DNA from: Bacteroidota bacterium
Lineage (GTDB): Bacteria > Bacteroidota > Bacteroidia > Chitinophagales > Chitinophagaceae
Direction of reading: 5' to 3'
Length of the DNA stretch: 64,000 nt
NCBI GenBank assembly: GCA_013288945.1
Contig: JABDAZ010000006.1
Location: 1-64,000 of the forward strand
Numbering within the stretch: position 1 is the stretch's first letter; each line of letters opens with the position of its first letter. The notes beneath the pieces were generated by a model. It was given only the letters and a program-made list of their open reading frames with translations, was not told the origin of the DNA and searched no databases. Shown here in pieces: positions 1 to 64,000 of the stretch. Made by a program: the position numbers and the translations under genes.

Positions 1-141
1 AGTCAGAATAATTATTATAACAATAATAACAACAACCGCCAGCAAAATGTGCAGCCTTCGCAGCCTGCAAGAAGTTTTGCTCCTTCATCAAATTTTGGCG
101 GAGGCGGTGGTGGTGCACGAGGCAGTTTCGGGCATCATTAA
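1..141 (+). CDS. C-terminal fragment of an Asn/Gln/Gly-rich protein (gene runs off the left edge)
   Basis: Open frame 1 reads SQNNYYNNNNNNRQQNVQPSQPARSFAPSSNFGGGGGGARGSFGHH*, ending at TAA 139-141. Confidence 0.55.
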   Translation, partial: SQNNYYNNNNNNRQQNVQPSQPARSFAPSSNFGGGGGGARGSFGHH

Positions 142-344
142 TAAAACAACAAAATATTTTTTAAGAGGAAATGATTGTAAAAAATCTTTCCTCTTTTTTT
201 ATGTATAGCCAAATCGAAAAATTTTTTTCAAACAAATTTTTATTAATGATTTGATAGAATAAATTTGAAAACCTCAATCAGTTCTTCATACTTCCATTCT
301 TATTATCGCTTATATTCGCGGAGGTTTAATTTTCCTTTTGCCGC

Positions 345-1862
345 ATGAAATCTATTATTCTGAAACTGTTTCCCAAAAATAATCTTGATGCCTGTATAGC
401 TTCTGCGGCTGGTTTTTTTATTATTTATATGTACACGCGCCACAGCGGAATTGGCGTTTCACCAGACTCTGTAGTTTACTCAAGCGTTGCAAAAAATATT
501 CACGACCACGGATTAATAAATGATTTTTACGGAAGGCCGATGGTTGTGTTTCCTGCATTTTACCCGCTATTTCTCAGCGGTTTTATTGCAATAACAGGAT
601 TGGATCCTGCAGCATTTGCGCCGCTATTAAATGCATTTTTATTTGCATTAATTATTTATACATGCGGGTTAATAATGGAATATTTTCAATACAAATCCAA
701 ATGGTATAAGTACATCATTTTAAGTTGCATTGTTTTAAGCCCGTGTTTGCTTGAAGTATATTCCATGTTATGGTCGGAGACTTTATTTATTTTGTTGTTG
801 CTGCTTTTTATCATCGCTTTGCGAAATTATTTTACCAGTTATTCACTGAAATCATTAATGCTGGTGTCTTGCATTGCAGCGCTGGCGTGCGTTACAAGAT
901 ACGCGGGCGTTACATTAATATGCACCGGAAGTTTATTATTATTGTTTGATAAAAAATTATTACTGCAAAATAAAATCTATCAACTCTTCATATTTACTTC
1001 AATAAGCTGTTCTTTATTTGTTATTAATTTAATGCGCAACTCCTTGGCCGAAGGAACTTTTACCGGCATGCGCGAAAAAAGTTTATCATCATTATCTACT
1101 AATATTTTGTATTGCGGAACAGTGTTTTGCGACTGGTTGCCATTGCCGAAAAATCATGCTGTCATTTCTGTTTGTATGGCATTAATATTTATCATCGGCG
1201 CTATTGTATTATTCTGGCGAAGCCTTAAAAATATCTATTATTATACGCATGAAAATATTGCGGTTACATTTTTCATCGTGTATTTATTGTTTATTATTTT
1301 ATCTGCAACATTCAGCAGGTACGAGCTTATTAATAGCCGTTTATTATCGCCATTATTTATACCCATGCTTTGGGCAAGCACTTCCTGGCTTATACCTTTT
1401 GCAAAAAAATTTTGGTTAAAAAAACGGGCGTGGTCTACCGTTATAATTGCTTTATTATTTTTATTTTTTCAACGCAATCAATATAAAGCTGATTATGAAA
1501 ATTATGATGGAATAAAATATGCGGGTATTCCCGGTTATACAGAAGATAGCTGGCAAAAAGATTCAGAGATTGTAAATTTTTTAAAGCAAAATAAAACGCT
1601 TTTTAAAAAAGGGTATGCCATTTATTCCAACTCGGATGATGCGCTGTATTTCTTTACAGGCCTGCGTTGCGACATGTTGCCGCACTTGGTTTTTCACGAT
1701 GAAATCAGTAATTTTTATGCAGAAAGCAATTGCTATGTTGTGTGGTTTGAAGATATCGACAACCCTGAATTGCTTGACATGAACGATGTATTAACGCACA
1801 AGACGATGGTGCTGCTGCACAAATTTTCGAACGGTTCTATTTATGTTACGATTACAAGATAA
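345..1862 (+). CDS. Polytopic membrane protein, GT-C/GT39-like glycosyltransferase candidate
   Basis: 505 aa ORF with many TM segments and an N-terminal SPDSVVYSSVAKNI...PAFYPLF region typical of GT-C-like proteins. Confidence 0.6.
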   Translation: MKSIILKLFPKNNLDACIASAAGFFIIYMYTRHSGIGVSPDSVVYSSVAKNIHDHGLINDFYGRPMVVFPAFYPLFLSGFIAITGLDPAAFAPLLNAFLFALIIYTCGLIMEYFQYKSKWYKYIILSCIVLSPCLLEVYSMLWSETLFILLLLLFIIALRNYFTSYSLKSLMLVSCIAALACVTRYAGVTLICTGSLLLLFDKKLLLQNKIYQLFIFTSISCSLFVINLMRNSLAEGTFTGMREKSLSSLSTNILYCGTVFCDWLPLPKNHAVISVCMALIFIIGAIVLFWRSLKNIYYYTHENIAVTFFIVYLLFIILSATFSRYELINSRLLSPLFIPMLWASTSWLIPFAKKFWLKKRAWSTVIIALLFLFFQRNQYKADYENYDGIKYAGIPGYTEDSWQKDSEIVNFLKQNKTLFKKGYAIYSNSDDALYFFTGLRCDMLPHLVFHDEISNFYAESNCYVVWFEDIDNPELLDMNDVLTHKTMVLLHKFSNGSIYVTITR

Positions 1863-3584
1863 TTATTCAAATGTCATACGTGTTCCGCGCTCAATAACAG
1901 CTTCATAATTTCTGTCGGATTGCAAATCTTTGCGCCTTCTGTGCGAACGAGTATTGAGTGAAATTGTTTGCCCGTTTGCGCCAGCAACTGAATAAATATT
2001 TACCGAAGTCTGTATTCTGCCAATGGTAATATCGCCTTTTGCAATGGCACCTTGTTTTATAATAATGGTTCCCTGGTAATAAACATTGCTTGAAACGGTA
2101 AACGTTAATGAGCGTTCTTTTGCGCCATCACCATCACCGAGGTTATCGCGGAGATATAAATTTACTTCCACTTTATTATCGATATAAATTAATTTTCTTT
2201 CATGCTTAATAACAACCGGAGTAGGTGTTTCTTCTTTTTTCTCAACTGGTTTTGTATCTGTTTTTGATGTGTTATCAACTGCAACTTCTTCAACCTTTTT
2301 TTTATGTTTTTCTTTTTTTGGTTTTACAGGTTCAACCGGTTCCGCGTTATCATCAGCTGGCAATTGCAAACCTGAAGTTGTTGGCGGCGGAGTAATATTT
2401 TGAGCTGGCAAAGTGTTACCGCCTCTCAAACTTTTTTCATCTTTTATTTGCTTAACGGTGTCTGCTTTTACAACGTTGTTATCATTATTAATTGTGTTAT
2501 TATTTTTCCCGGTGTTCACAGAAATAATAATAAAAACAAAAAATAGCAAACCAATTCCTGCCAAAATAAAAGGCAGTTTTTTGTTGGCTAAAATTTTTTC
2601 CTGAAAAAATTCATTGAAAGAAAATGGCTTTGAAATCGGTTCCATTTTAGTTTGCAAATTGAAAACCTGCCCGGTGTTGTTAAGGCGCGTTGCAGCACCT
2701 TCGGCATATTGGCTAACCAATACAGTTTGCTGTGGTGGCGGCTTTAGCGCATTCATATCGATTTCGCGATAATTGGGAAATGCAGCTATTAATGCCTGTT
2801 GAAATGCCCGTGCAGTTTGATAACGGTGCTCCGGATTTTTTTCCAAAGCCTTTAATATAATATCACTTAAAGCTTTTGGAACGGAAGCATTCAACCTGTC
2901 TGGCGGCTTTATTTTTTTCTTTAAAATCGCCTGCATTAAATTATAATCGGTGTCACTTTCAAAAGGCAATTTTCCCGAAACCAATTCATACAACGTAACG
3001 CCCATTGCATAAATATCCGATGATACAGAAGCGGTTTTTCCTTCAATTAATTCCGGCGCCATAAATTCTACGGTGCCAACAATTTTATTTACCTGCGTCA
3101 TTTTTTGTTCGCCCGCAACTTTTGCAATACCAAAATCCATCAGCTTCAAAACGCCATCTTCCGTAAGCATTAAGTTGGATGGCTTTATATCGCGATGAAA
3201 AATATTTTTTTTATGCGCATGCTGCAAACCTTCGAGCGCTTGTATAAAAACGGGCACTACAAATTGTACAGGAAGCGCTTTATGTATTTTTAATAAATCA
3301 TCAAGGCTTGTTCCTTCCACATATTCCATCACCATATAATGGTTGTCGTGCTGCTCAATAAAATTATAGATAACAGCAATATTTGGATGAAGCAATTGTG
3401 CAAGCACGCGCGCTTCTTTTTTAAACCTTTCTAAAAATTGCGGCTGGCTAGTAAGTTGCGGATGTAGCATTTTTAACGCCACTTCCCTGCCGAGCATACT
3501 ATCTGTGGCACGAAATACATTGCCCATTCCACCCTGGCCAAGATGCGCATTTATTTGATAGCTGTGTATGTGTTCGCCAATCAT
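1863..3584 (-). CDS. Hanks-type Ser/Thr protein kinase with one TM segment and an extracytoplasmic C-terminal domain
   Basis: GQGGMGNVF glycine loop, HRDIKPSN catalytic loop, DFGIAK, APE-like motif; TM LPFILAGIGLLFFVFIIIS. Confidence 0.93.
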   Translation of the reverse strand: MIGEHIHSYQINAHLGQGGMGNVFRATDSMLGREVALKMLHPQLTSQPQFLERFKKEARVLAQLLHPNIAVIYNFIEQHDNHYMVMEYVEGTSLDDLLKIHKALPVQFVVPVFIQALEGLQHAHKKNIFHRDIKPSNLMLTEDGVLKLMDFGIAKVAGEQKMTQVNKIVGTVEFMAPELIEGKTASVSSDIYAMGVTLYELVSGKLPFESDTDYNLMQAILKKKIKPPDRLNASVPKALSDIILKALEKNPEHRYQTARAFQQALIAAFPNYREIDMNALKPPPQQTVLVSQYAEGAATRLNNTGQVFNLQTKMEPISKPFSFNEFFQEKILANKKLPFILAGIGLLFFVFIIISVNTGKNNNTINNDNNVVKADTVKQIKDEKSLRGGNTLPAQNITPPPTTSGLQLPADDNAEPVEPVKPKKEKHKKKVEEVAVDNTSKTDTKPVEKKEETPTPVVIKHERKLIYIDNKVEVNLYLRDNLGDGDGAKERSLTFTVSSNVYYQGTIIIKQGAIAKGDITIGRIQTSVNIYSVAGANGQTISLNTRSHRRRKDLQSDRNYEAVIERGTRMTFE

Positions 3585-3594
3585 AATACTATTA

Positions 3595-4518
3595 TTAATA
3601 ACCAGACGGCATATCTGCGTCGCGCGTGAGTTTCGGCAGATCTACGTCTCTTGTTAATTTTAAATTTGTTTCCTGCACCGGTTCCATTTTCTCAACAATT
3701 TTTTCTGCAAGAGCAACAGTGATGTTGTCTTTTCCGCCACGTTTTTTTGCTTCTGCAATAAAATAATCTGCAACATTATCAAGCACATCAATGTTCATTA
3801 TTTCTGCAATTTCATCATCGCTTAAATAATCATACAAACCATCAGAGCAAATCATCAAACGATTATTTTCTTTTAATGGTGAATTATATTTTCCAGTATC
3901 CACGCGCATTCCAGGCTTTGTTCCCATTGCATTGATCAAAATATTTCTTTGCGGGTGTGTTTCTGCTTCGTGCGCAGTTATTGCGCCGCTGTTCACGAGT
4001 TCCTGTACGTATGTATGGTCTTGTGTTAATTGTATTATTTTTTTATTTGTATATAAATATGCGCGGCTATCACCGGCATGCGCATAATAAATTGATGTGC
4101 CTAGAACAACAATCGCCGTGCATGTAGTTCCCATGCCGCGGTATTTATCATTGGCGGAAGCGAGATCAAATATTTTTTTATTGGCAGTATTAAAGGCTTT
4201 CGCTAAAATTTTTTCTGTGTTGGCTTCTTTATTTTCTTTATAATATTCCTGGCTTATAATTTCAACGGCCATGTTGCTTGCAACTTCGCCTGCAGCGTGG
4301 CCGCCCATTCCATCTGCAACGATTAATAAATAACCTTTTTCGCGCAGCAATTTTTCATCGTTCATTTTAAAAAATGAAGCAGCATCTTCATTGTTGGTGC
4401 GCACATTGCCAAGATCTGTTTTTATAACAACTTTCAAAACAGACAGCTCTCCATTGTCGGTTGCAGTTTCATTTTGATAATGCTCTTCTGCGTTTTTATT
4501 TTTTTTCTTCCAGAACAT
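3595..4518 (-). CDS. PP2C-family Ser/Thr protein phosphatase
   Basis: VRTNNEDA, VADGMGGHAAGEVAS, AHAGDSRAYL, CSDGLYDYL and KDNITV motifs. Confidence 0.93.
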   Translation of the reverse strand: MFWKKKNKNAEEHYQNETATDNGELSVLKVVIKTDLGNVRTNNEDAASFFKMNDEKLLREKGYLLIVADGMGGHAAGEVASNMAVEIISQEYYKENKEANTEKILAKAFNTANKKIFDLASANDKYRGMGTTCTAIVVLGTSIYYAHAGDSRAYLYTNKKIIQLTQDHTYVQELVNSGAITAHEAETHPQRNILINAMGTKPGMRVDTGKYNSPLKENNRLMICSDGLYDYLSDDEIAEIMNIDVLDNVADYFIAEAKKRGGKDNITVALAEKIVEKMEPVQETNLKLTRDVDLPKLTRDADMPSGY

Positions 4519-4521
4519 TTT

Positions 4522-5784
4522 TCAGTTATTTATTTTTACAAGATTGTATGGATAAGAAGTACGGTGCGGCGTTATCTGAACCTCTTCCTGCCTGTCTACA
4601 TAGCCATCTGCATGAATGGTAAAATGAAATAAATCGCCATCTTTTCCATGCATTTCATAAGGCAAGGGCTGGCTTGTGCCATCAGGAAAAATCAACACTG
4701 CATTGTCTGCATTCAATGCGCTTATAATAATTTTTTTATCATTAATATCTGCAGCAGGCTGTGCTTTTACAATTGTATCAGTACTGCTATTTTTTTTATC
4801 ATCAACTATTTGTGTTTTCGAAACGGAATCTTCATTCACAATTTTTTTATCTGTTTTATCGGGCATATTATTATACATCAACAAGCCGAAAAAAAACAAT
4901 ATTCCAAAACCTGCAATGCCGGGCAATAACCATTTTTTATAAGAAGAAGTAAATAACGGAATTGGAGTTGAATTTGTTTGCTGTTTTTTCTTGCCAATAA
5001 CCGCTTCCATTTCTGCCGCACTAATGCGATGAAGCGGATTAATGCGCAAACTTTTGTCGATAAGTATTAATAACTTTTCTGAAATGTCGGGTATTAATAT
5101 TTTAGGATTTGTAAACGTTCCTTTAGTAATTTTTGATCTTAATGTAACAGGATTTGATGCATCAAAAGGCATATAACCAGTAAGCAATTCATACGCCATT
5201 ACGCCAAGCGCCCACACATCAGATTTTAATTCCGGTTGTTGCTGAAACTGTTCTGGAGCAAGGTATTCCATCGTTCCTACAACAAAACCAATTTGCGTTA
5301 GTTTAGGAGTATATTTATTTTTTGCGATTCCGAAATCAAGCATTTTTACAGTGCCGTCGAATTGTATTTTAAAATTTTGTGGCTTAATGTCGCGATGCAT
5401 TATTCCGTTGCTGTGCAAATATGCCAATGCAGAAACAATTTGCCGGATAATATTTTCTGTTTCTTCATTAGACAATTTTCCTTTTCTGCGAAGCAGTGCA
5501 TCAAGCGATTCGCCTTCCACATATTCCATAACAATGCACGGCTTATCGCCGTATGCTGCATACTCATACAAACGCGCAATGTTTGGATGATTAACGCTGG
5601 ATTGTATGTATGCTTCATTTTTAAAACGTTCTGCAAATTCTTTTTGGTAAAGAATTTTAACTGCAGCAAAACGGTTTAAAAAACTATTGTAAGCCTTGTA
5701 TACATCGCCCATTCCGCCGGAACCAATGCACTCGGCAAGATGGTAACCCGCAACTTCTTTAATCGGCGAATCAGGCTTTCTCAT
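4522..5784 (-). CDS. Hanks-type Ser/Thr protein kinase with TM segment and PEGA-like C-terminal region
   Basis: GSGGMGDVYKAY, HRDIKPQN, DFGIAKN; TM LLPGIAGFGILFFFGLLMY. Confidence 0.93.
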   Translation of the reverse strand: MRKPDSPIKEVAGYHLAECIGSGGMGDVYKAYNSFLNRFAAVKILYQKEFAERFKNEAYIQSSVNHPNIARLYEYAAYGDKPCIVMEYVEGESLDALLRRKGKLSNEETENIIRQIVSALAYLHSNGIMHRDIKPQNFKIQFDGTVKMLDFGIAKNKYTPKLTQIGFVVGTMEYLAPEQFQQQPELKSDVWALGVMAYELLTGYMPFDASNPVTLRSKITKGTFTNPKILIPDISEKLLILIDKSLRINPLHRISAAEMEAVIGKKKQQTNSTPIPLFTSSYKKWLLPGIAGFGILFFFGLLMYNNMPDKTDKKIVNEDSVSKTQIVDDKKNSSTDTIVKAQPAADINDKKIIISALNADNAVLIFPDGTSQPLPYEMHGKDGDLFHFTIHADGYVDRQEEVQITPHRTSYPYNLVKINN

Positions 5785-5861
5785 TCTATTGTTTTCTGTA
5801 AACTTTATATAGAGAATGCTTGCGCATAAAATTTATACGCAAGCATTTTTATTAATGATTA

Positions 5862-7529
5862 TTAATTTTCTTTTTTTCTGCCCATTAATTCAAGGCCATA
5901 TTTTATAGGTACTGCAAAAGATATTTGCGTGCCGGCAGCATCAGAAGTGCCTGCATAAAATAAACCGATAACATTTCCTTCATCATCAAATAAAGGGCCG
6001 CCACTGTTGCCATGCCCGGTCGCATTAATAGTTAACTGATATGAATCGCCAAACGCGCTGTAGGTAAGGTTTTTATCAGATGAAGCAGGAACGAGCCTTC
6101 CGATATTTCCCGGAGTAACTGTTGGTGTTGGCACGGTGCTTACCATGCTATTTGGGTGAAAAGGATCGTTTGATTTTCTTAAAACAATTTCCTGCGGCGC
6201 AACGCCCGGATAACCCATTACAGTTACAGCTTGTCCTGGTTGTATCTGATTGTAATTATCTTTCATCGTTACTTTAGAAAGCGATTCAGGAATTTCAACT
6301 TTTATTAATGCCACATCATGATCATCAGATGGCGTTGATGATTGCACCGGGCGCCTTAATGATGTGCCTGCAAAAATTACATTCATGTAAGTATTCTTTC
6401 CTTTTATATTGCTCGACTGGTGCCCGTCAATCATCGATGTTTCCGCAGGAACCCAATTGCCAACATCTTCCCGGTTTACAACTTTGTTGGTAATAACCAG
6501 TTTGCCAGATGCATCCGGCTCAACAAGCAAGCCCGGAAAATCATACGATTGAAAATTCCAAGATGTGTTCCAACCTGCGCCCACGTGGCGATTGGTAAGA
6601 ATGAAACCATCTTCAGAAACTACAAAGCCAGAACCCGATGCACCCGGAACGCCAATCTGAATGCCATAAGGTTTATCGCTTGTAAGCTGCAAATAAGGCT
6701 CGTACCTGCCTTGTGAATTTTGTATATACAAAGCAACGGGATGATATAAACTATCCGCTAATTTCCTTCTGTCGAACACATGCCATAAATCCTGGCCGGT
6801 TGATGCATCATATAATTCCCATGCAAATTCTATTTGCACTACTTTATCCATATTTTCTTTGGCAATAACATCCGGAGATTTTTTTCTCATCTGCGCAGAA
6901 TCAACAACCAATTCTTTTTTTATAATTGTATTTGTACCAAAAATTTTTCCTCGAAATGCATATCCTAAAATGCCCAATAATAAAATTACAGCGCCAAGTA
7001 CAATACCCATTCCGCTGTATGATTTCTTGCGTTCAGCAACAAGCATGCGTTCAACGGTTTGCTTGCCCAGCCCCACTTTCGCTGGTTCGCCAACTTCAAG
7101 CGGCGCAGTGTGCAATTCAGAAACAGTAGTTGCTTTTATTGATGTTGGAATTTCTACAACTCGTGTTGCAGACATCATATCTTGCGGACGCGGATAAATA
7201 TCAAATGAAAAAACAGGGCCGTTTAAACCAAGCTGCACTTCATCGCCGGGCTGTAAAGTGACAGTACCTTTCACACGGTTTTTGTTTACAAAAATTCCGT
7301 TGCGGCTGTTGTTATCAGTGATGGTAAATTTCGCCGGGTCGTCGCTTACTTTATTAATGGTGCCATGCTGGCGGCTTACAATCACTTCCTTTTCAGGGTC
7401 AAACTGTATGTCGTTTTCAGCAGCGCGGCCAATTGACAACTGGCTTTTCGAAAAGTCAAATTCCTCAACCTGGTTTGCTTTGCTTCCGGATATGAATTTG
7501 ATAACATATCTTTCAATAGAACTATTCAT
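5862..7529 (-). CDS. FHA domain - TM - trypsin-like (S1C/HtrA-type) serine protease
   Basis: N-terminal FHA (SIGRAAENDIQF...SRQHGTI...NSRNGIFVN), TM GMGIVLGAVILLLGILGYAF, catalytic TNRHV / DDHDVALIKV / GNSGGP. Confidence 0.9.
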   Translation of the reverse strand: MNSSIERYVIKFISGSKANQVEEFDFSKSQLSIGRAAENDIQFDPEKEVIVSRQHGTINKVSDDPAKFTITDNNSRNGIFVNKNRVKGTVTLQPGDEVQLGLNGPVFSFDIYPRPQDMMSATRVVEIPTSIKATTVSELHTAPLEVGEPAKVGLGKQTVERMLVAERKKSYSGMGIVLGAVILLLGILGYAFRGKIFGTNTIIKKELVVDSAQMRKKSPDVIAKENMDKVVQIEFAWELYDASTGQDLWHVFDRRKLADSLYHPVALYIQNSQGRYEPYLQLTSDKPYGIQIGVPGASGSGFVVSEDGFILTNRHVGAGWNTSWNFQSYDFPGLLVEPDASGKLVITNKVVNREDVGNWVPAETSMIDGHQSSNIKGKNTYMNVIFAGTSLRRPVQSSTPSDDHDVALIKVEIPESLSKVTMKDNYNQIQPGQAVTVMGYPGVAPQEIVLRKSNDPFHPNSMVSTVPTPTVTPGNIGRLVPASSDKNLTYSAFGDSYQLTINATGHGNSGGPLFDDEGNVIGLFYAGTSDAAGTQISFAVPIKYGLELMGRKKEN

Positions 7530-7989
7530 TTTGCTTTGAGTTTTGGGTTTAGAAAATTATTTTTTATCAATGCAAAATGATGCACTGATGGTGGTTATTT
7601 TTTATTAATAGTTGTAAGAATAGATCACAGGTGTACAAGAAAATTTGCTACGTTAATAACAACACTTTTCATTAGCTGATTAAGGTTTAATTTATTTGCA
7701 GTTCAAGAGGGTTCAACTTTTCGACTGGGCAACTTGCAATTTGCTTTCTGCATTTAAAAATAAATGCTCAAAATAAAATCCGCGCTATATACAAGTTGAT
7801 GTTTTAATAATAAACAGGAATAGTAAATTAGTTTAAAAAAATCAAATTGTCAAACCCACATCAAAACTATGTTTGTATGAATGGACAGACAATACCCAAT
7901 ATTGGGTAAATTTCAAAAAAACAGCAGGAAGCAAGTGTTTATTATTGAATGGATGAATGATGAAAACGGATCAACAACATCATATAAAA

Positions 7990-8892
7990 TCAGTTATTAA
8001 TAAGAACGAAATTTTTTACCAACTCAAAATCATTTGGAGAAAACCATTTGATATCGGCATCTTTTTTAAACCACGTCATTTGCCGTTTTGCATAATGCCT
8101 TGTATTTTTTTTAATAAGATCAACAGCTTCTGCCAACGTAACTTTTTCTTCAAGAAAATTAAAAAGTTCAGTATAACCAACCGTGTTTAATGCGTTTAAA
8201 TTTTTATACGGAAATAAATTTTTTACTTCATTTAATAAACCATCATCCATCATTTTAGCAACGCGTTTATTAATGTTTTGATGAAGCAATTCTTTATTTA
8301 ATTGCAAACCGATTTTAATAATATTAAAAGGCCTTTCTTTTTTTTGTTGAGAACGAAATGTGAGAATGGATTTGCCTGTAGTTAATTTTATTTCGAGCGC
8401 GCGCATCATGCGGTGCGGGTTTTGAATTTCTCCTTTATTATAAAATTCAGGATCATTTTTTTGCAATTCATTTTGCAGCCACGCCAATCCTTTTTCTATA
8501 AACTGATTTTGAATTTCATTTCTTATTAATAAATTTGCAGCAGGCATTTCATCCAAACCTTCGCAAAATGCTTTCACATACAAACCAGTGCCACCAACCA
8601 TTACACCGAAATCATTTTCTTTAAAAATTTCTTGCGCATATTGCAAAGCAAGTTTTTCAAACAGCGCAGCATTCACTTCTTCATTAATAGAAAATGTATT
8701 AATAAAATAATGATGCACCTTTTTTAATTCTTCGTCAGAAGGTTTAGCAACGCCAATATTTATTTCTTTAAAACACTGGCGCGAATCTGCAGAAATAATT
8801 TTTGTACGCAAATATTCAGCTAACTGAATGGCGAGAGAAGTTTTTCCAACAGCGGTTGGGCCAACTATTATTATGATGGTTTTATTTTTCAA
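7990..8892 (-). CDS. miaA: tRNA dimethylallyltransferase
   Basis: GPTAVGKTSLAIQLAE P-loop, SADSRQ, MVGGTGLYV, GYTEL motifs. Confidence 0.95.
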   Translation of the reverse strand: MKNKTIIIIVGPTAVGKTSLAIQLAEYLRTKIISADSRQCFKEINIGVAKPSDEELKKVHHYFINTFSINEEVNAALFEKLALQYAQEIFKENDFGVMVGGTGLYVKAFCEGLDEMPAANLLIRNEIQNQFIEKGLAWLQNELQKNDPEFYNKGEIQNPHRMMRALEIKLTTGKSILTFRSQQKKERPFNIIKIGLQLNKELLHQNINKRVAKMMDDGLLNEVKNLFPYKNLNALNTVGYTELFNFLEEKVTLAEAVDLIKKNTRHYAKRQMTWFKKDADIKWFSPNDFELVKNFVLINN

Positions 8893-8940
8893 TTTGCATG
8901 AGCTTGTAAAGAACCCAACAAATATTAATAAGAGAAATGA

Positions 8941-9534
8941 TTATAGTTCGTCATCAGTTCCGGCTTCTTCTTCACTTTCTTCGTTTTCTTCCTCGGCAGT
9001 TTCTTCTTCAAGCCCGCTGTCATCTTTTGATCCGCCTTCAACATAATATCCGTCGGCATTTTTTTTCAGATCATATTTTTCTTCAATCTCTGCAAGCTTA
9101 TCGCCAACCAAACCGCGCGTTCCATATTGCGATGGCCCGATGCCTTCTGATTTTACCAAAACCGGATAATCCAGTTTTGCATTTTCTTCTTTGGAAACGC
9201 TAATCAATTCAACCATAAAAGACCAGTTTTTTACAAAATCATACACGTAAACAAACTTCTGGTTTGGATCTTTTATTTCAGAATTAATAACAGTTTCGGC
9301 CATTAATAAAGGTTCGGCTTTATATTGTTTATCATATTTTTCAAGCGTTATTTCTCGGCCTCTTTGCCAGTTATCATTGCTGCGAAAAAAAGTTGCCTGG
9401 TGCTTATTATCAAATTCATAAGCCTTCAAAATAATATTGTGCAATTGCTGAAATGATTGCGTATGCCTTACAGCAACATCGCGGTAAACACTGTCGTCTT
9501 CTTCTAAATAAATCCTGAATTTCAATACAGCCAT
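8941..9534 (-). CDS. Plasmid pRiA4b ORF-3 / IS1096 passenger-like protein with acidic C-terminal tail
   Basis: LKFRIYLEEDDSVYRDVAV...FQQLHNIILKAYEFD...HQATFF...FVYVYDFVKNW pattern. Confidence 0.75.
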   Translation of the reverse strand: MAVLKFRIYLEEDDSVYRDVAVRHTQSFQQLHNIILKAYEFDNKHQATFFRSNDNWQRGREITLEKYDKQYKAEPLLMAETVINSEIKDPNQKFVYVYDFVKNWSFMVELISVSKEENAKLDYPVLVKSEGIGPSQYGTRGLVGDKLAEIEEKYDLKKNADGYYVEGGSKDDSGLEEETAEEENEESEEEAGTDDEL

Positions 9535-9668
9535 AAACTCAATTTGTAATTATTTTTTCAACTTAATAAAAGATAATGATAAACAATTTTCAAAAATAAT
9601 GTAAATATTTAATATGCAATTTTCATTTGTAAAGAATAAAACGTTTATAATAATTAATTCATCATTAA

Positions 9669-11096
9669 TTATTTTACTGGCGTCAAATTCAATGCCGTTG
9701 CCTTTTCCATCATAAATTGAAATGCAGCTTCGTATGTATTTTCAATTTCTCCATCCAATATCGCTTCGCGGATTGCATTTTTTAAATCGCCCACAATGCG
9801 CGAAGGTTTCAATCCAAATTTTTCCATAATCATTTCGCCGGTTACTGGTGGTTGCCAGTTTCTGATGTTGTCTTTTTCCTCAACTTCTATTAAACGCTGG
9901 CGAACGATTTCAAAATTTTCGAGATACCGTTTTACTTTTTGTTTATTTTTTGAAGTGATATCTGCATTGCATAACATCATTAATGATTCAATATCATCGC
10001 CTGCATCAAACAATAATCTCCTGATTGCGGAGTCTGTAATATTTTCTTTTGTGAGGCTTATTGGCCGCAAATGCAACGCAACCATTTTTTGTACGAACCG
10101 CATTTTTTCATTTTGCGGCAACTTAAATTTTGTAAAAATTTTCGGGACCATTCTTGCGCCAACAACTTCATGGCCGTGAAAAGTCCAGCCATGATCTTTC
10201 TCAAATTTTTTTGTTGCAGGTTTTGCAATATCGTGCAAAACCGCTGCCCACCTGAGCCACAGGTCATTTGTATTTTCACAAATATTATCTACAACTTGTA
10301 ATGTGTGGTAAAAATTATCTTTATGTCCTTTGCCATCAATATATTCTGCGCCAGCCAAATCAACCATTTGCGGAAAAATAATTTGCAACAAACCACTTTT
10401 ATATAATAAGTCAAAACCGATGGAAGGTTTATTGCTCATTAATATTTTATTCAACTCTTCACTAATTCTTTCCTGCGAAATAATTTTAATTCTGTGCGCA
10501 TCTTTTTTTATTGCTTCAAAAGTTTGCGGCGCAATTTCAAAATTTAATTGCGAAGCAAAACGAACTGCACGCATAATGCGCAAAGGATCATCACTAAATG
10601 TTTGTAACGGATCTAATGGTGTTTGAATTATTTTTTTATTAATGTCGTTTAATCCATTAAACGGATCAATTATTTTTCCATAATCAGCCGCGTTCAAACT
10701 CACTGCCAGCGCGTTTATTGTAAAATCGCGGCGCAACTGATCATCTTCTAAATTGCCGGGAGAAACTTCCGGGTTGCGGGAATTATCGCGATAACTTTCT
10801 TTGCGCGCACCAACAAATTCTATTTCAAGATCATCCAATTTTATTTGTGCTGTACCAAAATTTTTAAAGTAAGCAACCGGTGGGTTATTATGAAAAAGTG
10901 ACGAGACTTTGTGCGCCAGTTCAATGCCATCGCCAACACACATAATGTCTGCATCTTTTGTTGCGCGGCCAATAATTTTATCGCGCACAAAACCACCAAT
11001 CACATAACATGGAACTTGCAATTGCTCCGCCGCATGCGCAATCTTTTTAAAAATAAATAATTCCCTTTCTGTGCAGTTGATTTCCATTGTTTGCAA
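9669..11096 (-). CDS. cca: CCA tRNA nucleotidyltransferase / poly(A) polymerase family with HD domain
   Basis: [48 protein letters not shown] motif. Confidence 0.9.
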
Positions 11097-11270
11097 ATAT
11101 ACAAGAGTTGAGTTTTAGCTTTTAGCTATTGGCTATGAGCTTTTGGTATTTTACACTTGAAAGAAGATTGAAATAATAATATTGCAGGTATTAATAAATA
11201 TGGAAATATTTACAATAAAAATCTAACTCAAATACCAAACCTACAGCCAGCAGCTAAAAGCTAATGGCTA

Positions 11271-12284
11271 TTAGCGAAATTCCAACTTTGCAAGCAACTG
11301 TTCATCTTCAATCCAATGCGCGCAATTAAAATGGCCAAGCGGGCAGGCTTTATAACCGTGTAACCCGCACGGGCGGCAGCTTAGCGGCTGTTCGGTTTCT
11401 ATAATAAATTTTTTATCTGATAAAGGGCCGAAGCCAAATGCAGGAATGGTTGAACAATAGACTGCAGCAACAGGTGCATTAACGGCAGATGCAAAATGCA
11501 TCGGCGCAGAATCGTTTACATAATTTATTACTGCATTTTTCATTAATGCGGCTGATTGTAAAAAAGAAAGTTTGCCAGAAAGATTGCTTACATTTTTATT
11601 AATGCTTTCTTCAATTATTTCATTGCATAAATTATTATCCGATGGCGCGCCAATTAAAAAAACATTATAAGCAACATCAATTTTATTAATAAAACTTATC
11701 CATTTACTTTTTGGATATTGCTTCGTAAACCAAACCGATGCAGGCGCAATAACAATATATTTTTTTTGCTGAAAAACTTTTACACTTTTATAATCTTCTA
11801 TTGAAGGGTATAAGCGCGGCATAATAAATTTATCATCAGTAAAATCTTTTATTAATAACAAATCGCGCTGCGTTTCATGCAACATGTTTGCGCCATCATT
11901 AACGCGGTGTTTTATTTTTTTTGAAAAGAAAAAGCTGAAAGGGTTTTTATCAAAACCAATAGTTTCCTTTGCACCGCTAAACGCCGTAAGCAAGCCTGTG
12001 GCTGCAAAGCGCTGCACATTAATAACTTTATGGTATTTCGTTTGGCGGATTTTCTGAAGCAGTTTAAACAAATTGCGTTGCTTGTTTTCGTTCTTATTCC
12101 ATATTAAAATTTCGTTGAGAAAAGGATGATTAGTAAATAAACTTTCATTTCCTTTTCTTACCAAAAAATCTATTTGCGCATTGGGAAAATGCTGGTGTAA
12201 TTTTTCAACAAGACAGGTTGCGAGAGCAACATCACCAATAAAAGCGGTTTGTATAATAAGAAATTTCACGGTGCAAATATACAC
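11271..12284 (-). CDS. Glycosyltransferase family 9 (heptosyltransferase-like)
   Basis: LIIQTAFIGDVALATCLVEKLHQHFPNAQIDFLVR...NDSAPMHFASAVNAPVAAVY. Confidence 0.88.
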   Translation of the reverse strand: MYICTVKFLIIQTAFIGDVALATCLVEKLHQHFPNAQIDFLVRKGNESLFTNHPFLNEILIWNKNENKQRNLFKLLQKIRQTKYHKVINVQRFAATGLLTAFSGAKETIGFDKNPFSFFFSKKIKHRVNDGANMLHETQRDLLLIKDFTDDKFIMPRLYPSIEDYKSVKVFQQKKYIVIAPASVWFTKQYPKSKWISFINKIDVAYNVFLIGAPSDNNLCNEIIEESINKNVSNLSGKLSFLQSAALMKNAVINYVNDSAPMHFASAVNAPVAAVYCSTIPAFGFGPLSDKKFIIETEQPLSCRPCGLHGYKACPLGHFNCAHWIEDEQLLAKLEFR

Positions 12285-12348
12285 TTCACGTCATCTTTCA
12301 ACAGATGTGGAAGAATATATTTTTACGAAAAAAGTTTACGTAAAAAAT

Positions 12349-12954
12349 TCATGATCTGATGATCGTTTGCGTGCCATCTTTATTCCATTTTATAATAGAA
12401 GATGGTTGTTGCGCAGTGTTATCATCCTGGCGATGGTTTACAATATAATTTACGCCGTCTTTTATTTGTTTATTAATATCATTAAAAAATTGCGGCGCAG
12501 TATCCCCGGAAATATTTGCAGACGTTGATACAATTGGTTTCCTGAAACGTTTAATAAGATGTTTGCAAAAATTTTCATGCACAATTCTTATAGCAATTGT
12601 TCCATCATTATTAATCAAATTTTCCGCTAAACCAATTGCGCCGTCATAAATAATTGTGGTTGGTTTTTTTACTGTTTTTAAAAAATCAAAAACGCGCAAA
12701 TCCGGTTGGGCAACGTATTTCAGCACATCGCGTTCATCGGCCATTAATATAATCATGCTTTTTGTTTCGCTTCTTTTTTTTAAAGAAAATATTTTTTTTA
12801 CAGCATCAGCATTTGTTGCATCACAACCAATTCCCCAAATTGTATCGGTCGGGTATAAAATTATTCCGCCTTCATTAAGTACGGTTAAACAGTTTTCTAT
12901 ATCATCATTAAAATCCAAAATAGTTTTGTTTAATTTTTGTTTGCAAAAATACAT
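12349..12954 (-). CDS. L-threonylcarbamoyladenylate synthase (Sua5/YrdC/TsaC family)
   Basis: GGIILYPTDTIWGIGCDATNADAV, KKRSETKSMIILM, PIVSTSANISG. Confidence 0.9.
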   Translation of the reverse strand: MYFCKQKLNKTILDFNDDIENCLTVLNEGGIILYPTDTIWGIGCDATNADAVKKIFSLKKRSETKSMIILMADERDVLKYVAQPDLRVFDFLKTVKKPTTIIYDGAIGLAENLINNDGTIAIRIVHENFCKHLIKRFRKPIVSTSANISGDTAPQFFNDINKQIKDGVNYIVNHRQDDNTAQQPSSIIKWNKDGTQTIIRS

Positions 12955-12998
12955 GCAAATGATTTTTGCATTAATAATAAATAGAAAAAAATATTCTG

Positions 12999-14066
12999 CT
13001 AAAATTTATAAGTAATGCCAGCCTGGAAGAAAAATGAATTGCTTATTTTTTCAGGATGCGTAACAACTCTTGGCGCACGATTAGCAACTTGTGTTGTGAT
13101 AGTTAACAATGCCGGATGAACTGCGATTGCATAAACCGGCGTAAAATTAAACGTGAATTTTTTAACCACATAATTAATTGGCGAAGTAAATTCATAATCC
13201 AGGATTTTGAATTGAGCAGCATCATCTACCTGCGCTGAAATGTTGGCTGGCAGCACAACCTGGCCATTTTTTTTTATTCTCGATTTTCGTGCCCTGTAAA
13301 AAATATTGTAATAATTTTGCGTGCTTCCGTTTGCATTTATAGTTGGAGTAATGTCTACTGTGCTGTTTAATAAATAAAAAGTATGTTCAATTCCAAGCAT
13401 CAATGCAAAGTCAGATTCAGTGCTGGAAACAGGTGCAGAAGTTGCTGTTGCTTTTAATGATTCATTGCTTATAATAAGTGTTGGCGTTGCTGTTATTTTT
13501 ATAAACCCAAAATTATACGCAGCGAAAAAATCAAAACTTTCTTTAATGGCAGATTTCACATTAATACTCTGGCTGCTGTAAAAATATTTATCTGCATTAA
13601 CCTGCCCTTCAAATTTTTTTATTTTAAAAAGATATCCTGCGCCAATTGTAAATAAATCAAAACGGCCGGGATTTGCATTTGGTAAATAAGAAGCAGCGCC
13701 ACTTACATACAATCCTGATTTATGATAATAACCAACCGACGCATTAATATATGGAATAGCAATCGTGTCTTTTCGGCCAAGGTAAACGTTGTTACTTAAA
13801 TAATTTATACCTGCCTGGAAATAAGATTTTGTTGGTGCAAATAATGAATCCAACGATTTTTGAATTTCTGCCAGTTCCTGCGCTGTGAGCGGTTTTAAAG
13901 GTTTAAGAGAAGAATCTTTTTTTATAAGTAAAGAATCCTGCGCGAAGCTGTTTTGATAAATAAAAAAATTAAAAACAACTGCACAAATTATTAATAAAAG
14001 CTTTCTCATAATCGCTGGTGGTTTCCGGTGCTGGTTAACTTTTTTATTGATCATTAAGAAAAGCAT
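12999..14066 (-). CDS. Hypothetical outer-membrane/secreted protein (beta-barrel-like)
   Basis: Signal peptide (LLLIICAVVFNFFIYQNSFAQ), alternating aromatic strands, terminal FFFQAGITYKF. Confidence 0.6.
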   Translation of the reverse strand: MLFLMINKKVNQHRKPPAIMRKLLLIICAVVFNFFIYQNSFAQDSLLIKKDSSLKPLKPLTAQELAEIQKSLDSLFAPTKSYFQAGINYLSNNVYLGRKDTIAIPYINASVGYYHKSGLYVSGAASYLPNANPGRFDLFTIGAGYLFKIKKFEGQVNADKYFYSSQSINVKSAIKESFDFFAAYNFGFIKITATPTLIISNESLKATATSAPVSSTESDFALMLGIEHTFYLLNSTVDITPTINANGSTQNYYNIFYRARKSRIKKNGQVVLPANISAQVDDAAQFKILDYEFTSPINYVVKKFTFNFTPVYAIAVHPALLTITTQVANRAPRVVTHPEKISNSFFFQAGITYKF

Positions 14067-14179
14067 CCGTTTAATAACGCTTAAAAAATATGATTAATTA
14101 TAAAGATAAAACTATTCATCTTCAAAAACATCTGCACGCATTTTTGCAGTGCAAATACTATGTTTGCAAAAAAATAAAA

Positions 14180-14992
14180 ATGGAATTGAAACAACTAATA
14201 ACAGAAGCATACGCAAATAAAGATTTATTAAAAGAACAAAAATATACCGAAGCCGTTCGCGCAGTTATTGAAGAAGTTGATAAAGGAAGATTGCGTACTG
14301 CATCGCCAACTGACAATGGATGGATGGTTAACGAATGGGTGAAACAGGCTATCCTGCTGTATTTCGGCATACAACCAATGCAGACCTGGAACGTTGAACC
14401 ATTTGAGTTTTACGATAAAATGTTGTTGAAAAAAAATTATAAAGAGCTCGGCGTTCGTGCAGTTCCGCATGCAGTTGCGCGATATGGCGCATACCTTGCA
14501 AAAAATGTAGTGCTGATGCCAAGCTATGTAAACATCGGCGCATATGTAGATGAAGGAACGATGGTCGATACATGGGCAACAGTTGGCAGTTGCGCGCAAA
14601 TCGGCAAGGGCGTGCATTTGAGCGGCGGCGTTGGTATTGGCGGTGTGCTTGAACCTTTGCAGGCATCACCGGTTATTATTGAAGACGGATGTTTTATCGG
14701 CAGCAGATCTATTGTCGTTGAAGGTGTGATTGTTGAAAAAGAAGCGGTGCTTGGCGCAAATGTGGTGCTAACAAAATCTACCAAAATAATTGATGTAAGC
14801 GGCGATGAACCGAAAGAATATAAAGGCCGCGTTCCATCAAGAAGTGTTGTTATTCCTGGTACGTATACTAAAAAATTTCCTGCTGGAGAATATGGTGTTG
14901 GTTGCGCATTAATAATCGGCCAGCGCAAAGCAAGTACAGATTTAAAAACAAGTTTAAATGATGCGCTGCGCGAATTTAATGTTGCAGTTTAG
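14180..14992 (+). CDS. dapD: 2,3,4,5-tetrahydropyridine-2,6-dicarboxylate N-succinyltransferase
   Basis: Hexapeptide-repeat acyltransferase; start MELKQLITEAY chosen over upstream ATG 14090; GWMVNEWVKQAILLYF, EPLQASPVIIEDGCFIGSR. Confidence 0.92.
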   Translation: MELKQLITEAYANKDLLKEQKYTEAVRAVIEEVDKGRLRTASPTDNGWMVNEWVKQAILLYFGIQPMQTWNVEPFEFYDKMLLKKNYKELGVRAVPHAVARYGAYLAKNVVLMPSYVNIGAYVDEGTMVDTWATVGSCAQIGKGVHLSGGVGIGGVLEPLQASPVIIEDGCFIGSRSIVVEGVIVEKEAVLGANVVLTKSTKIIDVSGDEPKEYKGRVPSRSVVIPGTYTKKFPAGEYGVGCALIIGQRKASTDLKTSLNDALREFNVAV

Positions 14993-15092
14993 AAAGTTAT
15001 TAATTTAAAAATATCGGTTATAAGAAGCGTTGCATAATTGTTTTTTTAAGATTGATTTTTGATTTTACATTTGCAATCCCTGAATAAAACCT

Positions 15093-15176
15093 GCCCGGGT
15101 GGCGAAATTGGTAGACGCACTGTGTTCAGGTCGCAGCGTTCGCAAGGATGTGCTGGTTCGAATCCAGTCCCGGGCA
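15093..15176 (+). tRNA. tRNA-Leu (anticodon CAG)
   Basis: GCCCGGG/CCCGGGC acceptor stem, anticodon stem-loop CTGTG-TTCAGGT-CGCAG, GGTTCGAATCC T-arm, long variable arm. Confidence 0.95.
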
Positions 15177-15186
15177 CATTATAAAA

Positions 15187-15228
15187 GACAAACATTAATA
15201 GCAAAGTATTAATGTTTGTCATTTTTTT
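15187..15228 (+). terminator. Intrinsic terminator downstream of tRNA-Leu
   Basis: GACAAACATTAATA-GCAAAG-TATTAATGTTTGTC followed by ATTTTTTTT. Confidence 0.75.
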
Positions 15229-15418
15229 TGTTGTTATTTCATGTATTAATATCAAAATAAAAATGCTCTTTTATTCTTACTTAAATTGCGCGGGTGTTAT
15301 ATAGATTTATAAATTCAAAATAAGCACCGAAGATTAATACCTTTTTATTTATTTAATTGCATAGTAAAAGAATGGTTGTTGCGATTATTATCATTATAAA
15401 ATAAAACTACTGACAAAT

Positions 15419-15868
15419 ATGAATATCAGATATGGGCATACGAATATTATTACCAAAAACTGGAAAGATTTATGTGGTTTTTATGAAGCAGTATTTAATT
15501 GCATTCCTGTTCCACCACAAAGAGATCAACAAGGATTGTGGCTTGAAAAAGCAACAGGAGTAAGCAATGCGCATTTACAAGGAATGCATTTGCGCTTGCC
15601 AGGTTATGATAATAGTGGGCCGACACTGGAAATATTTCAGTATGAAGAAATGGTTGATTGCGAGAAACCGGTGCCTAATAAAAAAGGATTTGGGCATATC
15701 GCATTTCAAACAGATGAAATCAATAAATTATTAGATTTGGCACTGGAAAAAGGTGCAAAAAAAGTCGGCGAATTATCTGAAAAATATATTGATGAAGTTG
15801 GCCTTCTTACATTTATTTATATCAGCGATCCGGATGGAAATATAATTGAATTACAGAATTGGAGTTAA
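15419..15868 (+). CDS. VOC/glyoxalase-family protein
   Basis: GHTNIITKNWKDLCGFYEAVF...GFGHIAFQTDEI...YISDPDGNIIELQNW. Confidence 0.85.
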   Translation: MNIRYGHTNIITKNWKDLCGFYEAVFNCIPVPPQRDQQGLWLEKATGVSNAHLQGMHLRLPGYDNSGPTLEIFQYEEMVDCEKPVPNKKGFGHIAFQTDEINKLLDLALEKGAKKVGELSEKYIDEVGLLTFIYISDPDGNIIELQNWS

Positions 15869-16041
15869 TAAATAAATATTATCTAACACAACTTTTTATA
15901 TTTTCAAAAAACATTATTAATAAAGACAAACAATAATATTTCCTTTCGCATCTTTCTGAAATTTTAGATCATTTATTGATAAAAACGAAGCAAAAAAGTA
16001 TTTCATTTACTGCTATCTTGTTATTATAAATTCAAAAAAAA

Positions 16042-17652
16042 ATGACGCGGATTATAATAGCATTTTTCATATTCTTATTATTTCTTTCAGAAAATATTTA
16101 TTCTCAAAATTCTCCGGCAGCAATGCCTGAAATAATAACAAAAAACGGAAGGCATGCTTTATTAATAGATGGCAAACCGTTTTTTATTTTAGGCGGACAG
16201 GCACATAACTCAAGCGGCTGGCCTGCATTGCTTCCCGATGTTTGGTTGTCTGTTGAACAAATGCATGCAAACACATTGGAAGTACCGGTTTACTGGGAAC
16301 AGGTTGAACCGCAACAAGGCAAGTTTGATTTTTCATTAATAGATACGCTGCTTAATCAATCGCGGGAACATCAGAAACATCTTGTGCTGCTTTGGTTTGC
16401 CACTTGGAAAAATGGCAGCAATCATTACATGCCTGAATGGATGAAACGTGATGCATTAAAATATCCAAACGTCACTGGAAAAAATGGCAAGCCTGTTGAT
16501 TCGCCTTCGCCAAATGTAAATGCAACAGCAGATGCAGATATAAAAGCTTTTACTGCATTAATGAAATATATAAAACATGCAGATCCGCAACATACAATTA
16601 TTATGATGCAGGTTGAAAATGAAGCCGGTTCGTGGGGAAGTGTAAGAGATTATTCGCCGGCGGCTGAAAAATTGTTTAATGAAAAAGTTCCGCAAGAATT
16701 ATTAATGCGTGATGTGCTCACTTCATTGCATGCTGTAAATTCTGCAGGCACATGGCTGCAGGTTTTTGGCGACAGGGCTGATGAATATTTTCAGGCATAT
16801 TCTGTTGCAAAATTTATTGGCCATGTTGCCAAAGCTGGCAAGGCCGAATACAATTTGCCGATGTATGCAAATGCTGCGATAAGAGATCCGCTTTCTAACC
16901 CGAGCGCAACGAATTATGAAAGTGGCGGCCCGACTGATAATGTGATACCAATATGGAAAATAGCTGCGCCTGATCTTGATTTGGTTGCGCCGGATATTTA
17001 TATTCCTGAATCTGACAAAGTAATGAAGCTGCTTGAATTGTATAACCGCGCAGACAATCCGTTGTTTGTTCCGGAAACAGCTACCAGCGCAGATAAAGTA
17101 AAATATATGTATGAAGTGCTTGCACGCGGCGGCATTGGTTTTTCACCATTTGGTATTGATAATAATGGCAATAAAAATGCATCTGAAAAGATGAATAATA
17201 TTATTGAACCGTTTGCAAAAGAATATGCAATTTTTTCACCAATGATGCGAGAGCTTGCCACCTGGGCTTTTGAAGGAAAAATAAAAGCGGTGATTGAAAG
17301 TGATGATCATGCAGATCAAAAAATTAATCTTGGCAAATGGGAAGCAACGATATCTTTTGGAATAGCGGCACGAAATAATATTCAAAAAAATACGGAAGCT
17401 ATTGGAAAAATAATGCTGGTGCAAATGGATGATGATAAATTTTTAGTGATTGGTTCGCATTGCCACATTACATTTAATCCCTCGGGTATTAATGCAGCAA
17501 AAGCATGGCAATATCTTAAAGTTGAAGAAGGCCAATATGAAAATGGAACATTCAAACTAACAAGAATATTAAATGGCGACGAAACGGATTGGGGCGGCCC
17601 GCGTTTAGGAACAACGCCGCGTGCATTAATGATTTCTCTTTTAACGAGATAA
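16042..17652 (+). CDS. Secreted GH35/GH42-like beta-galactosidase with DUF5597-like C-terminus
   Basis: LLIDGKPFFILGGQAHNSSGW, YWEQVEPQQGKFDF, MMQVENEAGSWG, PLFVPETAT. Confidence 0.8.
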   Translation: MTRIIIAFFIFLLFLSENIYSQNSPAAMPEIITKNGRHALLIDGKPFFILGGQAHNSSGWPALLPDVWLSVEQMHANTLEVPVYWEQVEPQQGKFDFSLIDTLLNQSREHQKHLVLLWFATWKNGSNHYMPEWMKRDALKYPNVTGKNGKPVDSPSPNVNATADADIKAFTALMKYIKHADPQHTIIMMQVENEAGSWGSVRDYSPAAEKLFNEKVPQELLMRDVLTSLHAVNSAGTWLQVFGDRADEYFQAYSVAKFIGHVAKAGKAEYNLPMYANAAIRDPLSNPSATNYESGGPTDNVIPIWKIAAPDLDLVAPDIYIPESDKVMKLLELYNRADNPLFVPETATSADKVKYMYEVLARGGIGFSPFGIDNNGNKNASEKMNNIIEPFAKEYAIFSPMMRELATWAFEGKIKAVIESDDHADQKINLGKWEATISFGIAARNNIQKNTEAIGKIMLVQMDDDKFLVIGSHCHITFNPSGINAAKAWQYLKVEEGQYENGTFKLTRILNGDETDWGGPRLGTTPRALMISLLTR

Positions 17653-17668
17653 AATTTTCATTAATAAT

Positions 17669-18481
17669 TTACTGCTTCGCAATTATTAATGGAGATATGG
17701 TAACATCCGAATTATAGTTCCATGTAAAAGTGCAATTGGAATTTGTAACAGTAATTTCTCCTTTATAAATTGTTCCGTTTAAAATAAATCTTAAATCAAA
17801 AACGCCATTGTTTAATCCGGAAAGAGTTATTAATGAAGTTGCCGGCGCATTGCCCGGAACTACATTAACGCATGGATTTAATGAAAGCGTTGCGAAAACA
17901 AATTCATAACCAGATGTACTATCTGGACCACTTAAATAATCAAGATGTGGATATTCATTTTCATAAGTATCTTTTGTTTGTGCAAGAAAAACCAAGCCCG
18001 TATCTGAATAAGAAATCGGCGTAAGCATAATTTGATCATTTGCATTTAACGGCGGGTGCACAAGCACATTGCATTGCGCCCACTGCCCGGAAGAATCATT
18101 ATAAATACTATCTGAAACTATTACCGGCGATGAACTGCTGCCGTTTGGAATACTTTGCGTTGAATCATTATAATAATTTGCTGTAACAATATATTGTCCT
18201 GCATTAGAGAAAAGGATAACTGAGCGATTTCCTGACGAAGAAATATTTACACCATTAGATGATGGATTAACAGACCATTTTATAACTGATGCTGATGAAG
18301 TTTGATTGCTGGTAACAATAAATGGCTCACCTTTTTTTACTGATGAATTAGAAAGCGTTAATGAAACAGCTTTTGAATTGCTGCCGTTTTTTTTGCACGA
18401 TTGTGCAACGATTATTAATAGGAAAAATGCAATTATTGCAAAAAATATTTTTTTCATGGATCTATTTTTTCTTTCTGACAA
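17669..18481 (-). CDS. Hypothetical lipoprotein with Ig-like fold
   Basis: Lipobox-like LLIIVAQSCKK; Ser/Asn-rich beta-strand pattern. Confidence 0.55.
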   Translation of the reverse strand: MSERKNRSMKKIFFAIIAFFLLIIVAQSCKKNGSNSKAVSLTLSNSSVKKGEPFIVTSNQTSSASVIKWSVNPSSNGVNISSSGNRSVILFSNAGQYIVTANYYNDSTQSIPNGSSSSPVIVSDSIYNDSSGQWAQCNVLVHPPLNANDQIMLTPISYSDTGLVFLAQTKDTYENEYPHLDYLSGPDSTSGYEFVFATLSLNPCVNVVPGNAPATSLITLSGLNNGVFDLRFILNGTIYKGEITVTNSNCTFTWNYNSDVTISPLIIAKQ

Positions 18482-18522
18482 TTACATAGATTTCTTCGTT
18501 GCATCTTTAATAAAATAAAAAA

Positions 18523-18548
18523 CCCTTTCAATTTTGAAAGGGGCTTTT
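18523..18548. terminator. Bidirectional intrinsic terminator hairpin
   Basis: CCCTTTCAA-TT-TTGAAAGGG flanked by AAAAAA and GCTTTT. Confidence 0.6.
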
Positions 18549-18775
18549 CCGTCCAGGAAAATAATCAGTTTATATAATTAACTATTGATGGCCGTCGAAT
18601 TTTTAATTTTGTATCGCTGATTGATTTATTAATAATCCAACCATGTGCCGAAATGGTAAACACCTTTACATCAAGCCATTAAAAATATTGGTTGGTTTAT
18701 TTTCTTCCCGTAAAAGGAATTTAATTCTTTTTATAGTAATGCCTGAGATTTTTGAAGAGAAAAACTTATTAATAA

Positions 18776-20851
18776 TTATTTACTAATTACGAGTTTTTGA
18801 ACAAAAATTTTGTTTTCGTTACTGGCTTTTAAAATATAAATGCCTTTTGACAAATTGCCGATATCAGGAATAGAAAAATAATTCAGGCCTTTTTGCGCAA
18901 AAAAGTTTTTACTTATTAATCGCCGGCCGCTGTTGTCAAAAAGTTCAAAAGCCAATTGCCCCGCATTATCCGAATTAAATTGCAGCGTTACAAAAACAGA
19001 AGCAGGATTGGGATATGCAATCAATTGGTTGCTGTTTGTATTAATAAGGTTAACAAGTAAAATATTACTGTATTCAAATTGCCCGTTTTCATCAATCATT
19101 TTTAACCTGTAAAAATCAGAACCTGATACGGGATTATGATCGATAAATTTATAAACTTGAATACCATTTTCATAACTGATATTTCCAAGGCTCACAAAAT
19201 GCATTGCATCTGTGCTGCGTTCAATTTTAAAATTTGATAGGCCATTTTCGTTTGCAATTTGCCAGCGTAAATCAACTTCAGATGCATTCAATGTTGCAGA
19301 AAAATTTACAAGTGTAACCGGAAGCCCGTTACACGAAGGTATTATTGTAGAAAGCTGCGCAGAATTAATTGCCTGATTTAAAATACCAGCTGAACCAGAG
19401 AAAGAACCATATGCAATTGTGCCACCCGAAGCTGTCGATGTTCCGTGTGCCCCGGCACTAACTGAGGATGCCGCATTTACTGTAAAATTGGTATATACAA
19501 CTCCACCACCGCCACCACCACCCGGGCCATGATAAGATGCACTCACCATACCTGGATTATTTGAACCACCGATACCTCCCGTTGCAGTAATTGTAATGGA
19601 TGAAAGAGATGAACCGGATATTAGTAAAACACTTCCGCCAGCTCCACCACCACCGCTGCCATCATTTAATGCAGTGTTGTTTGCATCAAGTCCATTTACA
19701 TTAATGATACCTGTGCCGCTAATTTTAGGACAGGTAACAATTACAATGCCGCCGCCCGCGCTTCCGCTGCTGGCAAAACCCGGGGGCGTTCCTGTAGCAT
19801 TATTGCTTGTGCCCGCACCACCGCCACCGCCCATTACCAGCAACGCTGGCGATGTTTGTGAAAATGCAGCGCCCGGCTCGCCACCGACTGGTAAGTTAGA
19901 AGACCAGGAGTTTCCACCTTTGCCTCCTGCGCCGCCGTTTCCACCGCCACCACCGCCTGAGTTATCTGTATTTAAATGCTGGTAACCGTCAGTTCCCCCA
20001 CCACCTGCATTTCCGGGTGCACCTTGGGCGTAACTGCCGCCGGGGTAGCCTTCTTGGGAAGATCCATTGTCGAGCAACACACCATTATTGTTTACATATC
20101 TTGGCGTTCCTGCTATTCCTTCACCTTTAGAAGCGTTGTCTGTAGCGGTTGACAGCGTTACATAATCTGTATTTGCACCATCACCGCCGCCAACTGATCG
20201 TCCACCACCGCCGCGAAAACCAGAGCCAGAAGCATTAATCGTTTGCCCGTTAAAATTTAAATTATTGTATACATCCAGCACCACAACTCCGCCAAGCGAA
20301 TCATTCCAGAATGGTGGTATAATAGTAGCTCCCAGAGTAAGGTTGAGATAATATGGAACACGAATAACCTGGTAACAATAGCGCCCGTTAATGCCATAAA
20401 CTGAACGCGTATAACTATTCACCAAACCTGCGTTCAACATTAATGTGCCGCCGGTTAGCGGAACGGAATTGGTTGCCATCGCGTATTCCATTTTACCCGC
20501 AACTAAACCCGTTGTTGTATAACCGTTTCCAAAGCCACCACTTACACCATCTCCATAACTATCGGAATTGGACGAATTGATTTGCGCCCCTTGCATTTGA
20601 ATAATCAATACAATATCGCCGGCAGCAATGGGCGTTGTGCCATAACCAGAAGGAACTGCGCCAAGCGTGATTGAAGTTGCATTAGTGGCTGGTGAAGATT
20701 CACCAGGATAATAAGTATTTGGAAAAGCTGAAATAGTTGCATCAACAGCTACAGGACAGGATTGACCGGACACGTAAGCAGCAGAAAATAAAAAAATAAT
20801 ACAAAAAAAGCTAAACCGCAACGGGTAAAAAATCGGTTTCATATAATCCAT
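18776..20851 (-). CDS. Glycine-rich secreted protein with T9SS type A sorting domain
   Basis: Gly-rich central region; C-terminal LIAYPNPASVFVTLQF...GIYILKASNENKIFVQKLVISK. Confidence 0.85.
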   Translation of the reverse strand: MDYMKPIFYPLRFSFFCIIFLFSAAYVSGQSCPVAVDATISAFPNTYYPGESSPATNATSITLGAVPSGYGTTPIAAGDIVLIIQMQGAQINSSNSDSYGDGVSGGFGNGYTTTGLVAGKMEYAMATNSVPLTGGTLMLNAGLVNSYTRSVYGINGRYCYQVIRVPYYLNLTLGATIIPPFWNDSLGGVVVLDVYNNLNFNGQTINASGSGFRGGGGRSVGGGDGANTDYVTLSTATDNASKGEGIAGTPRYVNNNGVLLDNGSSQEGYPGGSYAQGAPGNAGGGGTDGYQHLNTDNSGGGGGGNGGAGGKGGNSWSSNLPVGGEPGAAFSQTSPALLVMGGGGGAGTSNNATGTPPGFASSGSAGGGIVIVTCPKISGTGIINVNGLDANNTALNDGSGGGGAGGSVLLISGSSLSSITITATGGIGGSNNPGMVSASYHGPGGGGGGGVVYTNFTVNAASSVSAGAHGTSTASGGTIAYGSFSGSAGILNQAINSAQLSTIIPSCNGLPVTLVNFSATLNASEVDLRWQIANENGLSNFKIERSTDAMHFVSLGNISYENGIQVYKFIDHNPVSGSDFYRLKMIDENGQFEYSNILLVNLINTNSNQLIAYPNPASVFVTLQFNSDNAGQLAFELFDNSGRRLISKNFFAQKGLNYFSIPDIGNLSKGIYILKASNENKIFVQKLVISK

Positions 20852-21188
20852 CTAGAAGCTTGCAATCTAATCATTATTATTAATCGGAAAATTCCGGTAA
20901 ACGATTTTATTTCGATTATGAAGAACAAATTTTTATATTGTTGTTAATCACTTTCATTTCAATATTAATAAATATTTTTTTGAAATATTTTATTGAAAGC
21001 TCTCGCATTTTTTTATATCTATATCATTAATAAAATTTCACCAACATTTTTATTGTAAAAAACTTTTTTCAAAAAAGGTTTTTAAAAAATATTAATAATC
21101 CTTAAAATTCAAAAGCATTTCAATGATTTGAAAATTTAATTTTTACAAGTTCGTTCCGCCTCTTTGTTTTTAGCATAATCATTGATTA

Positions 21189-23528
21189 ATGAATGGTATG
21201 AAAAAATTAAGAAGGATTTTATTTGTAACTGTAATTACCGTTTTTATTATCGTTGCGGTTGTTATTATATTTATTTCCCCCATTACAAAATATTTAATTG
21301 AAAAATATGATGTGAAATATACCGGCAGGGAAATAACGCTCGACTGGGCTTACGTAAATCCTTTTACCGGTTATGTGCATTTTAAAAATCTAAAAGTTTA
21401 CGAATACAAAAGCGACAGCGTCTTTTTTTCAACAAAAGGTTTGAGCATTGATTTTGGAGTGAGGAAATTTTTCTACCATACGTTCGAGATAAAAAGCCTC
21501 ACATTGGATCATCCTTTTATAAAAATCATCCGCAACAAAAAGAAAATGAATCTGGATGATCTAATAGACAAATTTAGTTCCAACGATTCTACGCCTTCAA
21601 AACCATCACAAACAAAAGTTAACCTGCTTGATCTCAAAATTGTTGATGGCGAATTTCATTATGCTGATAAACAAATTCCTTTCAATTATTTTATTAAAGA
21701 AGTAAATATTGAAACGCCCGGAAGATATTGGAACCAGGATACGATTGAATTTAAATATTCTTTTTTATCCGGGCCAACAAAAGGCGCGATGGAAGGGCGC
21801 TTTAATATGAACCTGAAAACAAGTGATTATTTAATTGCAGATCGCATTACAAAATTTGATTTAAAACCGCTTGAACAATATGTAAAAGATCTCGCCAATT
21901 ATGGCAGCGCGCGCGCAAACCTTGATGCAGACTTATTGGCAAAAGGAAATTTTCATAATGCACAAAACCTTGTCGCATCCGGACATATTGCTATTAATGA
22001 TTTTCATTTGGGAAAAACGCCTGAAGACGATTACATGTCTTTTGAAAAACTCAAACTGGTTATTAATGAACTGAGCCCTATTCGCAATAAATATCTTTTT
22101 GATTCCATCTCGCTTATTCGCCCTTATGTAAAATATGAACGTTATGATAACAGCGATAATTTGGAAACTATGTTTGCAAAAAAAGGCGCAAGCACAAGTG
22201 GTGGAACTGGAAGTGCAGAAAAATTAAACATCCTGATCACCATTGGAAATTATATAAAAGATTTGTCGAATAATTTTTTTAGAAGTAATTATAAAGTAAA
22301 TAATCTCGCGCTGCTTAATGGCGATATAAAGTTTAATGATTTTTCTTTGAGTGAAGAATTTGCAACCGGTTTGCATGGTTTGGATATTGTTGCAGATTCT
22401 ATTAATAAAAACCACACGCGCGTAAATGTGTATTTAAAATCTGGCTTAAAACCTTATGGAAATATTTCTATAAAACTAAGCATCGACCCAAACGACAGTT
22501 CGTATTTCAATATCACGTACCATATTTTGAATGTGCCGATTTCAATGTTTAATCCATACACTGTTACGTACACATCTTTCCCGCTCGATCGCGGAAGCAT
22601 TGAAGTTGATGGCGCTTGGAATGTTTTGGGCGGCGTTATTGATAGTAAAAATCATTTAATAATTGCTGATCCACGGCCAACAAAAAGAGTGCGTGGAAAA
22701 GATAAAAAATGGATTCCGCTTCCATTGATTTTTGCATTCATTCGCGAACGTGGCGACGTGATTGATTATGAAATACCCATTACAGGAAATTTAAAAAATC
22801 CAAAATTTCATTATCATGATGTAATAATGGATTTGATAAAAAACATTTTTGTAAAACCAGCAACAACGCCTTATCGTTTTGATGTAAAAAATACAGAGAA
22901 AGTAATTGAAAAATCCTTGCAAATAAAATGGCCGATAATGGGCAGCACGCTTGTAAAAAACCAGGATAAATTTATGTCGGAAACGGCGGATTTTTTGGCG
23001 AGCAACAAGCAAGCTTCTATAACAATCCAACCATTTGAATATACTACAAAAGAAAAAGAATACATCACTTTTTTCGAGGCAAAAAAGAAATATTATAAGC
23101 TTATTAATCACATTAATGAAGACGCATTTTCTTCAAACGATTCTGTAACCGTTACCAAACTTGCTATACGCGATAAAGGTTTTATTGCTTACTTAAACAA
23201 ACAAATTCACGATACACTTTTGTTTACGTTGCAGGAAAAATGTACAAGGCTTGTTGGTGCAAAAGAAATTGCAAAAGAACTAAAACAACTACATCAAAAA
23301 AGGCAGGAAGTCTTTACATCTTATTTTAAAAAAGCGCAGGTTGAAAACCGCGTAAAAATGCAAGCTATTAAAACCACCATTCCGTTTGATGGATTTTCTT
23401 ACTTTGAAATCGGCTACCAGGGCGCATTGCCGGAACCGTTATTAAAAGCTTATAGAAAAATGAATGAACTCAACAAAGAAGATCCACGAAAGAAATTTCT
23501 TAAACAACATAAAAAAGCATTGCCTTAA
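21189..23528 (+). CDS. DUF748/AsmA-like large envelope protein
   Basis: N-terminal TM followed by ALTISWAYVNPFTG-type region (REITLDWAYVNPFTGYVHFKNLKVYE...LTLDHPFIKI). Confidence 0.7.
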   Translation: MNGMKKLRRILFVTVITVFIIVAVVIIFISPITKYLIEKYDVKYTGREITLDWAYVNPFTGYVHFKNLKVYEYKSDSVFFSTKGLSIDFGVRKFFYHTFEIKSLTLDHPFIKIIRNKKKMNLDDLIDKFSSNDSTPSKPSQTKVNLLDLKIVDGEFHYADKQIPFNYFIKEVNIETPGRYWNQDTIEFKYSFLSGPTKGAMEGRFNMNLKTSDYLIADRITKFDLKPLEQYVKDLANYGSARANLDADLLAKGNFHNAQNLVASGHIAINDFHLGKTPEDDYMSFEKLKLVINELSPIRNKYLFDSISLIRPYVKYERYDNSDNLETMFAKKGASTSGGTGSAEKLNILITIGNYIKDLSNNFFRSNYKVNNLALLNGDIKFNDFSLSEEFATGLHGLDIVADSINKNHTRVNVYLKSGLKPYGNISIKLSIDPNDSSYFNITYHILNVPISMFNPYTVTYTSFPLDRGSIEVDGAWNVLGGVIDSKNHLIIADPRPTKRVRGKDKKWIPLPLIFAFIRERGDVIDYEIPITGNLKNPKFHYHDVIMDLIKNIFVKPATTPYRFDVKNTEKVIEKSLQIKWPIMGSTLVKNQDKFMSETADFLASNKQASITIQPFEYTTKEKEYITFFEAKKKYYKLINHINEDAFSSNDSVTVTKLAIRDKGFIAYLNKQIHDTLLFTLQEKCTRLVGAKEIAKELKQLHQKRQEVFTSYFKKAQVENRVKMQAIKTTIPFDGFSYFEIGYQGALPEPLLKAYRKMNELNKEDPRKKFLKQHKKALP

Positions 23529-23571
23529 GTTTTATTAATGTTTGATGAATATTAATAACGATGAAAACAAA

Positions 23572-23627
23572 TTTATTAATAACCACGCCTGGATTTTTAT
23601 AAAAATCCGGGCGTGGTTATTAATAAA
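23572..23627. terminator. Very long near-perfect palindrome / bidirectional terminator
   Basis: 28-nt arms TTTATTAATAACCACGCCTGGATTTTTA / TAAAAATCCGGGCGTGGTTATTAATAAA with one G:T position. Confidence 0.75.
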
Positions 23628-23786
23628 ATAAATAAAAATTAAGAAAAACTTTTTATCGGCAACTTTTGTAATTTTATTAATGAACGATTGTTATTAATGT
23701 TTTCAAAATTGATTTTCTATAAAGTATATTTTTAGGAAATAGTTAATTGTGCAACTCCATATTTTTTGATTATTTAAATTGTCATA

Positions 23787-25151
23787 ATGAAAAAAATCTT
23801 CGCCGTTTTATTGCTCCAGTCTTTTTTATTTTATTATAGTTTTTGCCAGGTTACTTCAATTGCAAAAGATGAAAATAAAATTATAGATGGCCATCCTTCT
23901 TGGATAATGCAGGGAAATATTTACGAGGTAAATGTGCGCCAGTTTACACTGGAAGGAACTTTTAATGCATTTGCAAAACATCTTGATCGTATAAAAGAAA
24001 TGGGCGTTCAAACCATTTGGTTTATGCCAATTAATCCCATCAGCAAAACGGATAGAAAAGGTTCGCTCGGAAGTTATTATGCAGTGTCTGACTATACTTC
24101 CATTAACCCGGAATTTGGCACGCTGGAAGATTTTAAAAATATCGTTCAATTAATCCACAAAAAAGGAATGAAAGTTATTATCGACTGGGTGCCAAACCAC
24201 ACCGGCGCAGATAATAAATGGCTTACCGAACAACCGGATTTTTTTGTAAAAGACAGCAATGGAAAAGCTGCTGTTGCAGTTGATTGGGCAGACACTCGGC
24301 AATTGAATTATAAAAATAATGTGATGCAGGATAGCATGATTGCTGCAATGAAATATTGGATTACCAATACAGATATAGATGGCTTTCGCTGTGATGTTGC
24401 ATGGAATGTGCCTGCTGTTTTTTGGCGCAAATGTATTCCGCAATTAAAAAGCATGAAAAATATTTTTATGCTTGCAGAAGGCGACAGCGCTTATCTTCCT
24501 GAAAGTGGTTTTGATGCTGTGTATCCGTGGCGCATGTTTAAAATGATGATTAAAGTTGCCGCTGGAGAAAGGCCTGCATTTGCGTTGGATAGTATCAAGC
24601 GCGACTTTGATAATATTTATCCAGCCAACACTATCAAAATGTATTTCACCAGCAACCACGATGAAAATAGCTGGAACAAAGCAGACTATGGAGTTTTTCC
24701 CGGTGATGTGCATGCGCCTTTTGCAGTGTTTACGCAAACGATGGCTGGCAGCGTTCCTTTAATATATGGCGGACAGGAAGAACCTGTGCTCAGGGCAATT
24801 CAATTTTTTGATAAAGACCCAATGGTTTTTAATAAGCTTCAGCGGGCGGCATTTTATAAAACCTTGCTTAATCTCCGCAAAAGAAATATTGCGCTTTCTC
24901 CTGACGCATCGTTTAAAAAAGTGAATGCTGGAAATGATAAATTTGTTTATGCATTTGTAAGAGAAAAAGGAAATAAAAAAGTATTGGTTGTTCTTAATTT
25001 TTCTGATAAACCGCAACCAATTATTATTAACGACAAATCATTATTTGGCAACGCACAAAATGTTTTTAAGAACGAAAAAGAAATGATTTCAAATAAAGAA
25101 TGGAATTTGAAACCGTGGGGTTACGCAGTGTATGAATATGATTCCAACTAA
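23787..25151 (+). CDS. GH13 alpha-amylase-family glycosyl hydrolase
   Basis: VIIDWVPNHTG, DGFRCDVAWNVP, FTSNHDENSW conserved GH13 regions. Confidence 0.92.
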   Translation: MKKIFAVLLLQSFLFYYSFCQVTSIAKDENKIIDGHPSWIMQGNIYEVNVRQFTLEGTFNAFAKHLDRIKEMGVQTIWFMPINPISKTDRKGSLGSYYAVSDYTSINPEFGTLEDFKNIVQLIHKKGMKVIIDWVPNHTGADNKWLTEQPDFFVKDSNGKAAVAVDWADTRQLNYKNNVMQDSMIAAMKYWITNTDIDGFRCDVAWNVPAVFWRKCIPQLKSMKNIFMLAEGDSAYLPESGFDAVYPWRMFKMMIKVAAGERPAFALDSIKRDFDNIYPANTIKMYFTSNHDENSWNKADYGVFPGDVHAPFAVFTQTMAGSVPLIYGGQEEPVLRAIQFFDKDPMVFNKLQRAAFYKTLLNLRKRNIALSPDASFKKVNAGNDKFVYAFVREKGNKKVLVVLNFSDKPQPIIINDKSLFGNAQNVFKNEKEMISNKEWNLKPWGYAVYEYDSN

Positions 25152-25178
25152 TTTTATTAATAATGATTATTCAAATGA

Positions 25179-25211
25179 AAAAAGGTTTGTAAAACATTTA
25201 CAAACCTTTTT
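25179..25211. terminator. Intrinsic terminator hairpin after GH13 gene
   Basis: AAAAAGGTTTGTAAA-ACA-TTTACAAACCTTTTT. Confidence 0.7.
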
Positions 25212-25368
25212 AATGAATAAGCTATTATAACAAGGATCGTTAGAAAACAAAAGCGGGCTTATAATTCCGGCAATTTTAAAATTTTCTCAATCTTTATTAA
25301 TGCACTGCATACATGCGTTATTCACGCATGCTATATCGTATTAATAAACTATTACGAAGTAATTAAAA

Positions 25369-25758
25369 TTACTTCACATTTTTATTAACGATACCTGCAA
25401 GGTCAAACATAGAAACCTGTGTTTTACCACCAAACAAAACTTTTAATTTTGCATCTGCATTAATCATGCGTTTATTGGTTGCATCCTGCAATTTATATTT
25501 CTTTATATAAACCCAAATACTGCGGATAATTTCTGTTCTTGGAAGTGGTTTTGACCCGATAACTTCTGCCAATGCAGGAGTTGCAGTCAGCGGCGTCATA
25601 AATGCTGCATTAGGTTTGCGCGCCGATTTTTTCTTAGCAACTTTTTTAACCGCTTTTTTAGGTGCAGCCTTTTTTGGAGCAGCTTTTTTAGCAGGTGCTT
25701 TCTTAGCTATTTTTTTTGGGGCCGCTTTTTTCTTAGCAGCTTTTTTTGCCATCGCCAT
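25369..25758 (-). CDS. SWIB/MDM2-domain protein with histone H1-like Lys/Ala/Pro N-terminal tail
   Basis: Tail AKKAAKKKAAPKKIAKKAPAKKAAPKKAAPKK; SWIB core LAEVIGSKPLPRTEIIRSIWVYIKKYKLQDATNKRMINADAKLKVLFG. Confidence 0.92.
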   Translation of the reverse strand: MAMAKKAAKKKAAPKKIAKKAPAKKAAPKKAAPKKAVKKVAKKKSARKPNAAFMTPLTATPALAEVIGSKPLPRTEIIRSIWVYIKKYKLQDATNKRMINADAKLKVLFGGKTQVSMFDLAGIVNKNVK

Positions 25759-26055
25759 GTTGGTAAATTTTAGTTACTGCAATATCATTAAAACATTAAT
25801 TCAATTGCAAATTTTTTTTGCAGGTGGTGTTAATAACTGTGGCTGGCAATTTATAAAGTCAAAAAAAGCATAAAAATCTGATTAATAAACAACGATTCAA
25901 TCATTAATAATTATCAGGTTTTACGGGCATGTGCATGATTATTATTAACAGCTGAGAAATCTCCAATTTTCACATTTCTCCTGTGAAAACTGATAAAAAA
26001 TGTATTTATCTGGCATCATTTTTTATTCTTTTTTATTGAACTAAAAATTTTTTTT

Positions 26056-26517
26056 ATGAAAAATAATATAACGGGCCGGGTGGAAACAACCATTAATGCA
26101 CCGGTTTCAAAAGTTTGGGAAGCATTAACCAAACCAGAAATTATTAAGCAATATTTTTTTGGAACTGATACCGAAACAGACTGGAAAAAAGGAAGCCCGA
26201 TTATTTACAAGGGCGAATGGCAGGGAAAAAAATACCAGGATCACGGAACTATTCTTGATATTGAAAAAAACAAATTGATAAAATATAATTACTGGAGTTC
26301 CATGTCGGGCATTGAAGACAAACCTGAAAATTGGATGGTTCTTACTTACGAACTAAAAGAAAAAAATGATAAAGTAACCGTATCAATCAAACAGGAAAAT
26401 ATTGCAGACGAAAAAACAAAAACACATTCTGAAGAGAACTGGAAAAAAGTTTTGGAAGGATTAAAAAAAGTAGTCGAGAAACAAAATGAGAAACAAAAAA
26501 TGACTGCAAGTTTATAA
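26056..26517 (+). CDS. SRPBCC / AHSA1-like domain protein
   Basis: VETTINAPVSKVWEALTKPEIIKQYFFGTDTETDW...ENWKKVLEGLKKVVE. Confidence 0.88.
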   Translation: MKNNITGRVETTINAPVSKVWEALTKPEIIKQYFFGTDTETDWKKGSPIIYKGEWQGKKYQDHGTILDIEKNKLIKYNYWSSMSGIEDKPENWMVLTYELKEKNDKVTVSIKQENIADEKTKTHSEENWKKVLEGLKKVVEKQNEKQKMTASL

Positions 26518-26528
26518 TAATAAAAAGA

Positions 26529-26558
26529 AAATCACCTGTAAAATGCAGGTGATTTTTT
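26529..26558. terminator. Intrinsic terminator hairpin
   Basis: AAATCACCTG-TAAAATG-CAGGTGATTT then TTTT. Confidence 0.7.
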
Positions 26559-26641
26559 TATTAATACTAGTAAATATTTTAAACAAAAAATGCGCAAATC
26601 ATTTTTTATAATTTATTAATAGGAACTCGTTTATTAATAAT

Positions 26642-27970
26642 CTATTTTTTTGCAAACTGAATTCGCAAGATAATATTTGAAGCATCATCCGCAAGCAGCA
26701 TTGATCCATCTTTTAAAATGGCCATTCCAACTGGCCTTCCGAATACTTCTTTCTTTTCCGGATCGGAAATAAAACCTGTTACAAAATCTTCCATTTTACC
26801 AGCAGGCATTCCATTTTTAAATGGAACAAAAACTACTTTATAACCTGCAAGTTGCGATCTGTTCCATGAGCCATGCTGGCTTACGAACGCGCCATTTTTA
26901 TATTTGTCAGGAAACGACGTTCCGGTATAAAAAGTTAATCCCAGCGACGCCGTATGCGCACCAACTGCATAATCCGGAACGATTGCTTTACTCACCAAAT
27001 CCAGGCGCTGGCTGTCTTTCATTCGCGGATCTAAATGATTGCCGAAATAAGAATATGGCCATCCATAAAAGCCGCCATCTTTTACTGAAGTAATATAATC
27101 AGGCACAAGTTCATCACCCAATTCATCACGTTCATTAACTGCAGCCCACAACTTTTTTGTTTCAGGATTAATCGACAAACCCGCAGGGTTGCGCAAACCG
27201 GAAGCAACTATTTTTTCACCGCTTCCATCAAGGTTTACTTCCAGCACATCTGCGCGCCGTATTTCATTTGCAATTCCATGTTCGCCAACATTACTTCCTG
27301 AACCAACAGAAATATAAATTTTATCTTTTTTATCATTCAAAATAATATTGCGCGTCCAATGATTATTGTATCCGCCAGCAGGTAAGTCTACAATTTTTTT
27401 ACCTGCAGATTTTATGATTGTATCTCCCAAATGATAATCATATTCCATAAGCCCGTCGGTATTGGCAACGTAAAATTTATTACCGTTTGTTAATATTCCA
27501 AAAGGCTGGTTCAATCCTTCCAAAAAATTATATTTATGAAGCGGCGCACCATTAATGCCGCCTCGAAGCAATGTTATTCTATTCGCACTTTCACCAAGAT
27601 TTTGAGATTTTCCTGCGCGCACAAATTTGGCGGCAACTTTTTTTACACCTTTCAATTCTGTATTTGCTTCGGCAATAAATACATCACCATTTTCGGCTGC
27701 ATAAATAAAACGCGGGTTATAAAATCCATCAGCAAATTTGCTCACCTGGAAACCATCTGGCGCAACGGGCATTTTACCTGCTGGCCAGCCAATTACTTTG
27801 CAATATTCTTTTACTGATTTTGTTGCAAATGGCGCAGGCAGCGAATCATTATTATTAACCGAATTATTAATTTCGGTACTATCCATTGCAGGTTTATTTT
27901 TTGCAGAATTATCAGCATTATTTGCACAAGCAATAACCAGGAAAAAGAGAACGGCAGAAAAATATTTCAT
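26642..27970 (-). CDS. PQQ-dependent sugar (sorbosone-type) dehydrogenase-like lipoprotein
   Basis: GWPAGKMPVAPDGFQVSKFADGFYNPRFIYAAENGDVFIAE...GLRNPAGLSINPETKKLWAAVNERDELGDELVPDYIT. Confidence 0.82.
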   Translation of the reverse strand: MKYFSAVLFFLVIACANNADNSAKNKPAMDSTEINNSVNNNDSLPAPFATKSVKEYCKVIGWPAGKMPVAPDGFQVSKFADGFYNPRFIYAAENGDVFIAEANTELKGVKKVAAKFVRAGKSQNLGESANRITLLRGGINGAPLHKYNFLEGLNQPFGILTNGNKFYVANTDGLMEYDYHLGDTIIKSAGKKIVDLPAGGYNNHWTRNIILNDKKDKIYISVGSGSNVGEHGIANEIRRADVLEVNLDGSGEKIVASGLRNPAGLSINPETKKLWAAVNERDELGDELVPDYITSVKDGGFYGWPYSYFGNHLDPRMKDSQRLDLVSKAIVPDYAVGAHTASLGLTFYTGTSFPDKYKNGAFVSQHGSWNRSQLAGYKVVFVPFKNGMPAGKMEDFVTGFISDPEKKEVFGRPVGMAILKDGSMLLADDASNIILRIQFAKK

Positions 27971-28228
27971 GTAAATTTTTTGTTTAGTTAATTCAAAATA
28001 TCTGCCATGATTTATTAATACATGAATTATTATTTAATCAGAAAGGCGATTAATAAGATGTGGAATATTAACTACAATTTTTTCATGAAAAATATTTTCT
28101 TATAAAAATTTACAAGCATTAATAGAAAAGATACAAATCAAAAAAATCATTTTTAAAATCAGATTGAAACATTAATAAAACATGCTCATTATAAATTGTT
28201 ATTACATTTACAACACAAATAATTTTAT

Positions 28229-30259
28229 ATGCAAAAACGATTGCTCTTCTTTTACTTTTTACTTTTTAATTTTTATTTATTATCAGCACAAGATGCATGG
28301 AAAATAAGCGCTGATAAAATTGATCCGTCAACTTATTATGGCGTTACAGTTGCGAATGGAATGATTGGAATTGTTTCTTCACCAGAACCTTTTAAAGTAA
28401 AAGATGTAGTACTTGCCGGTGCATATGATTTATACGGAAGAGGCCGCGTGAGTAATTTTCTACGCAGCTTCAATCTGCTAAACATGAAGCTGAGCGTGGA
28501 TGACAGGGAAATTTCTGCAAGAGATATTTCAAACATGAAACAAGAGTTGGATATGCGCCACGCCAATTTTACAACATCGTTCGACTATGGCGATAAGGCA
28601 ACAATTGCTTACACATATTATTCATTAAGGCAATTGCCTTTTACCGTATTAATGGATGTTTCCATCACTGCAAAAAAAGATATTTCTATAATTGGTTCAA
28701 GCGTTATGGAAGCGCCGGACGCATTAAAAGATGTACAAAATTATTACAACGAAATTGACAGACCGCATACATTAATAAGCTTATTAACTTCTTCTGCAAA
28801 AAGCCCGACAGGAAAATTATTAATGTGCGCATCAACTACTTTTTTATTTGTTGAACCACACGGACAAGAACCACGCGTGATACATGAAATGTGGGACAAT
28901 AATATGCACCTGATGAAATTTAGTAAGAAGATTAAAGCCGGCGAAACATATCATTTTTCTATTGCCGGTTCTTCAATAACATCTGCGCATCATGATGATC
29001 CGTTAAACGAAGCGGAGCGCTTAACCATCTTTGCGAAATTGCAAGGTCGTGATCGTTTAATCATGTTTCATAATAAAGCGTGGGATGAATTGTGGAAGAG
29101 CGATATTATTATTGATGGCGATGCACAATCGCAGCAAGATGTGCACAGCATGTTATATCATATGTATTCTTTTGTTCGCGAAGGAACAGCGCAAAGCCCG
29201 TCGCCAATGGGTTTGAGCGGATTGGGTTATAACGGCCATGTTTTTTGGGATGCAGATTTATGGATGTATCCTGCAATGCTTGTGCTGCATCCTGAACTTG
29301 GAAAAGCATTTGTAGATTATCGTTTTGACAGATTGGAAGCTGCGAAAAAAAATGCTTTTGCAAATGGTTATAAAGGCGCAATGTACCCTTGGGAAAGTGC
29401 CGGAACCGGCGTTGAAGAAACACCAGTGTGGGCATTAAGCGGCCCGTTTGAACATCATATTACTGCCGATGTTGCACTTGCCGCATGGACTTATTATTGT
29501 GCAACGCAGGATAAAAACTGGCTGCGCGAAAAAGGTTATCCGATACTTTCTGCCACGGCAGATTTCTGGGCTTCTCGTGTGGAAAGAAATGGTGCGGGTC
29601 ATTATGATATAAAAAATGTTGTTGCAGCAGATGAGTGGGCAGAGAATGTAGATAATAATGCATTTACAAATGCTGCTGCAAAAGCCAATTTGCAAAATGC
29701 CACGGAAGCCGCGAATCTATTGGGTTTGCAGCCCGATGCAGATTGGATGAATGTTGCGAATAATATTCCCATTATAAAATTTGCTGATGGTGTTACCAAA
29801 GAATTTGAAGCATATAATGGTGAAGGCATCAAACAGGCTGATGTAAATTTATTGGCTTATCCGTTAAAAGAAATTACAGATCAAAAACAAATAAAAAAAG
29901 ATTTGAGTTATTATGAAACACGCGTACCGAATGAAGGAACGCCAGCAATGACGCAAGCTGTTTTTGCATTGTTATATGCGCGCCTCGGTGATGGTGAAAA
30001 AGCGTTTCATTTTTTTAAAGACGCATACATGCCAAATCTTAATCCGCCATTTCGTGTAATTGCAGAAACAAAAGGCGGGACAAATCCATATTTTGCAACT
30101 GGCGCGGGCGGTATTTTACAAAGTTTATTAATGGGTTTCGGTGGCTTGGAAATTACACCAAAAGGCATTGTTCAAATTAAATCAAAACTGCCGGCAAGTT
30201 GGAAAAGCTTAACACTTACGGGCATCGGTGTTGAAAAGAAAACGTATAGTGTAAAATAA
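28229..30259 (+). CDS. GH65-family glycoside hydrolase/phosphorylase
   Basis: VFWDADLWMYPAMLVLHPELGKAFVDYRFDRLEAAKKNAFANGYKGAMYPWESAGTGVEETP region. Confidence 0.87.
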   Translation: MQKRLLFFYFLLFNFYLLSAQDAWKISADKIDPSTYYGVTVANGMIGIVSSPEPFKVKDVVLAGAYDLYGRGRVSNFLRSFNLLNMKLSVDDREISARDISNMKQELDMRHANFTTSFDYGDKATIAYTYYSLRQLPFTVLMDVSITAKKDISIIGSSVMEAPDALKDVQNYYNEIDRPHTLISLLTSSAKSPTGKLLMCASTTFLFVEPHGQEPRVIHEMWDNNMHLMKFSKKIKAGETYHFSIAGSSITSAHHDDPLNEAERLTIFAKLQGRDRLIMFHNKAWDELWKSDIIIDGDAQSQQDVHSMLYHMYSFVREGTAQSPSPMGLSGLGYNGHVFWDADLWMYPAMLVLHPELGKAFVDYRFDRLEAAKKNAFANGYKGAMYPWESAGTGVEETPVWALSGPFEHHITADVALAAWTYYCATQDKNWLREKGYPILSATADFWASRVERNGAGHYDIKNVVAADEWAENVDNNAFTNAAAKANLQNATEAANLLGLQPDADWMNVANNIPIIKFADGVTKEFEAYNGEGIKQADVNLLAYPLKEITDQKQIKKDLSYYETRVPNEGTPAMTQAVFALLYARLGDGEKAFHFFKDAYMPNLNPPFRVIAETKGGTNPYFATGAGGILQSLLMGFGGLEITPKGIVQIKSKLPASWKSLTLTGIGVEKKTYSVK

Positions 30260-30340
30260 ATTATTTTGCATTTTTCAAACCTTTTAATAGTTAAACAAAA
30301 AATGTAAATTTAAATAAACAATATATCAGGTCTGGAATGC

Positions 30341-30582
30341 AAAGAAAAACTGAACAAGTATATTGATACTGCAGATGAAAAAAATAAATCAACTACTCGA
30401 AAAATATAATGCAACAAGCAAGCAACTATATTATTAGAGTTTTGTTAATAATCAAAAATTATCCGTGATGCAAACTTAAAAATTTTTCTTTTTTGATTAT
30501 TTATGAAATAGAAGGTGAATCAGTAATTATTTATACGCTTCCAAATATTAATAAGCATCAGAATAAAAAATTTAGAAAATGA
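30341..30582 (+). pseudogene. Decayed type II toxin-antitoxin remnant (antitoxin N-terminus plus RelE/ParE-like toxin C-terminus)
   Basis: KEKLNKYIDTADEKNKSTTRKI* then frameshifted IRDANLKIF / FLIIYEIEGESVIIYTLPNINKHQNKKFRK*. Confidence 0.45.
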
Positions 30583-30629
30583 CGAAAAAATTTACACTAA
30601 ATGAATAATAAATATTAATTTGCCAATTC

Positions 30630-31190
30630 TTGAAAAAAGTTGCGTCCATATTACTTCTTGGAATATTAATCTTTAACTGGGTTGGTTTCCGGTTTTTTTC
30701 TTCTTACATGGAGCAAAAAGCAAATGTGCAACTTGAAGCACAGCTGGATGATAACAACTACAATGATGCAGATCTTATTTCTATAAAAGTTCCTGCGGAG
30801 CATGTTTCTTCTTATGCAAATTCAAAACAGTTTGAACGCGTTGACGGACAGGTTGAAGTAAAAGGCGTTCAATATAAATATGTAAAAATCCGCCACTTTA
30901 ATGATTCGCTGGAATTGTTGTGCATCCCGAATTTGCAGGCGATGAAAGTTCAAAATGCAAAAGATGATTTTTTTAAATTAGTTAATGATTTGCAGCATAC
31001 CGGCCAAAGCAAAAAAGGCGATAACCATGCTGCTTTTGCTAAAAGTTTTTCTACAGACAATTATACAATTCAGGAACTTTTCAAGTTCGTAAATTATTCT
31101 ATTGCCATTTCACCAAAGTCCTTTTGCTACACAGCAAATCTTACAAACACGTTTTCCCTCACAGCGGAACAACCTCCCGAACACTGCTGA
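30630..31190 (+). CDS. Hypothetical protein with N-terminal TM segment (TTG start)
   Basis: ORF beginning TTG AAA AAA GTT; MKKVASILLLGILIFNWVGFRFF. Confidence 0.6.
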   Translation: MKKVASILLLGILIFNWVGFRFFSSYMEQKANVQLEAQLDDNNYNDADLISIKVPAEHVSSYANSKQFERVDGQVEVKGVQYKYVKIRHFNDSLELLCIPNLQAMKVQNAKDDFFKLVNDLQHTGQSKKGDNHAAFAKSFSTDNYTIQELFKFVNYSIAISPKSFCYTANLTNTFSLTAEQPPEHC

Positions 31191-31285
31191 TTTTCCATTT
31201 TCACAACAGTAATTAGCCTGTTATTAATCATTTCAATTTATTAAAAAGAAATGATTGGCGTTGTTAGCATTAACTCAATTTTATT

Positions 31286-32614
31286 ATGAACAAATTTTTG
31301 GCAATTGCCTGCATGGCAATTGGTTTTGCATCCTGCAATTCAAAAAAGGATTATGAAAAAGTTTTCAATGATCCGATTTTATATTGCAAAACCGTTTACC
31401 AGTTAAATGGTGTAGTGATGGGAAATAATTTTAGCCCAATAGTTGCATCGCGCAATTATATGTATGCAAATGTTGCCGCGTATGAAGTGATGGCTGCAGG
31501 CAATCCTAAAAAATATCAATCACTTGCAGGGCAATTAAAGGAATTAAAATTTGTTCCTGCTCCAACTAAAGGATTAAAAATTGATTATGAATTTGCATCA
31601 TTGCTTGCATTTTGCAAGCTCGGTGAAGCTGTAACTTTTCCTGCCGGAAGCATGAGCGATTATGTGGACAGTTTAAAAAAATTGGCAACCGATCATGGAA
31701 TGCCTGACGATGTTTTTAAAAATTCTATTGAATTTAGTGATACTGTTTCTGCCGCAATAATGGCATGGAGCAAAAAAGACAATTACGCGCAAACCCGCAG
31801 TGCGCCTCAGTATACGGTGCTTGATTCACCTGGCCGTTGGGTTCCTACCCCGCCGGCTTATTCCCGCGCTGCTGAACCACACTGGAGTGAAATACGCGCC
31901 CTTGTTGTAGATAGCGTTACAGAATATTTGCCGCCGCCGGCTTATATTTTTAATGTTACAGATTCAACAAGCCCTTATTATAAAGAAGTAAAAAATAGCG
32001 AGCGTACTGTTGACAGCCTTACTACTGAACAAACTGCCATTGCAGATTTTTGGGATGATAACCCTTTTAAATTAAATGTGTCGGGGCATTTAATGTTTGG
32101 TACAAAAAAGTTTTCTCCCGGCGGGCATTGGATGAGTATTGTTGGTATTGCCGCAGAAAAATCCAAAGCGGATTTTAACACAACAGTTTGCGCTTATGCC
32201 AAAACTGCCATTGCATTGTTTGATACATTTATCCAATGCTGGAACATAAAATATAAATACAATACAGTAAGGCCGGAAACTGTGATTAATAAATATTTCG
32301 ACGCGAACTGGAGGCCACATTTACAAACGCCGCCATTTCCTGAATATACTTGCGGGCATTGCTATATTTCGGCATCTGCAGCAGAAGCATTAACGAGTGT
32401 GTTCGGTGATAATTTTTCTTATACCGATACAACAGAACTTGAATTCGGGATTGATAAAAGATCATACAAATCTTTTCGTGATGCAGCTTTGGAAACAAAA
32501 GATTCCAGGTTTTATGGTGGCATCCATTATCATTATTCGGTAATAATAAGCCATGGAATGGGGAAAAAAATCGGCGAGCATATCGTTAATCATTTAACAA
32601 TGAAAAAATCGTAA
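31286..32614 (+). CDS. Vanadium haloperoxidase/PAP2-like lipoprotein
   Basis: Lipobox IGFASC; KYKYNTVRP, FPEYTCGHC, SRFYGGIHYHYS motifs. Confidence 0.8.
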   Translation: MNKFLAIACMAIGFASCNSKKDYEKVFNDPILYCKTVYQLNGVVMGNNFSPIVASRNYMYANVAAYEVMAAGNPKKYQSLAGQLKELKFVPAPTKGLKIDYEFASLLAFCKLGEAVTFPAGSMSDYVDSLKKLATDHGMPDDVFKNSIEFSDTVSAAIMAWSKKDNYAQTRSAPQYTVLDSPGRWVPTPPAYSRAAEPHWSEIRALVVDSVTEYLPPPAYIFNVTDSTSPYYKEVKNSERTVDSLTTEQTAIADFWDDNPFKLNVSGHLMFGTKKFSPGGHWMSIVGIAAEKSKADFNTTVCAYAKTAIALFDTFIQCWNIKYKYNTVRPETVINKYFDANWRPHLQTPPFPEYTCGHCYISASAAEALTSVFGDNFSYTDTTELEFGIDKRSYKSFRDAALETKDSRFYGGIHYHYSVIISHGMGKKIGEHIVNHLTMKKS

Positions 32615-32663
32615 ATCATCATACAGGTTTAAAAAAATACACTAACCAAAACATCTATTAATT

Positions 32664-33635
32664 ATGAAAATTTTTCGACTGGTAAGGCACACATTAACGA
32701 TAATGATGTTGTTATTTTTATTACATCCTGCTGCAAAAGCGCAAACAGATTTGGATGCGATTATGATGGCCAAACAAAATTTTTGTGTCGGCGCAATGTA
32801 CAGCTACAACAGCTGGAAAAATTATTGGGAAGGCACTTTTAAAAGAAACAATCAGAACCTCGGAACTGTTTCTACAAAAATGTATAACCTGATGGGAACT
32901 TATGGAATCACTGATAAATTAAATGTAATTGTTAATGTTCCTTACGTGCAAACACACGCAACTGCAGGCACTTTGCACGGCATGAAAGGCTTCCAGGATT
33001 TATCTGTTTGGCTGAAATGGATGCCAATAGAAAAAGAAATTGGCAAAGGCACTTTTTCAATTTATACCATCGGTGGTTTTTCCACGCCATTGTCAAATTA
33101 TATCGCAGATTTTTTACCATTATCAATCGGCATGCACAGTACAACTGTTTCCGGAAGATTAATGCTGGACTATCAGCTTGGTAATTTTTTTGCAACTGCT
33201 TCGGGAACGTATACTTATAGAAATGATATCACTATTGATCGCACTTCTTATTATACAACACAGGAAATTTTGAGTAATAAAGTGGATATGCCAAATATGC
33301 TTTCATACAATGTTCGTGCAGGTTACAGGAGCGAAAGGCTGATTGCTGAAGCTATTTTTAATCAAATGTATACCTTGGGCGGGTTCGATATCAGGAAAAA
33401 TGATATGCCTTTTCCAAGCAATAAAATGAATGCATCAATGGTGGGCGTAAATTTTAAATACAATTTTAAAATGGTTCCGGGATTATCAATTGTTGCGGGT
33501 GCAAATACAACTGTTGCGGGCCGAAACGTAGGCCAGTCAACAGCTTACGAAGGATCAGTTTTTTATATTCTTGATTTTAGCAAGAAAACGAAAACAGCAA
33601 AAAAACATTCATCAAAAGAATCTTCTAAAAACTAA
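32664..33635 (+). CDS. Outer-membrane channel/transporter-like protein
   Basis: Signal peptide; beta-barrel pattern ITDKLNVIVNVPYVQTHATAGTLHGMKGFQDLSVWLKW. Confidence 0.65.
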   Translation: MKIFRLVRHTLTIMMLLFLLHPAAKAQTDLDAIMMAKQNFCVGAMYSYNSWKNYWEGTFKRNNQNLGTVSTKMYNLMGTYGITDKLNVIVNVPYVQTHATAGTLHGMKGFQDLSVWLKWMPIEKEIGKGTFSIYTIGGFSTPLSNYIADFLPLSIGMHSTTVSGRLMLDYQLGNFFATASGTYTYRNDITIDRTSYYTTQEILSNKVDMPNMLSYNVRAGYRSERLIAEAIFNQMYTLGGFDIRKNDMPFPSNKMNASMVGVNFKYNFKMVPGLSIVAGANTTVAGRNVGQSTAYEGSVFYILDFSKKTKTAKKHSSKESSKN

Positions 33636-33638
33636 TTT

Positions 33639-35186
33639 ATGAAAAAATATTTTTTGTGTTTAACAGCAACAGTGGCAATTGGAATTGCATTAATGTCATG
33701 TAATAAAAACGTAACCGGAAGAACAGCAAACGAACCAATGCTGCAACCTGCAGATGTTGATGCAAATGCTGGAGCATGGAAAACAGTTTTATTATCAAGG
33801 CCTGATAGTTTTGCAGTAGCCGCACCGGTTGCAACAACTTCACCATTATACCTTGCAGATTTATATGAAATAAAAGGTTATCAAAAAAACCTTTCATCAG
33901 TAGATGAAGACCAGATAAAATATTGGGGCGCTGGCGGCGTATTCAGGTGGAATGAAATTATGCGCGGGCTTGTTGCAAAATATAATATCGCTCCATATCA
34001 GCTTGCAAATGGAACGTATCCAATTCCAAGTTCAACAAACCCATTTGCATATCCGTTATTTCCATTTTCAAATCCACCATATGCAAGCCGCGCTTATGCT
34101 TATGTAAGTGCTGCGCAATATGATGCATTAATCGCTTGCTGGCATTATAAATATTTATACAACAGGCCGGCGCCATATAAAAATGATTCAACCATACAAG
34201 CAAAAGTAACAAAAACCAATATGCCTTCTTACCCTTCTGAAGCAGCAGTGTTGGCGGGCGTTACAGCGGAAATGATGAAATTATTTTTTCCAGATGAAAT
34301 TGGAAATATTAATGCTTTATTACAACAGCAGGAATTGGCAGCAATGAAATCCGGCGCAGCTGCAAGAAGCGATATAACCGCAGGCGAAGCATTGGGAAGA
34401 CAAGTGGCAGAACTGTTTATTGCACGCGGCCGCGCAGACAAAGCCGGTGCTGCAGTTGGCACACCAGCCATCTGGGCAAATTTTGTAACCACTACACAAG
34501 CCGCAGGAAACACGCCTTGGTTTAGTTTAGAAACACCGGCACGACCTCCAATGTTGCCATTGTTTGGAAAAGTAATTCCATTTTTATTTGATACCAATAC
34601 AGTAAAAACTTTGCGCCCGGGCCCACCGCCGTCTGCAACAAGTGCAGACATGACACAGCAAACACAATTGGTTTATTCACAAATTAAAAACCCAACACGC
34701 GATCAAATGCGCATCGTTCAATTTTGGGCTGATGGCATTGGGACATATACTCCGCCGGGACATTGGAACGCAATTGCAGCAGAAGATTTTATTACACAAA
34801 ATTTTAGCGAAGTAAGATGGGCACGCAATATAGCGCTGCTAAATATGTCATTAATGGATGCAGGAATTTGTTGCTGGGATACAAAATATTTTTATTTTAA
34901 TCCACGCCCTTCGCAATTGGATCCTTCAATAAAAACATTAACAGGCGTTCCTAATTTTCCGTCATACATATCAGGCCACTCAACTTTTAGTGAAGCAGCG
35001 GCAACTATTCTTGGCCACATCATTCCTGCAAATGCATCGAAGTATGAAGCAATGTCGCAAGAAGCAGCAAAATCAAGATTTATCTCCGGTATACATACAC
35101 AAATTGATTGTAGTGCAGGGTTAACCGTTGGACAAAATGTTGGCAATTATGCCATTCAGCGCGCAAAAATTGATGGCGCAGAATAA
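33639..35186 (+). CDS. Vanadium-dependent haloperoxidase-like lipoprotein
   Basis: KYFYFNPRP, FPSYISGHS, SRFISGIHTQID motifs; lipobox ALMSC. Confidence 0.88.
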   Translation: MKKYFLCLTATVAIGIALMSCNKNVTGRTANEPMLQPADVDANAGAWKTVLLSRPDSFAVAAPVATTSPLYLADLYEIKGYQKNLSSVDEDQIKYWGAGGVFRWNEIMRGLVAKYNIAPYQLANGTYPIPSSTNPFAYPLFPFSNPPYASRAYAYVSAAQYDALIACWHYKYLYNRPAPYKNDSTIQAKVTKTNMPSYPSEAAVLAGVTAEMMKLFFPDEIGNINALLQQQELAAMKSGAAARSDITAGEALGRQVAELFIARGRADKAGAAVGTPAIWANFVTTTQAAGNTPWFSLETPARPPMLPLFGKVIPFLFDTNTVKTLRPGPPPSATSADMTQQTQLVYSQIKNPTRDQMRIVQFWADGIGTYTPPGHWNAIAAEDFITQNFSEVRWARNIALLNMSLMDAGICCWDTKYFYFNPRPSQLDPSIKTLTGVPNFPSYISGHSTFSEAAATILGHIIPANASKYEAMSQEAAKSRFISGIHTQIDCSAGLTVGQNVGNYAIQRAKIDGAE

Positions 35187-35188
35187 AG

Positions 35189-35271
35189 TTTATGGTTTAA
35201 GCAATAAGCAGTAATTCCCCGCTATTCTTAGCGGGGATGCTTTTTAAAATTTTTGATTTTTATTTTAATAA
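35189..35271 (+). repeat. Copy 1 of duplicated terminator-like hairpin element
   Basis: TTTATGGTTTAAGCAATAAGCAGTAATT CCCCGCTA-TTCT-TAGCGGGG ATGCTTTTT...GATTTTTATTTT. Confidence 0.75.
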
Positions 35272-35357
35272 GAAAAAAAGTAAAAATTTTTTTAAATATT
35301 TCAACGAGAAAATAAAGTTGATTAATAAAATCAACGCTATTAATAAAAGAATAAGAC

Positions 35358-36167
35358 ATGTTTTCAATCACCCGCGAACAAAAAATACATTACACATTGC
35401 GTATCGCAATAGCAATGTGTTTTATCGGCCATGGTGCATTTGGAATTATTACAAAACCAATTTGGGTAAATTATTTTGCGGTGTTTGGCATTGGCCATGA
35501 TATGGCTTATCGTTTAATGCCGGTGCTTGGTTCGTTTGATATTTTTTGCGGATTAATAATGTTGGTTTTTCCAATCCGTGCAATCCCGCTGTGGTTGGTA
35601 GTTTGGGGAGTTTTAACAGCATCGCTTCGCCCGTTATCCGGCGAACCGTTTGCTGAATTAATTGAACGTGCAGGAAATTTCGGAGCGCCACTTGCATTAT
35701 TAATAACGAGCGGCGGCATTCAAAAAAACCTAAAAAATTTATTTATACCAATCAATCCGAATGTAACAGTTGATGAAAAAACTTATGCAAGATTATTTTT
35801 GTGTTTGCGCATTGTTGTTTTTTTATTACTCGCCGGACATGGCTGGTTAAATTTAATTGAGAAGAAAGGATTAATAAACCAATATAAAACACTTGGGTTT
35901 TCAGACCCGTTAATCATTGCAAAAGCAATTGGCATTTTTGAAATCATTTCTGCATTTGCAGTATTAATAAAACCATTTCGCCCAATGATTTTAGGATTAA
36001 TCATTTGGAAAATCGCCAGCGAATTTTTCTATCCGCATTATGAATTATTTGAATGGGTAGAACGCGGCGGAAGTTATGGTTCACTCCTGGCATTATGGTT
36101 TTTATTAGATACAAACTCATCATTAATAGAAAATAAAATATTCAAACAAAAATTTCAGTCAGTATAA
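35358..36167 (+). CDS. DoxX-like integral membrane protein with two homologous halves
   Basis: IAMCFIGHGAFGI...ERAGNFGAPLALL and IVVFLLLAGHGWLNL...ERGGSYGSLLALW. Confidence 0.7.
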   Translation: MFSITREQKIHYTLRIAIAMCFIGHGAFGIITKPIWVNYFAVFGIGHDMAYRLMPVLGSFDIFCGLIMLVFPIRAIPLWLVVWGVLTASLRPLSGEPFAELIERAGNFGAPLALLITSGGIQKNLKNLFIPINPNVTVDEKTYARLFLCLRIVVFLLLAGHGWLNLIEKKGLINQYKTLGFSDPLIIAKAIGIFEIISAFAVLIKPFRPMILGLIIWKIASEFFYPHYELFEWVERGGSYGSLLALWFLLDTNSSLIENKIFKQKFQSV

Positions 36168-36184
36168 AAATATACAAACAACTT

Positions 36185-36272
36185 TTTATGGTTTAAGCAA
36201 TAAAGCCTTGTCACCCCGCGATTCTTCGCGGGGTTGCTTTTTTGAAGTATGATTTTTATTTTCTATTTTCAC
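36185..36272 (+). repeat. Copy 2 of duplicated terminator-like hairpin element
   Basis: TTTATGGTTTAAGCAATAAAGCCTTGTCA CCCCGCGA-TTCT-TCGCGGGG TTGCTTTTTT...GATTTTTATTTT. Confidence 0.75.
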
Positions 36273-36304
36273 CGAATATTTTAATCATTAAATCAACCCC
36301 CATT

Positions 36305-37237
36305 ATGAAATTGCTCAAATTCGTACTGCCAGGTTTTCTGGCAATTCTCGCTTTTATTTCTTTCAGTACATCCATTACAAGTTGCTCTAAAAAAACTGTT
36401 ACAGTTCATGACACAACAACTATAATTGTAAGGGACACCGTTACAATTCAGGACACTGTTGTTATTAATGACACATTAGGAAATTTATCTGATGGTTTAG
36501 TAGCTTATTATAATTTTAATAATGGCAATTTAAACGATAGTAGTGGCAACGGTAACAATATAACTTTTAACAATGCAACCTTAACTGCCGATCGTTTTGG
36601 TAATGCAAACAATGCTTATTTGTTTGATGGAAGCACAAGTTATATGGAAATAAAAAACAGTACCAGCCTTAATCCGACAAACAATATAACAATTTATGCA
36701 ATTGTGAAAGTTTATGGCTTTAATGAAGCATCATGCCATGGTAATCAAATATTATCGAAAGGTTATCCATATAATACAAATGGTTTTTACAATCTCGCAT
36801 TTTTTGCAGCAAATAATGGTATTGGAGGTTGCAGTCCAACTGTAGACACAACTCAGGAACTATTTGATGGTAGTTATGGAGATGATAATCCGCAAGGATC
36901 AAATGCCGGTGTTGCTGGAAACTCAACAGCAGATAGCATTTGGGTTCAAAAATATCAGTGGTACACACTTGTATATACATATGACGGAGCTACAGCAAAA
37001 TTTTATGTAAATGGAGCTTTAGCAAAAAAAATAGATTATCCATCAGGAATTCCTTTTACTCCTAATTCTAATGATTTATTTATTGGCAAACATGAAAACC
37101 CTGCGTTTCCATATTTCTTTAATGGCGTAATTGATGAAGTGAGGATTTATAATAAAGCAATTACCGATCAGCAAGTTGGTTATTTAAGTATTTTGAAAGA
37201 CAAATATTTGAAATTTAAAGGCAAATTGATCTATTAA
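36305..37237 (+). CDS. LamG/concanavalin A-like domain lipoprotein
   Basis: Lipobox SITSCSKK; LSDGLVAYYNFNNGNLNDSSGNGNN...NGVIDEVRIYNKAITDQQV. Confidence 0.85.
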   Translation: MKLLKFVLPGFLAILAFISFSTSITSCSKKTVTVHDTTTIIVRDTVTIQDTVVINDTLGNLSDGLVAYYNFNNGNLNDSSGNGNNITFNNATLTADRFGNANNAYLFDGSTSYMEIKNSTSLNPTNNITIYAIVKVYGFNEASCHGNQILSKGYPYNTNGFYNLAFFAANNGIGGCSPTVDTTQELFDGSYGDDNPQGSNAGVAGNSTADSIWVQKYQWYTLVYTYDGATAKFYVNGALAKKIDYPSGIPFTPNSNDLFIGKHENPAFPYFFNGVIDEVRIYNKAITDQQVGYLSILKDKYLKFKGKLIY

Positions 37238-37249
37238 TAATTTTTAAAT

Positions 37250-37291
37250 AAAATAGAAAAGCCACACAATTTTGTGTGGCTTTTCTATTTT
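37250..37291. terminator. Bidirectional intrinsic terminator, 20-bp perfect stem
   Basis: AAAATAGAAAAGCCACACAA-TT-TTGTGTGGCTTTTCTATTTT. Confidence 0.8.
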
Positions 37292-37347
37292 ATTTAAAAG
37301 AGTGTTTATAATCTAATCCATTATTTACATTTGCACAAAATCATTGT

Positions 37348-38028
37348 ATGATTAATGTTTTTGCAAAAGGTGCAAATTATATTGCAGGCAAATTTTTACA
37401 AAAGAAAAATATTTTTATCAGTAGCTCTTTAGGATTATTACAACGAAAAAGAACGCTTGATAAAAATTATTTTGATTACGTTCGCCTTGCAACGCTTGAA
37501 TTAATAAGCTATGAAATTAATAATAAAAAACTAGCAGGCAATACAGCAGAATTAGGTGTTTATAAAGGCAAATTTGCAAGATATATAAACCAATATTTTC
37601 CTGAAAGGTCACTCTATCTTTTCGATACATTCGAAGGATTTGATAACAGAGATGTTATCAGCGAAACAAAAAATAAATTCTCATCTGGTGAACAGGATTT
37701 TTCCGATACATCTGTTGAAGGTGTTTTAAAAGTAATGCCTTTTCCAAATAAATGTATTCCGGTAAAAGGCTTTTTTCCAGAGTCTGCAAAAAACATTAAT
37801 GATCAATTTGTATTCGTAAGTTTAGATGCAGATTTGTACGAGCCGATTTATAACGGCCTCCAATTTTTTTATGATAAACTAGTTAATGGCGGTTACATAT
37901 TTATACACGATTTTAACAACGACAATTATAAAGGTGCCAGAAAAGCTGTCGAACAATTTTGTTCTGAGAAAAAAATAAATTATCTGCCAATACCCGACTT
38001 TGGTGGTTCTGCGGTTATTATTAAATAA
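37348..38028 (+). CDS. TylF/MycF-like methyltransferase
   Basis: NTAELGVYKGKFARYINQYFPERSLYLFDTFEGF...FVSLDADLYEPIYNGLQFFYDKLVNGGYIFIHDF. Confidence 0.85.
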   Translation: MINVFAKGANYIAGKFLQKKNIFISSSLGLLQRKRTLDKNYFDYVRLATLELISYEINNKKLAGNTAELGVYKGKFARYINQYFPERSLYLFDTFEGFDNRDVISETKNKFSSGEQDFSDTSVEGVLKVMPFPNKCIPVKGFFPESAKNINDQFVFVSLDADLYEPIYNGLQFFYDKLVNGGYIFIHDFNNDNYKGARKAVEQFCSEKKINYLPIPDFGGSAVIIK

Positions 38029-38093
38029 AAATTCTTTCCGCAATAAAATTAAAATCACATTCAGTTAGTCTGCATCTTTGCAAAAAAAACCAC

Positions 38094-38903
38094 ATGCAAA
38101 AAATTTTTGCGGCTTGTTTATTATTTGTTTTATTTTCCGGCTGCGCGCTTAATAATGTTTCTGAAGATAAAAGTTTAAAAAAATATTTTGATGATGCGCA
38201 TGTAACCGGCAGCTTCGGTTTGTTTGATAATGGCCAGGGAAATTTCACCATTTATAATCTCAAACGTTATCGCGACAGCTCCTACACGCCTGCTTCTACT
38301 TTTAAAATTGTGAACTCATTAATCGGGATACAAACCGGCGTTATTAAAGATGAAAATATGGTCATCAAATGGGATGGCATAAAACGCAGCCAGGAAGAAT
38401 GGAACAAAGATTTAACGATGGCCGAAGCGTTTAAAGTTTCGTCCGTTCCGTATTACCAGGAAGTTGCGCGGCGCATTGGACGAGACACGATGCAGCGCTG
38501 GATTGATTCTTTGCATTATGGAAATAAAAATACCAGCGGCCCGATAGATTCTTTCTGGCTGAATAATCATCTAAAAATTACTGCTGATGAAGAATTGGGT
38601 TTGGTAAAAAAATTATATTTTGATCAGTTGCCTTTTTATCAGCGCACGCAGGAAATTGTTCGCGGTGTAATGCTGCGCGAAAATAATGCAAACTATAAAC
38701 TGAGTTATAAAACCGGTTGGGGAAACACGGAAAATGGAAATGAACTCGGATGGATTGTTGGCTGGATAGAAGAAAATAAACACCCTTATTTTTTTGTTTT
38801 GAATATAGAATCGCCCGATAAAAAAATTGACATGCGGAATGTGCGCATGAATATTTTAAAAAACATATTAAAGCAACTCGGTTTCTTCGAAGGAAAAAGA
38901 TAA
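38094..38903 (+). CDS. Class D (OXA-type) beta-lactamase, lipoprotein-like signal
   Basis: PASTFK (S-x-x-K), SSV, LHYGN, KTGWG; lipobox LFSGC. Confidence 0.9.
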   Translation: MQKIFAACLLFVLFSGCALNNVSEDKSLKKYFDDAHVTGSFGLFDNGQGNFTIYNLKRYRDSSYTPASTFKIVNSLIGIQTGVIKDENMVIKWDGIKRSQEEWNKDLTMAEAFKVSSVPYYQEVARRIGRDTMQRWIDSLHYGNKNTSGPIDSFWLNNHLKITADEELGLVKKLYFDQLPFYQRTQEIVRGVMLRENNANYKLSYKTGWGNTENGNELGWIVGWIEENKHPYFFVLNIESPDKKIDMRNVRMNILKNILKQLGFFEGKR

Positions 38904-39000
38904 AATTGATTTATGAATTGTGATGTGTGATTTATGATTTCTTGTTTTTCATTTTCACATTTCCACATTTTCAAATTTATAAATTTAAAAATTTAAAATT

Positions 39001-39066
39001 ATTATTGTCCGATCTTTTAGTTTATTAATGATCTTCATTGGCGTCGCACACTTGTACTTTTAGTTC
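39001..39066 (+). repeat. Dispersed intergenic repeat, extended copy with core GCGTCGCACACTTGTAC
   Basis: ATTATTGTCCGATCTTTTAGTTTATTAATGATCTTCATTGGCGTCGCACACTTGTACTTTTAGTTC. Confidence 0.8.
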
Positions 39067-39115
39067 TTCATTCACCAAAGTATATTAAGTAAAAAACAAA
39101 AAGTAAAAAGTAAAA

Positions 39116-39162
39116 CTTCTTTGTGCAACTTTGTGTTGTTCTTTGTGAGCTTTGTGGTAAAA
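39116..39162 (+). repeat. Modular CTTTGTG intergenic repeat
   Basis: CTTTGTGCAACTTTGTGTTGTTCTTTGTGAGCTTTGTGGTAAAA. Confidence 0.6.
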
Positions 39163-39269
39163 TTTATTATTAATAAAAACGTGAATGTGCAAATTGGTGA
39201 AATGACAAATGCAAATTTTCAATAAATTTTTCGGATTAATAATGCAAAACGAATTGCATGCAAAAGCTC

Positions 39270-39309
39270 ATTAATAATCAAAAGCACAAGTGTGCGACGC
39301 CAATGAAGC
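39270..39309 (-). repeat. Dispersed intergenic repeat core, inverted relative to 39001 copy
   Basis: AAAAGCACAAGTGTGCGACGCCAATGAAG is the reverse complement of the 39031-39060 sequence with one change. Confidence 0.8.
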
Positions 39310-39340
39310 TTAATTGAAAGTCAAATGCTAAGTACAAAAA

Positions 39341-39376
39341 AGTTGACAGTTTGCAGATGACAGTTGACAGAATAAG
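39341..39376 (+). repeat. GTTGACAG-type short repeat
   Basis: AGTTGACAGTTTGCAGATGACAGTTGACAGAATAAG. Confidence 0.6.
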
Positions 39377-39585
39377 TTTGAAGTTATAGTTTGATGTTTA
39401 ATTTTTTTTAACCTTTATTTTTTTGTTTTACAATCATCAAATTATCGCATTGAACTATTGAGCCATTTTCAAATTTTCAAATTGGCAAATTTTCAAATTC
39501 TCAAAAACTATATTGGCTTTCTTTTTGCAAGTGTAGTTCGGTATCTTGCAAAATAATCGTGCAACAAAAACCGTTTTATTAACTG

Positions 39586-40581
39586 ATGCGTTTTGAAAAT
39601 AATTTATATCTTTTTGGGCTCGCGGCAATTCCTTTTATGGTTATGTTTTTTATTTTTATTCTTCAATGGAAAAAAAGAACAGCCAGCAAAATTGGTGATG
39701 CACGATTGGTGAAACAACTTGTAAAAAATTATTCGCCGTTAAAATTTACACTCAAATTTATTATTATAGTTCTTGCATTTGCAGGCATTATTCTTGGCGC
39801 GGCAAATTATCAACGGCCGGGTTCGTTACAAAATGTAAACAGGCAAGGCGTTGATGTAATGCTTGTGCTTGATGTGAGCAAAAGCATGCTGGCAGAAGAT
39901 ATTAAGCCAAGCAGGCTTGAACGCGCAAAACAATTGCTGACAAGATTATTTGATAAATTACCAAATGATCGTTTGGGCATTGTGTTATTTGCGGGAAGAT
40001 CTTATTTGCAAATGCCATTAACGATTGATCACAGCGCGGCAAAAATGTATGTACACGATGCAAGCCCGGATGCAGTGCCAACGCAGGGAACGGTGATTGC
40101 AGATGCATTGCGCATGGCGAATGGATCTTTCAATAGTAAAGAAAGAAAATATAAATCGATTGTATTAATATCTGATGGTGAAGATCATGATCCGGATGCT
40201 TTGAAAGTTGCAAAAGAATTGGCAAATGATGGCGTGATGATTAATACAGTTGGTATTGGTTCGCCAGATGGCTCGCCGATTATTGATCCGGTTAGCAAAG
40301 AAGTAAAAAAAGATGAGAACGGGCAAACTGTTATTTCAAAATTAAACGAAGCGGAATTGCAACAACTGAGTGATGCAAGCAATGGCATTTATATACGGCT
40401 CGATAATATGGAAGATGCATTAATCACTTTATCGCAGCAGCTCGACAGTATCGAAAAAAAATCATTAACGGATGCTGAATTTATAGATTACATCAGTTAT
40501 TTTCAATGGTTTTTGGGCGCGGCATTATTGCTTTTATTAATAGAATTTATTTTACCTGAAAGAAAATTAAAAACAGCTTGA
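39586..40581 (+). CDS. VWA-domain BatA/BatB-like membrane protein
   Basis: VMLVLDVSKSM MIDAS, LVISDGEDHDPDAL, C-terminal TM. Confidence 0.88.
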   Translation: MRFENNLYLFGLAAIPFMVMFFIFILQWKKRTASKIGDARLVKQLVKNYSPLKFTLKFIIIVLAFAGIILGAANYQRPGSLQNVNRQGVDVMLVLDVSKSMLAEDIKPSRLERAKQLLTRLFDKLPNDRLGIVLFAGRSYLQMPLTIDHSAAKMYVHDASPDAVPTQGTVIADALRMANGSFNSKERKYKSIVLISDGEDHDPDALKVAKELANDGVMINTVGIGSPDGSPIIDPVSKEVKKDENGQTVISKLNEAELQQLSDASNGIYIRLDNMEDALITLSQQLDSIEKKSLTDAEFIDYISYFQWFLGAALLLLLIEFILPERKLKTA

Positions 40582-41255
40582 AAAAATTTGTTTGCATATT
40601 AATGGCTTTTGTTTTTTTTATTAATACAAATTCGTTTGCGCAAAATGAAAATGCATTAATAAGAAAAGGAAATAAATTATATAAAGAAAAACAGTTTGAT
40701 CAATCGATGCTGCAATATCAAAAAGCAATTGAAAAATCGCCGGATGATCCGACATCAAATTATAATTTGGGCAATGTGCAGTTTCGCAAAAACAGTTATG
40801 AAGATGCAGCGAAATCTTATCAGTCAACGATTGATCATTCAACTGATAATTCAATAAAAGAAAATGCGTCATACAACCAGGGCGTTGCATTAATCAAACA
40901 AAAAAAATTAGAAGAGAGTATTAATGCCTGGAAAAATTCATTGAAGATTAATCCCAACGATTTGGATGCGCGCGAAAATTTGCAAAAGGCAATGCAGGAA
41001 TTAAAAAGTAAAACCCCGCCTCCGCCACCGCAAAAAAAAGATGATAAAAAAGATCAGAACAAAAAGGACCAGGATAAAAAACAAGATCCGCAAAAAAATA
41101 AAGATCAGCAGCAACAACAACAACCACAAAGCAAGCTTACAAAAAAGCAGGTTGATCAATTATTAAAAGCATTGCAGCAGCGCGAAAATGAAGCGCAGGA
41201 AAAAATGAACCAAAATAAAGTAAAATCATTATCTCAGCCGGATAAGGATTGGTAA
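40578..41255 (+). CDS. TPR-repeat BatC/BatE-like protein (TTG start overlapping upstream stop)
   Basis: TPR units YKEKQFDQSMLQYQKAIEKSPDDPTSNYNLGNVQF; charged KDQNKKDQDKKQDPQ tail. Confidence 0.85.
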   Translation: MKKFVCILMAFVFFINTNSFAQNENALIRKGNKLYKEKQFDQSMLQYQKAIEKSPDDPTSNYNLGNVQFRKNSYEDAAKSYQSTIDHSTDNSIKENASYNQGVALIKQKKLEESINAWKNSLKINPNDLDARENLQKAMQELKSKTPPPPPQKKDDKKDQNKKDQDKKQDPQKNKDQQQQQQPQSKLTKKQVDQLLKALQQRENEAQEKMNQNKVKSLSQPDKDW

Positions 41256-41329
41256 ATTGATAATTTAGTAAAATAACCTCTCCGTTTTCTTCGTTACTTT
41301 TGCAGATAATTATAATCTACAAAAGAACT

Positions 41330-43393
41330 ATGCAACTTTATTGCAATTCACTTACAAATTACAGCCGCTTAAAAACTATTGAAGTTAAAGTGGGCGATTT
41401 GCTGCTCGGTAATTTTCATCCGATTCGCGTGCAAACCATGACTACCACTGATTCTATGGATACAATGGCAACTGTTGAGCAATCTATCCGTTGCATTGAA
41501 GCTGGTGCTGAATTGATCCGCATTACTGCGCCAAGTAAAAATGAAGCTGAAAATTTATTAAATATAAAAAACGAATTGCGCAAACGAGGTTATAAAACGC
41601 CGTTGGTTGCAGATATTCATTTTACGCCAAACGCTGCAGAAATTGCTGCGCGCATTGTTGAGAAAGTAAGGATTAATCCGGGCAATTATATCGACAAAAA
41701 AAAGTTTGAATTTATAAATTATACCGATGCAGAATACAATGAAGAAATGGAACGCATCAATGATCGTTTTTCTCCATTAATAAAAATTTGTAAAGAGTAT
41801 GGAACTGCCATGCGCATCGGAACAAATCACGGTTCATTAAGCGATCGTATTATGAGCCGCTATGGCGATTCTCCTATGGGAATGGTGGAAAGTGCGATGG
41901 AATTTTTGCGCGTTGCGCGGAATGAAAGTTATCACAACATTGTGTTAAGTATGAAATCCAGCAACCCGCTTGTAATGGTTGAAGCATATCGTTTATTAAT
42001 ACAAAAAATGGATGATGAATTCGGCGAATGTTATCCATTGCACCTTGGTGTTACAGAAGCTGGCGATGGCGAAGATGGAAGAATAAAATCTGCCATTGGC
42101 ATTGGTTCATTAATGGAAGATGGAATTGGAGATACAATAAGAGTTTCATTAACGGAAGATCCGGAATTTGAAGTTCCTGTTTGTATTGATCTTGTAAAAC
42201 GATATGATAAGAGAAATAAGTTGACAGATTACAATAAACAGTTGACAGAAAATAAAATTATTATTAATGAACCATCAAGCGCAGTATGTCAACCGAAAAC
42301 TATTACCACTCCTATTCAGCCAATAGAAAAAATTCCATATTCGCCTTTTGAATATAAAAGAAGGCAAAGTTTACCAGTTACAAATATTGGTGGCAAATAT
42401 GTGCCAGTTGTAATTGCAGATTTTATGGAAGCGAAAAGTATTAATCACAACGATTTAAAGTCTGCCGGCTATACATACGACGAACAAACAGATAAATGGA
42501 ATATAAGTGATGGCGCTGCGGATTATTTATACACTGCAAAAAAAATTCTTGATTTCAATTTGCCTGGCACGCTGAAAGTAATTTGCAACCATGATGTGTG
42601 GTTGAATGCAATTGATAAAGAAAAATATTATCCGTTATTTAATGCGCAGGAATATATTTCTGCCGATAAAAAATCGGATGTGTTGAATTTTATTTCTATA
42701 GATACAGATGATGATGCTTCATACAATTTTATTAATAACATTGCGCATGATGATAAAATTGTTTTAACAATTTGGTCTTTGCATGCGCATGCAATGCCTT
42801 CTATACGCAGGTTTATAATGGAATTGATGAATAGAAATATTCAATGCCCGGTGATACTTGTTGTTGAAAGTTATGACACAACTATTGACGAACAACTCAT
42901 TCATTTTTCTACAGAAGCCGGCGCATTATTTTTAGAAGGCATGGGCGATGGCATTTGGCTGATTAATAATCCATCACTTATTATTAATGCAAAAGTTAGT
43001 GGAAGAACGTATCTCGAAACAAAAAATAACCAGCAATTTCTTAATAATACTTCATTCTCAATTTTGCAGGCAACGCGAACCAGAATTTCAAAAACAGAAT
43101 ATATTTCCTGCCCATCTTGCGGAAGGACTTTGTTTGATTTGCAGGAAACAACTGCCAAAATAAGATCCGTAACCAATCATTTGAAAGGCGTGAAAATTGC
43201 CATAATGGGTTGCATTGTAAATGGGCCCGGAGAAATGGCTGATGCAGATTTTGGTTATGTTGGAAGCGGCCCGGGAAAAATAACTTTATACAAAGGCAAA
43301 GATGTTGTGAAGCGAAGTGTGAGCAGCGATATTGCTGTTGATGAACTTATTAATCTGTTGAAAGAAAGTGATGCATGGATTGAACCATCATAA
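41330..43393 (+). CDS. ispG: 4-hydroxy-3-methylbut-2-enyl diphosphate synthase (long form with inserted domain)
   Basis: VRVQTMTTTDSMDT, VADIHFTP, GVTEAGDGEDGRIKSAIGIG, CPSCGRTLFDL, GCIVNGPGEMADADFGYVG. Confidence 0.95.
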   Translation: MQLYCNSLTNYSRLKTIEVKVGDLLLGNFHPIRVQTMTTTDSMDTMATVEQSIRCIEAGAELIRITAPSKNEAENLLNIKNELRKRGYKTPLVADIHFTPNAAEIAARIVEKVRINPGNYIDKKKFEFINYTDAEYNEEMERINDRFSPLIKICKEYGTAMRIGTNHGSLSDRIMSRYGDSPMGMVESAMEFLRVARNESYHNIVLSMKSSNPLVMVEAYRLLIQKMDDEFGECYPLHLGVTEAGDGEDGRIKSAIGIGSLMEDGIGDTIRVSLTEDPEFEVPVCIDLVKRYDKRNKLTDYNKQLTENKIIINEPSSAVCQPKTITTPIQPIEKIPYSPFEYKRRQSLPVTNIGGKYVPVVIADFMEAKSINHNDLKSAGYTYDEQTDKWNISDGAADYLYTAKKILDFNLPGTLKVICNHDVWLNAIDKEKYYPLFNAQEYISADKKSDVLNFISIDTDDDASYNFINNIAHDDKIVLTIWSLHAHAMPSIRRFIMELMNRNIQCPVILVVESYDTTIDEQLIHFSTEAGALFLEGMGDGIWLINNPSLIINAKVSGRTYLETKNNQQFLNNTSFSILQATRTRISKTEYISCPSCGRTLFDLQETTAKIRSVTNHLKGVKIAIMGCIVNGPGEMADADFGYVGSGPGKITLYKGKDVVKRSVSSDIAVDELINLLKESDAWIEPS
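42217..42255 (+). repeat. GTTGACAG-type short repeat inside ispG coding sequence
   Basis: TAAGTTGACAGATTACAATAAACAGTTGACAGAAAATAA, same spacing as 39341-39376. Confidence 0.55.
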
Positions 43394-43441
43394 AATGCAA
43401 TCAAATTATTTATTAATAATTTTTTCTCTCTTAAAAATTTT

Positions 43442-44392
43442 ATGCGTTTTTCAATTCATCACAAACAAAATAATTTAGATGTAGTTGTTCTGCAAGATTC
43501 TTTAACAAAGACAGAAGCCGCTGTGCTGCCGGCTTTCGGCGCTTTATTGCACGAGTTTAGTTTATTAATAAATAATAATCTTATTAATATTATTGATAAT
43601 TATGAAAGCGCGGAAAATATAAAAAACGAATTGTCTGTAAATTTTAAAAGTGCTAAGCTCTCTCCTTTTGCTTGCAGAATTCCCGAAGGAAAATATTCTT
43701 TTAATAAAAATGATTTTGAGTTTCAAACAAAATTTATGGATGGTTCGGCCATTCATGGTTTGTTGTACAATAAAAAATTTTTATTAATAAATGAATTTGC
43801 AAATGATGAAAAAGCAACCATCACTTTGCAATATGATTATAAAAAAGATGATGCTGGTTATCCATACAATTACCGTTGCGAAGTTGAATATGTTTTAAGC
43901 ATTAATAATTCATTACAAATAAAAACAACGGTTTATAATTTAAGCGAAACAATAATTCCGATTGCAGATGGCTGGCATCCGTATTTTAAATTAGGTGGAA
44001 AAATTGATGATTGGTTGTTGCAATTTAACGCAGAAAGTATTTTAGAATTTAATAATAAATTAATCCCGACAGGAAAATTATTAACCTATAATAAATTTGC
44101 TGAACCACGATTAATCCGAGACACGGAACTAGATAATTGTTTCTTACTTAATAAAAATATCAGCGGCGCAGCATGCACGCTTATTAATCCTTTAAATAAA
44201 ATATCGTTGTCTTTTTTTCCTGATAAAAATTATCCTTACCTGCAAATTTTTACGCCGCCAAACCGCGCCAGCATTGCGATTGAGAATTTAAGTGCAGCGC
44301 CTGATGCATTCAACAACAAAATGGGCTTAACCTTGTTATCTGCAAATAGTTCACAAAGTTTTACAGTAATTTACCAAACCGGCATTCTGTAA
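43442..44392 (+). CDS. Aldose 1-epimerase family protein
   Basis: DGSAIHGLLYNKKF, ADGWHPYFKLGG motifs. Confidence 0.85.
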   Translation: MRFSIHHKQNNLDVVVLQDSLTKTEAAVLPAFGALLHEFSLLINNNLINIIDNYESAENIKNELSVNFKSAKLSPFACRIPEGKYSFNKNDFEFQTKFMDGSAIHGLLYNKKFLLINEFANDEKATITLQYDYKKDDAGYPYNYRCEVEYVLSINNSLQIKTTVYNLSETIIPIADGWHPYFKLGGKIDDWLLQFNAESILEFNNKLIPTGKLLTYNKFAEPRLIRDTELDNCFLLNKNISGAACTLINPLNKISLSFFPDKNYPYLQIFTPPNRASIAIENLSAAPDAFNNKMGLTLLSANSSQSFTVIYQTGIL

Positions 44393-44431
44393 AAACAGTA
44401 TCTTGCCAAATAATAATTTAACTTATAAAAA

Positions 44432-45211
44432 ATGAAACTGATAAAATTTTTATTGCCTGTTGCGTTTATATTTTGCCTTACAGGTTGCGTTGAAATTAAT
44501 GAACAGATTGATATAAAACCAAACGGCAGCGGGCAATGGGTTACAAAGATGGATATGAGCCAGTTGCTTGACATGATGCAAACCTATATGGGCAAAGATG
44601 AAATGGACAAACAATTGCCTTCAAAAAAAATGGATACAACTATTTTATTTAAAACTTTTGTTGATACATCAACAAGTATTTCTCCTGAAAAGAAAGCGCT
44701 TTTGAGAGATGGAAAAATCGGGATGAAATTAAATATGGATGAAAAAATTTTTAAAACAGAAATGAATTTTCCGTTTACGAGTTTAAATAATTTACAAAAA
44801 TTATATACATCACTTGGCGATGGTTCTATTGGCACAACTGATTTATTAAAAGGATTAACAGCCGGAAAAGCAGACAGCGCAAGCCCTGTAGGCAATATGC
44901 AAAGCCCGGACATTACGCAGTTTAATAACATTTATGATTTTAAAAGTAAAGATGGTTTTATTTCGCGCAAAGTAAACCAGGAAAAACTGAAAGCATTATT
45001 AGATAATCCGCAACTGAGCCAAATGAAAGATGCAGGAAATATGGGCGTTGAAATTCCGTATACCATTGTAATTAATTTACCACGCGCTGTTAAAAAAGTT
45101 GACAATCCGCTTGCAGCAATTTCTACTGATAAAAAAACAGTTACTATAAAATACAACTTAATAGAAATGCTGAACACACCACAGAAGTTTGAATATTCAA
45201 TTGAGTATTAA
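44432..45211 (+). CDS. Hypothetical lipoprotein
   Basis: Lipobox FCLTGC; EINEQIDIKPNGSGQWVTKMDMSQ. Confidence 0.7.
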   Translation: MKLIKFLLPVAFIFCLTGCVEINEQIDIKPNGSGQWVTKMDMSQLLDMMQTYMGKDEMDKQLPSKKMDTTILFKTFVDTSTSISPEKKALLRDGKIGMKLNMDEKIFKTEMNFPFTSLNNLQKLYTSLGDGSIGTTDLLKGLTAGKADSASPVGNMQSPDITQFNNIYDFKSKDGFISRKVNQEKLKALLDNPQLSQMKDAGNMGVEIPYTIVINLPRAVKKVDNPLAAISTDKKTVTIKYNLIEMLNTPQKFEYSIEY

Positions 45212-45240
45212 TAAAAATATTTTTACAATCATTATTATAA

Positions 45241-45275
45241 AAATGCTATCAGCAAAAAAGTTGATAGCATTTTTA
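45241..45275. terminator. Intrinsic terminator hairpin
   Basis: AAATGCTATCA-GCAAAAAAGT-TGATAGCATTTTT. Confidence 0.65.
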
Positions 45276-45328
45276 TTTTCATTAATAATTTCTGGTAAGT
45301 TTTTTAATTAAAAATGTATTTTTAAAAT

Positions 45329-46927
45329 ATGATACAAACAGATTTTTTGGTTATCGGTTCAGGCATTGCAGGTTTGAGTTATGCATTAAAAGTTGCGCAG
45401 CATAATCCTGATAAAAAAATATTGGTCATAACAAAAACGCAAGCTGATGAAACCAATACAAAGTACGCCCAGGGCGGCATTGCGGGCGTTACAGATTTGG
45501 AACATGATAGTTATGAAAAACATATTCAGGATACATTAATAGCCGGCGATGGATTATGCAACCCTAAAACTGTGGAGATAGTTGTGAAAGAAGGCCCCGA
45601 ACGCATTAATGAAATTATTGAATGGGGAACACAGTTTGATAAAGATCCCGATGGCGATTATAAATTGGGAAGAGAAGGCGGCCACTCTGAATTCAGGATT
45701 CTTCATCACAAAGATGTTACTGGAAAAGAAATTGAACGTGCGTTGTTGGAAACAGTTGCACGGCAAAAAAATATTGAGTTTGTAAAACATTGTTTTGTTG
45801 TTGATATTATTACGCAGCATCATTTGGGTTATCTTATAACAAAGTCAACACCTGATATTGAATGCTACGGTGTGTATGCTTTGGATTTGCATACGCAAAA
45901 AATTATAAAAATTCTTTCTCGCATTACCTTGTTTGCAACTGGTGGAAACGGGCAAGTTTACAGAACGACTACCAATCCAAAAATCGCAACAGGCGATGGT
46001 GTTGCAATGGTTTACCGCGCAAAAGGCCGCATAGAAAATATGGAGTTTATACAATTTCATCCAACAGCTTTGTATGAACCTGGCATCAGTCCATCTTTTT
46101 TAATAACAGAAGCAGTGCGTGGCGATGGCGGAATTTTGCGCAATAAAAATGGCGAAGCTTTCATGGAAAAATATGATGAAAGAAAAGACCTCGCGCCGCG
46201 CGACATTGTTGCGCGCGCCATCGATAGTGAAATGAAAAAAGAAGGAGTTGAAAATATTTATCTCGATTGCAGGCACATGAACATTGAAAAATTTATCGAA
46301 CATTTTCCAAACATTTATGAGAAATGTAAATCAATAGGAATTGATGTCGCAAAGAATATGATACCAGTTGCGCCCGCCGCGCATTATAGTTGTGGTGGAA
46401 TTAAAACAGATGAATTTGGCCGCACTTCCATAAAAAATTTATATGCCTGCGGCGAATGTTCTTCAACAGGTTTGCATGGTGCAAATCGTTTGGCAAGCAA
46501 TTCTTTATTGGAAGCTTTGGTATTCAGCCATCGTTGTTACTTAGACGCAGTGCGGGTTGTAGCGGATATAAGTTTTAATGAAAACGTGCCCGACTGGAAT
46601 GCAGAAGGCACAACGCAACCGCGTGAAATGATATTAATAACACAAAGTATAAAAGAATTGCAGTTATTAATGAGCGATTATGTTGGCATCGTTCGAACAA
46701 ACGTGCGCCTGCAAAGAGCAATGAAACGCCTTGATATTTTGCATGAAGAAATTGAAAATTTATACGAAACAACTGCCGTATCGCCACAACTTGCAGAAGC
46801 AAGAAATTTAATTACCGTTGGTTATTTAATTGTAAGAAGCGCGCAGTTCCGCAAAGAAAGCCGCGGCCTTCATTTTAATACAGATTATCCGTTTAAGAGC
46901 GAGCTGTTGCAAAATATTGTTTTGTAA
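45329..46927 (+). CDS. nadB: L-aspartate oxidase
   Basis: DFLVIGSGIAGLSYALK, TKYAQGGIAG, FATGGNGQVYRTTTNP, HFSCGG-like AAHYSCGGIKTD, GLHGANRLASNSLLEALVF. Confidence 0.95.
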   Translation: MIQTDFLVIGSGIAGLSYALKVAQHNPDKKILVITKTQADETNTKYAQGGIAGVTDLEHDSYEKHIQDTLIAGDGLCNPKTVEIVVKEGPERINEIIEWGTQFDKDPDGDYKLGREGGHSEFRILHHKDVTGKEIERALLETVARQKNIEFVKHCFVVDIITQHHLGYLITKSTPDIECYGVYALDLHTQKIIKILSRITLFATGGNGQVYRTTTNPKIATGDGVAMVYRAKGRIENMEFIQFHPTALYEPGISPSFLITEAVRGDGGILRNKNGEAFMEKYDERKDLAPRDIVARAIDSEMKKEGVENIYLDCRHMNIEKFIEHFPNIYEKCKSIGIDVAKNMIPVAPAAHYSCGGIKTDEFGRTSIKNLYACGECSSTGLHGANRLASNSLLEALVFSHRCYLDAVRVVADISFNENVPDWNAEGTTQPREMILITQSIKELQLLMSDYVGIVRTNVRLQRAMKRLDILHEEIENLYETTAVSPQLAEARNLITVGYLIVRSAQFRKESRGLHFNTDYPFKSELLQNIVL

Positions 46928-47050
46928 ATTTTATTTTATTAATAAAGCTGTTATAAAATTTATATAGCTTTATTAATAAAAATTTGTTGACGCATTTTTT
47001 ACCAAAAAAATATTTTGTACCAAGCATTAATATTTCAATTAAGCATCGTT

Positions 47051-47077
47051 GCGTCGCACACTTGTACTTTTAGTTCT
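47051..47077 (+). repeat. Dispersed intergenic repeat core
   Basis: GCGTCGCACACTTGTACTTTTAGTTCT between convergent genes. Confidence 0.75.
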
Positions 47078-47090
47078 TTATTGAACAATT

Positions 47091-50000
47091 TTATCTCGTA
47101 ATCACCAACGTTCCTTTCAGCGCATATACTTCACCAGTATCGCATTGTAACTCGGCGATGTATACATACGCACCTGTAGATACCGGGCTTCCTTTAAAAT
47201 TGCCGTCCCATCCTGCAGTGCGATCGTCAATATTAATATTCGTCCTTTCAAAAACCATTTGTCCCCAACGGCTAAAAACGCGCAGTGATTTTATAGTTTT
47301 TATTCCTTTTCCTTTTATATAAAATACATCATTATTGCCGTCATTATTCGGGCTGAAAACACTTGGCACATATACGCGATCTTCAGCACAAACTAATTTT
47401 ATAATAACCGTATCAGATGCTGCGCAACCGTAAATATTTTTTCCCGTAACTATATAAGTTATATCACTTCGCGGCGTGCTGACTGGCGATTCACAATCTG
47501 TGCAACTTAAATAATCAACAGGCAACCAGCTCCATTGCGTTACATCCACACTGCCGGTTGCACCAAGCTGAACTGTAGACCCAGTAAGGGTTTGCACATC
47601 TGCGCCTGCATTAACAGTTGGCAACGGTTCAATATTTATATGCACCGTTTCTGTATCAGTAAAGCATTGATATGCATCATAACCAACAACAGTAAATGAA
47701 GTTGGCGATTGCGGCAACGCTACAGGATTTGCAATTTGTGTATTATTTAATCCATCACCACTAATCCAATTATATGTATTTGCACCGGTTGCGGCCAACA
47801 TAATATTGCTGCCTTTGCAAACAAAAGTATCGGCAGGAATTTTTACTTTAAAAGGTTGTGCAACTGCAATCACAGATGAATCAGTTGCTGAACAACCAAA
47901 GCTCGTTGTTGATTGAACAATGTATGTTGTATTAATGACAGGCGATGCAACAGGTGATGCGATTGTATTATTATCAAGTGTTTTTGATGGTGACCATAAA
48001 TAATTTGCACCATCATTTGCATTCAATTGAATTGTTTTTCCTAAACAAATAACGGCTTGCTTTGGCGTTACATTAATAGTTGGATTCGGATGAACAGTGA
48101 GCATGTTAACAGCCGTATCATAGCAACCGGAATGATTAATGATTAATAAGATTTTATAATCGCCGGCAGTATTAAATATTTGTGGTGATGGATTTTGCAC
48201 GGCCGCATTATTTCCATTATTAAAAATCCATTGCCATTGAATATTGTCCGTTAAACTCGCGCTGCCATTGAATTGTGCCGATCCATTCTGGCAAATTTCT
48301 AACGGGCCATTAATAGAAGCTTTTGCAGATTTATAAACGGTAATTGTTTGTGATGCTTGCTTTGCACAACCATATGGCGAAGTAACATTGAAAGTAATTG
48401 TATACGTACCGGAATTTTTATAAGTAAAAATTGCGTTCTTAATGTTAGAAGTATCTGCAACATTTCCTGTTCCAAAATCCCAGTGATATATTAATGTTTG
48501 CTGTGCCTGATCTGCCGCAACACTTACGACTTGTGGTTTTAAAAATATTTGTGCAGAATCGCAAAGATGATCAGGCAAACCTTTGATTGCAATAAAAAGG
48601 CTGTCGACAACAACTTTAATCACAGAATCATTCAGCGCGCTGCAACCGTTGCTGTCACTCACTATTAATGAAGGTTCGTAAACACCTGCAGTTAAAAATT
48701 GATGCACTGAAAACGTATCTTTTGATTGCGCAACAGTTCCATCTCCAAAATCCCAGTTAAAAGAATTTCCTTTTTCTGCTGTTAAAGCACTTAAGGTTAC
48801 CAATTGTGATGTGCAACCAAAATATGGATTTGCTTTTATTTTTGCTGATGGCGCTTTTACAATAATTGAATCAACAGTTGTATCAACGGTATTATTATAT
48901 CCATAACCATATAAAGTTATTTTATAGGTTCCTGCTTTATAATAAGTGTGGCTTGGATTATTTTGATTATCTGCTTTGCTTCCGTCACCAAAATCCCATG
49001 CAACGGTATTTGCATTCGCTGATGTATTTGTAAGCTGTACAATCACCGGTGGGCAATCAGCAGAAGTAATAAAAGATTTGTTGAAAGAAAATGCAGTATT
49101 AATAATTTTTACATTAATAATTTGTGTTGATGTATCAATGCAATGTGTTACAGGATTGCTTGCAATTAATTTCACGGTATAAGTTCCGGTGCTTGAAAAA
49201 ATATGTTGTGGTGAAAAATCTGTTGATGAATTCCCATCACCAAAAAGCCATTTGTATTGCGTGTTGCCATCTCCAAAATCATTGGTATTATTATAAAATG
49301 AAACTGACGTATTTGGAGTTACGTTGGTTGGATTGTAAGTAAATAAAGATTTTGGCCCACTTGGATAAACAAAGTTGTTTGTGTACAAAGATGTTTCGTC
49401 CGAGCATCCGTCTGCATCGGTAACTGTTAGTTGCGGATAAAAACCACCGGGCACAGGATATTTATGATACTCGGTACTGCTTTTATTTTCATCAGCAAAA
49501 GTATTATCACCAAAAATCCAATGCCATGTTTTAATTGGTGAACTGTTTCCTGCAACAGAAGTATCCTGCAGAATAACTGGATACGCGTAGCAAGGGCTTC
49601 CTTCAACTATTTTAAAACCAGCTTTTGGCCCGTGAATTTTTACCGGAATATAATTGGATGTATCATTACACCCAAAATAATATGAAGTTGTAATAACCCG
49701 AATATCACTTTTCAACCTGTCTAATCCGCTCAATGTAAATTGGCCTGAATTGTATAAGTAAGAATTATAATTGCTAACCGTGAAGTAACCATTATAATTT
49801 GTAGTGTCTCCGTATTGCGCTTTTGAAGGATAATAATAACCAGAATAATATCCATATGGATAAGGATTGGTTTGCATATTGGCTACTGTAATATTCAGTA
49901 CATCATTGGCACATATACTTGCTGTTGTTGCGGAGAGAATTGGTTTTTGTTTTAAAAGAACATAAATAGTTGTTGAATCTTTTACAATACACTGGCCATT

Positions 50001-52061
50001 GGTGGCGCTTAATATAATTTTATATGTTCCGGTAGATGAATAGTTATGCAAAACAGTATCCTGAAACGAGGTAAATGATTGTGCATTTCCATCACCAAAA
50101 TCCCATTTCCAGGTATTTGTATATTTAGAATTTTCTGTAAATTTTACAAGGCCACGGTTGCCATCGCAGGTATTAATTTCGTTACTAATTTTTGGAAACG
50201 GTGGCAACACTTTTACATAATTCAATTTTGTTACTGTATCTGCACATGCACTGTTTCCATTAATAACTATAAGTTTTATGGTATACGTTCCTGAATCAGA
50301 ATACTGAACCGTTGGCGTTGGGCCACTTGAATATGCATAAGCATTACCGCCAAAATCCCAATACCATGCAGAAATTGGCCCAATTGATTTATCAGAAAAA
50401 ATAGTTGGCATATTGCCGCAAATTGTTGGCGTTACGGAAAAATCTGCATGCGGCCTTTTATAAACCTGCACAGAATTATATTGCGCGCTCCCAGTGCAAC
50501 CACCTTTTGTAACATAACTTAATGTAACAATATAATTACCGGGCTTGCTATAAAAATGTGATGGCATTTGCGCGGTAGATGTGCTGCCATCACCAAAATC
50601 CCACTTGTAACTTGCAATTGAATCTTTAACTGAATAAGCTGAAAACCCAATTCGCAAAGTGTCGCAGCTTGTATAATAATACGACCAGTCTGTAACTTGT
50701 ATTGAAACAAATGTGTTAAGAATATTTACATTCTGAGATTCGGTTGAAGTGCAACCTGCTGCATTAGTAACTGTAAGAATTACATTATCAGATTCCTGGT
50801 TGGCAAAAAAATAATTTGCATTTGGCTGGCCCGTTGAAAAAGGATTATTATAATAAGTATTGTTTAAAGTCCACGACCATGCAGTTACATTTTTGGTAGT
50901 GTCTTTAAAACTAACCGATACAGGCGCATTGCAATAAGTTGGAATATTAATATTGAAAGGCTTAATATCCGGCACATCATTTACTTTAAATATTTTGGTA
51001 ACCGTATCAAAGCAGCCGCCATAATTATTTATTAATCGAACAGTATGTTTCAATGTATCGGGAAATATGTATGGAAAACCGCCATAGCAATAATAGCAAG
51101 CTACAGCTCCATCTACAAACCAAGTTTGCAATGTTGCTTCCGGAACACTTTTATCAGAAAAAACAGTATTATTATTTTTACAAACAACTTGTGTTGGCGC
51201 AAAATCTGAATTGAAATTGCGGACGTTAACGTAATTATATTGCGTACTTGAAACCGAGCACCCATCAGCATTTGAAACAGTAAGGCCAACTGTATAAGTT
51301 CCTTTTTTATTATATGCATGAGAAGGATTTGTAGTTGTTGAATTTGTTCCATCACCAAAATCCCAAGCGTAATTTAATAAGCCGGATCCAGAACTTGTAT
51401 TGGTAAAACTAACTGCATCAGATATATTACAAAGCTGCGTTTGGTTTGCATTAAAACTTGCCTGCAACGATGGAAGAACTTTGGTAGCATTTTTTTCAAC
51501 AGATGAATAACAGCCATAATTATTTGTAACAGTTAATCCAACAATACTATTCTCAACAAAATTATAAGTATGTGCAATTTGCGCGGCTGATGTTTGTTGT
51601 GTATTTCCATCTCCAAAATCCCAATAATAATTTGCAATTGATCCATCGCCGGCAGTTGCTGTTGCATTAAAATTTACGGGCAAAGGCAAACAACCTTTTA
51701 CAACATCAAAAGTAAAATCGACAGTTGGCCTTTTGTAAACAACTATTTGTTTTGTTTGAGAAGAAGTTTTTGTGCCGTCAGTTACTGTTAATGTAACTGC
51801 GTAAGATTGCTCGAAAACATACGTTGCGCCTGCGTTTATTAATGATGAAGTATTTCCGTTTCCAAAATCCCATTGATAAGTTGCATTGCTGGAGGCGCCG
51901 GTTGTTGTATTCGTAAATGAAACTGTTAGTGGCGAACATCCGCCATTTTTATCTGCAGAAAAATTGGCCTGCAACTGTGCGTTTGCAGAAGTATAAATAA
52001 ATAATAAAAAGATTAATGAAAAAAAATATCGGAGGTATTTTATGAAGGATAAAAAATACAT
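47091..52061 (-). CDS. Giant multi-PKD-domain secreted protein with gliding-motility-associated (T9SS type B) C-terminal domain
   Basis: About a dozen WDFGDGN-like PKD signatures; C-terminus VPSVFSPNNDGNNDVFYIKG...WGQMVFERTN...WDGNFKGSPVSTGAYVYIAEL. Confidence 0.92.
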   Translation of the reverse strand: MYFLSFIKYLRYFFSLIFLLFIYTSANAQLQANFSADKNGGCSPLTVSFTNTTTGASSNATYQWDFGNGNTSSLINAGATYVFEQSYAVTLTVTDGTKTSSQTKQIVVYKRPTVDFTFDVVKGCLPLPVNFNATATAGDGSIANYYWDFGDGNTQQTSAAQIAHTYNFVENSIVGLTVTNNYGCYSSVEKNATKVLPSLQASFNANQTQLCNISDAVSFTNTSSGSGLLNYAWDFGDGTNSTTTNPSHAYNKKGTYTVGLTVSNADGCSVSSTQYNYVNVRNFNSDFAPTQVVCKNNNTVFSDKSVPEATLQTWFVDGAVACYYCYGGFPYIFPDTLKHTVRLINNYGGCFDTVTKIFKVNDVPDIKPFNINIPTYCNAPVSVSFKDTTKNVTAWSWTLNNTYYNNPFSTGQPNANYFFANQESDNVILTVTNAAGCTSTESQNVNILNTFVSIQVTDWSYYYTSCDTLRIGFSAYSVKDSIASYKWDFGDGSTSTAQMPSHFYSKPGNYIVTLSYVTKGGCTGSAQYNSVQVYKRPHADFSVTPTICGNMPTIFSDKSIGPISAWYWDFGGNAYAYSSGPTPTVQYSDSGTYTIKLIVINGNSACADTVTKLNYVKVLPPFPKISNEINTCDGNRGLVKFTENSKYTNTWKWDFGDGNAQSFTSFQDTVLHNYSSTGTYKIILSATNGQCIVKDSTTIYVLLKQKPILSATTASICANDVLNITVANMQTNPYPYGYYSGYYYPSKAQYGDTTNYNGYFTVSNYNSYLYNSGQFTLSGLDRLKSDIRVITTSYYFGCNDTSNYIPVKIHGPKAGFKIVEGSPCYAYPVILQDTSVAGNSSPIKTWHWIFGDNTFADENKSSTEYHKYPVPGGFYPQLTVTDADGCSDETSLYTNNFVYPSGPKSLFTYNPTNVTPNTSVSFYNNTNDFGDGNTQYKWLFGDGNSSTDFSPQHIFSSTGTYTVKLIASNPVTHCIDTSTQIINVKIINTAFSFNKSFITSADCPPVIVQLTNTSANANTVAWDFGDGSKADNQNNPSHTYYKAGTYKITLYGYGYNNTVDTTVDSIIVKAPSAKIKANPYFGCTSQLVTLSALTAEKGNSFNWDFGDGTVAQSKDTFSVHQFLTAGVYEPSLIVSDSNGCSALNDSVIKVVVDSLFIAIKGLPDHLCDSAQIFLKPQVVSVAADQAQQTLIYHWDFGTGNVADTSNIKNAIFTYKNSGTYTITFNVTSPYGCAKQASQTITVYKSAKASINGPLEICQNGSAQFNGSASLTDNIQWQWIFNNGNNAAVQNPSPQIFNTAGDYKILLIINHSGCYDTAVNMLTVHPNPTINVTPKQAVICLGKTIQLNANDGANYLWSPSKTLDNNTIASPVASPVINTTYIVQSTTSFGCSATDSSVIAVAQPFKVKIPADTFVCKGSNIMLAATGANTYNWISGDGLNNTQIANPVALPQSPTSFTVVGYDAYQCFTDTETVHINIEPLPTVNAGADVQTLTGSTVQLGATGSVDVTQWSWLPVDYLSCTDCESPVSTPRSDITYIVTGKNIYGCAASDTVIIKLVCAEDRVYVPSVFSPNNDGNNDVFYIKGKGIKTIKSLRVFSRWGQMVFERTNINIDDRTAGWDGNFKGSPVSTGAYVYIAELQCDTGEVYALKGTLVITR

Positions 52062-52231
52062 AGGTGGTTAAGGTTAGCAATCTCTTTTGCAAAAAATTGT
52101 ACAACAAGATAAAAGATGATAATGACACTACCAATAATTAAGCGCGACTATTTTATTGTGTGGCACTTATCAATAAATTGAAACATTATATTTGTCTTCG
52201 TTAAGTTTATAAAAACGAAAAATATTTATTA

Positions 52232-52966
52232 ATGAAGGCAATGATATTTGCAGCAGGATTGGGCACACGCTTCAAACCTTGGACTGACGCGCATCCCAAG
52301 GCATTGGCAATTGTAAATGGCAAAAGTTTGCTGCAACGCAATATTGAATACTTACAGCAATTTAATATTACAGATGTGTTAGTAAACGTTCACCATTTTG
52401 CAGAACAAATTATTAATGAGCTTAAAAAAAATAATAACTGGGGAAGTAAAATAACCATTAGTGATGAAACAAATATTGTTTTGGAAACTGGTGGCGGATT
52501 AAAAAAAGCAAGCTGGTTTTTTAATGATGAAAAACCTTTTGCGGTTATTAATGCAGATATTTTAACTGATTTGGATTTGCATGAAATGATTTTGTTTCAT
52601 AAAAAAAATAATCCGCTCTCAACTTTAGCAACAACCAATCGCGAAACTTCACGCTATTTTTTATTTGATAATAATAATAATTTATGCGGATGGAGAAATG
52701 TAAAAACAAATGAAGAAAAAGGATTTGTATTAAAATTTTCTGAAGAAGAAAAAAAAGAAGTTGCACAAAAAGCTTTCAGCGGAATTCATATTATTGATCC
52801 AAAAATTTTTCCATTAATAACACAGGAAGGAAAATTTTCTATTGTTGATGTTTACCTGCAACTTTCGCCAACAGAAATTATAAAAAGTTTTGATCACAGC
52901 AATACAAAACTCGTGGATGTTGGCAAACCTGAATCATTAATAATTGCAGAAAAATTATTTCCCTGA
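52232..52966 (+). CDS. Sugar-phosphate nucleotidyltransferase
   Basis: MKAMIFAAGLGTRFKPWTDAHPKALAIVNGKSLLQRNIEYLQQ, VINADILTD. Confidence 0.9.
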   Translation: MKAMIFAAGLGTRFKPWTDAHPKALAIVNGKSLLQRNIEYLQQFNITDVLVNVHHFAEQIINELKKNNNWGSKITISDETNIVLETGGGLKKASWFFNDEKPFAVINADILTDLDLHEMILFHKKNNPLSTLATTNRETSRYFLFDNNNNLCGWRNVKTNEEKGFVLKFSEEEKKEVAQKAFSGIHIIDPKIFPLITQEGKFSIVDVYLQLSPTEIIKSFDHSNTKLVDVGKPESLIIAEKLFP

Positions 52967-53045
52967 ATTATTTTTTTATTAATTCTATCAATTAAGAGAA
53001 GCGTAAATTTATAAAGGTTTAGTTTCATTACTTATCTAAATTTTT

Positions 53046-55484
53046 ATGAAAAAGATATGCGCACTTTTTTTGCTTATTAACCTATTTATTAATGGCAATG
53101 CACAACCAGAAAATAAAAGTCATTTAATCGCCAAAAGAATTACACTTCCAAATGGTTGGTCGCTTACGCCGGTTGGTAATAGTTTGCCGCTCGGCGATCT
53201 TCCTTTAAACATTACCGTTTCTTCTTCAAAAAAATATATTGCAGTAACCAACAACGGGCAAAGCACGCAATCGCTTCAACTGATTGATGTAAAAAAAGAA
53301 ATTGTTCTGGATAGCGTCGACATCCCGAAATCCTGGCTGGGCCTGAAGTTCAGCGCAGATGAAAAATTTTTATATGCTTCCGGTGGAAATGATAATTGGA
53401 TATTAAAATATGCAATCATCAATAACAAACTCATTTTAAAAGACAGTATTATTCTTGGAAAAAAATGGCCACAAAAAATTTCTCCTGCAGGGATTGATAT
53501 TGATGACGCGCAAAAAATTTTATACGTTGTTACCAAAGAAGATAATTCTTTATACATTATTAATCTTCAAACAAAAACGATCATCCAAAAAATTGCACTA
53601 AGCGGCGAAGCTTATACTTGTGTTCTTTCGTCAAACAAAAAAGAATTATATATCAGTTGCTGGGGCTGTGATAAAATTTTAATTTTTGATACGCAATTAA
53701 AAAAAATAGTTTCAGAAATTCATGTTGGTGATAATCCGAATGATTTGTGCGTTACAAAAAATAATCATTTTCTTTTTGTTGCGAATGCAAATGATAATTC
53801 CGTTTCTGTTATTGATCTTCAAAAAAGAAAAGTAATTGAAACTTTAAATGCTGCATTGTATCCAAATGCGCCGGATGGTTCTACAACAAATGCCGTAGCA
53901 TTAAGTGTAAATGAAAAAACATTGTACGTTGCCAATGCAGATAATAATTGCCTCGCAGTTTTTGATGTAAGCAATCCCGGATTTTCAAAATCAAAAGGAT
54001 TTATTCCTGTTGGCTGGTATCCAACTTCCGTGAAAGTGATTAATAAAAAAATATATGTTGCCAATGGAAAAGGTTTTTCTTCCATAGCAAATCCTTACGG
54101 GCCAAATCCCATCAAGCGCAAGCAGCGCGTGAATTACAAAGGAGGCGATGAAAACAAACCACATGAAGTGCAATACATCGGAGGACTTTTTAAAGGAACG
54201 CTTAGCATTTTTAATGAACCCGATGAAGAAACTGCAGGGATGTATTCAAAACTTGTTTATGAAAATACGCCGTATAATAAATTGAAAGAATCGCAAACAC
54301 AAGGCGAAGCAGGAAATCCAGTTCCAATGAAAACGGGCGATGCATCGCCCATCAAACATGTGTTTTATATTATTAAAGAAAACAGAACTTATGATCAAGT
54401 TCTTGGCGATGTGAAAGAAGGCAACGGCGATACAAGCCTTGTATTATTTGGTGAAAACATTACACCGAATGAACACGCGATTGTAAAACAATTTGTGTTG
54501 CTCGATAATTTTTATTGCGATGGCGAAGTAAGTGCCGATGGCCACAACTGGAGCATGGCCGCATATGCAAATGATTATACAGAAAAAAACTGGCCGACAA
54601 GTTATGGCGGCCGCGGTGGCAGTTACGATTTTGGTGGTGGCCGCGCAATTGCATTTCCAAAAAATGGTTTTATTTGGGATCAATGTATTCGTCATCATGT
54701 GAGCTTAAGAAATTATGGCGAGTTTTCTGATGAAGGCAAACCTGCATTGGCATCGCTCGCAAAATATACGATGCAAAAATATCCCGGATGGAATTTGTCT
54801 ATACAAGATATTGCGCGCGAAAAAATTTGGGAGAAAGATTTTGATTCATTAATAAATATTAATCAGTTACCGGTTTTAAATATTATTTATTTGCCCAACG
54901 ATCATACAAGTGGATTATCAAAAGGAGCCTTCACTCCTTTCGCGCATGTTGCAGATAATGATTTGGCTGTCGGCAGAATGGTTGAACATCTTAGCCAAAG
55001 CAGTGCATGGAAAGAAAGTGTTGTTTTTATTTTAGAAGACGATGCACAAAACGGGCCCGATCATGTTGATGCGCACAGAAGCCCTGCATACATTGCCGGC
55101 GGTTATGTAAAAAGGCATTTTGTTGATCACAGCATGTATTCTACTTCATCCTTGTTAAGAACAATGGAATTAATTGCCGGCATTCCGCCGATGAGCCAGT
55201 ATGATGCAGCCGCAAACCCAATGTGGAACTGCTTTTCAGCCGTTGCAGATACAACAACATTTCACTCATTGCCTGCAAATATTGATATTAATGAAAGAAA
55301 TATAGCGTTGAATATACTATCGGAAAAATCTGCAACATTTGATTTCACCAAAGAAGATCGCGTTCCCGAAAGTGCATTTAATGAAGTATTATGGAAAGCA
55401 ATAAAAGGATTGGATGCAATTGTTCCTTCACCAAAACGCGCCGCATTTTTAAAAACCATTAAGAAGAAAGATGATGATGATTGA
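53046..55484 (+). CDS. YncE-like beta-propeller fused to alkaline phosphatase/phosphoesterase domain
   Basis: NGQSTQSLQLIDVKKE and VANANDNSVSVIDL repeats; IKENRTYDQVLGDVKEGNGD, FYCDGEVSADGHNW, EDDAQNGPDHVDAHRSPAY. Confidence 0.88.
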   Translation: MKKICALFLLINLFINGNAQPENKSHLIAKRITLPNGWSLTPVGNSLPLGDLPLNITVSSSKKYIAVTNNGQSTQSLQLIDVKKEIVLDSVDIPKSWLGLKFSADEKFLYASGGNDNWILKYAIINNKLILKDSIILGKKWPQKISPAGIDIDDAQKILYVVTKEDNSLYIINLQTKTIIQKIALSGEAYTCVLSSNKKELYISCWGCDKILIFDTQLKKIVSEIHVGDNPNDLCVTKNNHFLFVANANDNSVSVIDLQKRKVIETLNAALYPNAPDGSTTNAVALSVNEKTLYVANADNNCLAVFDVSNPGFSKSKGFIPVGWYPTSVKVINKKIYVANGKGFSSIANPYGPNPIKRKQRVNYKGGDENKPHEVQYIGGLFKGTLSIFNEPDEETAGMYSKLVYENTPYNKLKESQTQGEAGNPVPMKTGDASPIKHVFYIIKENRTYDQVLGDVKEGNGDTSLVLFGENITPNEHAIVKQFVLLDNFYCDGEVSADGHNWSMAAYANDYTEKNWPTSYGGRGGSYDFGGGRAIAFPKNGFIWDQCIRHHVSLRNYGEFSDEGKPALASLAKYTMQKYPGWNLSIQDIAREKIWEKDFDSLININQLPVLNIIYLPNDHTSGLSKGAFTPFAHVADNDLAVGRMVEHLSQSSAWKESVVFILEDDAQNGPDHVDAHRSPAYIAGGYVKRHFVDHSMYSTSSLLRTMELIAGIPPMSQYDAAANPMWNCFSAVADTTTFHSLPANIDINERNIALNILSEKSATFDFTKEDRVPESAFNEVLWKAIKGLDAIVPSPKRAAFLKTIKKKDDDD

Positions 55485-55573
55485 TAGGTATGAAGTATGA
55501 ACTATAAACTATGAAGTGATGTATCAAATTTTCAAATTTTCACATCTTCAAATTTTCAAATTATTATTGTCCG

Positions 55574-55633
55574 ATCGTTGGTTCATTAATGATCATTTGT
55601 TGCGTCGCACACTTGTACTTTTGGTTCTTTAGT
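55574..55633 (+). repeat. Dispersed intergenic repeat, extended copy
   Basis: CGATCGTTGGTTCATTAATGATCATTTGTTGCGTCGCACACTTGTACTTTTGGTTCTTTAG; preceded by ATTATTGTC as at 39001. Confidence 0.8.
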
Positions 55634-55681
55634 GATCTTAAAAAAAATAATAAATCACCGTTCCATTTATTAATATAAAAT

Positions 55682-55713
55682 AAAAAAGCCCATCATTTTG
55701 ATGAGCTTTTTTT
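55682..55713. terminator. Intrinsic terminator-like hairpin between convergent genes
   Basis: AAAAAAGCCCATCA-TTT-TGATGAGCTTTTTTT, one mismatch. Confidence 0.55.
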
Positions 55714-55739
55714 ATTCTGATTATATTAAAGAATATATT

Positions 55740-56117
55740 TTACCAATGCCTGCGATCATCATGCCTGTATTCATGTTCACGGCCGCGATCATAATACCTG
55801 CGATCATCATGCCTGTAATAATCATGATAATAATTTTCGCGAGGCCTTTCATAATATCTGCGTCCATCTCTTTCGTAATAAACATAACCCGGATTTTCTA
55901 CCACAACCTGTGCACCATTATAATCATTATAATAAGCAGATTGTTCAGGCGCACATTGCTGCTGATAAACTACAACGGGCGGCGCAGGCGGACGTAAAAA
56001 TCCTGGAATTGGCGGAACAGGTATACGAATTCCTGCATGAACATATACTTGCGCGCTCGCATTAATGGCAGATAAACTTGCACCAATAATTAACAACGGA
56101 ATAATAAAGCGTTTCAT
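55740..56117 (-). CDS. Small secreted protein with Tyr/Arg/His/Asp-rich C-terminus
   Basis: Signal peptide MKRFIIPLLIIGASLSAINASA; YYERPRENYYHDYYRHDDRRYYDRGREHEYRHDDRRHW. Confidence 0.6.
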   Translation of the reverse strand: MKRFIIPLLIIGASLSAINASAQVYVHAGIRIPVPPIPGFLRPPAPPVVVYQQQCAPEQSAYYNDYNGAQVVVENPGYVYYERDGRRYYERPRENYYHDYYRHDDRRYYDRGREHEYRHDDRRHW

Positions 56118-56302
56118 AATGTAGAGTTTTTAAATAATTAAAAGTTTTTAATTTTTATAAAATTTGTTCTTTCAATTATAGAATAAAAAACGCTACAGAA
56201 ATTTAATGCACAGCCTGCAAAAGCTGTTAAAGTTTTTGTTAAAGAAAATACGCAAACGCAGAAACGTTATTAATAATAATGAAGAATGGTTTCGAAAAAT
56301 GT

Positions 56303-56917
56303 TTACGCTTTAAATCCTGTTGCAGTAATACAAGTCACCGGGTTCATCTCACGAAACGCAAGCCTGGTGTCGGTTAGGCCAGCTTCTGCAAATTGATCCT
56401 GTATGTTTTCAGCGGCTTGCCAAATCAATTTTTCAGTTGTTGCCCAGCGTGGTTGAAATACCATTATTAATTTTCCGCCGCTCTTTAATAAATTATGCAA
56501 TTGTATAAATTGGTTCTCTGGTTCTTTCCATTTGGTGCAAACATTGTTGCCATAAATCGTATCAAAATAATGATTCGGATAAGGCAAGCTTGCAATTTCT
56601 CCAATGTGCAATTGCATCATTTCGTTATTAATAAATTTTTTATTTCTTTTTGAAGCGCTCAAATAATTATCAACTGATTCATCAACGCCGGCAACAAAGC
56701 CCGACTGCATTTTTTTTGCAACTTTTTCTAAAACGGTTCCACTGTTAAAACCAATTTCCAAAATATGCTGGTAAGGTTTAAGCGCAAGTTGCTCAACTGT
56801 CCATTCATCACGCGTTTTATTTTTTGCGGGAAATAAACATTCACCAAATTTTACTGATAAATATTTTGCGCGATTCGTTTCGTTTAATGTTGCAATAGCA
56901 GCGTTGGTATTTTGCAT
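56303..56917 (-). CDS. Class I SAM-dependent methyltransferase
   Basis: HILEIGFNSGTVLEKVAKKMQSGFVAGVDES...YFDTIYGNNVCTKW. Confidence 0.82.
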   Translation of the reverse strand: MQNTNAAIATLNETNRAKYLSVKFGECLFPAKNKTRDEWTVEQLALKPYQHILEIGFNSGTVLEKVAKKMQSGFVAGVDESVDNYLSASKRNKKFINNEMMQLHIGEIASLPYPNHYFDTIYGNNVCTKWKEPENQFIQLHNLLKSGGKLIMVFQPRWATTEKLIWQAAENIQDQFAEAGLTDTRLAFREMNPVTCITATGFKA

Positions 56918-56936
56918 GTCAAAAGATTTTATAATT

Positions 56937-56973
56937 TAAGTGGTGAAATATTTTAAAAACATTTCACCACTTA
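56937..56973 (-). terminator. Hairpin terminator downstream of 56981 gene
   Basis: TAAGTGGTGAAAT...ATTTCACCACTTA perfect 13-bp stem. Confidence 0.55.
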
Positions 56974-56980
56974 TTAATAA

Positions 56981-57331
56981 TTATTGTTCTGCTTTTTCTT
57001 CGCGGAAAGATCTTCCAAACCTTCTGCCGCAGCGGTTTTCCCATTCACTTTTAAATTTCTCTTTGTCTTCAGCGCTCATGCTGTCCCATCTTTGCATCAT
57101 TCCTTTTTTCCATTCATGCCTTCCCCAATGCCCGCCACGAAAACCGCCAAATAATATTTTGCTTAATGCAAGCAAACCCAAAGCCTGCCAAAATGTAATC
57201 AGTTTTACAGAAACAACTGCGGCAAGTACATTATTCCAAAGCAGCATTACTGCGCCGCTAAAAACTGTCACGCCAACCAGCACCATCAAAATGATACCAA
57301 AAAATTTCCGTTCATTAAATCTCCGTCTCAT
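56981..57331 (-). CDS. Small two-TM membrane protein with basic/acidic C-terminal tail, co-oriented with ECF sigma factor
   Basis: TMs FFGIILMVLVGVTVFSGAVMLLW and ITFWQALGLLALSKILFGG; 12 nt from sigma-factor stop. Confidence 0.7.
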   Translation of the reverse strand: MRRRFNERKFFGIILMVLVGVTVFSGAVMLLWNNVLAAVVSVKLITFWQALGLLALSKILFGGFRGGHWGRHEWKKGMMQRWDSMSAEDKEKFKSEWENRCGRRFGRSFREEKAEQ

Positions 57332-57343
57332 ATAAATATTTTT

Positions 57344-57928
57344 TTAGTAATTAATAATTTCACTGTATAAGGTTTGTAAACGATTCCGCAAATGCAGCAC
57401 AGCATAGCGTTTGCGCGATATTAATGTGTTTATCGAAAGGCCCGTGCGTTCTGCAATTTCTTTAAACGGCACGTCTTCCATTTCATTCCATATAAAAACT
57501 TCGCGTTGTTCCTGCGGCAATTCTTCCAATGCGCTTTCCAGTTCTTTCCAAAATATACTGCGCAAATATTCCGTTTCCGGGTTTTTATTATCAGCCAGCA
57601 AAATTTCTTTCAGGTTAAATTCGCCGTCTTCGTTTTCAAATGCCAGCGCATCTTCCAGCGATTCCGGTTTTTTCTTGCGGTAGCGATCTATAATTTTATT
57701 GCGCGCCACGCGAAACAGCCAACTGCTCACCTGCTCAATCGGCTCGGTATCCACCGTTGCCGTAAGCTGGTACCACACATCCTGCAAAATATCTTCGGCG
57801 TCTTCTTCCGTGTTCACGCGTTTGCGGATAAAGCCAAAAAGGCGCTGGCCAAACTGGCTGATAACCGAACTAATATTTTTTCGGGAAGGGTTGCTCATGA
57901 GCGGTTCTATCGTCAAAAATTCCTCCAT
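57344..57928 (-). CDS. ECF-type RNA polymerase sigma factor
   Basis: Region 2 VNTEEDAEDILQDVWYQL...RVARNKIIDRYRKKK; region 4 LPQEQREVFIWNEMEDVPFKEIAERTGLSINTLISRKRYAVLHLR. Confidence 0.92.
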   Translation of the reverse strand: MEEFLTIEPLMSNPSRKNISSVISQFGQRLFGFIRKRVNTEEDAEDILQDVWYQLTATVDTEPIEQVSSWLFRVARNKIIDRYRKKKPESLEDALAFENEDGEFNLKEILLADNKNPETEYLRSIFWKELESALEELPQEQREVFIWNEMEDVPFKEIAERTGLSINTLISRKRYAVLHLRNRLQTLYSEIINY

Positions 57929-58025
57929 ACTTACATACGCAGACGCACAGGGAATATTAATATTTTAAAAGTTTAAGAAAATATTTTTTTTGAACCAAGC
58001 ATCAGTACATTAATCATCTTCATTG

Positions 58026-58053
58026 GCGTCGCACTCTTGTACATTCGTTCTTT
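58026..58053 (+). repeat. Dispersed intergenic repeat core (diverged)
   Basis: CTTCATTGGCGTCGCACTCTTGTACATTCGTTCTTTGG. Confidence 0.7.
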
Positions 58054-58104
58054 GGTGATCATTGATTTCCCTGCAAACAGTTTAATTTTCATCTGTTAAC
58101 TATT

Positions 58105-58126
58105 TACCACAGAGAACCGCAGAGAA
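58105..58126 (-). repeat. Modular CACAGAG/CGCAGAG intergenic repeat (reverse orientation of the 39116 type)
   Basis: TACCACAGAGAACCGCAGAGAA. Confidence 0.5.
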
Positions 58127-58149
58127 AAAAGTTCATTATTGCTGCAATC

Positions 58150-58212
58150 GTACAAGTGTGCGACGCCACAAATGTTCATTAATAAACTAAAAGCTCGGAC
58201 AATAAATTAATT
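58150..58212 (-). repeat. Dispersed intergenic repeat, extended inverted copy
   Basis: Reverse complement reads ATTTATTGTCCGAGCTTTTAGTTTATTAATGAACATTTGTGGCGTCGCACACTTGTAC. Confidence 0.8.
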
Positions 58213-58283
58213 CCTCACTGTGAAAATGGCTCAATGAAAAACCAAGTCATATTTCATAAAAACAGAAATCAAAAAAATCAAAC

Positions 58284-59498
58284 TCACGCTTTCAAACTAT
58301 TAATAAACTCCGCACTGCTCATTTGTTTTTTGATGCGTGTAATATCGCCCAAAGCAGTTACTAAAATATCGCGGTTATTTTCTGCCAAATCTTTTGTAAA
58401 AGCGCCGCCATCATTCATAATAAATGCAGCCATTTGCTGGCCGATTATTTTCATCAAATCGAATTTTGTGATATCTGCCATATCAATTTTGCCGAGGATT
58501 TTTTCAGTTAAATCGTGCAGCCATTTGCTTTCATATTTTTCTTCATCCAGGGAATCAATGTTTGGTAATTTATTAATCGCCTGCGGGTCGAGCGAAATTT
58601 GAAACCTTCTGAAATCAATCGTATGTTGTATCATCGGCGAGCGGAATGCGTCAACCTGCATGGCGCTTGCATCCTGGCCCATTTCCGTCATCAGCCAGTT
58701 GAGCCAGAACACAAGATCGATTCCTTTCAGATCAATCGTTTCAGTTGGCTTAATAAATTCTCTTGAAATGCCCGTTCCAAAACTAAACAAGGTGATTTGA
58801 GAAATTTTATACAATGAATCGTTTGGATTTTTATCTGCATTGCTATAAGAAACCGCTTCCATAAAAGCGGCAAGCGCGGGATTATTATAGGTTGTCGTTC
58901 CGCCATCAACAAATCTTTCCATCGGGTAAAAATAAGTTGGCGCACTCATCGTTGCTTCCATCACTGCGCGCAACAAAACATCCTGGTATGTTCCATAAAA
59001 ACTTCCATCACTTTGTTTAAAAACGGAAAAAAAAGTTTCTTCCGCCGCGCTCATATCCTGAACAGTTATCATCAAATCAATATCGGTTTTGCTGCAAGCT
59101 TCGTTCAATGTAACATCGCCAATAATCTGTTGCAACAACGCACGGTATTTTTCTTTTGTAAAAGCTGGCGGATTAATAAAACGGTTGCCAAGCAAACGGT
59201 GATCAAAAACTTCTGTTACTAAATTTTCATACATCGTTTCAATATCAAAAGCGGTATGGCCGCTTGCTATTAATCCTGCAATAATTCCACCGGTTGAAGT
59301 TCCGGCAACCATATCAAATAATTCATAGCATGGAATGCCTGCAGTTATTTCCAATTGCTTTAATAATTGAATCGTTAATATGCCGCGCATGCCGCCGCCA
59401 TCTAAACAAAGTATTGCTCGGTGATCTGCATTAATATTTAATTTTTGAAAAGCCTGTAAGCGCGAAGAATTAATTGCGCTGCTGTTTGGTTTTGCCAT
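58284..59498 (-). CDS. Patatin-like phospholipase
   Basis: CLDGGGMRGILTIQLL oxyanion hole, GTSTGG nucleophile, DGGTTTYNNPA dyad Asp. Confidence 0.92.
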   Translation of the reverse strand: MAKPNSSAINSSRLQAFQKLNINADHRAILCLDGGGMRGILTIQLLKQLEITAGIPCYELFDMVAGTSTGGIIAGLIASGHTAFDIETMYENLVTEVFDHRLLGNRFINPPAFTKEKYRALLQQIIGDVTLNEACSKTDIDLMITVQDMSAAEETFFSVFKQSDGSFYGTYQDVLLRAVMEATMSAPTYFYPMERFVDGGTTTYNNPALAAFMEAVSYSNADKNPNDSLYKISQITLFSFGTGISREFIKPTETIDLKGIDLVFWLNWLMTEMGQDASAMQVDAFRSPMIQHTIDFRRFQISLDPQAINKLPNIDSLDEEKYESKWLHDLTEKILGKIDMADITKFDLMKIIGQQMAAFIMNDGGAFTKDLAENNRDILVTALGDITRIKKQMSSAEFINSLKA

Positions 59499-59546
59499 CG
59501 TGTTAGTAATAAAGGATGAAGGAAAAATTTTTAATCATTAATAAAG

Positions 59547-60827
59547 TTAATTCACTTCCTTCAACTCTTCCCATCTTGTGCTGTGCCTTTCTGAGCGCAG
59601 TTCCTGGCGCATTTTCCAATCTTTATTAACGCCCGATGTACAAAATTTTACAACATCATCGCGCATGGCGAAATTTACATTATCAACCGCGCTCATTAAA
59701 AAGCGGTTTGTATTTTTTGATTCGGTTGCAAACAAATTTCCCTGGATGGATTCATCAGGAACAATTCCGCTCAACATTACGCCAGCTTTTTTATACGTTC
59801 TTCCTTTTTCAAAAAGATCATCTAACAATTCAACCGCAGGTTTTATTAATTCATGTGTAAATGAAGTTGCTGATTGCAAAGTTGCATAAGAACTTACTGA
59901 AGGACCATGGCGAAAATTGGATGAATAACTTTCTTCTTTCGGAACAATAAAAACGCTGATTGTATTTGCAGCGCACTGTTGCCTGCGTAATTTTTCAGCA
60001 GCGCGCGATGTGTAAGTTGCAATCGCTTCTTTTAATTCATGCAGTTCAGTAACTGGTTTTCCAAACATGCGCGTGGTTGCGATCATCTTTTTTGTATCCA
60101 GTTCTTTGTTCATCACAATGGAAGGTTCGCCGCGCAATTCTTTTATTAATCGAACGCCAACAACGCCGCCCATGTTGGTATGCGCCCATTCTTCGGGCAT
60201 GTTTCGCAAATCCCATGCGCTTGTAATTCCGCAGTTGATTAACTTATTTGCATACGCGCTGCCAACTCCCCAGATTCCATTAACGCGCGTAAGTTGCAAT
60301 GCTTTTCGTTGTTCTTCTTCTGTTATTAATAAGGTTACGCATTTTGTTTTTGCCTTATCTTTTTTGGCAATATGGTTTGCAATTTTTGCCAGCGTTTTTG
60401 TAGGCGCAACGCCAACGGAAACAGAAATGCCTGTCCACATTTCTACAGTTTCTCGCATTTCCATGGCAAACTTTTCATATTGATCCGCAGGGATTTTTTC
60501 AAGATTTAAAAATGCTTCATCTACAGAATACACTTCCACATTTTCTTCGCCAACCAAAACTCGCAAAGTATCCATCACGCGCATACTCATATCTCCATAC
60601 AAATGATAATTAGAAGAAAAAACAGCCACGTCATTTTTATCAATAATATGTTTGGCAAGAAAATATGGGCCAGCCATGCCAACGCCAAGTTTTTTTGCTT
60701 CATCGCTGCGAGAAATAATACAGCCATCATTGTTGCTTAAAACAACAACAGGTTTGTTCAACAAATCCGGGCGAAAAACCCTTTCGCACGAACAATAAAA
60801 ACTATTGCAATCAACGATGGCTTTCAT
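59547..60827 (-). CDS. umuC: Y-family DNA polymerase UmuC
   Basis: AIVDCNSFYCSCERVFRPDLLNKPVVVLSNNDGCIISRSDEAKKLG; SVDEAFLNLE. Confidence 0.95.
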   Translation of the reverse strand: MKAIVDCNSFYCSCERVFRPDLLNKPVVVLSNNDGCIISRSDEAKKLGVGMAGPYFLAKHIIDKNDVAVFSSNYHLYGDMSMRVMDTLRVLVGEENVEVYSVDEAFLNLEKIPADQYEKFAMEMRETVEMWTGISVSVGVAPTKTLAKIANHIAKKDKAKTKCVTLLITEEEQRKALQLTRVNGIWGVGSAYANKLINCGITSAWDLRNMPEEWAHTNMGGVVGVRLIKELRGEPSIVMNKELDTKKMIATTRMFGKPVTELHELKEAIATYTSRAAEKLRRQQCAANTISVFIVPKEESYSSNFRHGPSVSSYATLQSATSFTHELIKPAVELLDDLFEKGRTYKKAGVMLSGIVPDESIQGNLFATESKNTNRFLMSAVDNVNFAMRDDVVKFCTSGVNKDWKMRQELRSERHSTRWEELKEVN

Positions 60828-60844
60828 TTGTTTTTATTTTCTTT

Positions 60845-60873
60845 CTCCGCATTCTCAGGCATGAATGCCGGAG
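60845..60873. repeat. REP-like imperfect hairpin next to RAYT gene
   Basis: CTCCGCATTC-TCAGGCAT-GAATGCCGGAG, 10-bp stem with one bulged C. Confidence 0.55.
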
Positions 60874-60954
60874 CTAATCAGATTTTATTTTATAATAAAA
60901 TAAATCCCTTTTTCTATAATAACATGTTGATAATATTTGTAAAGATTTTTTTCA

Positions 60955-61389
60955 CTATCTCCGTTCGCGATCAAATTCATAAATCGAAATAAATTCATCA
61001 TGCTCCTGGCTGAATGTTTTTTTGCTGTGATGAATTTCCTGGTTCTTAATATATTCTCTCACGGAATTTAATTTCGATTCACTCACCGACACGGCAAAAT
61101 ATTCTTCCTGCCATTCAAAATTTCCGTTGCTCAATTTATTTCTATTAATAAAAAATGAACTTTCTCCTTTTATTAATTGAATCACTTTTGCAATGGATTG
61201 ATCCGGATTTAATGAAATCAAACAATGAATATGTTCATCATAACCATTAATAAAATCTATATAAATATTTTTGCTCAATGTGTTTTCGCGAATGTGCGCA
61301 AACAATTGGTAACGTAATTTTTTCGTTAATAATGGCTCCCGGTTTTTGGTTGCCCAAACGGCGTGAACCCAAATTTTTACCATTGACAT
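60955..61389 (-). mobile_element. IS200-like / REP-associated tyrosine (Y1 HUH) transposase, RAYT-like
   Basis: VHAVWATKNREPLL, GYDEHIHCLISL (HUH), WQEEYFAVSVS, YIKNQEIHH; internal start preferred over ORF start 61506. Confidence 0.9.
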
Positions 61390-61525
61390 TCTATAAGGTT
61401 TAATCAATAATGAGGTTATTGCAAAAACTAAATCGATGATCGTTGGACGATGCCGATGACGAAATTTTTTATTAATATTTATTATTTGAAACCGACCAAC
61501 GGCCAACGATCACCAGCCATCATTT

Positions 61526-61960
61526 TCACACATCCCGAATTACATACGTCACCACGCCCCAAACAGAAAATTCTGCGCCTGATAAATCCACGTCAATCGC
61601 CGCGAGTTTATTTGTCTCGGGCACCAATCTTATTTTATTAAACGTTTTTTCAAAACGCCGGATCAGCATTTCACCATTTAAAGAAGCGATAACAACCTTG
61701 CCCGTAGCAGCTTTTACGGATCGATCAACAATCACAATATCGCCATCAAAAATGCCGGCATTAATCATCGCATCGCCGCGCACGCGCATAAAAAAAGTTG
61801 CCGGTTTATTGCGGATGAGTTGTTCATTTAAATCAATCCCGCGTTCCATATAATCGTCGGCAGCGGCGCCAAAACCTGTGGCATTGGCAGTGCGCACATC
61901 TTTTTGGTGATACGTTTTGCTGCCTTTATAACCCGCGCCAAAAAATTGTTCCACTTCCAT
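61526..61960 (-). CDS. umuD: UmuD-like S24 family protein with substituted catalytic dyad
   Basis: GFGAAADDYMERGIDLNEQLIRNKPATFFMRVRGDAMINAGIFDGDIVIVDRS...NGEMLIRRFEK aligns without gaps to UmuD recalled from memory. Confidence 0.9.
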   Translation of the reverse strand: MEVEQFFGAGYKGSKTYHQKDVRTANATGFGAAADDYMERGIDLNEQLIRNKPATFFMRVRGDAMINAGIFDGDIVIVDRSVKAATGKVVIASLNGEMLIRRFEKTFNKIRLVPETNKLAAIDVDLSGAEFSVWGVVTYVIRDV

Positions 61961-61987
61961 ATAAAATATTTTTTTGTTTGCTAATTT

Positions 61988-62009
61988 ATTTAGTAAATTT
62001 ATGCTAAAT
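61988..62009. promoter_or_regulatory. Candidate operator in divergent umuD / 2H-phosphoesterase intergenic region
   Basis: ATTTAG-TAAATTTATG-CTAAAT inverted repeat. Confidence 0.35.
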
Positions 62010-62084
62010 TATTAATCGCCAAAATTATTTTTACAAAATGTGGATTAATAAAAATCATACCGTTTACAAACAAAAAAAATACAA

Positions 62085-62639
62085 ATGCAGGATTATTTGC
62101 TGATAATAAAACCGGGCGCAGATGTGGCTGAAAAAATAATTTCAGAAAAAAATATTTTATACAATGAGTATAAAATAGAAATGCCTGCTGATATAAAACC
62201 GCATATTAATGTAGCCGCTTTTTTGGCACGCGAAGAAATGGAAGAAACATTAATAAGATGGATCCAGCGCATTTGCAGCATGCAAAATAGTTTTTTGGTA
62301 ACGCTCAATAATTACAGCGGTTTTCCGCCGCACACTATTTATTTGCGCGTGCAAAACCCGGAACCGTTTCAGCAACTTGCGCAACAATTAAAAGTTATTA
62401 ATGATTTCATTTTTCCGCCGGTTTCAATTATTAATAAACCGCATTTATGCATGGCAACAAAATTGCCACAGCGTATTTATGAAAAAGCAATGTTCAGTTT
62501 TTCGCAAAAAATTTTTCATGAATCTTTTATGGCAAGCGAACTGATATTAATAAAAAAAGAAAGCCAGTCTGCTGCATACAAAACATTAAACGTATTTCAT
62601 TTTTTACCAGTAAATGAATTGGCACAATCAACTTTTTAA
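62085..62639 (+). CDS. 2H-phosphoesterase-like (2'-5' RNA ligase family) protein, degenerate motifs
   Basis: KPHINVAAF, FPPHTIYLRV, NKPHLCMATKLP. Confidence 0.6.
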   Translation: MQDYLLIIKPGADVAEKIISEKNILYNEYKIEMPADIKPHINVAAFLAREEMEETLIRWIQRICSMQNSFLVTLNNYSGFPPHTIYLRVQNPEPFQQLAQQLKVINDFIFPPVSIINKPHLCMATKLPQRIYEKAMFSFSQKIFHESFMASELILIKKESQSAAYKTLNVFHFLPVNELAQSTF

Positions 62640-63285
62640 AACTAAAAAAATAGCAATCATGAAAACAAATTTGCAAACCATTCCCGGATATAATATTAAT
62701 GAGTATTTGCTGGTATTAAATCCGCATGAAGAACTGCGCAACAAAATAAAAGAAGTAAAACAAAAATTTTACGACGACTTTAAAGCGCCAACTGCACTGT
62801 ATGGCAAGCCGCACCTTACATTAATAAGTTTTGTGCAATACACCATGTTTGAAGAGCGGCTTGTAACGCGGTTGAAAAATGTGGCGATGGGTTATCATCC
62901 TTTTAAAGTAGAGTTGAAAGATTTTGGAAGTTTTCCTTCGCACACAATTTATATTAACGTGACCACCAAAGAACCGGTTAAAAATTTGGTGAAAGAATTA
63001 AAACCGTTTCAGCAATTAATGAAATTAGATAAAGACAACAAACCACATTTTATTGACGAACCTCAAATCACGATCGCGCGAAAATTATTACCATGGCAAT
63101 ATGAGAAAAGCTGGCTGGAATATTCGCACAAAAATTTTACCGGCCGTTTTATTGCAGACAGCATGTTGTTATTAAAACGCAGGGTTGTTGATAAAAATGA
63201 AAAGCCAAATCCCTATCAAATTGCGCAGCGTTTTGAATTTCAGAATCTACCTGTGTCAACAAAACAGGGTGAACTGTTTATGTGA
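62614..63285 (+). CDS. 2H-phosphoesterase-like (2'-5' RNA ligase family) protein, paralogue of upstream gene (in-frame ATGs at 62614 and 62659)
   Basis: KPHLTLISF, FPSHTIYINV, DEPQITIARKLLPWQYEK. Confidence 0.65.
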   Translation: MNWHNQLFKTKKIAIMKTNLQTIPGYNINEYLLVLNPHEELRNKIKEVKQKFYDDFKAPTALYGKPHLTLISFVQYTMFEERLVTRLKNVAMGYHPFKVELKDFGSFPSHTIYINVTTKEPVKNLVKELKPFQQLMKLDKDNKPHFIDEPQITIARKLLPWQYEKSWLEYSHKNFTGRFIADSMLLLKRRVVDKNEKPNPYQIAQRFEFQNLPVSTKQGELFM

Positions 63286-63331
63286 TGTGTGATTGATTTG
63301 CGTTATTAATGTGACGCAGAAAAAAATGATG

Positions 63332-63378
63332 TATTAAGCATTTGGTAGTGAGCTTGGCGAACTACTATTAAGCATTTG
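63332..63378. repeat. REP-like hairpin flanked by 13-bp direct repeats
   Basis: TATTAAGCATTTG - GTAGTGAGCTTGGCGAACTAC - TATTAAGCATTTG. Confidence 0.65.
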
Positions 63379-63402
63379 TTGCGTCGCACACTTGTACTTT
63401 TT
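63379..63402 (+). repeat. Dispersed intergenic repeat core
   Basis: TTGCGTCGCACACTTGTACTTTTT. Confidence 0.75.
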
Positions 63403-63458
63403 ATTCCGTACTCAGCGAAAAAAAAATTTTAATCCGTACGCTATTTTTAAAATAAAAA

Positions 63459-63872
63459 ATGAAATCATTAACAGAAAATAATTTTAAACCAATCACAGAA
63501 AGGGAACAATGGCTCACTTCTGAATTGATGAACATTGCCATTTCCATTCATAAATCATTAGGATCAGGATTATTAAAATCTGTGTATGAAAAATGTTTTT
63601 GTTATGAATTGTCGAAAAGAAATATTCCATTTCTTCGCCAGCAAATGGTTTCAGTTATTTATGATAAAATGACAATTGATGAAGGTTTGCAAATCGATTT
63701 ATTAATAGACAATTTAATAATCGTTGAACTAAAAACGCAGGAAAATTATCATCCCATTTGGGAAGCGCAATTATTAAGTCATTTAAAACTTACCGGCAAA
63801 CGCCTTGGTTACATCATGAACTTTCATGTGCCATTAATGAAAGATGGAATCAAAAGAATGATTCTGAATTAA
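63459..63872 (+). CDS. GxxExxY family protein
   Basis: IAISIHKSLGSGLLKSVYEKCFCYELSKRNI...QIDLLIDNLIIVELKTQENYHPIWEAQLLSHLKLTGKRLGYIMNF. Confidence 0.85.
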   Translation: MKSLTENNFKPITEREQWLTSELMNIAISIHKSLGSGLLKSVYEKCFCYELSKRNIPFLRQQMVSVIYDKMTIDEGLQIDLLIDNLIIVELKTQENYHPIWEAQLLSHLKLTGKRLGYIMNFHVPLMKDGIKRMILN

Positions 63873-63877
63873 ACACG

Positions 63878-63918
63878 CTCCGTGCAACTCCGTGTTCTCC
63901 TTGTCTCCGTGGTTCAAA
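63878..63918 (+). repeat. Modular CTCCGTG intergenic repeat
   Basis: CTCCGTGCAACTCCGTGTTCTCCTTGTCTCCGTGGTTC. Confidence 0.6.
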
Positions 63919-63943
63919 AAATTCACTTGCAAAAATTAATGCC

Positions 63944-64000
63944 ATGTCAGACAAATTGCAACAGGATCATTTTAAAGTTGCCGCAAAAAAACAGGAAGAA
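63944..64000 (+). CDS. N-terminal fragment of a gene running off the right edge
   Basis: ATG followed by SDKLQQDHFKVAAKKQEE, open to window end. Confidence 0.4.
   Translation, partial: MSDKLQQDHFKVAAKKQEE

Follow-up and report, generated by a model that had tools for sequence, protein, structure and literature searches.

A Chitinophagaceae clade of UmuD proteins lacking the self-cleavage dyad, with the fold and linkage to UmuC retained

In textbook accounts, cleavage of UmuD switches DNA synthesis from accurate to mutagenic. Here we describe a clade of UmuD proteins from the Chitinophagaceae, a family of soil and freshwater bacteria, for which sequence comparisons strongly support the loss of self-cleavage with retention of the fold and of the linkage to UmuC. 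The member studied most closely is encoded in a 64 kb stretch of DNA from a Chitinophagaceae bacterium, referred to here as the window. The encoded system is probably an SOS-induced Pol V whose UmuD functions without being cut, resembling a UmuD' subunit that is permanently undocked and has an extended arm for binding UmuC. It would represent a variety of DNA polymerase V peculiar to the clade and stripped of the UmuD cleavage switch. A large clade in which selection maintains the umuD-umuC pair with the switch gone suggests that Pol V can do without it. Such a clade is also a natural setting in which transcriptional and post-translational control of mutagenesis can be told apart, with candidate UmuC-contacting residues identified in the arm. 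We found no paper describing the clade in the open-access literature, subscription journals lying outside the search.

Results

Both dyad positions and the scissile bond are substituted in the window UmuD

The umuD homologue of the window (61526..61960, minus strand, with an ATG start codon at 61960) encodes a dyad-less protein of 144 residues, here called type II UmuD. Its S24/LexA-type C-terminal domain matches Pfam PF00717 at 84.2 bits, and the protein matches the NCBIfam umuD model PRK10276 at 126.9 bits (cut-off 110); the name that this model confers, 'autoproteolytic', is contradicted by the sequence. E. coli UmuD' is aligned to the window protein by phmmer with E=4.6e-21, and the alignment with the E. 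coli UmuD' and UmuD structures is gapless from GF through EMLIRRF, as the sequence-only reading had claimed, with the first gap falling beyond EMLIRRF. GDAM stands opposite GDSM and LIRRF opposite TVKKL, with no gap from Gly25 to the TVKKL segment. A Foldseek search with the AF2 model returned UmuD' (1umu/1ay9) as the top matches. Because the phmmer alignment is gapless and Foldseek ranks UmuD' first, the three substitutions noticed in the sequence-only reading are real and in register. These are Ala64 (codon GCG, 61769..61771, minus strand) at the position of the E. coli nucleophile Ser60, Arg101 (61658..61660, minus strand) at that of the general base Lys97, and Thr28-Gly29 (61874..61879, minus strand) as the remnant of the Cys24-Gly25 scissile bond. 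Given the missing Ser-Lys dyad, RecA-stimulated self-cleavage of the window UmuD is expected to be negative, and UmuD would not be cleaved in vivo.

The substitutions define a clade under purifying selection

The closest relatives were taken as the best 80 loci in a genome contig search, which are 67-85% identical to the window protein and labeled mostly as Chitinophagaceae or unclassified Bacteroidetes. Across 111 loci, the combination of Ala, Arg and Thr at the three sites recurs in 83, and none of the close members has Lys at position 101. The same picture emerges from a 127-row alignment of distinct Chitinophagaceae relatives, where Arg101 (127/127), Gly29 and Phe30 are invariant, residue 28 is Thr in 122 rows and Ser in 5, and residue 64 is Ala in 100 (the Ala of the window therefore being shared by other genomes), with 26 rows having Ser and a single row Thr. 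Since Ser64 is kept in about one fifth of the clade, only the Lys-to-Arg change is fixed; the loss of Ser, for which the sequence-only reading had also raised the possibility of fixation, is widespread without being fixed.

Canonical-pattern UmuDs, both elsewhere in the class and within the same family, retain AGFPSPA, Ser and Lys. In a tree of 145 proteins a supported branch (SH-aLRT 98) sets the clade apart, together with the divergent members L107, L163 and L168, which likewise have Ala and Arg. Within the clade at least five changes are required at residue 64, and one reading of the order of loss is that Lys-to-Arg came first, with Ser drifting afterwards. The median dN/dS of 0.045 overall, 0.128 in the arm and 0.021 in the old scissile region, values that are rough as dS is near saturation, points to strong purifying selection on the clade UmuD. 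A sequencing error or lone mutant is ruled out by the more than 100 independent loci, and a pseudogene by dN/dS and conservation.

L111, a UmuD belonging to a different family within the order, has Asn and Arg replacing Ser and Lys, reads ATGFASPAEDY and sits on a long branch, and its UmuC has an intermediate RecA-NT segment (NFKHG); L111 is possibly an intermediate or an independent loss.

The N-terminal arm has lost its docking segment and gained conserved motifs

Thr at P1 is one part of a rewritten scissile region in which AGFPSPA has become TGFGAAA, with GAA in place of the PSP of E. coli UmuD. The substitution of Cys24 is by itself weak evidence, most canonical homologues having Ala at P1. 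The P3 position, hydrophobic in canonical UmuDs, is Asn or Asp in the clade. The docking segment, which in E. coli UmuD is the hydrophobic stretch F15-P16-L17-F18, has changed as well. Canonical homologues are hydrophobic at the match to F15 in 86% of cases, have Pro at the match to P16 in 70%, and are hydrophobic at the matches to L17, F18 and V22 in 84%, 93% and 100%, respectively. In the clade, by comparison, positions 15, 17 and 22 are hydrophobic in 0% of cases and position 16 is seldom Pro, position 15 being Gln (98%) and position 17 Asp, Glu or Gln. An Ala/Cys-Gly bond accompanied by a hydrophobic docking segment has given way to Thr-Gly with polar docking positions.

The arm that has lost these hydrophobics (residues 1-27 of the window protein, 61880..61960, minus strand) carries YxG[ST]KxFxQ and ANA. 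In the 127-row alignment the clade arm is of near-constant length with the motifs YxG[ST]KxFxQ and ANATGFGAAADDY, whereas the arms of canonical UmuDs are variable in both respects, as in the umuC-linked UmuDs of the same phylum (Haliscomenobacter; L138-L162), of which L138-L162 keep AGFPSPA, Ser and Lys. The AF2 monomer has a good globular domain and is not confident for residues 1-51, so the position of the arm is not given by the model. The tail that is cut off in E. coli is retained in the clade, where it has apparently been re-purposed.

The partner UmuC has an intact catalytic site and an altered RecA-NT segment

The partner polymerase, a UmuC of 426 residues (59547..60827, minus strand), was identified by profile matches. 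In the retrieved flank of 113 out of 128 clade members, umuC follows umuD in the same orientation; in several of the remainder, umuC is found elsewhere in the genome. The catalytic residues D6, D103 and E104 are intact in the window and conserved in 100% of the clade, as are Q362 and F366 of the beta-clamp motif QGNLF (residues 362-366, 59730..59744, minus strand). The C-terminal tail (residues 404-426, 59550..59618, minus strand), in which DUF4113 was detected, corresponds to the part of E. coli Pol V that binds UmuD. The clade UmuC resembles its E. coli counterpart in having both clamp- and UmuD-binding tails, and the linkage between UmuD and UmuC is preserved.

With the catalytic residues and the clamp motif, the clade UmuC has two of the features of the Pol V mutasome (UmuD'2C-RecA) and lacks a third, the terminal glycine of the RecA-NT segment. 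In the RecA-NT-like segment of the window UmuC (residues 377-397, 59637..59699, minus strand), Arg389 replaces this glycine, which is Gly in 97% of canonical UmuCs, including that of E. coli, and Arg in 92% of the clade. The glycine has been highlighted for its conservation in both RecA and UmuC (PMC6511836), and RecA in the clade genomes retains its own FGKG/YGKG glycine. Of five sampled clade members with Gly in UmuC, three also have Ser64 in UmuD. This pattern suggests that the contact of UmuC with RecA is weaker or different in the clade, and RecA control would be altered in the same sense.

The arm motifs track the cognate UmuC

Both arm motifs are kept in 102 of the 113 clade members with an adjacent umuC. 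The relationship between arm and polymerase can be read from genomes where a clade-type UmuD occurs with no cognate UmuC anywhere in the genome; 10 of 10 such UmuDs have lost both motifs or the whole arm, with the globular domain and the SOS box still present. Among 21 compared genomes with a cognate UmuC, 20 have at least one motif and 16 have both (Fisher p 6.8e-5, ignoring shared ancestry, with the comparison genomes picked partly for a weak match to the query or a non-adjacent umuC). The sole exception, L289, has no arm in frame before the globular domain, and the contamination of its genome is 7%. The arm losses are spread over five genera (g1, g29, g33, g59 and g112), each of which also has UmuC-bearing members, and therefore do not represent one event. 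Taken as a pattern of co-occurrence, these data lead us to infer that the uncut arm serves UmuC, and the partnership with UmuC suggested by the sequence-only reading is supported in that the arm motif occurs only alongside the cognate polymerase.

The motif-less globular domains from genomes without a cognate UmuC (L106, L107, L163, L168, L279, L281, L283, L285, L287 and L288) have dN/dS of 0.06-0.20 where dS was computable, which suggests either a UmuC-independent role or recent loss of UmuC. In two further, armless UmuD relatives, L185 and L191, position 97 is Arg and the ORF begins at the old cleavage site (MLFPSPAREY and MVFPLPAEDY). A search of both genomes at E<=1e-20 detected no UmuC; for this reason L185 and L191 were ruled out as evidence for working 'born UmuD'' genes and were not counted toward the dispensability of cleavage.

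An SOS box precedes umuD

The sequence CTAA-N5-TTAG, described as the operator of the non-canonical LexA of Bacteroidetes, including Chitinophagaceae (PMC8565304), lies at 61981..61993, its start 33 bp from the umuD ATG. The 64 kb window holds 1 copy where 0.77 are expected, and a lone copy proves little; a chance occurrence was nevertheless rejected on the basis of the proximity of the box to the ATG and its recurrence upstream of umuD in 107 of 111 loci. The four loci without a box comprise two whose upstream sequence is unreadable and two that hold distant homologues. The expression of umuD is accordingly predicted from sequence to be SOS-regulated. The sequence-only reading had offered a constitutive regulator as one role, a description that is only half right because of this conserved box, with which the gene should be damage-induced.

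A PF00717 search of complete relatives recovered in each an HTH-S24 protein of ~250 residues, the non-canonical LexA, with the expected AG, GDSM and Lys all intact. The self-cleavage chemistry is thus retained by LexA, with UmuD alone having lost it. The window UmuD is the sole S24 protein detected in its own genome, of which 73% is available, and LexA was not found in that 73% complete assembly.

Discussion

The observations are best accommodated by a Pol V in which DNA damage acts through transcription. RecA filaments would cause the cleavable non-canonical LexA to leave its CTAA-N5-TTAG operator, the freed operator would allow umuD and umuC to be made, and uncleaved UmuD would then associate with UmuC. 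Because the hydrophobic segment that folds the arm onto the globular domain is gone, UmuD would behave as a permanently 'arm-up' UmuD', and the full-length arm, of fixed length and sequence, would bind UmuC. We know of no experimental structure of the Pol V mutasome. Published models place the N-terminal end of UmuD' near the UmuC active site (PMC11791011), a plausible location for the arm, which would probably occupy the cleft that models of E. coli Pol V assign to the UmuD' N-terminus. A laboratory precedent for the undocked state is E. coli UmuD-3A (T14A L17A F18A), which is full-length and yet described as mimicking UmuD', its arms being weakly bound (PMC5342242); the clade differs from it in being natural, in also having lost the dyad and in having a new conserved arm.

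We favor a catalytically active uncleaved complex, given that UmuC keeps all of its catalytic residues and that the docking residues are gone from the arm. The phenotype of S60A in E. coli points away from an active complex, as UV mutagenesis is strongly reduced in this mutant (PMC5342242, PMC3901139), so uncleaved UmuD could equally keep UmuC inactive. The clade may not behave like E. coli, however. It resembles UmuD-S60A and UmuD-K97A in the catalytic positions lost, but its losses are natural, are maintained by purifying selection and are accompanied by changes in the arm and in UmuC. The rival that follows from S60A, in which uncleaved UmuD holds UmuC in a non-mutagenic checkpoint state as in E. 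coli UmuD2C and the pair mainly slows replication or performs accurate bypass, seems unlikely to us. It draws on the suppression of mutagenesis and UV sensitization by full-length and S60A UmuD in E. coli, and on the conservation of an uncleaved arm in the clade; yet a pure brake would not need UmuC catalytic residues that are 100% conserved, the missing docking residues mimic UmuD' in E. coli, and with the RecA-NT segment altered, the states known from E. coli may not apply to the clade.

That UmuD' is still made, through a cut near Thr28-Gly29 delivered in trans by a second UmuD, a LexA-like protein, Lon or Clp, we regard as distinctly unlikely. E. coli UmuD can be cleaved in trans, a canonical UmuD is also present in a few genomes, and the invariance of Gly29 and Phe30 beside a nearly invariant Thr28 would fit such a site. 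However, a second UmuD is absent from most genomes, including the available part of the window's own, and the residues preceding the site are conserved in their own right and linked to the presence of UmuC. An S24 protease would moreover be unlikely to recognize the site, because P3, P1, P2'-P4' and the docking motif are all altered.

Arg is known as a poor base at high pH from LexA K156R, and members with Ser64 and Arg101 might accordingly cleave themselves slowly, those with Ala being a degenerate state en route to loss. The 26 Ser rows and the repeated changes at residue 64 are what this would produce, but Ala is the majority, conservation and dN/dS show no decay, and the scissile and docking residues are altered across the clade, making the proposal improbable. 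The last alternative makes the protein a free-standing DNA-binding repressor acting on the operon that encodes it. A repressor role, also proposed in the sequence-only reading, is encouraged by some UmuD relatives, such as Acinetobacter UmuDAb, and by the operator upstream of umuD, but can be dismissed as highly implausible, since Pfam finds no DNA-binding domain in the 144 residues with their 28-residue arm, the operator is a published LexA site with a separate HTH-S24 LexA in complete relatives, and the arm tracks UmuC and not the operator, UmuC-less genomes keeping the box and losing the arm.

Returning to the preferred reading of an SOS-induced Pol V with uncleaved UmuD, a more far-reaching form of it can be advanced tentatively: a Pol V without either post-translational RecA control, that is, without UmuD cleavage and without the canonical UmuC-RecA contact, in which the uncut extended arm would be a permanent polymerase cofactor and mutagenesis would be gated by transcription alone, with the armless globular domain behind the SOS box in several UmuC-less genomes having a further, UmuC-independent role.

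Among characterized systems, E. coli UmuD/UmuD' shares with the clade the S24 fold (PDB 1umu, 8gmt), the umuDC gene order and SOS control. Phage P1 HumD is a UmuD' form needing no cleavage, but it is made armless where the clade has a fixed-length arm, and the window protein scores 73.9 bits against the HumD NCBIfam model, below its cut-off of 120. Acinetobacter UmuDAb is likewise a UmuD relative with an altered role, although it has an N-terminal DNA-binding domain and self-cleaves, and the window protein has neither property as judged from its sequence.

The genes around umuD complete the description of the locus. A Y1/IS200-type transposase ORF, recognized by profile matches, lies between umuD and umuC (60955..61506, minus strand, with a probable start near 61383), and homologues 69-78% identical occupy the same position in L009, L016 and L024; the ORF is unnecessary to the UmuD finding. 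Beyond umuC, a patatin-like phospholipase (58284-59498, minus strand) matches the CBASS lipase model weakly, at 130.7 bits against a cut-off of 200. On the plus strand, two overlapping adjacent 2'-5' RNA ligase/LigT-like genes (62085-62639 and 62614-63285) lie beside umuD, and a GxxExxY (PDDEXK_3) family protein is encoded at 63459-63872.
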